Below are positions 1 through 52,279 of a stretch of 52,279 nucleotides of DNA, in pieces. This DNA comes from Mesorhizobium sp. RMAD-H1 (GTDB taxonomy: Bacteria > Pseudomonadota > Alphaproteobacteria > Rhizobiales > Rhizobiaceae). The stretch lies in assembly GCF_014191375.1 (NCBI RefSeq), contig NZ_JACHWN010000015.1, positions 1 to 52,279 of the forward strand. Direction: 5' to 3'. Both the position numbers and the translations under genes were made by a program. The notes beneath the pieces were generated by a model that saw nothing but the letters and a program-made list of their open reading frames with translations, ran no database searches and was not told the DNA's origin. The stretch's first letter is position 1; each line of letters begins with the position of its first letter.

Positions 1-3000
1 GCCGGTGGCCTCCAGCCAGTTCTGGTTGGCGCTGAAGGCGTCGCCCTGCCAGACGCCGTCGCCGCCGTCGATCGTGCCGTTGCCGGCATTGTTGTCGCCG
101 TCCCAGAAGCTGAAGGCGCCGAGCCCGTTGGTGTTGACGAGGTTGATGCGGCCGGCCATCGCCGTCTGCACATAGAGGCCGGCGGGGATCGTGCCGGCCA
201 CCAGACTGCCGCTCTTCGTGCCGGTATATTCGATCAGCCCGTAGACGCCGCCGGGGTCGAAGCCCGAGCCCGAGACGTTGAGCGTGGCGCCGCCCAGATC
301 GACATCGCCGGTGACGTCGATCAGCAGGCCGTCGGGATCGGTATTGGGCGTGGTGCCGAAGGCGTAGTCGAGGTTCGCCCCCGAGGCGAGCGTCAGGTTG
401 CCCTTGATGTCGAGCGCGCTGGGGCCCAGCGTCGCGTCGTTCTGTGACAGGAGCCTGCCGCCGGAAGCCACCGACACGGCGCCGCCCAGCGTGCCCGCGC
501 CCGTCAGCGTCGCGCCCGACGCCACCGAGGTGGCCCCCGTCGCCGCCGACTGGTCGCCATTGACCACAAGCGTGCCCCCCGAAACCGTCGTCGTCCCCGT
601 ATAGCTGTTGGCGCCCGAAAGCGTCAGCGTGCCGGCATTCGCCTTGGTAAGGCCACCGGTGCCCGAGATCACGCCGGCAAAGCTCGAGCTCGTCCCCGTC
701 GCCTGGTCGACCGTCAACCTGCCCGCGCCGAGCCTGATGCTGGCCGTGCCCGCCGTGCCCGGGCTGGCAAGCCCCGATACCGTCTGGTCGAAACCGGCCA
801 GATCCGCCGTCGCACCGTCGGCGACCGTCAAAAGCCCCGAGCTGAACGCACCGGCAGCCCCCGCCGCAGCCGTCCCGCCATTGACCGTCAGCCCGCCCGA
901 AAACGTGTTCGCACCAGAAAGCGTCAGCGTCCCCGCGCCCACCTTCGTCAGCGTCCCCGCGCCGGAAACCACGTTCCCCGCCGCCGTCGCCACATCAAAC
1001 CCGGCCGTGTCAACAACCATCCCACCAGACGCTATCTCAAATTGCGAACCTGTGAACCCGGAAATGAAATTGGTGCTGCTGGCGAGTGCACGCAATACAC
1101 CACCGTCGAAGGTGACCTTCGTCGTGCCGGTGCCGGCGCCCTTCGTCAGAGATACAGTCTCCAGAACACCGGCGCCGCTGGCGCCGCCATTGACGGTGAG
1201 CGTGCCGGAAGCGGCGCCGCTGACGGACAGGTTCACGCCACCCTTGGCGGTTGCGATACCGCCATTCTCAATCGAGAGCTTACCGGTTCCGGCATTGCCT
1301 ATCGTAAGCGTTTGGCCGATCGTCCATCGGGAAGCCGCACCACCCGCACCCGTTCCGGAAATAGTCGCCTGTCCCTTCGCTCCCGCCGCATCGCCAATGC
1401 GGGCGGTGGTATTGCTTGTCAGCGTACCGCCGCTGACGACCTCCAGCGTGCCGTCGGCGCTGTTCTTCGCACCGATGCCGAGATAATTTGTCGTGAGCGA
1501 GCCGCCATTCTTGATGGTCATGCGGCTGGTTGAAGCGGCACTATCGGCGTCGGCAACGGTCATGTTGCCTCCGACCTTGACCGTGCCTCCATCAATATCG
1601 AGCGTCCCGTTACCCGAGTTGCCGACACGCAGATCGCCGCCGGTCGTCCATCTGGAGTCGACGCCGGTAACCGTGACCGCGCCTTTCGATCCCGCAGCAT
1701 GTGCAATGGTGGAGAGGCCGCTTCCGCTTGTTAATGTGCCTCCGCTTTCTATGGTTATGGAATTTATCGCGGTGCCATTGGCGATGTTGCCCACCACGAG
1801 AGCGCCGCCTACCGTCACCTCGCCCTGGTTATCGATCGTTAGATCACCCTTGGCCGCGGCTCCATTGTAGCCGGCATAGAGCGCCCCCGTTATGCCCCAC
1901 AGCGAGCCTGCCCCTGAGACGAGGACGGTTCCGGATCCCCCGCCGCCAAAAGCCGTATTCGCCTGATTGCCGCCGAGAAAGGCGTCTCCGGTCGACGTCA
2001 CCATGCCGCCGCTCAATATATTCAGCGTCCCGGCCGCGCGATCGCCAACGGAGGTATAACCGCTGGTCACGACCATCTCGCCATTGTTCTGAACGGTCAG
2101 AGTGCCCTTGCCGGCGTTGCCGATGCCGACATTTGACGCGCTGGTCCATTTCGAGCCGGTGCCGTCGATCGTCACGGTTCCCTCGCCCGAGGGGAAGTTG
2201 CCGATCGTCGTGACGCCCGCCGTATTGAGCTTGCCAGCGGTTTTGATATCGACGGAGCCGATACCATAATTGCCGACGACGGCGCCTGTGGTCTTCGTCG
2301 TGACGGTGGCGTTATTGGAAATCGTCAGCGATCCGTTCGATTTCGGGGTCGTCGCCCCGGAACTGTTCACGCTGATGTTGAGGCCCGCCATTTCCCATGA
2401 CGAGCCGTTGCCGTCAACCTTCACCGTTCCGGTGGAGCCTGCGCTCGCGGCGATCGTTGCATCTCCGGCCGTCGTCAGCTTGCCGCCGCCGGTGATGTTG
2501 AGCGTGCCCTTGCCAGAGGCAGAAGAACCCACCATGGTGTATCCGCCGTTGGTGGTGGTGACGGAGGTGCCGGCGCCATCGATATTCAGCGTGCCGTCGC
2601 CGGAATTGCCGACGATGAGCGCGATGTTGTTGTTGATCGTCCAGGTCGAGCCGCCCCTTATCGTGGCGACGCCCGTCGACCCCGCAACTTCCGCGATGCG
2701 CACATAGCTGCTGTTGGTTATCGTGCTGCCGTTCTCGACCACCAGATTGCCCGAGGCACCGGCAGCGTTTCCGACGAAAACTTTGCCGGGCGTGATAGAA
2801 GCGGCATTGAGGGTGAGGGTGCCGCCATTGACGGTCGTGTCGCCTGTAAAGGTGCTGGCACCGGTCAGCGTCAGCGTGCCTGCGCCGGTCTTCGTCAGCC
2901 CGCCAGTACCGCTGAAAGGGGAGGCGGTAGAGACATTAAAGCCGTTGCTGTCGATGGTCAGCCCGCCTGACTGAAGATTGAGCTCACCGCTCCTGAAGCC

Positions 3001-3780
3001 GCTGATGAAGTTCGTGTTGTTGGCATGCGCCTTCAGAATACCGCCATTGAAATTGGCCTGAACGCCGTTGGCAACCGTGGACCCACCGCGCTTGAGCGCT
3101 GTGGTTTCCAGCGTTCCACCACCCGACATATTCAGCGTACCCTTGCCGGCTGCCGCCCGGCCCAGCATCGTGTCCTGTATGACGACGACAGAACCGCCGC
3201 TGGTGATGTCCAGTGTGCCTGTTCCAACGGCGCCTATCACGAAAGACTCGTCCGAGCCTGTAAAATTGACGGTCCATGTGGAACCTGTCCCCGTCACCGT
3301 CGCAGCACCGGCGGAGCCGGCAAGATCGCCGATGCGGGCAATGCTGCTCGACGTCAACGTGCCGCCGCCCTCAATCCTCAGGCTGACGCCGGTACCGGTG
3401 CGCGGGACCATCGTAGCGCCCGCTAAGGCCCCGGGGGTGGCAATAATGACCGGATTTCTGGTGCTGTTATCGATATAGGCTGCCATAGAGCTGTTTGGCG
3501 CGCCATTGCTCCAATTATTTGGGTTGAACCAGTTACTGTCCTGACTGCCGTTCCAGTTCGTTGTCTGCGCGGCCGCAGGTTTCGACGCCACGAACATCAG
3601 CGCCTGGACAAGCGCAATCGCCGATGTCGTCGCCAGCGCCGCGCGGAAGAAGCGCGAGAGCCTGCCCTGCTTTAAACAGTGAAGCCGGACCTGCCCATGC
3701 GGCTGCCGTAAGCTGGCACTGGAAGAAAACAGATCAACATCAGCCACATTGCCGGTTGAAGCCCCGATGATTTGCCGCAT
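1..3780 (-). CDS. Autotransporter-like surface/secreted protein with T5SS/PEP-CTERM-type repeats (partial, C-terminus outside window)
   Basis: The minus-strand frame starting at ATG 3780 stays open for 1260 codons to the window edge; I checked it triplet by triplet across most of its length and found no stop. A GAGGGG ribosome site precedes the ATG. Residues 1-72 form an extended signal peptide with a hydrophobic core (about 43-65) ending KPAAAQ. The rest is low-complexity beta-helix sequence. About seven modules carry a G-x-G-S-x-W motif followed by IGNxGxGTLxIxxGG, the pattern of the T5SS/PEP-CTERM-associated repeat. Near residues 290-325, 940-970 and 1040-1075 there are passenger-associated repeats such as GAGTLTLSGANTFSGG. 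Tryptophan/asparagine-rich segments occur at residues 75-91 and again at the window edge. Such proteins are exported through a C-terminal beta-barrel and displayed or released. The barrel is not in the window, so type V secretion is inferred, not seen. The Val/Pro/Ala-rich frames on the plus strand are shadows of this gene. Confidence 0.85.
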   Translation of the reverse strand, partial: MRQIIGASTGNVADVDLFSSSASLRQPHGQVRLHCLKQGRLSRFFRAALATTSAIALVQALMFVASKPAAAQTTNWNGSQDSNWFNPNNWSNGAPNSSMAAYIDNSTRNPVIIATPGALAGATMVPRTGTGVSLRIEGGGTLTSSSIARIGDLAGSAGAATVTGTGSTWTVNFTGSDESFVIGAVGTGTLDITSGGSVVVIQDTMLGRAAAGKGTLNMSGGGTLETTALKRGGSTVANGVQANFNGGILKAHANNTNFISGFRSGELNLQSGGLTIDSNGFNVSTASPFSGTGGLTKTGAGTLTLTGASTFTGDTTVNGGTLTLNAASITPGKVFVGNAAGASGNLVVENGSTITNSSYVRIAEVAGSTGVATIRGGSTWTINNNIALIVGNSGDGTLNIDGAGTSVTTTNGGYTMVGSSASGKGTLNITGGGKLTTAGDATIAASAGSTGTVKVDGNGSSWEMAGLNISVNSSGATTPKSNGSLTISNNATVTTKTTGAVVGNYGIGSVDIKTAGKLNTAGVTTIGNFPSGEGTVTIDGTGSKWTSASNVGIGNAGKGTLTVQNNGEMVVTSGYTSVGDRAAGTLNILSGGMVTSTGDAFLGGNQANTAFGGGGSGTVLVSGAGSLWGITGALYAGYNGAAAKGDLTIDNQGEVTVGGALVVGNIANGTAINSITIESGGTLTSGSGLSTIAHAAGSKGAVTVTGVDSRWTTGGDLRVGNSGNGTLDIDGGTVKVGGNMTVADADSAASTSRMTIKNGGSLTTNYLGIGAKNSADGTLEVVSGGTLTSNTTARIGDAAGAKGQATISGTGAGGAASRWTIGQTLTIGNAGTGKLSIENGGIATAKGGVNLSVSGAASGTLTVNGGASGAGVLETVSLTKGAGTGTTKVTFDGGVLRALASSTNFISGFTGSQFEIASGGMVVDTAGFDVATAAGNVVSGAGTLTKVGAGTLTLSGANTFSGGLTVNGGTAAAGAAGAFSSGLLTVADGATADLAGFDQTVSGLASPGTAGTASIRLGAGRLTVDQATGTSSSFAGVISGTGGLTKANAGTLTLSGANSYTGTTTVSGGTLVVNGDQSAATGATSVASGATLTGAGTLGGAVSVASGGRLLSQNDATLGPSALDIKGNLTLASGANLDYAFGTTPNTDPDGLLIDVTGDVDLGGATLNVSGSGFDPGGVYGLIEYTGTKSGSLVAGTIPAGLYVQTAMAGRINLVNTNGLGAFSFWDGDNNAGNGTIDGGDGVWQGDAFSANQNWLEATG

Positions 3781-4109
3781 TATCCCCTCGCCCAATGCCT
3801 ATTCTCACATCCGATAAAAATCTATTTCACAATACTCCAATCACGCGCCGAATCGTGAAAAGAGCATTTTTTGCAAAATGGCTATACTGAAAAAACAGCT
3901 TTCACAATATTAATATTAGATAATTTCATTATAAATTTGACTCTGTGTCTGGATATGATGAATATATCTGTAATTGCAGATTGAAATACATACTGTCTGG
4001 AAGGCCTGTCAGCCCATCATGCGGGGATGTGAGGGTGCGATTTTCTATGCATGCATGTTTTTTATGACGAGGTGAAAGAGTAGGGTAGGGGCGATTTTCG
4101 AGGCTGAAA
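3781..4109. other. AT-rich intergenic region upstream of the autotransporter
   Basis: No gene is visible here. The stretch 3820-3990 is markedly richer in A and T than the surroundings and presumably holds the promoter of the leftward autotransporter gene. No clear -35/-10 pair could be chosen with confidence. Confidence 0.4.
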
Positions 4110-4112
4110 GTA

Positions 4113-4147
4113 TATAGCCAGCGCCAGCGGGCTATACCCTTATAGCC
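4113..4147 (-). terminator. Stem-loops downstream of the small secreted protein gene
   Basis: Three copies of a 7-base arm occur as TATAGCC (4113-4119), GGCTATA (4130-4136) and TATAGCC (4141-4147). Read on the minus strand they can form either of two mutually exclusive hairpins just after the gene ending at 4187. There is no long U tract, so a factor-independent terminator is only a possibility. Confidence 0.3.
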
Positions 4148-4186
4148 TAACCCGCTGTTTTGCGATGTACTTCAAAATGCTCGCCG

Positions 4187-4543
4187 CTATTCTGCGCAGG
4201 CGTCGTTCTTGCGGGGCTCGGCCTTGGCCGCGGCGGTTTTATCGCCCTCCTGCTGGGCCTGCACATCCTGTTGCGACGTGGCGAGATCCTTGTTCCCGCC
4301 TCCCTGCTGGTCGGCAAGCGGCATCGTCTGTCCGCTTTTCTGCACGGCATTGGGATCGGCATGCGCATGCGCCGCCTCGCCATCCGGTTTCTCAAGCGGT
4401 GCTTTGCTGCCATCCTTGGCGATCCCCGTCGTCGTGGTGCCGTCAGGCGCAGAGGTTGTCGTATCGACGCATTCGGCTGCCGCAAAGCCGCCGGAGAGGA
4501 GCAGGATCATCGTGGCGGCCATAAGCTGTGACATCGGTTTCAT
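4187..4543 (-). CDS. Small secreted hydrophilic protein
   Basis: 118 residues. Residues 1-23 are a clear Sec signal peptide (MKPMSQLMAATMILLLSG then FAAA) with cleavage expected before ECVD. The mature part is short, polar and low in hydrophobics, rich in Thr, Asp, Gln and Ala, with one Cys near each end (ECVD, NDACAE). It contains DGTTTTGIAKDG and a Gln-rich stretch (TSQQDVQAQQEG). The ATG has a good AAGGAA site 8 bases upstream. It resembles small rhizobial exported proteins that are sometimes labelled YjbE-like (exopolysaccharide-related). I recognise the style rather than a proven family, so no symbol is given. It stands alone, divergent from the solute-binding protein gene to the right. 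Confidence 0.7.
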   Translation of the reverse strand: MKPMSQLMAATMILLLSGGFAAAECVDTTTSAPDGTTTTGIAKDGSKAPLEKPDGEAAHAHADPNAVQKSGQTMPLADQQGGGNKDLATSQQDVQAQQEGDKTAAAKAEPRKNDACAE

Positions 4544-4941
4544 GGCACGGTTCCTTCATTTTATTAGATGCCGATGCAAAGCAACTGGAGTGTGACGAAA
4601 TGGTTCCAGTTAGAACGCTGATAATTATGGGCGTATTCTTCAGCGCGAGAAGGCCCGATCTTTCGGCTGCCATTCCGGGCAGGGAAAAACCTGCGGGCAA
4701 GTCCGAGCGATTGGCTGCGGCACGCCCGTAAACTATGCTGCAGCCATAGAGAAAAGTCATGTCCGGCTGGATTGCTGCTGCCATCCACCTCATCACGAAA
4801 CCGCATGGCATCATCTCGTTGTTTCATTGGTTGCCCGGTCGCGCGCTCTTGACTCGCTGCTTGCATTTACTTCTAGATGCTGTTGTCAGACATCTTACAG
4901 ATAAGGGAACGGGATGGCTGACCATCGAAAAGGAGGAATTC
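4544..4941 (+). promoter_or_regulatory. Long leader between two divergent genes; promoter region of the binding-protein operon
   Basis: About 400 bases without a convincing gene. TTGACT at 4849-4854 is a plausible -35 element, with a weak -10 (TCTAGA) 17 bases on. The candidate operator at 4883-4893 lies just downstream of it. A strong AAGGAGGAA ribosome site at 4930-4938 precedes the ATG at 4942. Nothing was recognised in 4560-4840. Confidence 0.35.
4883..4893. promoter_or_regulatory. Candidate GntR-family operator upstream of the solute-binding protein
   Basis: TTGTCAGACAT matches 10 of 11 positions of the perfect palindrome TTGTCAGACAA found in the leader of the GntR-type regulator at 8201-8211. 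The form TNGTNNNACNA is the known consensus of FadR-type GntR operators. The location, 50 bases before the binding-protein start, suits repression. Binding is inferred. Confidence 0.5.
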
Positions 4942-5766
4942 ATGAAGCTCATCGCGCATCTGGCGCTCGGTGCCGCTATGCTGGTTTCCGTTGCCACTGC
5001 CCATGCCGGGGCAACACTTGACCGCGTCATGGAGAAAAAGGCGATGGTCGTCGCCACAAACAGCGGCTGGCCGCCACAGAGCTATCTCGACGATAACAAT
5101 GAACTGACCGGCTTCGACGTCGATGTTTCGCGCGAGATCGCCAAGCGCCTGGGCGTGGAGGTCAGCTTCGAGACGCCGGACTGGGCCACGCTGACGGGGG
5201 GCCGCTGGCAGGGGCGTTATGATCTCGGCGTCGGCTCGGTGACGCCGACCAAGGCGCGCGCGAAGGTGATCGACTTCGTCGGCATCTATTATTACAGCCC
5301 CTATGTCTACGTGCTTCACAAGGACAGCAAGACCAAGTCGGTCGGCGATCTCAATGGCAAGGTGATCGGTGTGGAAACCGCCACCACGTCGGAGGATTTC
5401 ATCCGCCGCCAGCTCGAGATCGATGCGCCGGGGCTGCCGCCGATCGAGTACGAGATCGAGCCGGGCGAAATCCGCACCTTCGCCGATTCCATGCTGCCCT
5501 TCGATGATCTGCGCCTCGGCGACGGCGTCCGCCTCGATGCGGTGATCGCGCCCGAGCAGACGGCGGCGAATGCCATCAAGAACGGCTATCCCTTGCGCAC
5601 TCTCGAAGGTGAATATGCGTTCCGCGAACCGCTGGTCGTCATCGCCGAGAAGGGTGATCCGGAATGGACGGCGAAAGTTGGCGGTCTCATCGAAGAGATG
5701 AAGAAGGACGGCACGCTCGCGGCATTGACCAAGAAATGGTACGGCAAGGACTACAGCGCCGACTGA
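4942..5766 (+). CDS. Amino acid-type ABC transporter periplasmic substrate-binding protein (family 3)
   Basis: 274 residues. A signal peptide ends at ATAHA (residue 22). The mature chain begins with the family-3 pattern: MEKKAMVVATNSGWPPQSY, then GFDVDVSREIAKRLGVEVSF. This is the bilobed fold that captures polar amino acids, opines or related compounds for an ABC importer. The ATG at 4942 is chosen because it starts the signal peptide and follows AAGGAGGAATTC; the same frame is open further upstream but without a signal sequence. It heads a cluster with an FAD amine oxidase and a permease, so the ligand may be an amine or amino acid oxidised by the next gene product. The exact ligand cannot be read from sequence. 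Confidence 0.9.
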   Translation: MKLIAHLALGAAMLVSVATAHAGATLDRVMEKKAMVVATNSGWPPQSYLDDNNELTGFDVDVSREIAKRLGVEVSFETPDWATLTGGRWQGRYDLGVGSVTPTKARAKVIDFVGIYYYSPYVYVLHKDSKTKSVGDLNGKVIGVETATTSEDFIRRQLEIDAPGLPPIEYEIEPGEIRTFADSMLPFDDLRLGDGVRLDAVIAPEQTAANAIKNGYPLRTLEGEYAFREPLVVIAEKGDPEWTAKVGGLIEEMKKDGTLAALTKKWYGKDYSAD

Positions 5767-5779
5767 CCGTCTGAACATG

Positions 5780-5804
5780 GCCGGGCGGCATTGCGCTGCC
5801 CGGC
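5780..5804 (+). promoter_or_regulatory. Intercistronic stem-loop after the binding-protein gene
   Basis: GCCGGGC (5780-5786) pairs with GCCCGGC (5798-5804) around an 11-base loop, with no U tract. It lies 13 bases after the stop codon. Such hairpins often stabilise the upstream message and let the binding protein be made in excess over the permease. Confidence 0.5.
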
Positions 5805-5838
5805 TCTGCCGCACCGCCTCCATCCAAGAGCATGCGCG

Positions 5839-7119
5839 ATGTCCTATCCCGATACCTATTACAGACGCACCCTCGCCGATGAGACGGTCAGGCCGGCCCT
5901 GGCGGGAAGGGTGGAATGCGACACCGTCATCATCGGCGGCGGGCTGGCCGGCCTGACGGTGGCGTTGCAGCTCGCCCGCGCCGGCCTTTCCGTCGTCGTG
6001 CTGGAGGCGGAAAGCGTCGGCTTCGGCGCATCGGGCCGCAATGGCGGCTTCGTCAGCCCAGGCTTTGCGACAGGGAGCGACGCAATCGCCCGCATGGCCG
6101 GACCCGAAGCCGCGCGAAAGCTGCATCTTCTGTCGATCGAAGGCGCCGAATTCGTCCGCGATACTATCCGCGATCTCAATATCGTGGAAGCCGCGCCGCA
6201 GCCCGGCCTCATGAGCCTGTTGCGCTATGACGACGGCGGCAGCCTCAAGACGCATGCGGCGAAGATGGCCGATACCTATGGCTACGAGCTCGAATATCTG
6301 GACCGGGACCGCATCCGTTCGGTGCTGAAATCGGAACGCTATTTCCACGGCCTGCGCGATGGCCGGGCCTTTCACATGCATCCCTTGAATTATCTCCGGG
6401 CGGTCGCCGCCGAGATCGAGCGGCTGGGCGGGCGCATCTTCGAGAATTCCCGCGCGGTTCAGAGCGCGCTCGGGGGGGCCGAAAAGGTCATCCGTACCGA
6501 TGGCGGGCAGGTGAAGGCCCGCCGGGCCGTCTTCACCACGGGCGGCTATACGGAGCCTCTCGTCAGCCGGCTGAAGCGCGCGTTCCTGCCGATCGCAACT
6601 TACGTGATGGTAAGCGAGGAAGCGCCCGATCTCATCCGCGAAGCGATCATGACCACCGATGCGATCGGCGACAGCCGCCGCGCCGGCGATTACTACCGCG
6701 TCGTGGATGGCGGCAAGCGGCTGCTCTGGGGCGGGCGGATCACCACGCGGGCCGCGCCGCCCGCCGCGCTCGTCCGCGCGCTGCGCCGCGAGATGATCGG
6801 AACCTATCCGCAGCTCGCCCCGCTGAAGACGGAACTCGCCTGGTCGGGCCTCATGTCCTATGCGCGGCACCTGATGCCCCAGATCGGCGAGATGCAGCCC
6901 GGCGTCTGGCATTGCACCGCCTTTGGCGGTCATGGGCTCAACACCACGGCGATCGGCGGCAAGCTGGTGGCGGAAGCCATTCTCGGCCAGTCGGACCGCT
7001 ACAGGCTGTTTTCGCCTTTCGGTCTGGTCTGGGCTGGAGGGCCGGTGGGGCTCGCCGCCGCCCAGCTCACCTATTGGAAGCTGCAGGCACAAGACTGGTG
7101 GCGTGAACGAAGCGCCTGA
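5839..7119 (+). CDS. FAD-dependent amine/amino acid oxidoreductase (DAO family, PuuB/OrdL-like)
   Basis: 426 residues, the same length as E. coli gamma-glutamylputrescine oxidase PuuB. The N-terminus carries the Rossmann dinucleotide motif IIGGGLAGLTVALQLARAG (residues 31-49) and then an acidic residue at the end of strand 2 (VVLEAESVGFGASGRNGGF), which are hallmarks of this subfamily. Near the C-terminus CTAFGGHGLNTT matches the second FAD-contact region. The enzyme would oxidise a secondary or primary amine with O2, giving H2O2. It lies between a binding protein and a permease, so it probably degrades the imported compound. The start at MSYPD is chosen by family length; the upstream ribosome site (AAGAG) is weak. 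The exact substrate is unknown. Confidence 0.85.
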   Translation: MSYPDTYYRRTLADETVRPALAGRVECDTVIIGGGLAGLTVALQLARAGLSVVVLEAESVGFGASGRNGGFVSPGFATGSDAIARMAGPEAARKLHLLSIEGAEFVRDTIRDLNIVEAAPQPGLMSLLRYDDGGSLKTHAAKMADTYGYELEYLDRDRIRSVLKSERYFHGLRDGRAFHMHPLNYLRAVAAEIERLGGRIFENSRAVQSALGGAEKVIRTDGGQVKARRAVFTTGGYTEPLVSRLKRAFLPIATYVMVSEEAPDLIREAIMTTDAIGDSRRAGDYYRVVDGGKRLLWGGRITTRAAPPAALVRALRREMIGTYPQLAPLKTELAWSGLMSYARHLMPQIGEMQPGVWHCTAFGGHGLNTTAIGGKLVAEAILGQSDRYRLFSPFGLVWAGGPVGLAAAQLTYWKLQAQDWWRERSA

Positions 7120-7138
7120 AAATCAGGGACAGGCTCAC

Positions 7139-8110
7139 ATGATCGGACGATTGATACTCACCTATCCGGATGCCGCCCGCCGCACCGGTGGCCTTCTCAT
7201 CCTGGCGCTGGTCACCGCCACCCTCTATGCCCTTGGCGTCAGTTCGGCCTGGATCGGCGGGCTGCTTCCGGGGATGACGGACTGGCTTGCCGACAACCCT
7301 TCCGCCGGGCGCTTTCTGTCGGCGGCGGCCATCGCGCTGATCGCCGCGCTCAACTGGAGCCTTCTCAGTCAGCTGCCGCGCCGCCAGCAGATCGTGGCGG
7401 TGTGGGTGGAGCTCTTCGCGCTCCTGATGATGTTCTTCTACTCCTTCGACCTTTCCTTCGCATTCATCGCCAAGAAGATCGGCTTTCTCATCACACAAGG
7501 CGTCTTCACCACGCTTTATATTTCGGTGATCTCGATTGCCATCGCGACGGCGATCGCGCTGACCGGCGCGATCGCGAAACTGTCGAAGAACGGGGTCATC
7601 TACGGCCTCGCCACGTTCTACACCTCGCTTTTCCGCGGGCTGCCGCTCCTGATGCAGATCTATCTCATCTATCTCGGCCTGCCGCAGGTCGGCTATGTCA
7701 TCAGCGCCGTGCCGGCCGGCATCCTCGCCCTTTCGCTCTGCTACGGCGCCTATATGACGGAGATCTTCCGCGCCGGCATTGAGAGCATTCCGCGCGGCCA
7801 GACGGAAGGCGCGACGGCGCTGGGGCTCAATCCCGGCCAGACGATGCTCCTCGTCATCCTGCCGCAGGCGCTGCGCGTGATCATTCCGCCGACCGGCAAC
7901 CAGTTCATCGCCATGCTGAAGGATTCCTCGCTGGTTTCCGTCGTGGGTGTCTGGGAGCTGATGTATCTCGCCCGCACGCAGGGCCAGACGGAGTTCCGCC
8001 ATATCGAGATGCTGATCACCGCGTCGATGATCTACTGGATCATGTCGATGGTGCTGGAGCTCCTGCAGTCGCGCATCGAGAAGCGCTTCGGCCGGTTCAA
8101 TGCGCGCTGA
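7139..8110 (+). CDS. Amino acid-type ABC transporter permease (HisM/GlnP family)
   Basis: 323 residues, longer than the usual 220-250. The first 100 or so residues form an extra N-terminal hydrophobic region, including LLILALVTATLYALGV. The typical permease core follows from GVFTTLYISVISIAIATAIA onward. The cytoplasmic coupling (EAA) loop is seen as EIFRAGIESIPRGQTEGATA, then LGLNPGQTM and ILPQALRVIIPP. It follows the oxidase by 19 bases and is probably co-transcribed with it and the binding protein. No ATP-binding subunit is encoded next to it in this window, so the transporter needs an ATPase from elsewhere. The start at 7139 (MIGRLIL) is inferred from the end of the preceding gene. Confidence 0.9.
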   Translation: MIGRLILTYPDAARRTGGLLILALVTATLYALGVSSAWIGGLLPGMTDWLADNPSAGRFLSAAAIALIAALNWSLLSQLPRRQQIVAVWVELFALLMMFFYSFDLSFAFIAKKIGFLITQGVFTTLYISVISIAIATAIALTGAIAKLSKNGVIYGLATFYTSLFRGLPLLMQIYLIYLGLPQVGYVISAVPAGILALSLCYGAYMTEIFRAGIESIPRGQTEGATALGLNPGQTMLLVILPQALRVIIPPTGNQFIAMLKDSSLVSVVGVWELMYLARTQGQTEFRHIEMLITASMIYWIMSMVLELLQSRIEKRFGRFNAR

Positions 8111-8200
8111 CGGATTCCGCGGCTCCGTGGATCGAGGACCTCTACCGAGAACTGCCCGAAGGCAATGGGGCGCCGGCGCGGCTGCTTGACCTCACAGGAT

Positions 8201-8211
8201 TTGTCAGACAA
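8201..8211. promoter_or_regulatory. Perfect GntR-type palindrome in the regulator leader
   Basis: TTGTCAGACAA is an 11-base perfect palindrome around a central A and fits TNGTNNNACNA. It sits 34 bases before the proposed TTG start of the regulator and overlaps the region just after a TTGACC (8186-8191). It is consistent with autoregulation, and a near copy occurs at 4883-4893. Confidence 0.55.
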
Positions 8212-8244
8212 GAAGTTGCGAACAGATGCCAAGAGGTCGAAGAC

Positions 8245-8976
8245 TTGGAAGAACCGCTTCGCGACGGGCGCACCTTGGTGGTCCAGCTCAGGGACCGCAT
8301 TGCCGACCTCATTCGTGAGGCGGGGCTGCAGCCCGGCGACAAGCTGCCGACGGAAGCGCAGCTGACAGCCCGGTTCAGGATATCGAGGCCGGCCTTGCGC
8401 GAGGCCCTGAAGCTTCTGGAACAGGACGGCATCATCTATGTGGAGCATGGGCGGGGGCGGTTCGTCTCCGCGATTTCCGCTGCCCAGGTCGACCGGCCCA
8501 TCACGGTCTTCGAAAGCGTCAGCGATATGACGCGCCACTACGGGTATGAGACCAGAAGCGATGTTCTTTCCGTTGCGGAAGAAGTCCCCGATATGGTCAT
8601 CGCCCGGCAGCTGAAGCTCGGTCCCGGCGAGCGGGTGATCCGTCTCGAGAGGCTTCGGCTGGAGCGTGACGAGCCGATCATGTATTGCGTGGATTATGTG
8701 CCACGCGGCGTCCTTCCCGCCCGCCTTGACGATATCGACTGGAGTGGCTCGCTTCTGGCGCTGCTCGGGCAATACAAGCAGCGGCCGCGCATGTCCGCGG
8801 CATCGGTCACTGCGGTCATGCTGCCGGACGCGGTTATCGAGCGCAATAACCTGCAGGATTTCGGCCCGGCGCTGCTCATCACCGAAACATGCTTCAATGC
8901 CGCCGGCATGCCGGTCATTTATGCGATGGATTACCATCGCGGCAGCCATTTCTCCTTCAGCTTCCTGCGGAGATAG
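8245..8976 (+). CDS. GntR-family transcriptional regulator with UTRA effector domain
   Basis: 243 residues from TTG 8245. Residues about 10-75 are the GntR winged helix: IADLIREAGLQPGDKLPTE, then RFRISRPALREALKLLEQDG and the wing VEHGRGRFV. Residues 85-240 form a UTRA ligand-binding domain (LGPGERVIRLERLRLERDEP, then PVIYAMDYHRGSHFSFSF), as in HutC-type regulators. No ATG is available in frame near the DNA-binding domain. TTG is preceded by AAGAGG at 8 bases, and the palindrome at 8201 then falls in the leader. It follows the permease in the same direction and probably controls the upstream transport and oxidase genes. Its 3' end faces the convergent tctA gene 9 bases away. Confidence 0.85.
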   Translation: MEEPLRDGRTLVVQLRDRIADLIREAGLQPGDKLPTEAQLTARFRISRPALREALKLLEQDGIIYVEHGRGRFVSAISAAQVDRPITVFESVSDMTRHYGYETRSDVLSVAEEVPDMVIARQLKLGPGERVIRLERLRLERDEPIMYCVDYVPRGVLPARLDDIDWSGSLLALLGQYKQRPRMSAASVTAVMLPDAVIERNNLQDFGPALLITETCFNAAGMPVIYAMDYHRGSHFSFSFLRR

Positions 8977-8985
8977 ACGGAGGTC

Positions 8986-10518
8986 TCATGGTTGGGTGAC
9001 GTCCTGGTTTGCGGCCTGCTGGCCAGCGGCTTGAGCGCTGCGCTGCCGGGCGAGGAGATGGGACGCAAGGGACCAGCCCCAGATCAGCAGCGTCACGACA
9101 CCGAGCGTCGCGGCGATCGGCCGTTCAAAGAAACCAAGGAAGCTGCCATCAGCCTTGATCATCGAGGTGACGAAGTTCTGCTCCAGCAGGGGGCCGAGGA
9201 CGATGCCGAGAATGCAGGGTGCGATCGGGATATCGTTCTCTTCCATGATGAAACCGAGCACGCCGAAGACCAGCATCACCCATACGTTGAAAACGGTGTT
9301 GTTGGTCGCGAATGCGCCGACGATGCAGAAGGCGAGGATGATCGGCATCAGCACCTTGGAGGGCACGCGCAGGATCTGCTTGGCAAGCTTGATGGCGCCC
9401 CAGCCGAAGGGGATCATGATCAGATTGGCCAGAATGAAGATGAGAAAGACCGCGTAGATCGTCTGCGGATCGGTCAGGAACAGGGTCGGACCCGGATTGA
9501 GACCCTTGACGTAGAGAACGCCGATCACGACCGCCGTTATGGAATCACCGGGAATGCCGAATACGAGGGCGGGGACCCATGCTCCCGCGAGGGAAGCGTT
9601 GTTAGCCGATGTCGATTCGACCACGCCTTCGAGATGGCCGGTGCCGAATTTTTCGGGTGTCTTTGAAAAACGGCGGCTGATCGCATAGGAGACCCAGGCT
9701 GCGATATCGGCGCCGGCGCCGGGCAGTACGCCGATGGCCGTACCCAGAATGTTGCCGCGCAGCTGCTGGCGCCAATAGGTCTTGAACAGCCGGCCCCAGC
9801 CGCTGAACAGATTGCCGATGGAGACCTGCACCGGCGGGGTTCGGCGTGCGCCGCCGGCCACGGTCCGCAATACCTCCGAAACGGCGAAGAGGCCGATCAT
9901 GGCCGAAATGAAATCGATACCGCCCATGAGATTGGCGCTGCCGAAAGAAAATCGCGGGACGCCGGCGGGATTGTTGAGTCCGATGGTCGACACGAAGAGC
10001 CCGATCAACAGGCTGACGAGGCCTTTAATGGGGGCGCCCGCGCCGATGAAGGCGGCGCAGGTCAATCCCAGGAGCGCCATCCAGAAATATTCGAAGGAGG
10101 AGAATTTGAGTGCGATCTCGGCGAGCCATGGCGCGGTGAACATCAGCACAATTGTGCCGAATAGTCCGCCGATAGCCGAAAACAGAAGGTTTGCGCCAAG
10201 CGCTCGTTCCGCCTCGCCCTTCTGGGTCATCCGGAAGGCCTCATCGGTATAGGCGGCGGAGGCTGGTGTACCCGGAATGCGCAACAGCGTGCCGGGGATA
10301 TCGCCCGCGAAAATCGCCATGGCGGAACAGGTCACCATAGCGCCGACAGCGGGAACCGGGTCCATGAAGAACGTCACGGGGACAAGCAGGGCGATTGCCA
10401 TCGTAGCGGTCAGGCCGGGTATGGAGCCGACGAAAAGGCCGAAGATGGCGGCGACCGCAATGGTGGACAGGACATTCCAGTTGAGGACAAGCCCGAAGGC
10501 AGCTTCAATCGCGCCCAT
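8986..10518 (-). CDS. tctA: Tripartite tricarboxylate transporter large membrane subunit (TctA)
   Basis: 510 residues with about 11-12 hydrophobic segments. The family signature GSIPGLTATMAIALLVPVTF lies near residues 32-51 and GIPGDSITAVVIGVLYVKGL near 320-340, the two conserved TctA halves. TctA and TctB together form the pump that takes up carboxylates delivered by the periplasmic TctC protein, driven by an ion gradient. It is the last gene of the leftward tctC-tctB-tctA unit and starts 3 bases after the tctB stop. The transported carboxylate cannot be deduced, since members take citrate, tartrate, terephthalate and others. Confidence 0.92.
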   Translation of the reverse strand: MGAIEAAFGLVLNWNVLSTIAVAAIFGLFVGSIPGLTATMAIALLVPVTFFMDPVPAVGAMVTCSAMAIFAGDIPGTLLRIPGTPASAAYTDEAFRMTQKGEAERALGANLLFSAIGGLFGTIVLMFTAPWLAEIALKFSSFEYFWMALLGLTCAAFIGAGAPIKGLVSLLIGLFVSTIGLNNPAGVPRFSFGSANLMGGIDFISAMIGLFAVSEVLRTVAGGARRTPPVQVSIGNLFSGWGRLFKTYWRQQLRGNILGTAIGVLPGAGADIAAWVSYAISRRFSKTPEKFGTGHLEGVVESTSANNASLAGAWVPALVFGIPGDSITAVVIGVLYVKGLNPGPTLFLTDPQTIYAVFLIFILANLIMIPFGWGAIKLAKQILRVPSKVLMPIILAFCIVGAFATNNTVFNVWVMLVFGVLGFIMEENDIPIAPCILGIVLGPLLEQNFVTSMIKADGSFLGFFERPIAATLGVVTLLIWGWSLASHLLARQRSAQAAGQQAANQDVTQP

Positions 10519-10521
10519 TCC

Positions 10522-10989
10522 TCAGAACCTCCATGCCGATAATACGCCCCAGGGCAGGGGAACCTGGAGGAATTTGCCGAACGACCATTGCAGGAGGATC
10601 GCCGTGGCAAGCGCGATGACGAATGCCTGAAGCCAACCGGTTTTGAGCATTCGCAGCGTGAAAAGCAGGATCACCGACATGGTCGGGATGAAGCCGAGCG
10701 GCTTGGCGGCCAGGATATAGAAGATGATCAACGCGATGGTGCACAGGATACGGATATAGCCGCCCGGCGCGCGGGCCCACCCCTCAAAGAGGAGCATGCC
10801 GCCGCCCTGCCGCAGGCCCGATATGATTAGCAGAAGCGAACAGGCCCCAAGGAAGAATGCAATCAGCGTCGGGAAAACGGCCGCGCCGTATTCCTGGCCG
10901 GGAATCGCCGGAAAGCTGCGGGCCCAGAGCCCGATCGTGATCGAAAAGGCGAGCAGGACCGCGCCCAATACCGCATCGTTGAAACGCAT
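10522..10989 (-). CDS. tctB: Tripartite tricarboxylate transporter small membrane subunit (TctB)
   Basis: 155 residues starting MRFNDAVLGAVLLAF, which is how TctB proteins typically begin; GGAG lies 6 bases before the ATG. Four hydrophobic helices are visible (about 7-24, 38-57, 75-93, 103-135), with the common motif EYGAAVFPTLIAFFLGACSL in the first half. It sits between tctC and tctA on the minus strand as in other tct operons. The frame is open 45 bases further upstream but that extension is not typical of the family. Confidence 0.85.
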   Translation of the reverse strand: MRFNDAVLGAVLLAFSITIGLWARSFPAIPGQEYGAAVFPTLIAFFLGACSLLLIISGLRQGGGMLLFEGWARAPGGYIRILCTIALIIFYILAAKPLGFIPTMSVILLFTLRMLKTGWLQAFVIALATAILLQWSFGKFLQVPLPWGVLSAWRF

Positions 10990-11017
10990 TTCTGGCTCCG
11001 CGTTCGAAGGATATGGG

Positions 11018-11045
11018 ATCGCCGCGCCTTGCAAAACGCGGCGAT
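11018..11045 (-). promoter_or_regulatory. Intercistronic stem-loop between tctC and tctB
   Basis: ATCGCCGCG (11018-11026) pairs perfectly with CGCGGCGAT (11037-11045) around a 10-base loop in the 80-base gap between tctC and tctB. There is no U tract on the minus strand. It is likely a message-stabilising or attenuating hairpin that favours the binding protein. Confidence 0.55.
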
Positions 11046-11069
11046 TGCGAGCTTCCGACAGAGCGGAAA

Positions 11070-12047
11070 CTACTTGGCCAGGCCCACCTCTTTCATAACC
11101 TCGCCGAGAGTCTCGTTGCTGGTCTTCATGAAATCGGCGAAATCCTGGCCCTGGGCCCAGCGTATGCCGAAACCCTGCTTCGCCATGAAGGACTGATACT
11201 CTTCGCTGTCATATACCTTCTTCAGGGTGTCCATCAGCTTCTTGCTTTCGGCTTCCGGCAAGCCTTTGGGAGCTACGATGCCGCGCCAGGCGCCAAGCGT
11301 CCAGCTGACGCCCACCGCCTCCTTGGTGGTGGGAATATCGGGAAAGGCGGCGTTGCGCTCTTCCGACATCACGGCGAGCGACTTGATGCGGCCGGCGCTC
11401 AGGAGCGAGCGCGCTTCCGGTATCGAGCACGGGACGATCGAGACGCCGCCGGCGACGAGATCCTGCAGGCCGGGAGCAGCGCCATTGCTCGGCACCCATG
11501 GCACGGAGGAGGGATCGACGCCGAGCTTGGAGAGAAGCCCGGCGATGGCGAGATGCCAGATGCCGCCCTGGCCCGTGCCCGAAGCCTTGTACTTGCCGGG
11601 ATTGGCCTTGATGTCCTCGATGAGCGCCGGAAGATCCTTCCAGGGCGCGTCCGCGCTGACCTGAACCGCACCGGGATCCTCGTTCATCAGGGCGAGCGGC
11701 GTGTAATCCGCATAGGTCAGTTCCGTCAGGCCCTGCCAGTGCATCATGCCGATCTCGACGGTGGCGATGCCGAGCGTATAGCCGTCCGGATCCGCCTCGG
11801 CGATGGCGCTGTGGCCGACAACGCCGGAGCCGCCGGTGCGATTGACGACATTGACGGGCTGCCCCAGCTCCTTCTGAAGGATCGAGCCGATGATGCGCGC
11901 GGTGGAATCGGTTCCGCCGCCTGCACCCCATGGGACGATCAGCGTGATGGGCCGATCGGGATATTCCGCAAGGGCGGCGGTCGCCGGCATGAGAATGGCG
12001 GCAACGGCACCGGCCGCAAGGCTGCAGAAAAGGCGTCTGCCAATCAT
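11070..12047 (-). CDS. tctC: Tripartite tricarboxylate transporter substrate-binding protein (TctC/Bug family)
   Basis: 325 residues. The signal peptide MIGRRLFCSLAAGAVAAI to ATAALA is cleaved before EYPDRP. The conserved Bug beta-strand and carboxylate-pinning loop follow as ITLIVPWGAGGGTDSTARII, and then NRTGGSGVVGHSAIA, which is typical of the family. The protein binds a carboxylate in the periplasm and hands it to TctAB. AAGGAGGAG lies just before the ATG. Upstream, TATTC and GAATA form an imperfect palindrome at 12071-12086 that could be an operator. No dedicated two-component system (TctDE) is adjacent. The nearest regulator is the UTRA protein beyond tctA, but its operator motif was not found here. 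Confidence 0.92.
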   Translation of the reverse strand: MIGRRLFCSLAAGAVAAILMPATAALAEYPDRPITLIVPWGAGGGTDSTARIIGSILQKELGQPVNVVNRTGGSGVVGHSAIAEADPDGYTLGIATVEIGMMHWQGLTELTYADYTPLALMNEDPGAVQVSADAPWKDLPALIEDIKANPGKYKASGTGQGGIWHLAIAGLLSKLGVDPSSVPWVPSNGAAPGLQDLVAGGVSIVPCSIPEARSLLSAGRIKSLAVMSEERNAAFPDIPTTKEAVGVSWTLGAWRGIVAPKGLPEAESKKLMDTLKKVYDSEEYQSFMAKQGFGIRWAQGQDFADFMKTSNETLGEVMKEVGLAK

Positions 12048-12195
12048 CGGGTAGTCTCCTCCTTGGTTCGTATTCTTTATCGAATATCGTTATTGCCGGT
12101 CAGCGTAAGTGCCGTCATTACTGCCGTCAATAGAGGAGAGGAATTCGCTTGGGATCTGGCAGTTCCGACCAAGTAAATCCGTCAGATCCCGGCTG

Positions 12196-12885
12196 TCATT
12201 CCGGAAGAGGCAAAAGGGCATCGTTGCCGCTTGCTGGCTGAGAGGGCCAGCGCTGCAGTGCTTCGGCCCCCGATACGCTCAGCATGTAGACGCCGCGGTC
12301 GACACGCTCGAACCAGCCATAGACGTTGTTCAGCAGTATCTTGGCGGCATCGGGCGCAACGGAGCGGAGATCGCGCGGACGCAAGGGGCCGTGCTGCAAT
12401 GCTTCCGCACAGGCGAGGGCCCGCTGGCGATAGGCCGTCATGACGGGAGCCCGCGATCCCCCGCCAGACGTCGGATCGCCCTTGCGGTGCCTGTGCTCGG
12501 CAACGAGGCGGGATCTTTTCCGGGTATTGCGCCGGGGAACAGCCGCATCGGGGCTGACGATGATGTCGACATGGTCATTATCGGAAACGCCGAGCATGCC
12601 GAAGCCGAGCCGGCGGCAAAGGTTGCGGAAGCGGCGATCGCCCTCACGGCCCTTGCCCTTCGCCGAAACGCGTGCGGCAAGCCAGACTTCGTCGCTGGCG
12701 GCTGCCCTGTCGACCGCCTGCAGGATCAGTTCCAAATTGAAGCGGAGCTTGAGTTCGCAGATGACGACGAGCGGCGGATCGTCGTCGCTGAGCGCAACGA
12801 TATCGCAGCCTTCGATCTCGCCCTTGACGCTGTAGCCTGCCGCCTCGAGAAAACGTTTGATCGGAAGGTAGAGCGCCGTTTCCAA
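12196..12885 (-). CDS. DUF2161 family PD-(D/E)XK nuclease-like protein
   Basis: 229 residues if translation begins at TTG 12885, which has AAAGGA upstream and gives the usual family start (L/M)ETALYLPIKRFLEAAGY. The frame is open to ATG 12987 with a 34-residue extension of uncertain reality. The nuclease-fold core is visible: GCDIVAL gives Asp28, CELK gives Glu44-x-Lys46, and a following Gln56 (LILQAVDR) completes the PD-(D/E)XK set. The C-terminal 80 residues form a basic, probably winged-helix region (PRDLRSVAPDAAKIL, then NVYGWFERVDRGVY). The family is common in rhizobia but its biological role is not established. It is not obviously in an operon with tctC. Confidence 0.75.
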   Translation of the reverse strand: METALYLPIKRFLEAAGYSVKGEIEGCDIVALSDDDPPLVVICELKLRFNLELILQAVDRAAASDEVWLAARVSAKGKGREGDRRFRNLCRRLGFGMLGVSDNDHVDIIVSPDAAVPRRNTRKRSRLVAEHRHRKGDPTSGGGSRAPVMTAYRQRALACAEALQHGPLRPRDLRSVAPDAAKILLNNVYGWFERVDRGVYMLSVSGAEALQRWPSQPASGNDALLPLPE

Positions 12886-13377
12886 ACCAGTTCCTTTGCC
12901 GTTGTACCGAACACCATCCCGAACTTTCCTTAAATGAGCCGGAGGCGGATTGGGAAGGGCAAAAGACGGCCATTGCCCTGGTTTCAAGGCAAGCTGCGAG
13001 CTGGAAGCATTACAAGTGGCTCCCTACCTACTCCTGTCATGATATTCTGGGGTAGAAAACCAGAGATTATACCAATATGCCGATCGAATCTCCTTCAAAA
13101 GGCGAATGGTGAAGAAGCAGGTTCCAGAGCAAAGGCGGTGGAATAACGATTTTTACTTACGATCCCGCATATCGGATCGCTCGGTTTTTTTCATAAAAAC
13201 GCTTCATCGAAGCGACGGGGGTGATTCATCTTGTGAATCAAGGATGGACATTCTTGAAACAATCAAGCCGAACTGCACATATTGTCGGCGAAAGGCCATT
13301 GGAATTGTTTGGATGTAATGTGCCAAGAAAGGCCGAAACCGGTCATGACCCAGCTTGGCAAGCCGCGGGAGAGCTTC
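12886..13377. other. Intergenic stretch with two small hairpins, no gene seen
   Basis: No coding frame here has the base composition or protein character of the neighbours. Two inverted repeats are visible: CGCTTC (13200-13205) with GAAGCG (13209-13214), and TGATTCA (13222-13228) with TGAATCA (13234-13240). Their role is unknown; they may lie in the leader of the hypothetical gene at 13378. Confidence 0.4.
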
Positions 13378-13731
13378 ATGCCAGCCTATCAGGTCCGGAT
13401 TGCCTATCTCACCCACTACCGCAAGACACGGCACTATTTTCACAGCCTGATCATCGCGGGCGACCGCAGCCTAGCGCTCGACGAGGGGCGGGCGCAACTG
13501 GCCAAGCGCTCTCCCAATGCGCGCATCGTCCACGAAAGCGCGATCCTCAGGCCAGACAGCCTCGATATCGAAGTCGCCGTCGCATCCGGCTGGATGCTGA
13601 AGGGCGGATGGTGGTCACGACCGATAAGGGCGGAGGACGATCTCGCCGTCATCGCCCTGCATGGTCACGCTGACGGCAATCAGGTCAATGTCAGGACGCC
13701 GGCCGACTGCCTTGCCATTGACAGGGCATGA
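13378..13731 (+). CDS. Hypothetical protein, 117 residues
   Basis: The start MPAYQVRIAYLTHYRKTRHY follows a GGGAG ribosome site at 6 bases. The frame is open upstream, but the earlier part looks non-coding. The chain is soluble, with no signal peptide or membrane segment. Basic residues lie near the N-terminus and an alternating hydrophobic stretch (SLDIEVAVASGWML) in the middle. I do not recognise a family. It has the GC-rich third positions of neighbouring real genes. It stands alone, followed by an AT-rich gap. Confidence 0.5.
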   Translation: MPAYQVRIAYLTHYRKTRHYFHSLIIAGDRSLALDEGRAQLAKRSPNARIVHESAILRPDSLDIEVAVASGWMLKGGWWSRPIRAEDDLAVIALHGHADGNQVNVRTPADCLAIDRA

Positions 13732-13927
13732 TCGGAGGGCAAAAACCTCATTTGAAGAAGAGATCTGAAATAGATTATAAACCAATCCAACTATATCATA
13801 GTATATATAAGTTTATTGCAGATGAACCATGCTTCATGGTTTTTGAAAGTGAAAACATATACTGATATCACGCTCAATAATAAATAATTCATGCCGTATT
13901 TCAGAATTTTGATTAACGGTACATCCG

Positions 13928-14161
13928 ATGAGCATTGTCAACAACGAGCGCACGAAGCTTCTGGCAAACGCGCTGGACCGTGCATCCACGGCCTGTTTCA
14001 CGGTCGGGATCGCCACACCCGTCGCCGGATATCTCTACAATGTGGACAATATCGACAACACGATCAGCCACGGGCGGCTGCTGCTCGGGCTTATCGGCTG
14101 GCTCATGGCCTCCGCGGCCCTGCATTACCTCGGCACGCGCGTGCTGAAGGGGCTTCGTTGA
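13928..14161 (+). CDS. Small membrane protein, 77 residues
   Basis: MSIVNNERTKLLANALDRAS is followed by two predicted membrane helices (about 20-38 and 48-66: LLLGLIGWLMASAALHYLG) and a basic C-terminus (GTRVLKGLR). No family is recognised. The stop codon overlaps the start of the next tiny reading frame (TGATG), which supports both being translated. The promoter is probably in the AT-rich 13740-13920 gap. Confidence 0.55.
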   Translation: MSIVNNERTKLLANALDRASTACFTVGIATPVAGYLYNVDNIDNTISHGRLLLGLIGWLMASAALHYLGTRVLKGLR

Positions 14162-14265
14162 TGGAGGGGACCTGGATACTTGCCTTTGTGATCGTGCCGG
14201 TCCTGGTGGTGGTCGTCGCCTATATAGCGGTCGTCCGCCATGAGGGGCGGGATCGCGACGATTGA
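14161..14265 (+). CDS. Very small single-span membrane protein, 34 residues
   Basis: A 34-residue frame: MEGTWILAFVIVPVLVVVV then AYIAVVRHEGRDRDD. One strongly hydrophobic helix (about 5-25) is followed by a charged tail. Its ATG overlaps the stop of the preceding 77-residue gene as TGATG, an arrangement typical of translational coupling. It is too short for homology calls, and its reality rests on the coupling and on the clean helix-plus-charged-tail pattern. Confidence 0.45.
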   Translation: MEGTWILAFVIVPVLVVVVAYIAVVRHEGRDRDD

Positions 14266-14275
14266 GCCCTGGCGC

Positions 14276-15028
14276 TCAGCCGCCGTACCGCTCCGTGCGG
14301 ATGATCTGCGGCGGGACGGCGTCGTCGACGAGCAGGTCGGTGACAGCCGTGACGAAAGCATTGGAGCCGCAGACGAAGGCCTGCTTCGGCGGTTCGGGCA
14401 GGCGGTCCAGCGCATCCCTGATAATTGCGGCATCGATCCGCCCGATATGGCCGGTCCGGCGATCCGTGCCGTCGCGGGTGATGGCGAAGATCAACCGGAA
14501 GCCGCCGTCCTGCCGGTCGAGGGACAGGAGTTCGTCGCGAAACAGGATTTCGGCACGGGTCCTTGCCGAATAGAGCAGCAGCATCGCCGATGGGGATGCC
14601 TGGGCCGCGTGATGGCGGATCATCGAGACGAGCGGGACGACGCCTGAGCCGCCCGCGATCAGAAGCGTGGGGCCGCCTTCCGCCGTGGTCCAGATGAAGT
14701 AACCGCCGATGGGCCCCCTGATCTCGATCTCGTCGCCGACTTCCGCGACTTCATGGAAGAAGGGCGATACCTCGCCATCCTCTAGCCGTTCGATGGCGAG
14801 TTCGATTGCTCCGGTGGTTTCCGGCGCCGACGCGATGGAATAGCTGCGCTGCGCCCGATAGCCGTCCGGCGCGGTCAGGCGGATATCGACATGCTGACCG
14901 GCAAAATGGTGAAAGGGCTGGGACGGCATCAGGACGATTCTCTTGACGCGAGGCGTCTCAGTGCGGATTTCCGCAATCCTCGCCCGCTGCCAGCGCAGCA
15001 GCCCGCCTGTCGGAGCGGCTTGCGTCAC
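14276..15028 (-). CDS. FAD/NAD(P)-binding oxidoreductase of the ferredoxin reductase family
   Basis: 250 residues from GTG 15028. The FAD-binding barrel shows RSYSIAS (61-67), the usual RxYS(I/L)xS flavin motif, and RGPIGGYF (104-111) contacts the pyrophosphate. The NAD(P) domain begins GGSGVVPLVSMIRHH (126-140) and ends with FVCGSNAFVTAV near the C-terminus. There is no 2Fe-2S domain. It probably passes electrons between NAD(P)H and its partner. GTG overlaps the stop of the upstream molybdenum oxidoreductase by 4 bases (GTGA), so the two are translationally coupled and likely work together. Confidence 0.85.
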   Translation of the reverse strand: MTQAAPTGGLLRWQRARIAEIRTETPRVKRIVLMPSQPFHHFAGQHVDIRLTAPDGYRAQRSYSIASAPETTGAIELAIERLEDGEVSPFFHEVAEVGDEIEIRGPIGGYFIWTTAEGGPTLLIAGGSGVVPLVSMIRHHAAQASPSAMLLLYSARTRAEILFRDELLSLDRQDGGFRLIFAITRDGTDRRTGHIGRIDAAIIRDALDRLPEPPKQAFVCGSNAFVTAVTDLLVDDAVPPQIIRTERYGG

Positions 15029-15633
15029 GGGTCGTCCGTATAGCGCTGTTCCCGCCAGGGGTCGCCATAGATATGGTAGCCGCGCAATTCCCAGAAGCCG
15101 GGCTCGTTGCGCTCGGTGAACTGCAGGCCGTCCACCCATTTTGCCGATTTCCAGAAATAGAGATGCGGAACCAGGAGGCGCGCGGGGCCGCCATGGTCCG
15201 GCGTGATCGGCATGCCGTCATAAAGCAGCGCAATCATCGCCTTGCCGCCGGTCAGGTCCTTCACCGGTACGTTGGTTGAATAGCCGTCATAGGAATGGGC
15301 GAGGATGAAATCGGTGGGCGGTTCGATCCCCGCCTCGGCAAGGAGATCATCGATCAGCACGCCCTGCCAGCGCGTGTCGAGCTTGGACCAGGTCGTCACG
15401 CAATGGATGTCGCGCGTCATCTTCGTCTGCGGCAATGCGTTGAATTCGTCCCAGCTCCATCTGGCCACCGGCTTCGGGCCGATCTTGAGGGTGAAGGACC
15501 AGTCCTCGGGGCGGATGCGCGGGGTCGGCCCGGCCGAGAGCACCGGAAAACCTTCGGTGAGGGACTGGCCGGGCGGAATCCTGTCCGCCACTTCCGGCGG
15601 CTGGCGCCGCCCTGAGAAGCCGCGTGTCGTCAT
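15025..15633 (-). CDS. Sulfite oxidase-like molybdopterin oxidoreductase (cytosolic form)
   Basis: 202 residues covering one SUOX-fold molybdopterin domain. MTRDIHCVTTWSKLDTRWQG holds the molybdenum-ligating Cys78. DHGGPARLLVPHLYFWKSAK is the conserved second half, with the WVDGLQF segment. Unlike periplasmic MsrP/YedY, there is no twin-arginine signal peptide and no dimerisation domain, so it should act in the cytoplasm. Its partner is the flavin reductase translated from the overlapping GTG, replacing the membrane haem subunit MsrQ. Possible roles include reduction of an oxidised or N-hydroxylated compound; the substrate is not known. Confidence 0.85.
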   Translation of the reverse strand: MTTRGFSGRRQPPEVADRIPPGQSLTEGFPVLSAGPTPRIRPEDWSFTLKIGPKPVARWSWDEFNALPQTKMTRDIHCVTTWSKLDTRWQGVLIDDLLAEAGIEPPTDFILAHSYDGYSTNVPVKDLTGGKAMIALLYDGMPITPDHGGPARLLVPHLYFWKSAKWVDGLQFTERNEPGFWELRGYHIYGDPWREQRYTDDP

Positions 15634-15745
15634 GAGCCATCCTCTTCTGACTGGCAGAATATAAGATCATATCGCACCGCAACATCCAAGAGCCGTAGCG
15701 GGAATGTGACCGGCGGGGTTGCGGGTGGTGGAAGGCCATTTTCTT

Positions 15746-15784
15746 TTTCGGTTTTCGTCTCTATTCTCCGAAAGAAAAACGAAA
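15746..15784. promoter_or_regulatory. TTTCG/CGAAA box cluster upstream of glpR
   Basis: Two direct TTTCG boxes (15746-15750, 15753-15757) and two inverted CGAAA boxes (15769-15773, 15780-15784) lie just before the glpR start. DeoR-family regulators bind repeated TTTCG-type boxes, so autoregulation by GlpR is likely. Binding is inferred. Confidence 0.5.
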
Positions 15785-15797
15785 GCCGTGAGGGAAA

Positions 15798-16574
15798 ATG
15801 TTTCTGACGCCACGACACAATGAAATCCTGGAGCTTGCGAAGGAGCGGGGCCGGGTGCTGGTCGATGATCTCGCGGCGCTCTTCAACGTGACGCCGCAGA
15901 CGATCCGCAAGGATCTCAACGATCTCTGCCAGCAGCAGCTCCTGACCCGCATCCATGGCGGCGCGCTCTACCCTTCCGGCGTCGAGAACCTGCAATATGA
16001 GGCGCGCCGGCAGATCGCCGCCCAGGAAAAGGAAGCGATCGGCGCCGCCGCGGCCGAGCTCATTCCCGACGGGGCATCGCTCTTCATCAATATCGGCACC
16101 ACGACAGAGGCTGTCAGCCAGGCGCTTCTGGACCGCAAAACATTGATGGTGATTACCAACAATATCAATGTTGCCAATAGGATGCGGGTATATCAGGGCA
16201 TGGAGGTGGTCATTGCCGGCGGCGTGGTGCGCGGCTCCGACGGCGGCATCGTCGGCGAGGCGGCGGTGGATTTCATCCGCCAGTTCAAGGTGGATTTTGC
16301 CGTCATCGGCACCTCTGCGATCGACCGCGACGGGGCGCTGCTCGATTTCGATTTTCGCGAGGTGAAGGTGGCGCAAGCGATCATCGCCAATGCCCGCCAT
16401 GTCATCCTCGTCTCCGATTCGACCAAATTCGAGCGGACGGCGCCGGTGCGCATCGGTCATCTTTCGCAGGTTCACACCTTCATCACAGATTACTGCCCCG
16501 ATCCCGGCATCCGGGAAATCTGCCGGGAGAACAAGGTCCGGCTCATCGAAACCTCGCCCGCTCCGGTTTCGTAA
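15798..16574 (+). CDS. glpR: DeoR-family glycerol-3-phosphate regulon repressor GlpR
   Basis: 258 residues. The N-terminal DeoR winged helix is seen at residues 6-57 (RHNEILELAKERGRVLVDDL, then FNVTPQTIRKDLNDLC and TRIHGGA). The C-terminal sugar-phosphate sensor domain contains the typical INIGTTTEAVSQAL, ITNNINVA and VIAGGVVRGSDGG. It responds to glycerol 3-phosphate in characterised members. GAGGG precedes the ATG. It lies directly upstream of glpD and the glycerol transporter in the same direction; box clusters on both sides suggest control of itself and of the operon. Confidence 0.9.
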   Translation: MFLTPRHNEILELAKERGRVLVDDLAALFNVTPQTIRKDLNDLCQQQLLTRIHGGALYPSGVENLQYEARRQIAAQEKEAIGAAAAELIPDGASLFINIGTTTEAVSQALLDRKTLMVITNNINVANRMRVYQGMEVVIAGGVVRGSDGGIVGEAAVDFIRQFKVDFAVIGTSAIDRDGALLDFDFREVKVAQAIIANARHVILVSDSTKFERTAPVRIGHLSQVHTFITDYCPDPGIREICRENKVRLIETSPAPVS

Positions 16575-16626
16575 CCATTTTCGTTTGACATTCGTATTAT
16601 TTGCGAAATAATCAGATTGGCTTTCG
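16567..16626 (+). promoter_or_regulatory. Promoter and candidate GlpR operators upstream of glpD
   Basis: TTGACA (16585-16590) and AATAAT (16607-16612), 16 bases apart, form a good sigma-70-type promoter. TTTCG boxes at 16567-16571, 16579-16583 and 16622-16626 and an inverted CGAAA at 16604-16608 surround it, matching the boxes before glpR. This suggests repression of glpD and the downstream transporter genes by GlpR. Confidence 0.6.
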
Positions 16627-16750
16627 CATGGGTGGGTAATGCTGCATTGCGAAGAGCGGGCGAGCCTGGAGGAGAGGGCGGATTTCTCAAGGCTTGGGAT
16701 TTGTAAAGCAACAATAATCGGAGCGGTTTTTCGCTCCCTGAGGCGGCGCT

Positions 16751-18304
16751 GTGGACGGCAACCCGACATATGACATCTTTGTCATCGGTGGCGGCATCAA
16801 CGGATGCGGCATTGCGCGTGACGCGGTGGGGCGCGGCTATTCGGTCTTTCTGGCCGAGATGGACGATCTGGCCAGCGGCACGTCGTCCAATTCGACCAAG
16901 CTCATCCATGGCGGCCTGCGCTATCTCGAATATTACGAATTCCGGCTGGTGCGCGAAGCGCTGATGGAGCGCGAGGTGCTGTGGGGCAACGCGCCGCATA
17001 TCATCCACCCCATGCGCTTCGTCCTGCCTTATCACAAGGGCGGGTTGCGCCCGGCCTGGCTGTTGCGCCTCGGCCTTTTCCTTTACGATCATATCGGCGG
17101 GCGCAGGAAGCTGCCGCCGACGCGCACGCTCGACATGCGCCGCGACCCGTCGGCGAAGCCGTTGAAGCCGCTCTTCACCAAGGCGTTCGAATATTCCGAT
17201 TGCTGGGTCAACGACGCCCGTCTCGTATCGCTGAACGCGCGTGACGCGGCGGATCGTGGCGCGGTCATCCGCACGCGGGCCAAGGTGACGCAAGCGCGCC
17301 GCGATGGCGGCATGTGGCAGATTACTCTTGAGGACGTGATCACCGGCGAGGTCGAAGAGGTGAGGACGCGGCTTCTGGTCAATGCGGCGGGACCTTGGGT
17401 CGACCATGTGGTCGCGGATATCGCGGGGAAGGACGTTCACAATGTCCGGCTGGTGCAGGGCAGCCATATCGTCACGCGCAAGAAGTTCGACGATCCGCGC
17501 GCCTATTTCTTCCAGAACAATGACGGACGCATCATCTTCGCCATCCCCTATGAGGATGATTTCACGCTGATCGGTACGACCGATCGGGATTATGAGGGCG
17601 ATCCGGCGGATGCCGTGATCACCGAGAAGGAAATCGACTATCTGGCCCAGGCCGCAAGCGAATATTTCCGCGAACCGGTCAATCGCGATGATATCGTGTG
17701 GACCTATTCCGGCGTGCGCCCGCTTTATGACGACGGCGCGTCAAAGGCGCAGGAGGCGACCCGGGACTATGTGCTGAAGGAGGATGCGCCGGAAAGTGCC
17801 GCGCCGCTCATCAATGTCTTTGGCGGTAAAATCACGACATATCGGCGTCTTTCCGAGCATATGCTGGAGAAGATCGAGGGTTTTCTGGGCGCCAAGGGGC
17901 CGTCTTGGACGCGATCGGCGCCTTTGCCGGGCGGCGATTTTCCGATGACGGCATTCGAGGAGGCGTTGCGCCGCTTGCAGGAGCGATACGCCTTCCTTGC
18001 GGACGCGCATGCCCGTAGATTGTTCAGGCTCTATGGGACCCGGGCGGCGGCGTTGCTTGGAGAGGCTGGCTCCTATCAGGATATGGGCCGGCATTTCGGC
18101 GCCGATCTCTATGAGGCAGAGGTGCGCTATCTCATGGAGAACGAATGGGCGCTGACCGCCGCCGACGTTCTGTGGCGGCGCACGAAACTGGGCTTGCGGC
18201 TCGACCGCCAGGAGGTGGCCGCGCTTGCCGAGTTCATGGCGCAGGCCGCCGGTGACCGGAAACCGGGCACGGGGCGGAAGATTGCGGCAGCGGCAGGCGG
18301 GTAG
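16751..18304 (+). CDS. glpD: Glycerol-3-phosphate dehydrogenase, FAD-dependent
   Basis: 517 residues from GTG 16751. The N-terminal FAD motif is FVIGGGINGCGIARDAVGRG (residues 10-29), followed by DLASGTSSNSTKLIHGGLRY, the GlpD signature. INVFGGKITTYRRLSEHML near residue 357 is the second conserved region. The enzyme oxidises sn-glycerol 3-phosphate to dihydroxyacetone phosphate and passes electrons to quinone at the membrane. It follows glpR and precedes the glycerol ABC transporter, so imported glycerol is funnelled into central metabolism after phosphorylation by a glycerol kinase, which is not in this window. The start matches the family N-terminus; the ribosome site (GAGG) is modest. Confidence 0.92.
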   Translation: MDGNPTYDIFVIGGGINGCGIARDAVGRGYSVFLAEMDDLASGTSSNSTKLIHGGLRYLEYYEFRLVREALMEREVLWGNAPHIIHPMRFVLPYHKGGLRPAWLLRLGLFLYDHIGGRRKLPPTRTLDMRRDPSAKPLKPLFTKAFEYSDCWVNDARLVSLNARDAADRGAVIRTRAKVTQARRDGGMWQITLEDVITGEVEEVRTRLLVNAAGPWVDHVVADIAGKDVHNVRLVQGSHIVTRKKFDDPRAYFFQNNDGRIIFAIPYEDDFTLIGTTDRDYEGDPADAVITEKEIDYLAQAASEYFREPVNRDDIVWTYSGVRPLYDDGASKAQEATRDYVLKEDAPESAAPLINVFGGKITTYRRLSEHMLEKIEGFLGAKGPSWTRSAPLPGGDFPMTAFEEALRRLQERYAFLADAHARRLFRLYGTRAAALLGEAGSYQDMGRHFGADLYEAEVRYLMENEWALTAADVLWRRTKLGLRLDRQEVAALAEFMAQAAGDRKPGTGRKIAAAAGG

Positions 18305-18330
18305 CGCCTGCTGTGGGAGGAGGAAGACGA

Positions 18331-19413
<1,083 letters not shown>

Positions 19414-19422
19414 GAGGAAACC

Positions 19423-20493
19423 ATGGCACGCATCGAACTCGATCATATCCGCCATGCCTATGGGCCCAACCCCAAATCGGACGCCGATTACGCACTGAAG
19501 GAAGTGCACCATACCTGGGAAGACGGGGGCGCCTATGCGCTGCTCGGGCCTTCCGGCTGTGGCAAGACCACGCTGCTCAACATCATTTCGGGGCTTATCC
19601 ATCCCTCGCACGGCCGGATCTTGTTCAACGGCCAGGATGTCACCGGCCTGTCGACGCAGGAGCGCAATATCGCGCAGGTGTTCCAGTTCCCGGTCATCTA
19701 CGACACGATGACTGTCTATGACAATCTGGCCTTTCCCTTGCGCAATCGCGGCGTCGCGGAGGCTGATGTCGACCGCAAGGTGCGCGAAACGCTTGACATG
19801 ATCGACCTCGCCAGCTGGGCGAACAAGAAGGCGCGGGGCCTCACCGCCGACCAGAAGCAGAAGATCTCGCTTGGCCGCGGCCTGGTGCGCTCGGATGTCA
19901 ACGCGATCCTCTTCGACGAGCCGCTGACGGTCATCGACCCGCATATGAAATGGGTGCTGCGCTCCCAGCTGAAGGAGCTGCACCGGCGTTTCGGCTTCAC
20001 CATGGTCTATGTCACGCATGACCAGACGGAGGCGCTGACCTTCGCACAGAAGGTCGTCGTCATGTATGAGGGCGAGATCGTGCAGATCGGAACGCCGGAC
20101 GAGCTTTTCGAGCGGCCGAAGCACACATTCGTCGGCTATTTCATCGGCTCCCCCGGCATGAACGTCGTTCCTGTCGAGATCGACGGGAAAAAGGCCCGTT
20201 TCGGCGGGCAGGTCATCGAGCTGCCGGGCGCACCGGAGACCGCGCAAGCCGCCAAAGCCCGGATGGAGCTGGGCATACGCCCCGAATATGTGCGCCTCGG
20301 CCGCGAGGGTATGCCCGTCACCATCGCCAAGATCGAGGATATCGGCCGCCACAAGATCGTGCGCGCGCGACTGGAAGGGCAGGAGATCGCGGCCATTCTC
20401 AGCGAGGACGAGGACGTTCCCGCCGATCCGCATATCCGTTTCGATCCGAAGGGCATCAATATCTACGCCGATTCATGGCGCGTGGGAGGGTAG
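19423..20493 (+). CDS. glpT: Glycerol ABC transporter ATP-binding subunit GlpT
   Basis: 356 residues, with a strong TAGGAGGAAACC before the ATG. Walker A is GPSGCGKT (42-49), Walker B ILFDEP (162-167) and H-loop VTHDQTEAL with His199, all consensus. The ABC signature is degenerate: LTADQKQKISLGRGL (140-154) replaces LSGGQ. The C-terminal half is a TOBE-type domain (PEYVRLGREGMPVTIAKIED). With GlpS it would form a heterodimer in which only the site made from GlpT Walker motifs and the GlpS signature is consensus. It lies 9 bases after glpS and 3 bases before glpP. This glpT is not the MFS glycerol-3-phosphate antiporter of E. coli that shares the symbol. Confidence 0.9.
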   Translation: MARIELDHIRHAYGPNPKSDADYALKEVHHTWEDGGAYALLGPSGCGKTTLLNIISGLIHPSHGRILFNGQDVTGLSTQERNIAQVFQFPVIYDTMTVYDNLAFPLRNRGVAEADVDRKVRETLDMIDLASWANKKARGLTADQKQKISLGRGLVRSDVNAILFDEPLTVIDPHMKWVLRSQLKELHRRFGFTMVYVTHDQTEALTFAQKVVVMYEGEIVQIGTPDELFERPKHTFVGYFIGSPGMNVVPVEIDGKKARFGGQVIELPGAPETAQAAKARMELGIRPEYVRLGREGMPVTIAKIEDIGRHKIVRARLEGQEIAAILSEDEDVPADPHIRFDPKGINIYADSWRVGG

Positions 20494-20496
20494 GCC

Positions 20497-21363
<867 letters not shown>

Positions 21364-21364
21364 C

Positions 21365-22285
21365 ATGAGTGTCGCACAGGACAAGCTTATGGCGGAACGC
21401 AAGAGCAGTTCCTTTGACGGAGCCTCTTCCGTGCCACCGGATGCGCAGGCTACCTTGGCCCGCACCATGCGCCGGCGCGGCGAGCAGTCCCGTTTCTGGT
21501 GGCTGATCCCGACGCTCTACATCATCTTCCTGCTTTTGCCGATCTACTGGCTCGTCAATATGAGCTTCAAGACGAACGGGGAGATCCTTTCGACCTTTTC
21601 GCTGTGGCCGCTTGAGCCGACGCTGCGCAACTATGCCGTGATCTTCACCGATCCGTCCTGGTATTCGGGCTATATCAACTCAATCATCTATGTGGTGATG
21701 AACACGGTCATTTCGGTGCTGGCGGCGCTGCCGGCGGCCTATGCCTTCTCGCGCTACCGGTTCCTCGGCGACAAGCATCTGTTCTTCTGGCTGCTGACGA
21801 ACCGCATGGCGCCGCCGGCGGTCTTCGTCCTGCCGTTCTTCCAGCTCTATTCGGCTTTCGGGCTGATCGACACGCATATCGCGGTCGCCATCGCGCATTG
21901 CCTGTTCAACGTGCCGCTCGCCGTCTGGATCCTCGAGGGCTTCATGTCGGGTGTGCCGAAGGAGATCGACGAGACCGCCTATATCGACGGCTATTCGTTC
22001 CCGCGCTTTTTCGTGAAGATCTTCATGCCGCTGATCGCGAGCGGCATCGGGGTCGCCGCCTTCTTCTGCTTCATGTTCTCCTGGGTCGAGCTCCTGATCG
22101 CCAGGACGCTCACGACGACGGCGGCAAAGCCCATCGCGGCGACGATGACGCGCACGGTCTCGGCCTCCGGGCTCGACTGGGGCGTGCTTGCCGCAGCCGG
22201 CGTGCTGACGATCATTCCAGGCGCGCTCGTGATCTATTTCGTCCGCAACTACATCGCCAAGGGCTTCGCCCTGGGGAGGGTGTGA
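21365..22285 (+). CDS. glpQ: Glycerol ABC transporter permease GlpQ
   Basis: 306 residues, of the MalG/UgpE type. The N-terminal 40 residues are cytoplasmic and basic (TLARTMRRRGEQSRFWW), followed by six helices. The EAA loop is MSGVPKEIDETAYIDGYSFP. ATG 21365 is chosen because it follows the glpP stop by one base; a second ATG at 21389 is possible. The final TGA overlaps the start of glpU as TGATG. This glpQ is a permease, not the glycerophosphodiesterase that bears the same symbol in E. coli. Confidence 0.88.
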   Translation: MSVAQDKLMAERKSSSFDGASSVPPDAQATLARTMRRRGEQSRFWWLIPTLYIIFLLLPIYWLVNMSFKTNGEILSTFSLWPLEPTLRNYAVIFTDPSWYSGYINSIIYVVMNTVISVLAALPAAYAFSRYRFLGDKHLFFWLLTNRMAPPAVFVLPFFQLYSAFGLIDTHIAVAIAHCLFNVPLAVWILEGFMSGVPKEIDETAYIDGYSFPRFFVKIFMPLIASGIGVAAFFCFMFSWVELLIARTLTTTAAKPIAATMTRTVSASGLDWGVLAAAGVLTIIPGALVIYFVRNYIAKGFALGRV

Positions 22286-22701
22286 TGACCGCCATCTCTC
22301 GCAACAATCGCTGGCCGGTGGCGCTGGCCGCCGTCCTCATCGTCTACGCGGCTGCCGCCGGGGCGCTGGTGATGTCGCTGCCCGTAAAGGACGGCGCGCG
22401 CGACTGGACCGCACCGCTCGTGCCAGGCGGGTGGATGGCCTGGTCCTTCCCCACCGCCATATTCTTTCTCACCATCTTCACGCTTCTGGCGCTGATGGCG
22501 GTCTGGGAATATGCACGCCCGGGCGGCAATCCCCGCATCGGCATTCTGCGCTTCGAGACGACGCGCGGCGACCGGCTTTTCGTGTCGCTGCTGGGTGCGG
22601 CATTCATTCATCTCGCATGGTTGGGTCTGGTCGGCCCCAATCTGTGGTGGGCTCTGGCTCTGTCCGTGGTCTACGCCATCGGCGTATTTCGCTACGTGTA
22701 G
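22285..22701 (+). CDS. glpU: Small membrane protein GlpU of the glycerol transporter operon
   Basis: 138 residues with four hydrophobic helices (about 12-32, 55-74, 97-116, 119-137); the C-terminus is ALSVVYAIGVFRYV. The start overlaps the glpQ stop (TGATG) after GGGGAGGG, indicating coupling. The position between the second permease and the binding protein matches glpU in rhizobial glycerol transporter operons. Its biochemical role is not settled; it may be an accessory membrane subunit. Confidence 0.8.
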   Translation: MTAISRNNRWPVALAAVLIVYAAAAGALVMSLPVKDGARDWTAPLVPGGWMAWSFPTAIFFLTIFTLLALMAVWEYARPGGNPRIGILRFETTRGDRLFVSLLGAAFIHLAWLGLVGPNLWWALALSVVYAIGVFRYV

Positions 22702-22779
22702 GGGGAGAAAATGAGCGCCCGCTCGTCAAGCTGGCGCCGGACTGGAATGCAAATCGCAACTCTTGGGAGGAAAACCGAC

Positions 22780-24504
22780 ATGCGACGGCATCTACTCACA
22801 TCGACAACAGCGCTGGTGCTGCTGTTGGCTACAGGCAACGCCTTTGCCGGAATGGACGAGGCAAAGGAATTTCTGGACAAGGAAATCGGCGATCTCTCGT
22901 CCCTTTCGCGCGCCGATCAGGAAAAGGAAATGCAATGGTTCGTCGATGCGGCGAAGCCCTTCGCCGGCATGGAGATCAAGGTCGTTTCCGAAACCATCAC
23001 CACGCATGAATATGAATCGAAGGTGCTGGCGCCGGCCTTCTCGGCCATTACCGGCATCAAGGTGACCCATGACCTGATCGGCGAGGGCGACGTCGTCGAA
23101 AAGCTGCAGACGCAGATGCAGTCGGGCGAGAACATCTATGACGCCTATATCAACGACAGCGATCTGATCGGCACTCACTGGCGCTACCAGCAGGTGCGCA
23201 ACCTGACCGACTGGATGGCGAACGAAGGCAAGGACGTGACCAATCCCGGTCTCGACATCGACGATTTCATCGGAAAATCGTTCACGACCGCGCCTGACGG
23301 CAAGCTCTACCAGCTTCCGGACCAGCAGTTCGCCAATCTCTACTGGTTCCGCTACGACTGGTTCAACGACGAAAAGAACAAGGCCGATTTCAAGGCGAAA
23401 TACGGCTATGACCTCGGTGTCCCGGTCAACTGGTCGGCTTATGAGGATATTGCCGCGTTCTTCACCGGTCGCGAGATCGACGGCAAGAAGGTCTACGGCC
23501 ATATGGATTACGGCAAGAAGGACCCGTCTCTCGGCTGGCGGTTCACCGATGCCTGGCTTTCCATGGCCGGCAATGGCGACAAGGGCATTCCGAACGGCAA
23601 GCCGGTCGACGAATGGGGCATCAAGGTGGATGAGAATTCGCGCCCCGTCGGCTCCTGCGTGGCGCGCGGCGGCGACACCAACGGCCCGGCTTCCGTCTAT
23701 GCAATCGAGAAATATCTCGAATGGCTGAAGGCCTATGCGCCGCCGGAAGCCCAGGGCATGACCTTCTCCGAATCCGGCCCCGTGCCTGCCCAGGGCAATA
23801 TCGCCCAGCAGATATTCTGGTACACGGCGTTCACGGCGGACGCCGTCAAGCAGGGCTTGCCCGTCGTTAATGAGGACGGCACGCCGAAATGGCGTATGGC
23901 GCCTTCGCCGCACGGCGTCTACTGGAAGGACGGCATGAAGCTCGGCTATCAGGATGTCGGCTCCTGGACGCTTATGAAGTCGACGCCGGAGGACCGCGCC
24001 AAGGCGGCATGGCTCTACGCACAGTTCGTGACGTCGAAGACGGTCGACGTGAAGAAGAGTCATGTGGGCCTGACGCTCATCCGTGAGAGCTCCATCGGGC
24101 ATGAAAGCTTCACCAAGCGTGCGCCCGAGCTCGGTGGCCTGATCGAGTTCTATCGCTCACCGGCTCGCGTGCAGTGGTCGCCGACGGGCACCAACGTGCC
24201 GGATTATCCGAAGCTGGCGCAGCTCTGGTGGCAGGCGATCGGCGATGCGGCCTCGGGCGCGAAGACCCCGCAGGAAGCGATGGATTCGCTTTGCGCCGAG
24301 CAGGAGAGGGTACTCGAGCGTCTCGAACGCGCCGGCGTTCAGGGCGATATCGGGCCGAAGCTCGCCGAGGAGCATGATATCGAGTATTGGCACGAGGATG
24401 CCGTCAAGCACGGCAATCTCGCACCGCAGCTGAAGGTCGAGAACGAAAAAGAAAAGCCCATCACCGTCAATTATGACGAGCTGGTCAAGAGCTGGCAGAA
24501 ATAA
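22780..24504 (+). CDS. glpV: Glycerol ABC transporter substrate-binding protein GlpV
   Basis: 574 residues, long for a binding protein but normal for this family. The signal peptide MRRHLLTSTTALVLLLATG to NAFA is cleaved before GMDEAKEF. ATG 22780 is chosen for the signal peptide and the GGGAGG site 9 bases upstream. The mature protein is an extracellular solute-binding type 1 fold (VVSETITTHEYESKVLAPAF near residues 68-87). It collects glycerol in the periplasm and delivers it to GlpPQ. It ends the operon and is followed by a strong terminator. Confidence 0.9.
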   Translation: MRRHLLTSTTALVLLLATGNAFAGMDEAKEFLDKEIGDLSSLSRADQEKEMQWFVDAAKPFAGMEIKVVSETITTHEYESKVLAPAFSAITGIKVTHDLIGEGDVVEKLQTQMQSGENIYDAYINDSDLIGTHWRYQQVRNLTDWMANEGKDVTNPGLDIDDFIGKSFTTAPDGKLYQLPDQQFANLYWFRYDWFNDEKNKADFKAKYGYDLGVPVNWSAYEDIAAFFTGREIDGKKVYGHMDYGKKDPSLGWRFTDAWLSMAGNGDKGIPNGKPVDEWGIKVDENSRPVGSCVARGGDTNGPASVYAIEKYLEWLKAYAPPEAQGMTFSESGPVPAQGNIAQQIFWYTAFTADAVKQGLPVVNEDGTPKWRMAPSPHGVYWKDGMKLGYQDVGSWTLMKSTPEDRAKAAWLYAQFVTSKTVDVKKSHVGLTLIRESSIGHESFTKRAPELGGLIEFYRSPARVQWSPTGTNVPDYPKLAQLWWQAIGDAASGAKTPQEAMDSLCAEQERVLERLERAGVQGDIGPKLAEEHDIEYWHEDAVKHGNLAPQLKVENEKEKPITVNYDELVKSWQK

Positions 24505-24530
24505 GCCAGAGCGCTCCCGTGGGAGAAATT

Positions 24531-24559
24531 GGGCCGGGCGGCAATGCCCGGCCCTTTTT
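24531..24559 (+). terminator. Rho-independent terminator of the glp operon
   Basis: GGGCCGGGC (24531-24539) pairs perfectly with GCCCGGCCC (24546-24554) around a 6-base loop and is followed at once by TTTTT. It lies 26 bases after the glpV stop. Confidence 0.9.
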
Positions 24560-24648
24560 ATGTTCCGCGTGGCAGTTGGTAGCCCTGTTTGTTGTGGTTT
24601 CCTGCAAATCCCATGGAGATGACGTGCGGTTTGGCATAGTGTCGATTC

Positions 24649-25656
24649 ATGAACTATGCGCGCTCGATCGCTTCGCAAAGGCCGGTTTCCTCCGCCGATA
24701 TCTCATCGCCCGCCTCCTGGCTGCGGGCGGCGCGCGACCTGTCGGCGATGGACGAGGCCGAGGCGGCTTTCCTGGCAGGTGCAGCGCTTCAGGCGCTCGA
24801 TGGCCTTATCCGCGATGAGCCCGATTGGGCCGGTGTCTGGCGCGGCAGGATGGCGCTGAAGGCGGCGGCGGTCTCGTCATCCCTGTTCGGCCGGCCGGAA
24901 GAGGAGGCGGCATTGCGCGACGCGGTCTGTCTGACCCGGCCAGGCAGCGATCCCGGCCCGGCGGGCCGCAATCTTCTTGCCTGGCGCAGGCTCGCCCACA
25001 CGGGCACGCCCGACAGGGAGTTGTTGAATGCGATCGCTGAATCCTTCGGATTGAAATCGGAACAGGATCTCGAGGAAATTGCCGGGCAGGTCAGGGTCCT
25101 GCTGCAGTCCGGCAGGCCGGGTCCCTTTGCAGCCGTCGAGGCGGCCGAATCTATTGCGCAGGCAACAGGTTCCGTTGAAGGCCGGGGCCTGTCCGTATCG
25201 GCCGAACTTTTGGGCTTCTGGCTCGCCGACCTGGTGCTTGCCGCCCGCTCGAAATGGCCGAATCCCGTCCCGCTGCTGGCAACGCAGGCGCAGAAGCCTT
25301 TCTTTCGGGCAGGAGCCAATCGTCGCCGCCTGCGCATTGGCGAGGAGGGGTGGCGCAGGGCATGTCTCATCGCCTATGCGCAGGCGGCCCTTGAGGCCTA
25401 TGATGCCGCTGCCGACATCGCCCGCCGGGCGGAAAGGCTGAAGGTGGTCGCGCCGAAACTGCGCGCCAAAGGGTCGGCACGTATCGTCGAAGCCCTGCTT
25501 CAGGACGATGCCCTGTTGCCCTCGGCATGCATCGGCGCCTTTCCGGGAATGGCCATGACCGATCGTGCGTTGCGGCGACTTTTCGAGCGTCTGGTCTCGC
25601 TCGAGGCGGTCCGCGAGCTGACGGGACGGGCCACCTTCCGGCTCTACGGGCTTTAG
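24649..25656 (+). CDS. DUF1403 family protein
   Basis: 335 residues, predominantly alpha-helical and Ala/Leu-rich, with no signal peptide or membrane segment. The pattern (helical repeats, GFWLADLVLAARSKWPNPVP, then KPFFRAGANRRRLRIGEEGW) matches DUF1403 proteins of rhizobia. No enzymatic motif is visible. It ends 2 bases before the ScpB-like gene, and the pairing of DUF1403 with an ScpB-like gene recurs in rhizobial genomes, so the two probably act together, perhaps on DNA or chromosome organisation. That role is inferred only. The ATG lacks a strong ribosome site. Confidence 0.7.
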   Translation: MNYARSIASQRPVSSADISSPASWLRAARDLSAMDEAEAAFLAGAALQALDGLIRDEPDWAGVWRGRMALKAAAVSSSLFGRPEEEAALRDAVCLTRPGSDPGPAGRNLLAWRRLAHTGTPDRELLNAIAESFGLKSEQDLEEIAGQVRVLLQSGRPGPFAAVEAAESIAQATGSVEGRGLSVSAELLGFWLADLVLAARSKWPNPVPLLATQAQKPFFRAGANRRRLRIGEEGWRRACLIAYAQAALEAYDAAADIARRAERLKVVAPKLRAKGSARIVEALLQDDALLPSACIGAFPGMAMTDRALRRLFERLVSLEAVRELTGRATFRLYGL

Positions 25657-25658
25657 CG

Positions 25659-26336
25659 ATGGCATTGGGCGAACGGGAAAAGACGGCGCGAGCCGCGGAG
25701 ACATTCGACCGCGAATTGCTCGATCTGCCGCCCACCGCCCGCTGGCGCGAATGGATGAACCGCGTCGAAGCGGTGATTTTTGCGGCGGGCGAACCGGTCG
25801 GCATGGATGTGCTGCAGCGGCTGGTAGGGCGCGACTGCAGCATCGAGCTCCTGATCGAGGATATCCGCGAGGAGCTGCGGACGCGGCCCTACGACATCGT
25901 CCGCGTGGCCGGCGGCTTTCAGCACCGCACGCGGGCCGCCTATGCGGACGCCATACGCGCGGCATCCCGCGTCGACGAGGCGGCGGCCGGCCTGTCGCCG
26001 GCGCAGGCGCTGGTGCTGATGACCATCGCCTATTTCCAGCCGCTGACGCGCAGCGAGCTTTCGGCCTTCATCGGGCGCGAGGTGAGCCGTGATACGATCG
26101 GGCAGCTGCGCCATGCCGGTTTCATCACATCCGGCCCGCGCAGTCCTCAGCCGGGCGCGCCCTATACCTATATCACCACGGACGCGTTTCTCTCGCATTT
26201 CGGTTTCGAAACGTTGCGGGACCTGCCCGATATCGAAAAGCTGGAGGATGCGGGGCTGCTCGACAGGGAGAAGCTGCTGGCCGACATTCCTGGAGCGGTC
26301 GAGGCGATAGAGGAGGAAGAGGACGAGGCCGGATAA
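25659..26336 (+). CDS. ScpB-like SMC kleisin-accessory protein
   Basis: 225 residues. The central part has the ScpB winged-helix pattern: VEAVIFAAGEPVGMDVLQRL, then DIVRVAGGFQHRTRAAYADA and LSPAQALVLMTIAYFQPLTR with a second winged helix ending PYTYITTDAFLSHFG. ScpB normally binds the kleisin ScpA in the SMC condensin complex. No scpA is next to it and it follows DUF1403 by 2 bases, so it is likely a paralogue with a specialised role rather than the housekeeping ScpB. The C-terminus is acidic (IEEEEDEAG). Confidence 0.75.
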   Translation: MALGEREKTARAAETFDRELLDLPPTARWREWMNRVEAVIFAAGEPVGMDVLQRLVGRDCSIELLIEDIREELRTRPYDIVRVAGGFQHRTRAAYADAIRAASRVDEAAAGLSPAQALVLMTIAYFQPLTRSELSAFIGREVSRDTIGQLRHAGFITSGPRSPQPGAPYTYITTDAFLSHFGFETLRDLPDIEKLEDAGLLDREKLLADIPGAVEAIEEEEDEAG

Positions 26337-26427
26337 GGTCGTTCCTTTCTCGGTCATTGCGTTGTCATGATTATTTTGCCATGGCTTCTTTGGATAAGCT
26401 GGGCAAAGGAAGGCGCCGATCGCAGGC

Positions 26428-27456
26428 ATGACAAGTAAGATTGGCAAGCGAGCCACCATACGGGATGTCGCCAAGGCGGCCGGCGTGTCGATCAAGACCG
26501 TATCCCGTGTCTTCAACGACGAGCCCAATGTGCGCAGCGAAATTCGGGAGAAGGTCCGCCACGTCGGGCAGAAGCTCAACTATCATCCCAATGTCGCGGC
26601 CCGCAATCTGGCGCGCAGGAGGTCGCATCTCATCGGCCTCTTCTTCGAGAATCCGAGCCCGGCCTATGTCACCGAACTGCAGATGGGGGCGCTGAAAAGG
26701 CTGCGCGGTACGGGCTATCGCCTTCTCATCTTCCCTGTCGAGAACCGGGCCGATATCCGCGGGGCGATGGTCTCGACCGTTTACGCATCCGGCCTCGACG
26801 GGGTGATCGTCACGCCGCCGATGTGCGACGATCCGGTCATCCTGGATGAGCTCCTGTCCTCGCATCTGCCCTTCGTGCGCGTCGCCGGGGACAACAGCAT
26901 CGATAAGACGGCGAGCGTCATCATAGACGACGAGGCGGCGGCGTTCGACCTTGCCGAATATGTGCTGAGGCTCGGCCACCGCCGCATTGCCATCGTGATC
27001 GGCGACGAAACGCACCGCTCCGCCGGGCTCCGGCTGATGGGCTTCCGGCGTGCGCTGCAGGCGGCGGGCATCGAGCCGGAACCCGCGATGGAAATCCAGG
27101 GCGCCTTCACCTTTCAAAGCGGGCTGGAGGCCGGCCGCCGGCTACTGCACCATGCGAACCGGCCGACAGCCATCCTCGCCTCCAACGACGATATGGCCGC
27201 CGGCGTCCTCCAGGCGGCGCACGAACTGCGTATACCGGTGCCGCAGAAGCTCTCCGTGGTCGGCTTCGACGATACGGCCCTGGCGAAGATGGTCTGGCCG
27301 CAACTGACGACGATCCGGCAGCCGGTCTTCGAAATGGCCGAGCGGGCCACTGACATCCTTCTGCGGCAGATCGAGACGGGCACCGCACCGGAAACGGCGA
27401 AGCTCTCCTATGACCTGGTGATCCGGTTCTCGGCGGGAGAAGCACCGACCGGCTGA
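26428..27456 (+). CDS. LacI-family transcriptional regulator
   Basis: 342 residues. The N-terminal LacI helix-turn-helix is ATIRDVAKAAGVSIKTVSRV (residues 9-28) with the hinge HPNVAARNLARRRSHLIG. The periplasmic-binding-like sensor domain shows VIVTPPMCDDPVILDELL, NDDMAAGVLQAAHELRIPVP and VVGFDDTALAKMVWPQLTTI. These regulators usually sense sugars and repress catabolic genes. The following genes are iron transport genes with their own IRO boxes, so the target probably lies elsewhere. The start is supported by the family N-terminus more than by its ribosome site. Confidence 0.88.
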   Translation: MTSKIGKRATIRDVAKAAGVSIKTVSRVFNDEPNVRSEIREKVRHVGQKLNYHPNVAARNLARRRSHLIGLFFENPSPAYVTELQMGALKRLRGTGYRLLIFPVENRADIRGAMVSTVYASGLDGVIVTPPMCDDPVILDELLSSHLPFVRVAGDNSIDKTASVIIDDEAAAFDLAEYVLRLGHRRIAIVIGDETHRSAGLRLMGFRRALQAAGIEPEPAMEIQGAFTFQSGLEAGRRLLHHANRPTAILASNDDMAAGVLQAAHELRIPVPQKLSVVGFDDTALAKMVWPQLTTIRQPVFEMAERATDILLRQIETGTAPETAKLSYDLVIRFSAGEAPTG

Positions 27457-27522
27457 GCGACCGGCAAAGCATCGCACTGTTCGGAAAAATCGTTCCGATT
27501 TCCAGATCGATGCTGTAAAACC

Positions 27523-27537
27523 TGATCTGGGAAATCA
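27523..27537. promoter_or_regulatory. IRO-type (RirA) iron box upstream of fbpC
   Basis: TGA-N9-TCA (TGA 27523-27525, TCA 27535-27537) is the rhizobial iron-responsive operator bound by RirA. It lies about 56 bases before the fbpC start. It is also part of a larger imperfect inverted repeat, TTTCCAGATC with GATCTGGGAAA. Confidence 0.6.
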
Positions 27538-27592
27538 ACAAAACCACGCTGGCGTCTGCGCCGGTTTGAAAGGGCTGGCGGGCAAGGGACCG

Positions 27593-28660
27593 ATGATGCA
27601 TGGATTGGCGGAGAGCACGACCGGAGCGCTGACGCTGGAGCATATCGGCCGGCGTTTTGGCGAGACGCTTGCGCTCGACGATGTCTCGTTTTCGATCCGG
27701 CACGGCGAAATCATCTGCCTGGTCGGCCAGTCCGGCTGCGGCAAATCTTCGCTTCTGCGCATCATCGCCGGTGTCGACACCGCCGATAGCGGGCGTGTCC
27801 TGCTCGGGAAAACGGAAATTGCCGGGCCTGACCGCTTTGTCGAGCCCGAGGACCGCAATATCGGGTTCGTTTTTCAGGATTATGCCCTGTTCCCCCATCT
27901 GACCGTCGAGGAGAATGTGGCTTTCGGCCTGAAGAAACTGCCGCGGCACGAGGCGCGCGAGCGGGCGGCCGCCGTGATCGCGCGGATCGGGATCGAGGCG
28001 CTCGCCAGGCGCTATCCGCATATGCTCTCGGGCGGTGAACAGCAGCGCGTGGCGCTGGCAAGGGCGCTCGCACCCAAGCCGCGCATCCTGCTGATGGACG
28101 AGCCGTTCTCCAATCTGGATCGCGGCTTGCGCGAGAGGGTGCGCGAGGAAACCACCGCCACGCTGAGGGCGCTGGGCACCACCGTTATCATGGTGACGCA
28201 CGATCCCGAAGAGGCGCTTTCAGCAGGCGACAGGGTCGTGCTGATGCAGACGGGGCGGGTCGTGCAGATAGCCACCGGGTATGAAATCTATGATCGTCCG
28301 AATTCGCTCTATGCGGCCGAGTTCTTCTGTCCTCTCAACAAGGTGCCGGGGGTCTATCGCAACGGCAGGGTCGAAACCGCACTTGGCGCTTTTCCCGCCG
28401 GGCTGAACCTGCCCGAGGGAGGGCAGGCGCTTGCCTGTATCCGCCCCCAGGCCTTCCGTCTGGCGCAACCGGGGGAGGGGATGTCCGCGCGCGTCGTGCG
28501 CTGCTCGTTTCTGGGAGAAATCGAGCAGCTCGCGATCAAGGTGGAAGGGGTGGAAGGAACACTTCACATGCGTACGACCGAGCGCATCGAGGTCAAGCCC
28601 GGCGATGATGTCCGGCTGGTCATCGAACCCGGCGGGGTCCTTGCATTCCCGCAGGCGTGA
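27593..28660 (+). CDS. fbpC: Ferric iron ABC transporter ATP-binding protein FbpC
   Basis: 355 residues from ATG 27593; ATG 27596 and a TTG at 27566 are alternatives. Walker A is GQSGCGKS, signature LSGGEQQR, Walker B ILLMDEP and H-loop VTHDPEEAL, all consensus. A C-terminal TOBE domain follows. It energises ferric iron import with the FbpA and FbpB genes downstream. The order C-A-B differs from the common A-B-C. An IRO box sits in its leader and another before fbpA, so expression should rise when iron is scarce. Confidence 0.88.
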   Translation: MMHGLAESTTGALTLEHIGRRFGETLALDDVSFSIRHGEIICLVGQSGCGKSSLLRIIAGVDTADSGRVLLGKTEIAGPDRFVEPEDRNIGFVFQDYALFPHLTVEENVAFGLKKLPRHEARERAAAVIARIGIEALARRYPHMLSGGEQQRVALARALAPKPRILLMDEPFSNLDRGLRERVREETTATLRALGTTVIMVTHDPEEALSAGDRVVLMQTGRVVQIATGYEIYDRPNSLYAAEFFCPLNKVPGVYRNGRVETALGAFPAGLNLPEGGQALACIRPQAFRLAQPGEGMSARVVRCSFLGEIEQLAIKVEGVEGTLHMRTTERIEVKPGDDVRLVIEPGGVLAFPQA

Positions 28661-28678
28661 AATCATGCGGGTATAAAC

Positions 28679-28694
28679 TTGACTACACAGATCA
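28679..28694 (+). promoter_or_regulatory. IRO-type iron box overlapping a promoter upstream of fbpA
   Basis: TTGACT (28679-28684) looks like a -35 element. The IRO box TGA-N9-TCA (TGA 28680-28682, TCA 28692-28694) overlaps it, so a bound repressor such as RirA would block polymerase. It lies about 75 bases before the fbpA start. Confidence 0.65.
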
Positions 28695-28770
28695 TGTATG
28701 TTCGATGCAATGATGAGCGGGCTGACCAATTGTCGGCCATGACCATGAACCAAGGAGAGAGGACCGCATC

Positions 28771-29793
28771 ATGAACAAGCTTTCCGCAGCGAAATTGGCC
28801 CTGTTAGGAAGCGTAATGGCCCTTGCCTGCAGTGGCGCTTCCGCAGCCGAGGTAAATATCTATACGACGCGCGAGCCCGGGTTGATCAAGCCGCTGCTCG
28901 AGGCCTTCACCGCCAAGACCGACGTGAAGGTCAATACGGTTTTCCTGAAAGACGGTCTGCCCGAGCGCGTCGCGTCCGAAGGGGAGAGCTCGCCGGCGGA
29001 TATCCTGATGACGGTCGATTTCGGAAATCTGATCGATCTCACCGAAAAGGGGCTGACCCAGCCTGTCGAATCGCAGGTCCTCGACGCGGCAGTGCCGGCG
29101 AACCTGCGTGATGCCGATAACAACTGGTTCGCCCTGTCGATGCGCGCCCGCGTGCTCTACGCCGCGAAGGATCTGGATCTCAGCGCCTTCAACTATGAAG
29201 ACCTGGCCGATCCGAAGTGGAAGGGCAAGGTCTGCATCCGCTCGGGCCAGCATCCCTACAACACCGCGCTCTTTGCCGATTACATCGCCCATCACGGCGT
29301 CGAGGCGACTGAAAAGTGGCTGGCCGGCGTGAAGGACAATCTGGCGCGCAAGGCCGGCGGCGGCGATCGCGATGTGGCCAAGGACATTCTCGGCGGCATC
29401 TGCGACATCGGCATCGCCAACTCCTATTATGTCGGGCTGATGCGCTCCGGCAAGGGCGGCGAGGACCAGAAGGCCTGGGGCGATGCCATCAAGGTCATTC
29501 TGCCGACATTCAAGGATGGCGGCACGCAGGTCAATATCAGCGGCGCTGCGGTCGCCAAGCATGCGCCGAACAAGGAGCAGGCCGTGCAGCTCCTCGAATA
29601 TCTCGTCTCCGACGAGGCACAGAAGCTCTATGCCGAGGCCAATTTCGAATATCCGGTGAAGGCGGGCGCGCCGATCGATCCGATCATCGCCTCTTTCGGC
29701 GAACTGAAGGTCGATCCCGTGCCGCTGACGGAAATCGCCAAGCATCGCAAGCAAGCAAGCGAACTGGCCGAGAAAGTCGGCTTCGATAATTGA
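28771..29793 (+). CDS. fbpA: Ferric iron-binding periplasmic protein FbpA
   Basis: 340 residues. The signal peptide ends SGASAA before EVNIYTTREPGLIKP, the typical FbpA/FutA start of the mature chain. IANSYYVGLM contains the adjacent tyrosines that ligate Fe(III) in this family. AAGGAGAGAGG precedes the ATG. The protein binds ferric iron in the periplasm for FbpBC. Its stop codon overlaps the fbpB start (TGATG). Confidence 0.92.
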   Translation: MNKLSAAKLALLGSVMALACSGASAAEVNIYTTREPGLIKPLLEAFTAKTDVKVNTVFLKDGLPERVASEGESSPADILMTVDFGNLIDLTEKGLTQPVESQVLDAAVPANLRDADNNWFALSMRARVLYAAKDLDLSAFNYEDLADPKWKGKVCIRSGQHPYNTALFADYIAHHGVEATEKWLAGVKDNLARKAGGGDRDVAKDILGGICDIGIANSYYVGLMRSGKGGEDQKAWGDAIKVILPTFKDGGTQVNISGAAVAKHAPNKEQAVQLLEYLVSDEAQKLYAEANFEYPVKAGAPIDPIIASFGELKVDPVPLTEIAKHRKQASELAEKVGFDN

Positions 29794-31508
29794 TGAGAGA
29801 CCGGGGTGCCGTGCGAGCACCCCGTCGCCTGATGACAGGTACCGCCTTGCTGCGTTCTTTTCCCGTGCAGGCCGCCCGCCGAAAGGTCGGGCGGCTGTGG
29901 CTGTTCATGGCCGCCATCATCGCCCTGCTGGTGGCGACGCCGATCCTCGCGCTTGCGTGGGAGGCGCTGCATGGGTCAAGCGATCTCTGGCCGCATCTCT
30001 TCGCCTTCGTCCTGCCGACGGCCCTGATCCAGACGCTGACCTTGCTTTGCGGCGTGGGCATTCTCGTCATTTTCATCGGCACCGGCGCCGCCTGGCTGGT
30101 GGCGGCCTATGATTTTCCGGGGCGCGGCATACTCGAATGGGCGCTGCTCCTGCCGCTGGCCGTGCCGACCTACATCATTGCCTATGCCTATCTCGACATC
30201 CTGCATCCGATCGGCTTTGTCCAGGGTGTCATTCGGGCAACGCTCGGCTATTCTAGTCCGCGTGAGTTCCGCCTGCCCGACATCCGGTCGATGACGGGCT
30301 GCATCATCCTGCTCGGCTTCGTGCTTTATCCCTATGTCTATATCACGACACGGGCGATGTTCCTGACGCAGGCCGCGAACCTGATCGAGGCGGCCCGCAC
30401 GCTGGGGACAAGACGGAGCCAGGTGTTCTGGCGCGTCGCCCTGCCGCTGGCACGGCCGGCCATTGCCGTCGGCGTCAGCCTGGCGCTGATGGAGGCGCTC
30501 AACGATATCGGGGCGTCGGAATTCCTCGGCGTCAAGACGCTCACGGTCTCCGTCTATACGACATGGATCACCCGCTCCGATCTACCGGGCGCGGCGCAGA
30601 TCGCGCTCGCCATGCTCTTCCTGGTGATCGCCCTCATCGTCATGGAGCGCTGGGCGCGCCGCCGCCAGCGCTATTCGCTGACGGCGCAGCGAAACCGCAG
30701 TTTAATGCCGCGAAAGCTGGGCGGTTTTGCCGGATGGATGGCTTTTTGCAGCGGTTTCATTCCCGTTTTCATCGGTTTCCTTGCTCCCGCAGCCTATCTC
30801 GCGGTGGAAGCCTGGAAGCGGTTTCATCTGGCGGGCCTCTCCGGCCAGCTCGTTTCGGAAGCCGCCAACACGATCGTCATGTCGGCTCTGGCGACGGCGA
30901 TCGTGCTGGTTTTCGGCCTTGCCGTTGCTTATGCGATACGGCTGCGCCCGGGCAGGTTCTCAGCTGTTGCCTATCGCCTTTCGACCATCGGCTATGCCGC
31001 ACCGGGTACGGTGATCGCCATCGGCATATTGATCCCCATCGCGGCACTCGACCAGTTCATCGACCGCAGGGCGATCGACTGGTTCGGCTTCTCCACGGGG
31101 CTGCTGCTGATCGGATCGGGCGCTGCGCTCATCTACGCCTATGCGGTCCGGTTTCTGGCGATCTCGGCCGGTGCGGCAGATGCCGGGTTCAGCCGCATCC
31201 CGATCTCTTTCGATCAGGCGGCGCGCAGTCTTGGCGAGAATGCCACGGGCACATTCCGCAATGTGCATCTACCACTTTCGAAGACCGCGCTGGCAGCCGC
31301 CGGGCTTCTGGTGTTCGTCGACTGCATGAAGGAGCTTCCTGCGACGCTGCTGCTTCGGCCGCTCAATTTCGAGACGCTGGCAACGCATCTTTACGGAGAG
31401 GCGGCGCGCGGAACCTATGAGGAGGCGTCGATCGCCGCCCTTGCCATCGTCCTGATCGGCACGCTGCCGGTGATCGTGCTCGCCAGGGTCGGACGGCAGA
31501 AATCCTGA
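29793..31508 (+). CDS. fbpB: Ferric iron ABC transporter permease FbpB (two fused permease halves)
   Basis: 571 residues with about 12 helices, as two covalently joined permease domains, which is normal for FbpB/SfuB. Each half has its own coupling loop: LIEAARTLGTRRSQVFWRVA in the first half and SFDQAARSLGENATGTFRNV in the second. ATG 29793 overlaps the fbpA stop (TGATG), giving coupled translation. A later ATG at 29832 is possible because the first residues are basic and not membrane-like. It forms the inner-membrane channel for iron. Confidence 0.9.
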   Translation: MRDRGAVRAPRRLMTGTALLRSFPVQAARRKVGRLWLFMAAIIALLVATPILALAWEALHGSSDLWPHLFAFVLPTALIQTLTLLCGVGILVIFIGTGAAWLVAAYDFPGRGILEWALLLPLAVPTYIIAYAYLDILHPIGFVQGVIRATLGYSSPREFRLPDIRSMTGCIILLGFVLYPYVYITTRAMFLTQAANLIEAARTLGTRRSQVFWRVALPLARPAIAVGVSLALMEALNDIGASEFLGVKTLTVSVYTTWITRSDLPGAAQIALAMLFLVIALIVMERWARRRQRYSLTAQRNRSLMPRKLGGFAGWMAFCSGFIPVFIGFLAPAAYLAVEAWKRFHLAGLSGQLVSEAANTIVMSALATAIVLVFGLAVAYAIRLRPGRFSAVAYRLSTIGYAAPGTVIAIGILIPIAALDQFIDRRAIDWFGFSTGLLLIGSGAALIYAYAVRFLAISAGAADAGFSRIPISFDQAARSLGENATGTFRNVHLPLSKTALAAAGLLVFVDCMKELPATLLLRPLNFETLATHLYGEAARGTYEEASIAALAIVLIGTLPVIVLARVGRQKS

Positions 31509-31582
31509 ACGGACGGTACATTCCGGTTTTCTATTAATCCGAGGCTGATGGGGGAGAATTCCCGAAACTCCGATTCATGCAT

Positions 31583-31611
31583 TTGACTAATTCAACCGAA
31601 TGAATTAGTAT
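31583..31611 (+). promoter_or_regulatory. Promoter with embedded palindrome upstream of cecR
   Basis: TTGACT (31583-31588) and TAGTAT (31606-31611) are 17 bases apart. Between and overlapping them is a perfect inverted repeat, ACTAATTC (31586-31593) and GAATTAGT (31602-31609), with an 8-base spacer. This is a likely operator for the TetR-family product. The predicted transcription start falls at or next to the ATG at 31618, so the message may be leaderless. Confidence 0.6.
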
Positions 31612-31617
31612 TGAGGC

Positions 31618-32325
31618 ATGATAGAGAAGCCCAAGACGAGAAAGCCGCGTAAATCCCCGGAGGACCGGGGGGATGCCACGCGCGAGAAGCTGCTGACCAC
31701 CTCGATCGACGTGTTCGGCCGGTATGGTTTCGACGGTGCGACGACGCGGATGCTGAGCGAGGCGGCCGGGGTGAACCAGCAGGCGATCCCCTATTATTTC
31801 GGCGGCAAGGAAGGTCTCTACATAGCGGCGGCGGAGCACATAGGCTCGGCCATCTCGGCCCATGTGTCGACGCTGCGCGAGCGCACCCGCTCGCGGCTGG
31901 CCCAGGCGGACGGCATAGGCGTTCCTATCGGCCAGGACGAGGCGCGGGGCCTCCTGACGGAAATCCTGCAGACGATAGCGGCATTGTTCGTCAGCCGGGA
32001 GTCGGAGCCCTGGGCGCGTTTCCTCATTCGCGAGCAGATGGAGCCGACGGAAGCCTTCAAGCGGGTCTATGGCGGTGTGATGAAGCCGATGCTCGAGATT
32101 GTCGGCAGGCTCGTCGCCGTCCTTCTCGATGAAGAACCGGGCTCGCAGCATGTCAGACTACGGACACTGTCACTCCTTGGCAGCGTCATGGTGTTCCGGG
32201 TGGCCCATGCAGCCGTGCTGGCGCAGCTCGAATGGAAATCGATCGGCCCGGAGGAACTCGCAATCGTGCGGGGGCTCGCACGCGAGCTCGTCGCCGCCAT
32301 CAGTCCGGAAGGCAGGAATGCATGA
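31618..32325 (+). CDS. cecR: TetR-family regulator, CecR (YbiH) type
   Basis: 235 residues. The helix-turn-helix is at residues about 40-64 ([20 protein letters not shown], then GGKEGLY). The C-terminal part ([20 protein letters not shown] near residue 122) matches the CerR/CecR C-terminal domain. In E. coli CecR controls the ybhGFSR efflux genes and drug sensitivity. Here the regulator is the first gene of an operon with exactly those partners, overlapping ybhG by 4 bases (ATGA). A palindrome in its promoter suggests autoregulation. No standard ribosome site is well placed. Confidence 0.85.
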
Positions 32326-33341
32326 TCAGAAAGCTCGTTGTCCTCCTCGTTTTGCTGCTTGCCGCCGCCGCCATGGCGGCCTGGTGGCTCGATGTTCCGG
32401 CGCGCCTCGGCTGGGGCGACCAGCCGGACGATAACCTGACCCTTTATGGCAATGTCGATATCCGGCAGGTGCAGCTCGGCTTCCGCGTCGCCGGGCGCAT
32501 AAAAGAGGTGCTGGTGGACGAGGGGGACGCGGTGAAGACCGGCGATGTCCTTGCCCGCCTCGATGCGGCGCCCGCCGAGGATAATGTTCGCGCCGTCGAG
32601 GCCAATGTGGCCGGCCTCACCGCCACGCTGGAGAAGCTTCAGGCCGGGCCGCGCCAGGCGGAGATCGCCCAGGCGCAGGCTCTCTACACCGAGAGCCTGG
32701 CCGATCTGCAGAATGCCGAGCAGGCGTTCGAGCGGGCGCGGCAGTTGAGGCCGGGCGGCGCGATTTCGCAGGCAGGTGTCGATCAGGCGAAGGCGGCCAG
32801 GGACATGGCATCCGCCCGCTCGCAATCGGCGTTGGAAGCTCTGCGCCTCCTGCAGGAAGGCACCCGCCCGGAAGATATCGCGGTGGCGCGCGCCAATCTT
32901 CAGGCGGCGGAAGCGGAGCTTTCGGCCGCAAGGACCTCCCTTGCGGATACGGAACTTTCCGCACCTGCCGATGGCGTCGTCCTCTCGCGGGTGCGCGAGC
33001 CGGGCGCAATCGTCTCGCCGAGCGATATCGTCTATGTGCTGTCACTGACCAAGCCCGTCTGGGTGCGGGCCTATATCTCCGAGCCCGATCTCGGCCGGGT
33101 GCATCCCGGCATGGGGGTCGAAGTGTTCTCCGACACGGCGCCGGGCAAGCCTTATCGGGGCAGGGTAGGCTTCGTCTCGCCGGTCGCCGAGTTCACGCCG
33201 AAATCGGTCGAGACGCCTGATCTCAGGACGGATCTCGTCTATCGGCTGCGGATCATCGTCGAGGATGCCGACCCGAGGCTGCGGCAGGGAATGCCGGTGA
33301 CGGTGCGCATTCCGCTGGAAAATGGCGGAGGCGGGCGATGA
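32322..33341 (+). CDS. ybhG: HlyD-family membrane fusion protein, YbhG-like
   Basis: 339 residues. The N-terminal membrane anchor [20 protein letters not shown] is followed by a biotinyl-lipoyl half ([37 protein letters not shown]), then a long coiled-coil hairpin (about 85-195, with [20 protein letters not shown] at the tip) and a beta-barrel region ([20 protein letters not shown]). Such proteins bridge an inner-membrane exporter to an outer-membrane channel. The ATG overlaps the cecR stop. Its partner exporter is YbhF with YbhS and YbhR, downstream. Confidence 0.88.
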
Positions 33342-35092
33342 GCACCGGTGCCGCAAGGGCGCATGCGCCTGCCGATTTTGTCCGACTGAGAGATGTCACC
33401 AAGCGTTTCGGGAGCGCGCCTCCGGCTCTCGATGCGATAGAGGGCGTGATCAGGGGCGGGGAAATCACCGGATTGGTCGGCCCGGACGGGGCGGGCAAGA
33501 CGACGCTGATCCGCCTCATGACCGGGCTGATGTTGCCTGATACCGGCGCGATCGAGGTGCTGGGTTTCGACACCAGGCAGAACCCGGCGGCAATCCAGGC
33601 TTCTATCGGCTATATGCCGCAGCGCTTCGGCCTCTATGAGGACCTGTCCGTCCAGGAAAATCTGGACCTTTATGCCGATCTCAGGGGGTTGCCGAAGGCG
33701 GAGCGTCCATCGGTCTATGACGAATTGCTGACCTTCACCGATCTCAAGCGGTTCACCGGCCGCCTCGCCGGCAAGCTCTCCGGCGGCATGAAGCAGAAGC
33801 TTGGCCTTGCCTGCGCGCTCTTGAAGAAACCGCGCCTTCTGCTGCTCGACGAGCCGGGCGTCGGCGTCGATCCGATCTCGCGCCGCGAGCTCTGGAAGAT
33901 GGTCGAGGATCTGACCAAGGAAGGCATCGGCGTGGTTTGGTCGACGGCCTATCTCGACGAGGCCGAAGCTTGTGACAATGTTTTCCTTCTCAACCAGGGC
34001 AAGCTGCTCTTCACCGGCCTTCCATCGGAACTGACCAGCCGCGTGGACGGCCGGGTATTCAAGCTCACCGGCCTGACAGGCCGGCGCAGGCCCATCCTCG
34101 CCCGGATACTCGATCAAAAAGGCGTGGTCGACGGGGTGATCCAGGGAGAGGCGATTCGGCTGGTGCTCGCTGAAGGAGCGCAACCCGCCATCGAGAAGGA
34201 GATCGGCACGCAAGGCCGGCTGGTGCAGGCAGCGCCGCGCTTCGAGGATGCCTTTGTCGACATGCTGGGCGGCGGACCGGGCGGCAGGTCGAAGCTGGCG
34301 GATGCCACCGCCACGCTGGCGTCCGACGGCGGCAAACCCGTCATCGTCGCGCATGGGCTCACCAAGCGCTTCGGCGATTTTACGGCTGCCGATGATATCA
34401 CCTTCGAAATCCCCCGCGGCGAGATATTCGGGCTGCTCGGGCCCAATGGAGCGGGGAAATCCACGACTTTCAAGATGCTGTGCGGATTGCTCAAGCCCAC
34501 GGAAGGTGAGGGGCGCGTCGCCGGTTTTGACCTGCGCCGCGATACGGCGGAAGCGCGCAACCGCCTCGGCTACATGGCGCAGAAATTCTCGCTCTATGGC
34601 GACCTGAACATCGCCCAGAATCTGGCGTTCTTCGCCGGTGTCTACGGCCTGAGCGGCAGGCACAAGCAGGAACGCATCGCGCTGATGACGGAGATCTTCG
34701 ACTTCGCGCCGCATGCCGAGATGTCGGCGAAGGATCTGCCGCTGGGGCTCAAGCAGCGCCTGGCGCTCGCCTGCGCGGCCATGCATGAGCCGGAGGCGCT
34801 TTTCCTCGACGAGCCGACCTCCGGTGTCGATCCCATCATGCGGCGGGAGTTCTGGACGCATATCAACGGGCTGGTCGAGAAGGGTGTGACGGTGCTGGTC
34901 ACGACGCATTTCATGGAGGAGGCGGAGTATTGCGACCGCATATCCCTGATCTATCGCGGCCGCTCCATCGCGCTCGGCTCGCCCGATGAATTGAAGGCGC
35001 GGGTCGCCAGCCGGGACAATCCCGATCCGACCATGGAGGACGCATTCATCGCCCTGGTGCAGGAATCCGAAGCGGAGGCGGCCGCGGCATGA
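33338..35092 (+). CDS. ybhF: Fused double ATP-binding protein of an efflux ABC transporter, YbhF-like
   Basis: 584 residues with two complete nucleotide-binding domains. Domain 1: Walker A GPDGAGKT (48-55), signature LSGGM (147-151), Walker B LLLLDEP (ending about 173), but the H-loop reads STAYLDEAE with Ala204 instead of His. Domain 2: Walker A GPNGAGKS (368-375), signature degenerate as LPLGL (467-471), Walker B ALFLDEP, H-loop TTHFMEEAE with His524. Thus one composite ATP site is consensus and the other degenerate. It energises export with YbhS and YbhR. It overlaps ybhG by 4 bases and ybhS by 4 bases (ATGA). Confidence 0.9.
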
Positions 35093-36252
35093 GTTCCGGG
35101 AAGTCCAATCAGAGCCTCGACCGCGCCCGCCGGTTCGCCGCGCTGGTGCGCAAGGAGACCTACCAGGTCATTCGCGATCCGAGCAGCATCCTCATCGCCT
35201 TCGTGCTGCCGCTGATCCTGCTTTTTCTCTTCGGATACGGGGTATCGCTCGATGCGACCCGCACCCGTATCGGACTGGTGGTGGAAGACCCGACGCCGAT
35301 CACCAGGGATCTGGCGGCAAGCTTTCAGGCCTCCCGCTATTTCGACGTCGTGAACGGCAATGACCGGCGGGAATTCGAGGAGCAGCTGATCGTCGGCCGG
35401 ATAAGGGGCATCATCGTCATCCCCGCGACCTTCGCCGCTGATTATGCGGCGCGTACGACACCCGCGATCCAGGTGATCGTCGACGGGTCCGACCCGAACA
35501 CGGCCGGTTTCGTGCAGAATTACGCCAGGGGCGTCGTGGCCACCTGGGCGGCGGTGCGCGGATCGGAGGTCGCCGCCCGCCCCCCGGCCATCAATGTGGA
35601 GCAGCGCTTCTGGTTCAACCCGCAGCTTACCAGCCGCTTCTTCCTGGTGCCGGGCTCCATCGCCATCGTCATGACCCTGGTCGGTACGCTTCTCACCTCG
35701 CTCGTCGTTGCACGGGAGTGGGAGCGCGGGACGATGGAGGCGCTGATGGCGACGCCGGTCACGGCGGTGGAGCTTCTGGCCGGCAAGATCCTGCCCTATT
35801 TCATTTTGGGGCTGGCGTCGATGACGCTCTGCGTGCTTCTCGCCGTCTTCCTGTTCGGCGTGCCGTTCCGTGGGTCGATCCTGGCGCTCTATGCGCTGAG
35901 CGCAACTTTCCTGATCCCGGCATTGGGGCAGGGGCTGCTCATTTCGGCCGCCACCAAGAACCAGTTCCTCGCCTCGCAGCTGGCGCTGCTCTCCGCCTTC
36001 CTGCCGGCTTTCCTGCTTTCCGGCTTTCTCTTCGAGATCAATTCGATGCCGCGCATCATCCAGTGGGTGACAACGATCGTCGCCGCGCGCTACCTGATTC
36101 CCAGCCTGCAGACGGTGTTTCTCGCAGGCGACATCTGGCCGATGTTCCTGCAGGCCATCGCCGCCATGCTGCTCATCGGCGCGGTCTTCTTCGTCCTCGC
36201 CGCCCGCTCGACCCCGCAAGAGGATCGGCTAAGATGTGGTGGACCCGGTTGA
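35089..36252 (+). CDS. ybhS: ABC-2 type exporter permease, YbhS-like
   Basis: 387 residues. The ABC-2 layout is clear: an N-terminal helix (SSILIAFVLPLILLFLFGYG), a large extracytoplasmic loop (about 50-180), then five helices including VPGSIAIVMTLVGTLLTSLV and WERGTMEALMATPVTAVELL, the conserved coupling motif. It forms the membrane channel together with YbhR. It overlaps ybhF by 4 bases and ybhR by 19 bases, so translation is tightly coupled. Confidence 0.88.
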   Translation: MSSGKSNQSLDRARRFAALVRKETYQVIRDPSSILIAFVLPLILLFLFGYGVSLDATRTRIGLVVEDPTPITRDLAASFQASRYFDVVNGNDRREFEEQLIVGRIRGIIVIPATFAADYAARTTPAIQVIVDGSDPNTAGFVQNYARGVVATWAAVRGSEVAARPPAINVEQRFWFNPQLTSRFFLVPGSIAIVMTLVGTLLTSLVVAREWERGTMEALMATPVTAVELLAGKILPYFILGLASMTLCVLLAVFLFGVPFRGSILALYALSATFLIPALGQGLLISAATKNQFLASQLALLSAFLPAFLLSGFLFEINSMPRIIQWVTTIVAARYLIPSLQTVFLAGDIWPMFLQAIAAMLLIGAVFFVLAARSTPQEDRLRCGGPG

Positions 36253-37349
36253 AGGCGCTGATCATCAAGGAGCTGCTCGCGGTCTTCCGGGACCCGAAGA
36301 GCCGGCTCATCCTGATCGGGCCGCCGATCGTCCAGCTCGTCGTCTTCTCCTATGCCGCGACGCTCGAGGTGAAGAATGTCGACATCATGGTTCTCAACCG
36401 TGACGCAGGGCGCTGGGGGCAGGAGCTCGTATACAGGATCGCCAGCAGCACGCCGACCTTCCGTTCGATCGCCTATACGGAAAACCCGGCCGCGCTCCAT
36501 GAGGCGATCGACCGGCAGCGGGTGATCGCTGCCGTCCAGATCGGGCCCAGCTTCTCGCGCGACATCGAGGCGGGCCAGCCGGCCGACATCCAGATCATCC
36601 TCGATGGCCGCCGGTCGAATGCCGCGCAGCTCGTCGCGGGCTATCTCAGCCAGATCGTTACAGGCCTGGCCGCCGACACGCCTGCGGGCCAGCGCGCGGC
36701 ATCGGCGGAGATCGACGTCGTCGCGCGCAACTGGTTCAACCCGAACCTGATCTTCCAGTGGTTCATGGTGCCCAATCTGGTCGCCAGCATCGCGATGCTG
36801 ATCGGGCTTGTCGTGACGGCGTTGTCGATCGCGCGCGAACGCGAGCTCGGCACCTTCGACCAGCTCATGGTCTCGCCGCTGCGCACCCATGAGATCCTCA
36901 TCGGCAAGCTCACCCCGCCCATGATGATCGGCATGCTCCACATGACGATCTATATCCTTGCCGCCGTCTTCATCTTCGGCATCCCGCTGCGCGGCTCGCT
37001 GCTGCTCCTCTACGGCAGCGCGCTCGTTTATCTCGCGGCCGTCGTCGGGCTCGGCCTCTTCATCTCCGCCCTGTCGATGACGCAGCAGCAGGCGATTCTC
37101 GGCGCTTTCCTCTTCATGGTGCCGGCGATGCTGCTTTCCGGCTTTGCCACGCCGATCGAGAACATGCCGGGCTGGCTTCAACCCATAACGCTCATCAATC
37201 CGCTGCGCTATTTTCTGGTGATCGTCAAAGGCGTGTTCCTGCGCGACATTCCGGCAAGCGAGGTGCTGGAAAACACCATTCCCCTGGCGCTGATCGCCAT
37301 CGTCACCCTCAGCGCCGCCTCATGGCTCTTCCGGCGAAGGCTGGAGTGA
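36234..37349 (+). CDS. ybhR: ABC-2 type exporter permease, YbhR-like
   Basis: 371 residues from ATG 36234 (MWWTRLKALIIKELLAVFRD), inside the end of ybhS. The same ABC-2 architecture as YbhS is seen, with the motif RERELGTFDQLMVSPLRTHE and five C-terminal helices. The two permeases are homologous and are expected to heterodimerise. It ends the operon 9 bases before the convergent small gene at 37359. No terminator hairpin is evident. Confidence 0.88.
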   Translation: MWWTRLKALIIKELLAVFRDPKSRLILIGPPIVQLVVFSYAATLEVKNVDIMVLNRDAGRWGQELVYRIASSTPTFRSIAYTENPAALHEAIDRQRVIAAVQIGPSFSRDIEAGQPADIQIILDGRRSNAAQLVAGYLSQIVTGLAADTPAGQRAASAEIDVVARNWFNPNLIFQWFMVPNLVASIAMLIGLVVTALSIARERELGTFDQLMVSPLRTHEILIGKLTPPMMIGMLHMTIYILAAVFIFGIPLRGSLLLLYGSALVYLAAVVGLGLFISALSMTQQQAILGAFLFMVPAMLLSGFATPIENMPGWLQPITLINPLRYFLVIVKGVFLRDIPASEVLENTIPLALIAIVTLSAASWLFRRRLE

Positions 37350-37358
37350 GGGAAGCCT

Positions 37359-37550
37359 TCAAGGCCGGCTACGCTCGATCTCGACCTTGCGATCAAGCCA
37401 TTCTTCGGTGAGGCTGAACGCTTCGCCATCGATCCAGATGTTATCGTCGTCAAAGGCGGTGATCGGCCGGCCGTCGTCCAGCCTTGCCGAAAAGTCGCCA
37501 AGAGAATAAGCGTTCGCGATCATCTCGCGGACGGAGAGCGTGATTTTCAT
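37359..37550 (-). CDS. Hypothetical protein, 63 residues
   Basis: Start MKITLSVREMIANAYSLGDF at ATG 37550 has GGGGGA 5 bases upstream, better than the ATG at 37562. The chain is acidic and soluble, ends RKVEIERSRP, and contains a DDDNIWIDGEAF turn-rich segment. It resembles small uncharacterised alphaproteobacterial proteins, and no function is known to me. It is convergent with ybhR. Confidence 0.6.
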   Translation of the reverse strand: MKITLSVREMIANAYSLGDFSARLDDGRPITAFDDDNIWIDGEAFSLTEEWLDRKVEIERSRP

Positions 37551-37679
37551 CGAATCCCCCAAGCAGTTGCCACCGGGCGTATAGGCAAATCGGACGGGGA
37601 AATCAACCTGTCGTTGCTGAAACTGTTCGCTGGGGCCGGGATGTGGCCGAGGGGACCTGTTAGGTTTCGATGCGCCTTT

Positions 37680-38240
37680 TCAGGGATCAGGGTTGCAGCT
37701 TGCGGGAACGCTTTCCTCAAACGGCCTGTGTGACAATTGCAGATCGCCTTTCGTAATCATCAAGGGAACAAACGGCCACATCTGCTGAGCGGCGGCGCTC
37801 TCCTGCATGAACTGATAATAACCGCTGAAAACCTGCTTCCTGCCATTATCGAGGGTCGCCTCGAGGGCAACAGGCAAGCAATACCAGACTGTTCCCGCGC
37901 CGCCGTCGCCATTTTCTTCGCCGATTTTCACTTTGACAGAGACGGTATGGTCATATCCGTCGGCAAATTTTTGGAATTCTTCCGCGGTGGGCGGCTGGGC
38001 GCCGTGTTCAATGTAGCTGAAGGCGCGAAGATATTCCTGCCGGGCGATGGCATTGTAGTAGGAATGGAGCAAACTCACCGTCGAACTGCGGTCATCGATG
38101 TAAGTGCGTGTATCGAGGTAGTTGGAAGATGGCTGGTGGGCTGCAGATGATGCGCCGACAGATGCCAATATCACCAGCGCCGATCCGGATACCAGCTTAT
38201 GGAATGGAAAGCTGGTCAATTTTATTCCATAATATTTCAT
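37680..38240 (-). CDS. Hypothetical exported protein, 186 residues
   Basis: The N-terminus has a hydrophobic segment (LVSGSALVILASVGASSAAH) consistent with a Sec signal, with cleavage near residue 34. The mature part includes SLLHSYYNAIARQEYLRAFS, reminiscent of the helical start of NTF2-like domains, and Cys residues near VWYCLPVA and PASCNPDP that could pair. No family is firmly recognised. The preceding bases contain a short GGAG-like ribosome site. It is monocistronic between a small hypothetical and tRNA-Thr. Confidence 0.6.
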   Translation of the reverse strand: MKYYGIKLTSFPFHKLVSGSALVILASVGASSAAHQPSSNYLDTRTYIDDRSSTVSLLHSYYNAIARQEYLRAFSYIEHGAQPPTAEEFQKFADGYDHTVSVKVKIGEENGDGGAGTVWYCLPVALEATLDNGRKQVFSGYYQFMQESAAAQQMWPFVPLMITKGDLQLSHRPFEESVPASCNPDP

Positions 38241-38452
38241 TTTTCCAACTCCAGTACACTTTGATGTGAGGAGTATAGATATAAAATTAAATATTTCTGT
38301 TGTTCAAAGGGAGGACTTTATCAACGGGTCTGTTCTATTCAGCTTATATCGAGGGGCCTTGATGGGGATATACTGCGAAAAACCTTATGGGCTCTTGGAG
38401 GAGCCGATACATGTCTGTGCAGGGAGGGAAAGGACTTGTCCAGGCCGGAAAA

Positions 38453-38527
<75 letters not shown>

Positions 38528-38676
38528 ATCGTCGCGAATGCGGCGGCTTTTGCCACAACATTGCGCAAACCGCAAGCAAGCAATCGGGATTCTTTTTGCA
38601 TATTGTGCGAATCCTCCACAGGCGTGTTTCCCGCGCGCTTTTCCTCGGACCAATCCTGATGTAAGAAAGCGGCAGG

Positions 38677-38889
38677 ATGAACGAGAATTCCAGGCAATCC
38701 GGTCAGGACCCGAGGGGTCGCGAGACGGCAGAGCGCAAAAAGCGGCTTGCCGAACAGTTGCGGGCGAATCTCGCGCGCCGCAAGGCGCAGGCCCGCGCGC
38801 GGCGCGCCGGTGATGCGGATGACAGGGCGGACGGCATAGAAGCGGCTTCCAAACCCGTCAATAAACCGTCAAGAACCGATATGGAATAA
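38677..38889 (+). CDS. Small highly basic hypothetical protein upstream of murA
   Basis: 70 residues, almost entirely charged helix: RKKRLAEQLRANLARRKAQA then RARRAGDADD. A short frame of this kind commonly precedes murA in rhizobia, and the composition suggests nucleic-acid or ribosome contact, but no function is established. GGCAGG precedes the ATG. The gap to murA is 141 bases and contains a small CTCC/GGAG hairpin near 38972. Confidence 0.65.
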   Translation: MNENSRQSGQDPRGRETAERKKRLAEQLRANLARRKAQARARRAGDADDRADGIEAASKPVNKPSRTDME

Positions 38890-39030
38890 TGCGTACGCGT
38901 CAATTGGGGTATGAAGATACGGCGGATGGCGCTTGCTGCTTCCTTGAAGCCATCGCACCGTTCGTCTAGATGAACCGGCTCCCTCGGGAGTGATTGAAAC
39001 CGGGCGCTGATCCCGTGAAAGTGGATAAAC

Positions 39031-40320
39031 ATGGATCGCATTAAAATCGTCGGCGGCAACAAGCTCAACGGTGTCATTCCAATCTCCGGTGCGAAGAACG
39101 CGGCGCTTCCCCTGATGATCGCGTCGCTCCTGACCGATGACACGCTGACCCTCGAAAACGTGCCGCATCTGGCCGATGTCGAGCAGCTCATCCGCATTCT
39201 CGGCAATCATGGCGTGGATTATTCCGTCAATGGCCGGCGCGAGCGGCAGGACGGCGCCTATTCGCGCACCATCCATTTCACCGCGCGCAACATCGTCGAC
39301 ACCACCGCGCCCTATGAGCTCGTCTCCAAGATGCGGGCGAGCTTCTGGGTGATCGGGCCGCTTCTGGCGCGCATGGGCAGTGCCAATGTTTCGCTGCCGG
39401 GCGGCTGCGCCATCGGCACGCGTCCGGTCGATCTCTTCCTCGAAAGCCTGGCTGCCCTTGGCGCCGAGATCGACATCGAGAACGGCTATGTCAAGGCGAA
39501 CGCGAAGAAGGGCCTCATCGGCACGCATTACACCTTCCCCAAGGTTTCCGTCGGCGCAACCCATGTGCTGATGATGGCGGCGACGCTTGCCAAGGGCGAG
39601 ACGGTCATCTCCAATGCCGCGCGCGAGCCCGAAGTGGTCAATCTCGCCGATTGCCTCAACGCCATGGGCGCCAATATCACCGGCGCCGGCACCAGCACGA
39701 TCCGCATCGAGGGCGTCGACAGCCTTTCCGGCGCGCGCGTCCGCGTCATCCCGGACCGCATCGAGACCGGCACCTATGCGATGGCGGTCGCCATGGCGGG
39801 CGGCGACGTGCTGCTGGAAGGCGCGCAGGCGAGCCTGCTTTCCTCCGCGCTGGAGACGCTTGGCCAGGCGGGCGCCGAAATCACAGAGACCAATACGGGC
39901 ATCCGTGTGGTGCGCAACGGCCACGGCATCCATCCGGTCGATGTGCGCACCGATCCGTTCCCCGGCTTCCCGACCGACCTCCAGGCACAGTTCATGGGGC
40001 TGATGACCAAGGCCAAGGGCACCTCGCGCATAACCGAGACGATCTTCGAGAACCGCTTCATGCATGTGCAGGAGCTGGCGCGTCTCGGCGCCAAGATTTC
40101 GCTCTCCGGCCAGGTGGCGACGGTCGAGGGCGTGGAGCGGCTGAAGGGCGCGCCCGTCATGGCGACGGATCTGCGCGCCTCGGTTTCGCTGGTGATCGCC
40201 GGCCTTGCGGCAGAAGGGGAAACGGTGGTCAACCGCGTCTACCATCTCGATCGCGGCTTCGAGCGGCTGGAAGCGAAGCTTTCGGGCTGCGGAGCGGTTG
40301 TGGAGCGTGTCAGCGGATAA
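39031..40320 (+). CDS. murA: UDP-N-acetylglucosamine 1-carboxyvinyltransferase
   Basis: 429 residues, normal for MurA. The substrate-binding Lys22-Asn23 lies in [15 protein letters not shown], and the catalytic Cys126, the target of fosfomycin, lies in [31 protein letters not shown] in the C-terminal half contains the conserved catalytic Asp. It transfers enolpyruvate from PEP to UDP-GlcNAc, the first committed step of peptidoglycan synthesis. It is followed by an intergenic repeat and then the DUF2948-hisD block, a conserved order in Rhizobiales. Confidence 0.97.
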
Positions 40321-40331
40321 CAACATCTCTC

Positions 40332-40437
40332 CTAGAGCGGGATGCGCTCGCATTCGCTCGCGCTGCCGCTCTATCCGTTTGTCTTGCCGCATTTATGCGG
40401 ACGTCAGGTGATTCCACCTGACTGCAAAATGCTCTAG
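40332..40437. repeat. Palindromic rhizobial intergenic repeat element
   Basis: The 106-base segment begins CTAGAGC and ends GCTCTAG, perfect inverted ends, and contains internal hairpins such as GTCAGGTG with CACCTGAC (40413-40432 region). The wording GCAAAATGCTCTAG is typical of dispersed intergenic palindromes in Rhizobium and Agrobacterium. It lies between murA and the DUF2948 gene and could act as a transcript end or stabiliser. Confidence 0.6.
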
Positions 40438-40502
40438 TCGGTTGCGCTGAGCCTGCGGACGTCCTAACAGAAGGGCGTCCGCTGTTTCATGGAATGAAGC
40501 CA

Positions 40503-40943
40503 ATGGAAATGCTCAAGCTTGTAGCGCTCGACGACGAGGATCTGCAGATCATCTCGGCCCATCTCCAGGATGCGGTGCTGAAAATAGGCGATCTCGATTA
40601 TCTGCGGCAGGAAAAGCGCTTCGTCGCGGTCGCCAATCGTTTTGTCTGGGAGCGCGCCGCGTCAGGCCGCACGGCTAGGCGCACCTTCGAGCGACGCCGT
40701 TCGGTCTTGCATTTCGACTGCGTGACCGCCGTCAAGGTGCATGGCGTGGACCGCAGCCGCAAGGACGACGTCCTCTCCCTCCTGGCGCTCCGCTTCCTGC
40801 CCGGCGAGGCGCCGGCCGGCGTGGTGGAGTTCATCTTTTCGGGTGATGCCGCCATCAGGCTCGATGTCGAATGCATCGAGGCCAAGCTCACCGATCTCGG
40901 CCCGGCCTGGGAAGCGCGCGGCAAGCCCGAGCATGACGCCTGA
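40503..40943 (+). CDS. DUF2948 family protein
   Basis: 146 residues from ATG 40503 (MEMLKLVALDDEDLQIISAH); an ATG 9 bases upstream is possible but its ribosome site overlaps. The sequence KIGDLDYLRQEKRFVAVANR and VDRSRKDDVLSLLALRF matches the DUF2948 family found next to hisD across Rhizobiales. The chain is soluble with no catalytic motif. Its function is unknown; the conserved position suggests co-transcription with hisD. Confidence 0.85.
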   Translation: MEMLKLVALDDEDLQIISAHLQDAVLKIGDLDYLRQEKRFVAVANRFVWERAASGRTARRTFERRRSVLHFDCVTAVKVHGVDRSRKDDVLSLLALRFLPGEAPAGVVEFIFSGDAAIRLDVECIEAKLTDLGPAWEARGKPEHDA

Positions 40944-40974
40944 ATAGTGACATTTGTAGTTGAGGATTTGCGGC

Positions 40975-42267
40975 GTGGCACAGACGCTCAGACAAAGCGA
41001 TACTGATTTCGAGGCGAAATTCGCCGCCTTTCTCGCCGGCAAGCGCGAGGCTTCGGAAGATGTCGACCGCGCAGCGCGCGAGATCATCGCCGGCGTGCGC
41101 GAGAGAGGCGACAAGGCGCTGATCGATTATTCCAGGCGTTTCGACCGTATCGATCTGGAAAAGGTCGGGATCGCCGTCACGGCGGCCGAAATCGATGCCG
41201 CGGTCGCCGCGGCGCCCAAGGCGACGGTCGAGGCGCTGGAACTGGCACGCGACCGCATCCGCGCGCACCACAGCCGGCAATTGCCTGAGGATGATCGCTA
41301 TACCGATGCGCTTGGCGTCGAACTCGGCTCCCGCTGGACGGCGATCGAATCCGTCGGCCTCTATGTGCCGGGCGGCACGGCGAGCTATCCGAGTTCGGTG
41401 CTGATGAATGCGGTGCCGGCAAAGGTCGCCGGGGTGGAGCGCATCGTCATGGTGGTGCCGGCGCCCGACGGGGTGCTGAACCCGCTGGTGCTGGTGGCGG
41501 CGCGATTGGCTGGCGTTTCCGAGATTTACCGGCTCGGCGGCGCCCATGCGATTGCCGCTCTGGCCTATGGGACGGAAACGATCGCGCCCGTCGTCAAGAT
41601 CGTCGGGCCGGGCAATGCCTATGTCGCGGCGGCGAAGCGGCTGGTCTTCGGCACCGTCGGCATCGACATGATCGCCGGGCCGTCGGAGGTGCTGGTCGTC
41701 GCCGACCGGGACAATGATCCGGACTGGATCGCCGCTGATCTCCTGGCGCAGGCGGAGCACGACACCGCCGCTCAATCGATCCTGATGACCGACGATGAAG
41801 ATTTCGCGCGCTCCGTGGAGAAAGCCGTCGAGCGCCAGTTGCGCACACTGCCGCGTGCCGCGACCGCTTCGGCGAGCTGGCGCGATTTCGGCGCGGTGAT
41901 CTTGGTGAAGGATTTCAGGGCGGCCGTGCCGCTCATCAATCGCATCGCCGCCGAGCATCTGGAACTGGCGGTGGCCGATCCGGAAGCGCTGCTGCCTGAT
42001 ATACGCAATGCGGGCGCGATCTTCCTCGGCAAATATACGCCGGAGGTGATCGGTGACTATGTGGGCGGTTCGAACCACGTTCTGCCGACCGCGCGCTCGG
42101 CGCGGTTCTCCTCCGGCCTGTCGGTGCTTGATTATGTCAAGCGCACCTCGATCCTGAAGCTCGGACCGGACCAGCTTCGCGCGCTCGGCCCGGCGGCCAT
42201 CGAGCTTGCCCGCGTCGAGGGTCTGGACGCGCATGGCAGGTCCGTCGCCATAAGACTGAACTTGTAG
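40975..42267 (+). CDS. hisD: Histidinol dehydrogenase
   Basis: 430 residues from GTG 40975 with GAGG 10 bases upstream. The family motifs are all present: SVGLYVPGGTASYPSSVLMN, RLGGAHAIAALAYGTETI, AGPSEVLVVADRDNDPDWIA, LAQAEHDTAAQSIL (Zn-ligand region), RIAAEHLEL (catalytic Glu-His) and YVGGSNHVLPT. It carries out the last two steps of histidine biosynthesis, oxidising L-histidinol to histidine with NAD+. It lies in the conserved rhizobial order with UPF0262 downstream by 6 bases. Confidence 0.95.
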   Translation: MAQTLRQSDTDFEAKFAAFLAGKREASEDVDRAAREIIAGVRERGDKALIDYSRRFDRIDLEKVGIAVTAAEIDAAVAAAPKATVEALELARDRIRAHHSRQLPEDDRYTDALGVELGSRWTAIESVGLYVPGGTASYPSSVLMNAVPAKVAGVERIVMVVPAPDGVLNPLVLVAARLAGVSEIYRLGGAHAIAALAYGTETIAPVVKIVGPGNAYVAAAKRLVFGTVGIDMIAGPSEVLVVADRDNDPDWIAADLLAQAEHDTAAQSILMTDDEDFARSVEKAVERQLRTLPRAATASASWRDFGAVILVKDFRAAVPLINRIAAEHLELAVADPEALLPDIRNAGAIFLGKYTPEVIGDYVGGSNHVLPTARSARFSSGLSVLDYVKRTSILKLGPDQLRALGPAAIELARVEGLDAHGRSVAIRLNL

Positions 42268-42273
42268 GGCGAT

Positions 42274-42759
42274 ATGGCATCCGGCGGCGACAAGAAAGCC
42301 CGGCTGATCGATGTGGAACTGGACGAATCCATCGGACGCTCCACGCCGGATGTCGAGCATGAGCGCGCCGTCGCCATCTTCGATCTCATCGAGGAGAACA
42401 GCTTCTATCCCGTGGGTGATGAGGTGGGCGGCCCTTACAAGCTGAGGCTTTCGCTGATCGAATCGCGGCTGATCTTCGCCATCACGCGTGAAAGCGGCGA
42501 GGAGGTCGCCACCCATATCCTTTCGCTCGCCCCGTTCAGGCGGGTGGTGAAGGATTATTTCATGATCTGCGAGAGCTATTATCAGGCCATCCGCTCCGCG
42601 ACGCCGAGCAAGATCGAGGCAATCGACATGGGGCGGCGGGGGTTGCATAATGAGGGTTCCCAGACGCTGAAGGAGCGGCTCAGCGGCAAGATCGAGGTGG
42701 ATTTCGACACGGCACGCCGTCTCTTTACACTTGTCTGCGTGCTGCATTGGCGGGGCTGA
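42274..42759 (+). CDS. UPF0262 family protein
   Basis: 161 residues. [20 protein letters not shown] and [20 protein letters not shown], with the C-terminal [19 protein letters not shown], match UPF0262, a family restricted largely to Rhizobiales and found after hisD. No catalytic motif or membrane segment is seen and the function is unknown. It overlaps the next gene by 13 bases, pointing to coupled translation. Confidence 0.88.
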
Positions 42760-43256
42760 AGACGGCTTTGAGAGGGCACGAGGCTGGAAAAACGGATGAC
42801 CCAGGCGCGGTGGCCGCGCCGCCCAGCGCTCCTGCCACGCCTTCTTCGATCCTGTTCGTCTGCGGCATGAACGCGATCCGCTCCCCGATGGCCGAGTGTC
42901 TGGCCCGGCATATGCTTCCGGGCAAGGTCTATCTCGCTTCGGCGGGGGTGAAGCGCGGCGAACGCGATCCCTTTGTCGATGCCGTGCTGGCGGAGGAGGG
43001 GCTGTCGCTCGCCGAACGCCAGCCGAAGGAACTGGAGGAGCTGGGAGACGGCTATTTCGACCTGGTGGTCACGCTGACGCCGCTGGCCCACCACAAGGTT
43101 CTGGAGCGCATGCGGGGCTTTTCCGTTGACGTGGAATATTGGCCGATGCCCGATCCGACATTGGTCCGCGGCACCCGCGAACAGATCCTCAATGCCTATC
43201 GGGACGTGCGCGAACGTCTCAAGCGGCGCATCGCCGAGCGCTTCGGTATAAAATAG
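42747..43256 (+). CDS. Low-molecular-weight protein tyrosine phosphatase / arsenate reductase-like protein
   Basis: 169 residues from TTG 42747, inside the end of the UPF0262 gene; no in-frame ATG precedes the catalytic loop. The phosphate-binding P-loop C-x5-R-S is seen as [14 protein letters not shown] (Cys39, Arg45). The general acid Asp lies in [12 protein letters not shown], as in low-Mr phosphatases. It would dephosphorylate tyrosine or act on arsenate; substrate assignment is not possible from sequence. The N-terminal 30 residues are Ala/Pro-rich and probably a tail. The gene is part of the conserved hisD-infA block. Confidence 0.8.
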
Positions 43257-43371
43257 TGTACCGAATTACGCCGATTTCCGTTGTTCACAAATGAACTCTA
43301 ATCATATAGGTTCCGCGCAAATTCAGCCCGTCCGCATGAGCGGGACGGCCAAGAGAAGAAACAGGATACGT

Positions 43372-43590
43372 ATGGCGAAAGAAGAAGTCCTCGAATTTCC
43401 GGGTGTCGTGACGGAGCTGCTGCCCAACGCGATGTTCCGGGTGAAGCTCGAAAACGAACATGAAATCATTGCCCACACCGCTGGCCGGATGCGCAAGAAC
43501 CGCATTCGCGTTCTGGCCGGCGACAAGGTGCTGGTCGAGATGACCCCCTACGACCTGACGAAGGGTCGTATCACCTATCGTTTCAAATAG
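43372..43590 (+). CDS. infA: Translation initiation factor IF-1
   Basis: 72 residues, exactly the normal IF-1 length: [20 protein letters not shown] through GRITYRF. This is an S1-type OB fold that occupies the ribosomal A site during initiation. AGGA lies 6 bases before ATG 43372; the frame upstream is not part of the protein. A GTTCA/TGAAC inverted repeat at 43283-43296 lies in its leader and may mark the promoter region. It is followed by maf and yacG, as in other Rhizobiales. Confidence 0.97.
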
Positions 43591-43627
43591 TCCGTTTTCC
43601 GTTCGTTCCCGAAGGGACGCGATTTTT

Positions 43628-44254
43628 ATGAGCGCTCAGCAAAAGCTTGTCCTTGCTTCCGGCTCGCCGCGCCGGATCGAGCTTTTGGGGCAGGCGGGGA
43701 TCGAACCGGATCATCTCCTTCCGACCGATATCGACGAGACGCCGCTTCGCGCCGAGCATCCGCGCTCGCTGGCGCGCCGCCTGTCGCGCGAGAAGGCGGA
43801 AAAAGCCGCAGAGCGCTTGAAGACGGACGACAAGTTCGCCGGGGCCTATGTGCTGGCCGCAGACACGGTCGTCGCGGTCGGGCGGCGCATCCTGCCGAAG
43901 GCCGAGATCCAGGACGAGGCGAGGGAGTGCCTGCGCCTGCTCTCGGGACGTTCGCATAAGGTCTTCACCGGCATCTGCCTCGTCACGCCGAACGGCCGCG
44001 TGCGCCAGACGCTGGTCGAGAGCCGCGTGCGCTTCGAGCGGTTGACCAGGGAGCAGCTCGACAGCTACCTTGCTTCCGGTGAATGGCGCGGCAAAGCCGG
44101 CGGCTATGCCATCCAGGGCTTTGCCGGCAGCTTTGTCGTCAAGCTCGTCGGCTCCTATACCAATGTCGTTGGGCTTCCGCTGCACGAGACGGTCAGCCTT
44201 CTGACCGGTGAAGGCTATAAGGTCTTCGGAACCTGGACCTCGGGCAAACATTAA
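43628..44254 (+). CDS. maf: Maf-family nucleoside triphosphate pyrophosphatase
   Basis: 208 residues. The N-terminal [14 protein letters not shown] and the [20 protein letters not shown] segment are Maf signatures; [20 protein letters not shown] near the C-terminus is the third conserved block. Maf proteins hydrolyse non-canonical or modified NTPs to the monophosphate and PPi. Whether this paralogue is of the dTTP/UTP or m7GTP type cannot be settled here. It lies 38 bases after infA and 8 before yacG. Confidence 0.93.
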
Positions 44255-44262
44255 AAAACGGC

Positions 44263-44502
44263 ATGAGCGGCAAGAAAGACATATCGGCAGCACCCGGCGC
44301 GAAGGTGACCCCCCTGCGGCCCACCCGGCCATGCCCGGAATGCGGCAAGCCCTCGAGCCGCGAGGACTACCCGTTCTGCTCGCGGCGCTGCCGCAACATC
44401 GACCTCAACCGCTGGCTCTCCGGGGCCTATGTCATCCCGGCGGTGGAATCGGCCGACGATAGCGACGATTCGGACAACAACTCAGATAGTGGCGAGCGCT
44501 AA
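44263..44502 (+). CDS. yacG: DNA gyrase inhibitor / zinc-binding protein YacG
   Basis: 79 residues. The four zinc ligands are present as CPECGKPS (two Cys) and [10 protein letters not shown] (two Cys), followed by [12 protein letters not shown], the conserved YacG block that contacts GyrB. The C-terminal tail is acidic ([15 protein letters not shown]). In E. coli YacG blocks gyrase. It follows maf, as is usual in rhizobia. Confidence 0.93.
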
Positions 44503-44539
44503 GCGCTTTCACGCTTCATTCATCCAGATTTGGCTAAAT

Positions 44540-44581
44540 CCTTGCAGGAGACGGGCGTTGGTGGAAGAAATCCCTGCAAGG
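44540..44581 (+). promoter_or_regulatory. Inverted repeat that overlaps the ribosome site of the next gene
   Basis: CCTTGCAGG (44540-44548) and CCTGCAAGG (44573-44581) are perfect 9-base inverted repeats 24 bases apart. The right arm runs into the AAGGGGG ribosome site of the oxidoreductase gene at 44594, so pairing could hide it and limit translation. Confidence 0.4.
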
Positions 44582-44593
44582 GGGGATGACATC

Positions 44594-45763
44594 ATGAAGA
44601 TCGCCATTATCGGCACGGGGTTTGTCGCGGATTACTATATGACGACCCTGCCGAACCACCCGTCCCTGCAGCTGGCCGGCGTCTATGACCGCGACCCCCA
44701 AAGGCTGAAGCAATTCTGCGCCTTTTACGGAACCCGGGCCTATGCCGGCCTTGACGAGATGCTGGCCGATTCCGGGATCGCGATCGTCGTCAACCTGACC
44801 ACGCCGGAAAGCCATTACGCCATATCCAAACGCGCGCTCGAAGCGGGCAAGCATGTCTACTGCGAAAAGCCACTGGCGATGCGCTTCGAGGACGCGCAGG
44901 AACTGGTGGAACTGGCGGCACGGCGCGGCCTGACGCTTACCTCTGCGCCTGCCAATGCGCTGAGCGACGCCAGCAGGCTGGTGCGCAAGGCGCTGAGCGA
45001 CCGGGCGATCGGCATACCGCGCCTCGTCTATGCGCAGATGGAGGACGCCCCCGTTTTCAGGGGAAAATGGAAGACGTGGCGCTCCCGATCCGGCGCGCAC
45101 TGGCCGGGCCTGCACGAATTCGAGATCGGCTGCACGCTGGAGCATGCGGGCTATGCGCTTTCCTGGCTTGTCTCGTTGTTCGGCCCGGCGGCGAGCCTCA
45201 CCGCGTTTTCCGCCGTCACCTTTCCCGACAAGGGGCCGGGGACGGAGGAGATCACCATGGCGCCGGATTTTTCCGTCGGCTGCATCACCTTCCGTTCCGG
45301 CGTCGTCGCCCGGCTGACCAGTGGTCTTGCCGCGCCGAGGGACCGCTCGCTCACGGTTCTGGGGGACGGCGGGTCGATCACGGTTTGCGATCTCTGGGAC
45401 AATCGGTCCGCCGTGCATCTGGAGCGGCTTGCGGAAGGAAAACAGTTGAAAATGCGGGTGGCCGACTGGGTCGAGAGCAAGGTGAAACGCGCCTTGCCAT
45501 GGAAGCCGACGCCGGGACGGCGCCTGTCCTACAAGGGGTTTGGAGTCGAGGGCGCTCTGCCCGCCTTTCCATCGCGCATCGATTTCGCCGCCGGGATCGC
45601 CGCCCAGGCGCGATCGATCGGGAGCGGGATACCGGCATTCTTCTCAGGCGATGTCGCGCTGCATGTGACCGAGCTGGCGCTGGCGCTCAACAATGCGCAT
45701 GAACTGCCCCAGCCCTACACGCTGCGCAGCACCTTCACGCGGCCGGGGGCATTTCATGTATAG
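44594..45763 (+). CDS. Gfo/Idh/MocA family oxidoreductase
   Basis: 389 residues from ATG 44594 with AAGGGGG upstream. The N-terminal NAD(P) fold begins MKIAIIGTGFVADYYMTTLP, then the family signature HVYCEKPLAM with the catalytic-site Lys (about residues 93-102). The C-terminal alpha/beta domain contains HWPGLHEFEIGCTLEHAGYA. These enzymes oxidise or reduce a ring carbon of sugars or inositols. The substrate is unknown. The 3' end overlaps the convergent second oxidoreductase by 29 bases. Confidence 0.85.
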   Translation: MKIAIIGTGFVADYYMTTLPNHPSLQLAGVYDRDPQRLKQFCAFYGTRAYAGLDEMLADSGIAIVVNLTTPESHYAISKRALEAGKHVYCEKPLAMRFEDAQELVELAARRGLTLTSAPANALSDASRLVRKALSDRAIGIPRLVYAQMEDAPVFRGKWKTWRSRSGAHWPGLHEFEIGCTLEHAGYALSWLVSLFGPAASLTAFSAVTFPDKGPGTEEITMAPDFSVGCITFRSGVVARLTSGLAAPRDRSLTVLGDGGSITVCDLWDNRSAVHLERLAEGKQLKMRVADWVESKVKRALPWKPTPGRRLSYKGFGVEGALPAFPSRIDFAAGIAAQARSIGSGIPAFFSGDVALHVTELALALNNAHELPQPYTLRSTFTRPGAFHV

Positions 45764-46838
45764 GGGAGCGTGAAAGCACGATCCCGATGGCGCGCAGCAC
45801 CGCGACGCTTTCCTGCAGCGGCATGACAGCGGATCTGTTTTCACCGGCGCGCAGCGCATCCATGACGGCGATTGCCTGGAACTGCAGTCCGTTGCCCTCG
45901 AAGGGATGATGCTCGACCTGGCAGCCCCAGAGGCGCGCCAGGGGAGGGGGCAGGCGGGAAATGAGCTTCGCCGCCATGCGGTCGCCTTGCGGGGAGGGCG
46001 CGACGAGCGGTGATTTCATCGCCGTGGGCGAATAGAGCGTGAGCCGCTGCGCTTTCAGGAAAGGCGCATCGAGGCGGAGCGCACCGGCGCTGCCCTCGAT
46101 CAGGAAATAATTCGACCCGTCGCGGTCGAAGCCGCAGGAGAGCTCCGCTTCGGCCGAAGCATAATGCAGGGTGATCTCGGTGCGTATGTCGACGCCGTTC
46201 TTGGCGCTGAACCAGCGTCCGGAGACTTTTTCCGGCTCGCCGAGGAAATACATCGCCAGCGAGACGGGATAGACGCCGAGGTCGAGCGCCGCGCCGCCGC
46301 CCAGCGCCCGCGAGAAGAACCGGCTTTCGGGGTCATAGGGCCTGAAATAGGAAAGGTCGGCGCGAATTTTCCGGATTTCACCGATGGCGCCGGCCTTGAT
46401 TCGCGCCTTTGCCGCTTTCACGGCGGGAAGGAAGCGCGTCCACATCGCCTCCATGGCGAAGGTCTTCTGGCGCAGTGCCTCGCGCTCGATCACCTCGGCT
46501 TCCGGATAGGAGGGGGCGATGGGCTTTTCGGTGAGCACCGGCTTGCGGTTGCGCAGCGCCCGCAGTGTCTGCGCCAGGTGCAGCGAATTCGGCGTGGCGA
46601 TATAGACGGCCTCGATCTGCGGATCGGACATGAAGGCATCGAGGTCGTGATAGGCCTTTTGCGCGCGGGTCTCGGCGCGGAATGCCTCGGCATTATCAGG
46701 GTTGCGCGAATGGACGGCGTGAAGCACCGCACCGGGCGCGAACGCCAGATCGGAGGCGAAGCGCCGTGCGATCTCGCCTGTGCCGACAATACCCCATCCG
46801 ACCGTCTTCACCGCTGTCCTGCCCCCTCCATGACCCAT
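45735..46838 (-). CDS. Gfo/Idh/MocA family oxidoreductase (second copy)
   Basis: 367 residues from ATG 46838; GTG 46811 with AGGA upstream is a good alternative that starts right at the Rossmann strand. WGIVGTGEIARRFASDLAFA is the dinucleotide motif, PVLTEKPIAPS holds the conserved EKP, and LGGGAALDLGVYPVSLAMYF is the typical substrate-domain helix of trans-1,2-dihydrobenzenediol dehydrogenase-like members. The exact substrate is unknown. It differs clearly from the neighbouring oxidoreductase, so this is not a recent duplication. The two genes are convergent and share 29 bases. Confidence 0.85.
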   Translation of the reverse strand: MGHGGGRTAVKTVGWGIVGTGEIARRFASDLAFAPGAVLHAVHSRNPDNAEAFRAETRAQKAYHDLDAFMSDPQIEAVYIATPNSLHLAQTLRALRNRKPVLTEKPIAPSYPEAEVIEREALRQKTFAMEAMWTRFLPAVKAAKARIKAGAIGEIRKIRADLSYFRPYDPESRFFSRALGGGAALDLGVYPVSLAMYFLGEPEKVSGRWFSAKNGVDIRTEITLHYASAEAELSCGFDRDGSNYFLIEGSAGALRLDAPFLKAQRLTLYSPTAMKSPLVAPSPQGDRMAAKLISRLPPPLARLWGCQVEHHPFEGNGLQFQAIAVMDALRAGENRSAVMPLQESVAVLRAIGIVLSRSPIHEMPPAA

Positions 46839-47113
46839 CCGCCTCTGCTTCTCGATTTAGGAAAATTGAGAACGGAATTGGGGTGAAAATACCGCAGTTT
46901 GAATAAGTTTGCGGTGTTTTCCACCAGATTTATCTGGCGGGATCGGGAGGGCCGGGCTCTTGGCTGGCTTTGTTCGGCATCGCCGAAAAAAGCTATGAAA
47001 ATTTCGCGTTCCGGTGCTGGACAGCCCGGAATTAAATGCTATAACCCACGCGCTTCCGGCGGATTGCCAACCCCGCCGCTTCGCCTGATCAACCGGTCTG
47101 GACGGAGCAGGAT

Positions 47114-47189
47114 GCCCAGGTAGCTCAGTTGGTAGAGCAGCGGATTGAAAATCCGCGTGTCGGTGGTTCGATTCCGCCCCTGGGCACCA
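47114..47189 (+). tRNA. tRNA-Phe (anticodon GAA)
   Basis: The acceptor GCCCAGG pairs with CCTGGGC, the D arm is TAGCTCAGTTGGTAGAGCA, and the anticodon stem GGATT/AATCC encloses a loop with anticodon GAA. The T arm contains GGTTCGATTCC. CCA is encoded at 47187-47189. Its 3' end is the probable integration site of the island that follows. Confidence 0.97.
47165..47189 (+). other. Candidate attachment site (attL) in the 3' end of tRNA-Phe
   Basis: P4-type integrases usually recombine within the T arm and 3' end of a tRNA gene, and the integrase starts 161 bases downstream in the same direction. The matching direct repeat (attR) would lie outside the window, so the exact core cannot be defined. 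Confidence 0.45.
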
Positions 47190-47302
47190 TTACCCCTTCC
47201 CATAGCTTCTCACGGCGTCTTTCTAATCAAGAAAAATCAATGGGTTAGCTGATTTTCGCTACTCATGACGGGCCACTGCGTACCGTTGCAACGCATGAGT
47301 TT

Positions 47303-47352
47303 ATGGGTAACGATCTGGGCATTACCCAATACCCAGGAGGCCCGTTACCCAT
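47303..47352. repeat. TTACCCA-type repeat cluster at the integrase start
   Basis: ATGGGTAACG (47303-47312) and CGTTACCCAT (47343-47352) are perfect 10-base inverted repeats; the second reaches into the ATG at 47351. TTACCCA (47322-47328) and ATACCCA (47329-47335) lie between them. The cluster may bind the integrase, an excisionase or a repressor, and would control integrase expression. Confidence 0.5.
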
Positions 47353-48535
47353 GCCGCTCTCCGACTTCGCCTGCAAGAACGCCAAACCCAAGGATAAGCC
47401 GTATCGTCTCGCCGACGGCGACGGGCTCTATCTTCTCGTCCAAAAAAGTGGCTCCAAGCTCTGGCAATTACGCTATCGCTACCTCGAGAAGGAAAATATC
47501 CTCTCCTTCGGGAAATACCCGCTGGTGTCGCTTCTCGGCGCGAGAGAAAAGCGCGATGAGGCCAAAAGGCTGCTTATTGCCGGCATTAACCCCTCCACAA
47601 AGCGCAAGGAGGAGAAGATCGCAGCCATCACGGAAGCGCGCACCACCTTTGGTCTGATCGCCGAAGAATATATTGGGCGGATGGAGGAACGGAAGGCGGC
47701 GGCCACCGTCACCAAAACCAAGTGGCTCCTCGAAGACCTGGCCAGTCCGCTCGCCAAGCGTCCCATCAAGGAGATCACTGCGGCGGAAATTCTCCAGCTC
47801 CTCCAGAAGATCGAGAAGAGCGGCCGAAGAGAGACGGCGCGGCGTTTGCGCGGCGTGATCGGGAGTGTTTTTCGGCTGGCGATTGTCACCCTCCGTGCCG
47901 AGACTGACCCGACCCTGATCCTCCGGGGCGCTCTCCAGCCGCCGACAGTCACTGGCCGCGCCGCGATCACTGATGAAAGAAAATTCGGCCAGCTCCTCGT
48001 GGCGATCGATGATTACGACGGCTGGCCGACCATCAAAGCGGCCCTCCAGTTTCTCGCCCTCACCTGTGTCCGCCCCGGGGAAGTACGAGGAGCGACCCGC
48101 GACGAGTTCGACCTAAAGAAGGCCGTCTGGCACATTCCGGCCGAGCGTATGAAGATGCGTGCTCCGCACGATGTGCCGCTATCCAAGCAGGCGCTTCTGG
48201 TCTTGGAAGAGATCTGGCCGCTCTCTGAGTACGGCGGATTGGTCTTTCCTTCGATCCGTTCGACCAAGCGTCCGCTTTCGGAGAACGCTATGAATGTCGC
48301 GCTGCGGCGTATGGGCTACGGCAAGGACGAGGTAACCGCCCACGGCTTTCGGGTAACCGCCAGTTCCATCCTTAACTCCCGCAACTACGATCCAGACGTA
48401 ATTGAGGCGGTCCTGGCGCATCAGGACAAGAACGCCATTCGGCGGACCTACAACCGCGCCACCTATTGGGGACAGCGGGTGTCACTGATGCAGGAATGGG
48501 CAGATTTGCTAGACGCACTAAAGGTGGGCCGCTAA
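47351..48535 (+). CDS. P4-type tyrosine integrase
   Basis: 394 residues. The N-terminal DUF4102 arm-binding domain has LADGDGLYLLVQKSGSKLWQ and RYRYLEKENILSFGKYPLVS. The catalytic domain has Arg241 in LTCVRPGEVR, HGFR at 331-334, His357 in LAHQD and the nucleophile Tyr367 in RRTYNRATYW. It inserts and excises the island by recombination at tRNA-Phe. AGGAGG lies about 9 bases before ATG 47351, between repeat elements. The catalytic residues are intact, so it may be functional. Confidence 0.93.
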   Translation: MPLSDFACKNAKPKDKPYRLADGDGLYLLVQKSGSKLWQLRYRYLEKENILSFGKYPLVSLLGAREKRDEAKRLLIAGINPSTKRKEEKIAAITEARTTFGLIAEEYIGRMEERKAAATVTKTKWLLEDLASPLAKRPIKEITAAEILQLLQKIEKSGRRETARRLRGVIGSVFRLAIVTLRAETDPTLILRGALQPPTVTGRAAITDERKFGQLLVAIDDYDGWPTIKAALQFLALTCVRPGEVRGATRDEFDLKKAVWHIPAERMKMRAPHDVPLSKQALLVLEEIWPLSEYGGLVFPSIRSTKRPLSENAMNVALRRMGYGKDEVTAHGFRVTASSILNSRNYDPDVIEAVLAHQDKNAIRRTYNRATYWGQRVSLMQEWADLLDALKVGR

Positions 48536-48537
48536 TC

Positions 48538-48916
48538 TTATGCGCATTCTACGGCAGGCACGCTGCTCTCTAAGTTGGCGTAATCGTCACCAACGGCTTT
48601 CTCTTTTGAGAGAGATAGCAATTGGTTCTGGAAATTTTCTCGGCGTAATTGCTCAGATTTTGGTGGCGCTCCGTAGTGTAGGTAGTAACCATCGGAGAAG
48701 TCGCCGAAGTCCTCCTTGAGAATGAATGTCGAGATCAAGGCCGCGAACAGGACACTTGTTTCTGCATTCCTTCGGCGAGCGCAGACGAGCCCAATTGCGT
48801 TTGACGACGGTCCTCAATTCCGACGGGCCATAAAGCCACTCTACTGCTGAAACGAAGTCGGCGTCGATTGAATTTGCAATGAATAATTGCACCCGATAAG
48901 CTCTGAATCTGTGCAT
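48538..48916 (-). pseudogene. Probable frameshifted hypothetical gene
   Basis: On the minus strand the frame from ATG 48916 (MHRFRAYRVQLFIANSIDAD, then VEWLYGPSEL) looks coding but loses character after about 48815. A second frame then carries a coherent continuation (IGLVCARRRNAETSVLFAAL, then FILKEDFGDFSDGYYLHYGA) to the TAA at 48538. Joining them gives one protein of about 125 residues, so one frameshift between 48816 and 48790 is the simplest reading. No family is recognised. The 3' ends of this gene and the integrase converge. Confidence 0.35.
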
Positions 48917-48926
48917 GGGGGCGTAG

Positions 48927-49916
48927 GTGCGAAACTTTTTCGAATCCATTGTTAGACCGGCCGATAGGGGGTCTACGGATAGTCTCTACGCTCTATTCGC
49001 TGTCGCAGTCGGAGTCACGGCGGTTATCTTTTTGGTGGCGATCGTCATCGCTGCGGTGGGAGTAGATGCCGGACAATTCGGCGACTTCTTCGGAGGTACG
49101 CTAAACCCTTTGCTGACGTTCCTCACCTTTATGGGACTGCTAGTTACGATTGTGCTCCAGCAGGCGGAGCTGCGTGAGACCCGCGCCGAACTCATAAGGT
49201 CGGCTGATGCGTTGGAGAATCAGATTAAAGCCACGGACCGTCAGAATTTTGAGTCGACGTTCTTTCAAATGTTGACCCTGCACAATACTATCGTGAATTC
49301 CATCGACCTCCATTACAGCAGGCGAATGTCGTCCGAAGACGGCGAGATCATCAGGCAATCACGCGAAACCAAAGGGCGTGACTGCTTCAGCCAGTTTTTT
49401 GATAATTTCAAAAAAGATTACGAGAGCACTGTTGCCCCGTCTGAAAAAGAGCGGTTTCAAGGCGCCTATGATAAGTTCTGGAGCTACCGACAACAGGATC
49501 TCGCGCATTATTACCGTTATCTCTACAATGTCTTACGGTTTGTCCACGAGTCAAAAGGCATCGAAGACAAACTGCCGTATGTAAAACTGCTTAGGGCTCA
49601 ACTTTCAGATTTTGAGCTGGTGATGCTGTTCTACACAGCGCTCAACAGGCACGGTATCAACTACTGGATTTATATCCACGAGTATCAGATGTTCGATAAT
49701 TTGCAGGAGAGTATGCTTATCGACCCATCCCATGTCGCGCTCTATTCAGAGCGGTCGTTCGGTATGCCGAAACGTCCACCGCCTGTCGACTGGCCTCCCG
49801 CAATTCTAGCGGTTCAGCATGAGGCCGAGAAAAATGCGGAAGCAGGAGAATTCCTACCAGTTGATCGCCAAAATAACGGAAATCGCGATGGGCATCGTCT
49901 TCCAAGCAATAATTGA
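48927..49916 (+). CDS. Putative phage abortive infection protein (membrane-anchored, putAbiC type)
   Basis: 329 residues from GTG 48927. Two N-terminal membrane helices (about 21-46 and 57-77) are followed by a coiled-coil stretch (QQAELRETRAELIRSADALE) and a cytoplasmic domain. The domain contains FESTFFQMLTLHNTIVNSID, YYRYLYNVLRFVHESKGIED and LSDFELVMLFYTALNRHGIN, the block pattern of the putative phage abortive infection family. Proteins of this family are found in defence islands and are thought to stop growth of infected cells. The last 40 residues are polar and look less conserved. Its location in an integrated island supports a defence role, which remains an inference. Confidence 0.7.
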   Translation: MRNFFESIVRPADRGSTDSLYALFAVAVGVTAVIFLVAIVIAAVGVDAGQFGDFFGGTLNPLLTFLTFMGLLVTIVLQQAELRETRAELIRSADALENQIKATDRQNFESTFFQMLTLHNTIVNSIDLHYSRRMSSEDGEIIRQSRETKGRDCFSQFFDNFKKDYESTVAPSEKERFQGAYDKFWSYRQQDLAHYYRYLYNVLRFVHESKGIEDKLPYVKLLRAQLSDFELVMLFYTALNRHGINYWIYIHEYQMFDNLQESMLIDPSHVALYSERSFGMPKRPPPVDWPPAILAVQHEAEKNAEAGEFLPVDRQNNGNRDGHRLPSNN

Positions 49917-50657
49917 GAAGCATTCCGGGCCCTTCCCGGCAAAGATAGAGCGGTTCATCGCGCCAAGTCGCCAGAGATCAGGGCTTGAGCAATCTTGTAG
50001 CTACTACGCCTTCGCATATAAGCAGGCGCTTGAGAACTTGGCCACGCATTCGTCCAAACCAAGTATATCTCCATACCCTCTTCATGCAGATGGCGCGCCA
50101 CAGTATGAAGGTCATCTTTAAAAATGCGCTTATGAGTGCACATTCTGCGTGCCTGCACCGCTGAAGACCGACGGGCACAATTTGCTCGTGCTCTGCTATC
50201 GACTGGATGCGTCCTCATTAAGCAGGGAATATCTCGAGCCCGATGATTCTTGAACATAATACTCCCGATGTCTCCTTGTCCATATCGTCAAGTATGACTT
50301 CATCTGGTGAGGTCTTCCGCTATTCTCAAAACGTTGGCGGCACTCCCTTCGATCGGCTAGATATTTAATTTTGAGGGATTGATTATTGCCTACCATCATA
50401 TCACGGCTTTGGAGGATACAACTGTGACAATGCTTCAAAAAATCGGTAGTTATCCAGATGAGCGTGCATATACCGGAAATTACTGAAACCTGCGATCTGC
50501 GAGGACAGGAACTGCGGCTTGTTCGGTTCAGCACTGAAGCTCGTCCGCTGTGATGTCCTCATTGTTATGCGCCAAAGCATCAGTATAGCTGGTTGCCGGT
50601 TTAGACGTAACTAATCAGCAGCCTCGAACACCAATACGGCCGACCCTTCGAAACCTC
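49917..50657. other. Degraded stretch without a convincing gene
   Basis: About 740 bases with only short, interrupted frames on both strands. The minus-strand frame 50257-49955 contains a stretch with protein-like character (DDLHTVARHLHEEGMEIYLV) but no recognisable domain or upstream start signals. It may be the remnant of a lost gene. An AT-rich area at 50350-50480 may hold the promoter of the next gene. Confidence 0.35.
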
Positions 50658-52256
50658 ATGAGCGATTTCTGGACCTCAACTTACAGCGATTTGTCGAGCG
50701 AATCTGATGTTGAAATGCGTTTCGTTTTGCCGCTTCTTCGCGAATTGGGTCATGAACTGAGCAATATCCGGTCAAAGCATCCGGTAGAATTTCAAGAAGG
50801 ACGGGTCCGACGGGCTGGCAGGAAGCCAGAAGCGGACTTCGTCGTCTATTCGGAATTGCCCCATACGCGCGAAACGGCATTGATTGTCGTCGAAACAAAG
50901 CGAGAAGCTTGAGGCGGGGAAAGATCAGGCGGAATCCTATGCGCAGAACCTTCGGACACCTCTCTTCATCCTGACCAATGGTGTCGATCTTGAGTTGTGG
51001 CAGCTTCAGATCATCGGAGAATCCGATCTTGTTTTGTGCTGTAGTCTTGAGCAACTTGCCGAGAAGCGGGGGGACATAGAAGCGATTGCATCGCGATCTG
51101 CGTTATTGGCGTTGTCCGCCCAGCTTCGTTTCAAGAATCTGGCGACCCTCGCGCAGGACCTTTCCACTTATGTACGTAGCGAGATCGAGAGGTGCCGGAA
51201 GGACTTATGCGGGCACATATCATTTTCCCTGCAACGTTTCGACACTGATGAAGCATCCACTCTTGCCGATCTGAAGGACGGAGCTATCGTCGCAGCCTCG
51301 TCCGGCTATGGTAAAACCTTGCTTGGTAAGGCGATCATGCTGGACGCGCTTGAGCAGAAACTCGCGGCAAGATCTCTTCCGGTGGAAGTGTTCTTGCCGG
51401 ATCTGGCGGATGAAGGATTGGAGCCTTACCTGCTCAAAAGAGTGGCCGCCCACTCTCCCTCTTTCAGTGCAGCCAGACTTCGGCAAGAAGCTCAGTTGAA
51501 CGGCCTATTTGTTGTCGCTGATGGCTTCGATCGCGTGCCGACCTCGAGGCGTGCGGCGGTGACTTCGCAGCTGCGGAACTTTCTCAGAGACTTTCCAAAG
51601 AGCAGGTTGGTCGTCTTCTCTCGACCTAATTGCTTGCCGGACTTGACTTTGCCGTTGGTGAAGCTCGGGAGCTTTTGCGAGAGTGATGTCATTACACTCA
51701 TCGAAATGGCTTCGCCGCCGACGTTCAGAAACGAGCGCTTAAAGCTTCCCGCCCACTTACAGGAAATATGTCGCATTCCGTTGCTTGGCAGCTTGGTGGC
51801 GGAACATTATCTTCAGCATCACCGATTTCCTACAAAAATCAGCTTGCTTTACAAGGAGTGGCTCAACCGGGTGTTGGAGCCATTCCCAATAGTAGACAAA
51901 GCGATCTTTCGTGATTTTCTCGAGCGTCTGGCCGAAAGAACGGTCAAGCAGCCTCTCGATATTGCCGCATGTCTAGAATTGGCTGAAGGCATCGGCCGCA
52001 GAACCTGGCAAGCCTGATCGACGCCGAGGCCATTAGCGTTCGGGGCACGCAAGTCGAGCTCATTCATGAGGGGTTAGCTGATTTTCTTCGGGCACAACGT
52101 ATTGTTCGATTGCCATCTGACGATCTGCAAAAGGCACTTGATCAAATCACATTTGATCCCTCGTCGCTGCTTCCGGGGCTCCTTTGTTGGTTTCCACGCG
52201 GAACTGAGCCGGTTTTTCCACCGAGAAGTGAGCCACCTCTGAGTATGGTTTTCTGA
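50658..52256 (+). pseudogene. PD-(D/E)XK nuclease fused to NACHT/STAND-like NTPase, broken by two frameshifts and truncated
   Basis: Fragment 1 (50658-50912) is an HsdR-N-like nuclease half with Asp60 in RKPEADFVVY and Glu79-Thr-Lys81 in IVVETK. Fragment 2 (from about 50890 to 52017, another frame) continues that domain with GKDQAESYAQNLRTPLFILT. It then has a Walker A loop AASSGYGKTLL, a NACHT-type Walker B LFVVADGFDRV and the sensor LVVFSRP. Fragment 3 (from about 52002, back in the first frame) has VELIHEGLADFLRAQRI, the usual post-NTPase helical motif, and runs to TGA at 52254-52256, after entering a probable insertion sequence near 52200. The two shifts compensate each other. The architecture suggests an antiphage sensor-effector of the STAND type in which the C-terminal sensor is lost. 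Sequencing error at either shift is possible. Confidence 0.7.
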
Positions 52257-52279
52257 TCAGGGTTTGGTCAATGGGCTGG
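52205..52279. mobile_element. Probable terminus of an insertion sequence (IS21-like?) cutting the NTPase gene
   Basis: The reading frame of the upstream gene loses protein character after about 52200, where TGAGCC occurs twice 24 bases apart (52205-52210 and 52229-52234) within a Lys/Pro-poor, GT-rich leader. Repeated short motifs near the tip are typical of IS21-family ends. The transposase would lie outside the window, so this is a tentative call. Confidence 0.35.

Follow-up and report, generated by a model that had tools for sequence, protein, structure and literature searches.

A probable NLR-like nuclease-NACHT receptor gene, decayed in Mesorhizobium sp. RMAD-H1, and its intact relatives

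Contig C15 of Mesorhizobium sp. RMAD-H1, analyzed here over its whole length of 52,279 nucleotides and referred to as the window, carries at its 3' end the remnant of a nuclease-NACHT gene (50658-52184) that is distributed over three reading-frame pieces (Table 1). We regard it as probable that this is the decayed 5' half of a gene for a single-protein, NLR-like STAND receptor in which an HsdR-N-type PD-(D/E)XK nuclease is joined to a NACHT/winged-helix part. The window copy itself is very probably a decayed, truncated pseudogene. Homologues with intact open reading frames in six organisms would add a rare lineage to the nuclease-NACHT antiphage proteins, and their C-terminal domain is explained by no Pfam or PDB sequence match. 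The window copy, in turn, would illustrate a common fate of such genes, namely acquisition on an island followed by loss via frame breaks and insertion of an IS element.

Table 1. Features at the 3' end of the window
Feature	Position	Strand	Remarks
tRNA-Phe	47114..47189	+	upstream of integrase
Tyrosine integrase of island	47303..48535	+	Pfam
putAbiC, putative phage abortive infection protein	48927..49916	+	Pfam 59 bits, cut-off 22
Piece 1	50658..50912	+	84 aa; N-terminal part of HsdR-N-type PD-(D/E)XK nuclease domain; Pfam, BLASTP, tblastn
Motif codons of piece 1	Asp 50835-50837, Glu 50892-50894, Lys 50898-50900	+	motif scan
Piece 2	50884..52017	+	377 aa; end of nuclease domain and NACHT NTPase; Pfam, BLASTP, tblastn
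NACHT NTPase in piece 2	about 51298-51678; Walker A 51301-51318; Walker B 51511-51534	+	Pfam, motif scan
Piece 3	about 51987..52184	+	winged-helix/helical region, truncated at IS; BLASTP, tblastn
Conserved motif EL.HE.LAD.LR	52056-52091	+	in piece 3
End of IS21-family insertion sequence	52185..52279	.	truncates gene; contig ends inside

A preliminary description of this DNA had listed three PD-(D/E)XK residues, a Walker A motif, an LFVVADGFD region and a helical motif, and all of them were present where it had placed them: piece 1 has D60, E79 and K81, piece 2 contains SGYGKT and VVADGFDR, and piece 3 contains ELIHEGLADFLR. All seven homologues that we found, like the window pieces, retain the Asp and E-x-K of the nuclease, the Walker A (S[GA]xGKT) and Walker B (D[GS]F[DE]R) sequences and the EL.H..LAD.LR motif of the winged-helix region. 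A sensor-like SR motif pattern gave unspecific matches and was discarded. Profile searches with the separate pieces and with intact homologues returned the combination that had been proposed, an HSDR_N-type nuclease plus NACHT. The Pfam NACHT model was matched by piece 2 with 30.6 bits (cut-off 26.7); of the four homologues scanned, two exceeded this value (28.2 and 36.0 bits) and two fell short of it (23.3 and 15.6 bits). The HSDR_N_2 domain is divided in the window, with profile positions 5-59 in piece 1 (15.8 bits, cut-off 25) and 65-97 in piece 2, both fragments being below the cut-off. All four homologues scanned exceeded this cut-off (30.6-42.4 bits), and the nuclease part of a family profile matched the type I R subunit 3h1t in the PDB (E 2.8e-5; the other seven PDB matches had E 0.089 or worse), which bears out an HsdR-N-type nuclease at the N-terminus. 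Piece 3 alone gave no Pfam match.

That the three pieces belong to one gene followed from separate searches, in which they matched the same homologues in colinear order and in frames 3, 1 and 3, in agreement with the order 0, 1 and 0 suggested earlier. All seven homologues were matched by piece 1 (BLASTP E 3.6e-21 to 5.7e-28), by piece 2 (E 1.3e-57 to 1.2e-84) and by piece 3 (E 2.6e-9 to 6.3e-14), and the matches are therefore far beyond chance. When proteins of Bosea, Rhizobium oryzicola and Oryzicola (four query records from three organisms) were compared with the window by tblastn, the frame switches fell at about 50887-50903 and about 51981-52002. The opposite outcome, homologues that consistently form two separate genes, did not occur, given that six of the seven are one uninterrupted gene. 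The exception is R. oryzicola (L023:9983-12897), where two overlapping ORFs make up the homologue. They part in the winged-helix region at a distance of about 20 codons from the second break of the window, which makes this a separate frame break.

Programmed frameshifting was considered because R. oryzicola, too, has its split within the winged-helix region, and it was rejected: the switch lies at about residue 458 in the window versus about residue 478 in R. oryzicola (Bosea numbering), the first break of the window is not shared, and six homologues are encoded in one frame. A further explanation, that the breaks are assembly or base-call errors and that only the truncation by the IS is real, appears rather unlikely to us. 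There are just two breaks, no further stop is found within about 1.5 kb and the catalytic motifs are intact, all of which would fit such errors; moreover, the gene aligns in two pieces in the Phaeobacter inhibens 2.10 record NC_018421.1 and in one piece in the other three Phaeobacter records, so that differences of this kind do occur among records of the family. Against this, the assembly is good (5.14 Mb in 21 contigs, 99.98% complete), the relative in R. oryzicola is split too and at a different point, and the gene is truncated by the IS anyway, so that drift is to be expected. The two-piece alignment of NC_018421.1 itself is perhaps a sequencing difference.

An interruption of the gene by an insertion sequence had likewise been proposed and was confirmed, in that an IS21-family end begins at 52185 and the C-terminal region is lacking. 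The sequence from this position onward recurs at the ends of contigs C10 and C1, hence the contig stops in a repeat. This IS end was found in 167 plasmid records and coincides with an annotated istB/istA element in Rhizobium tropici. The missing C-terminal half was sought in the Mesorhizobium genome with the Oryzicola C-terminal sequence (450 aa) and was not found, in a search that had no positive control in that genome; a similar query of 429 aa recovered the Phaeobacter C-terminal half in plasmids with 46% identity by tblastn.

The homologues are proteins of 944-1003 aa, encoded by a single ORF in all organisms except R. oryzicola. Five loci, in Oryzicola mucosus, Ancylobacter radicis, Brucella rhizosphaerae, Bosea sp. 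and R. oryzicola, were recovered from 107 pattern matches in a contig profile scan for which three aligned homologues served as query. The same kind of scan with the window piece alone gave 161 pattern matches, none of which was confirmed as a relative. Plasmid homologues were present in P. inhibens (four records) and Agrobacterium fabrum (two records), and in one Deinococcus plasmid record the nuclease part was matched and nothing else. The window piece also weakly matched two Nostoc NACHT proteins, and no relatives were seen in viral contigs and phage records. In genomes drawn at increasing taxonomic distance, the only genus-level match among six genomes was the source genome itself. At the family level seven of 394 genomes matched at E 0.001 or less, four of them weakly and in part and three strongly, namely the source genome, G374 and G033; identical proteins led us to equate G033 and G374 with Oryzicola and R. 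oryzicola. The class-level draw again gave the source genome alone (one of 385 at E 1e-10), and at the phylum level (two of 398 at E 1e-6) it was joined by one match to the N-terminal part. The Phaeobacter and Agrobacterium hosts are Alphaproteobacteria according to their records, and we take the Oryzicola, Ancylobacter, Brucella, Bosea and R. oryzicola hosts to be Alphaproteobacteria as well. As judged by these pattern-based scans, which would miss distant relatives, the lineage appears to be rare and found only in Alphaproteobacteria.

The assignment of the central domain to the NACHT/STAND NTPases was further upheld by structure prediction. When the Oryzicola protein (952 aa) was modelled with AlphaFold from eight alignment rows, the quality was moderate, with a pLDDT of 70.9 and a pTM of 0.58. 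Foldseek against the PDB returned NOD2 first (E 8.9e-6), followed by NLRC4, NLRP9, NLRP3 and Avs4 (8dgf_B, E 3.4e-4), with a weaker match to Avs3 (8dgc_B, E 0.014). In the 21 matches with E of 0.001 or less the TM-scores by query were low, 0.17-0.32, and the rmsd ranged from 6 to 23; therefore, these matches support a NACHT-type core and not the whole chain. About 430 aa follow at the C-terminus of all seven homologues and are absent from the window copy. This region is probably the sensor. A sequence search of the PDB returned nothing for it with E of 1 or less, and the seven C-terminal regions together gave just two unrelated, chance-level Pfam matches, each in one member. Modelled alone, it reached a pLDDT of 43.7, too poor for a fold search.

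Examination of the genes around the homologues, as had been suggested, revealed known defence genes near four of the seven loci (Phaeobacter, B. rhizosphaerae, Ancylobacter and Agrobacterium). On the P. inhibens plasmid (L014 8743-16497) the homologue and a SIR2 gene share four bases, and a pair of HerA-like genes and Drt5 come next, all within a stretch that also has Tn7-type transposition genes. Several defence genes are carried together here as cargo. In B. rhizosphaerae the neighbours are PDC-M01A, PDC-M01B and integrases, and in Agrobacterium they are an LmuB-like gene and a gene annotated as SIR2. In Ancylobacter a DNA methylase gene lies upstream and a partial Dsr1 match two genes downstream. 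An integrase gene adjoins the R. oryzicola homologue, with an Hjc-type protein encoded nearby. Only ordinary chromosomal neighbours were present, among the genes scanned, at the remaining two loci: tRNA-Ser and lytic transglycolase-type, TerC-type and MiaB-type genes in Oryzicola, and UvrA-type and ABC-F-type ATPase genes in Bosea. In view of these UvrA- and ABC-F-type genes, Bosea gives no support for a defence context, and the PADLOC mad3/mad8 matches there were read as generic ATPase matches. Two Bosea ORFs of 1071 and 552 aa were rejected as neighbours, being antisense and without Pfam match, with the UvrA-/ABC-F-type genes on the other strand. Most copies are thus in a mobile or defence setting.

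Two large proteins encoded beside homologues had neither a Pfam nor a PADLOC match. One of them, of 1392 aa, is encoded next to the Ancylobacter radicis homologue (L019:12994-17172), where no other ORF of at least 200 aa competes with it, and is possibly the product of an undescribed defence gene. The other is a 700-aa ORF directly downstream of the B. rhizosphaerae homologue (L020:13120-15222).

No conserved partner gene was detected across the seven loci (ORFs of 100 aa or more) and the window (80 aa or more), and the protein therefore most likely acts alone. Apart from the family gene and the ORFs antisense to it, what did recur were tyrosine integrases, a chromosomal TerC-type gene present in both Oryzicola and R. 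oryzicola, and ABC ATPases of a generic type in B. rhizosphaerae and Bosea. The location of copies on plasmids and beside integrases would also suit a STAND regulator or a toxin-like element that stabilizes mobile DNA instead of an antiphage sensor. We consider this improbable, since the catalytic residues of the nuclease effector are conserved in all seven homologues, no recurring gene is available as a possible antitoxin and defence genes are neighbours at four of the seven loci.

Still less credit is given to an HsdR-like, restriction-type endonuclease in which the ATPase would be a motor and no STAND switch would exist. The homologues share the HsdR-N nuclease domain with the type I restriction R subunits, their N-terminal domain being HSDR_N_2 with a match to a type I R subunit, and the methylase upstream of the Ancylobacter copy is in keeping with restriction; the NCBIfam EcoAI-type R model, however, was matched over about the first 116 of its 768 positions, with up to 38.6 bits versus a cut-off of 550. 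A NACHT ATPase takes the place of the helicase motor of HsdR, with matches to NACHT/nSTAND1 and NLRs as the best fold matches of the model, whereas a DEAD-helicase match was seen in one homologue with just 13.6 bits. Nor do HsdM/HsdS partners recur, and the methylase is not a recurring neighbour among the seven loci and the window.

In the preferred reading, that of an NLR-like receptor, the C-terminal domain of the intact relatives would bind a product of a phage or another invader, upon which the NACHT domain would exchange nucleotide and oligomerize, and the clustered nuclease domains would cut DNA so that the infected cell is stopped. Because both the anatomy of the proteins and their neighbours point that way, we infer an antiphage function for the intact relatives.

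The features of bacterial NACHT proteins in the broad sense were found here: a central NACHT-type NTPase flanked by an N-terminal effector and a C-terminal region. According to the accessible part of PMC12169576, bacterial NACHT proteins consist of an N-terminal effector, a central NACHT and a C-terminal sensor, and the PD-(D/E)XK DNases of bNACHT25 and bNACHT32 are required for protection and degrade DNA on activation. These two clade 6 proteins, as described there, have the same single-protein tripartite layout with an N-terminal PD-(D/E)XK DNase, a central NACHT and a C-terminal sensing region (PMC12169576). They carry an NCH1 C-terminal helical domain; in a comparison made by description, the C-terminal regions of the homologues gave no such match when searched against Pfam, and their nuclease is of the HSDR_N_2 type. 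The earlier suggestion of a little-described family thus holds for the lineage and the C-terminal domain and not for the nuclease-NACHT kind as such, which has already been tested with bNACHT25 and bNACHT32 (PMC12169576). The layout itself is known from bNACHT25.

Nuclease effector, STAND NTPase and C-terminal sensor are likewise common to Avs1-Avs4 (AVAST), whose nuclease effectors act on recognition of phage terminase, portal or another phage protein, as stated in the available portion of PMC12931631. The homologues differ in size, with about 950 aa, while the chains of Avs4 and Avs3 have 1534-2004 aa. The PDB sequence search gave no Avs chain with E of 1 or less, and the listed PADLOC hits included no Avs model, in searches that were without an Avs positive control. 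DS-8, a metallophosphatase-NACHT according to the accessible part of PMC13092281, also unites an effector and NACHT in one defence protein, with a different effector; one homologue matched the NCBIfam DS8 model with 9.7 bits (cut-off 790). PADLOC gave weak partial matches alone on the homologues (R-M nuclease domain up to 23.4 bits, mad8, PDC-S73, PDC-S60 and GajB) and no match on the window pieces, and NCBIfam gave part of the type I R model and chance-level matches and nothing more on the homologues. No PADLOC or NCBIfam defence model covers the lineage.

A literature search that paired the HsdR N-terminal domain with NACHT found nothing, with thin coverage of subscription journals, and the combination of HsdR-N nuclease and NACHT was absent from the accessible portions of PMC13092281, PMC12931631, PMC12169576, PMC7159879, PMC10952713 and PMC13236601. 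The last of these, in its available part, describes an NLR-like system of another kind that controls gene transfer agents in Caulobacter (PMC13236601). As a tentative possibility, the lineage might be a nuclease-NLR branch of its own, centred on Alphaproteobacteria, with the C-terminal domain as a new sensor that reads a protein specific to alphaproteobacterial phages or gene transfer agents.

In the window, the nuclease-NACHT gene copy lies 3' of the tRNA-Phe, tyrosine integrase and putAbiC genes on an island with a G+C content of 53% versus 62% for positions 1-47000. The tRNA-Phe is the likely integration site of the island; a second attachment site for the island was not found. A 16-nt exact direct repeat (47242-47257 and 52071-52086) was rejected as attachment site and is probably due to chance: one copy is 3' of tRNA-Phe and not within it, and the other falls in the NACHT gene, within the conserved winged-helix motif. 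The stretch between putAbiC and the nuclease-NACHT gene (49917-50657) is without a recognised gene or plasmid DNA match and possibly consists of mobile-element remnants. The putAbiC-type protein (48927-49916) has relatives of less than 60% identity on 12 plasmid records and is a candidate defence gene of the island. DNA of the contig is similar to Sinorhizobium and Rhizobium plasmids.
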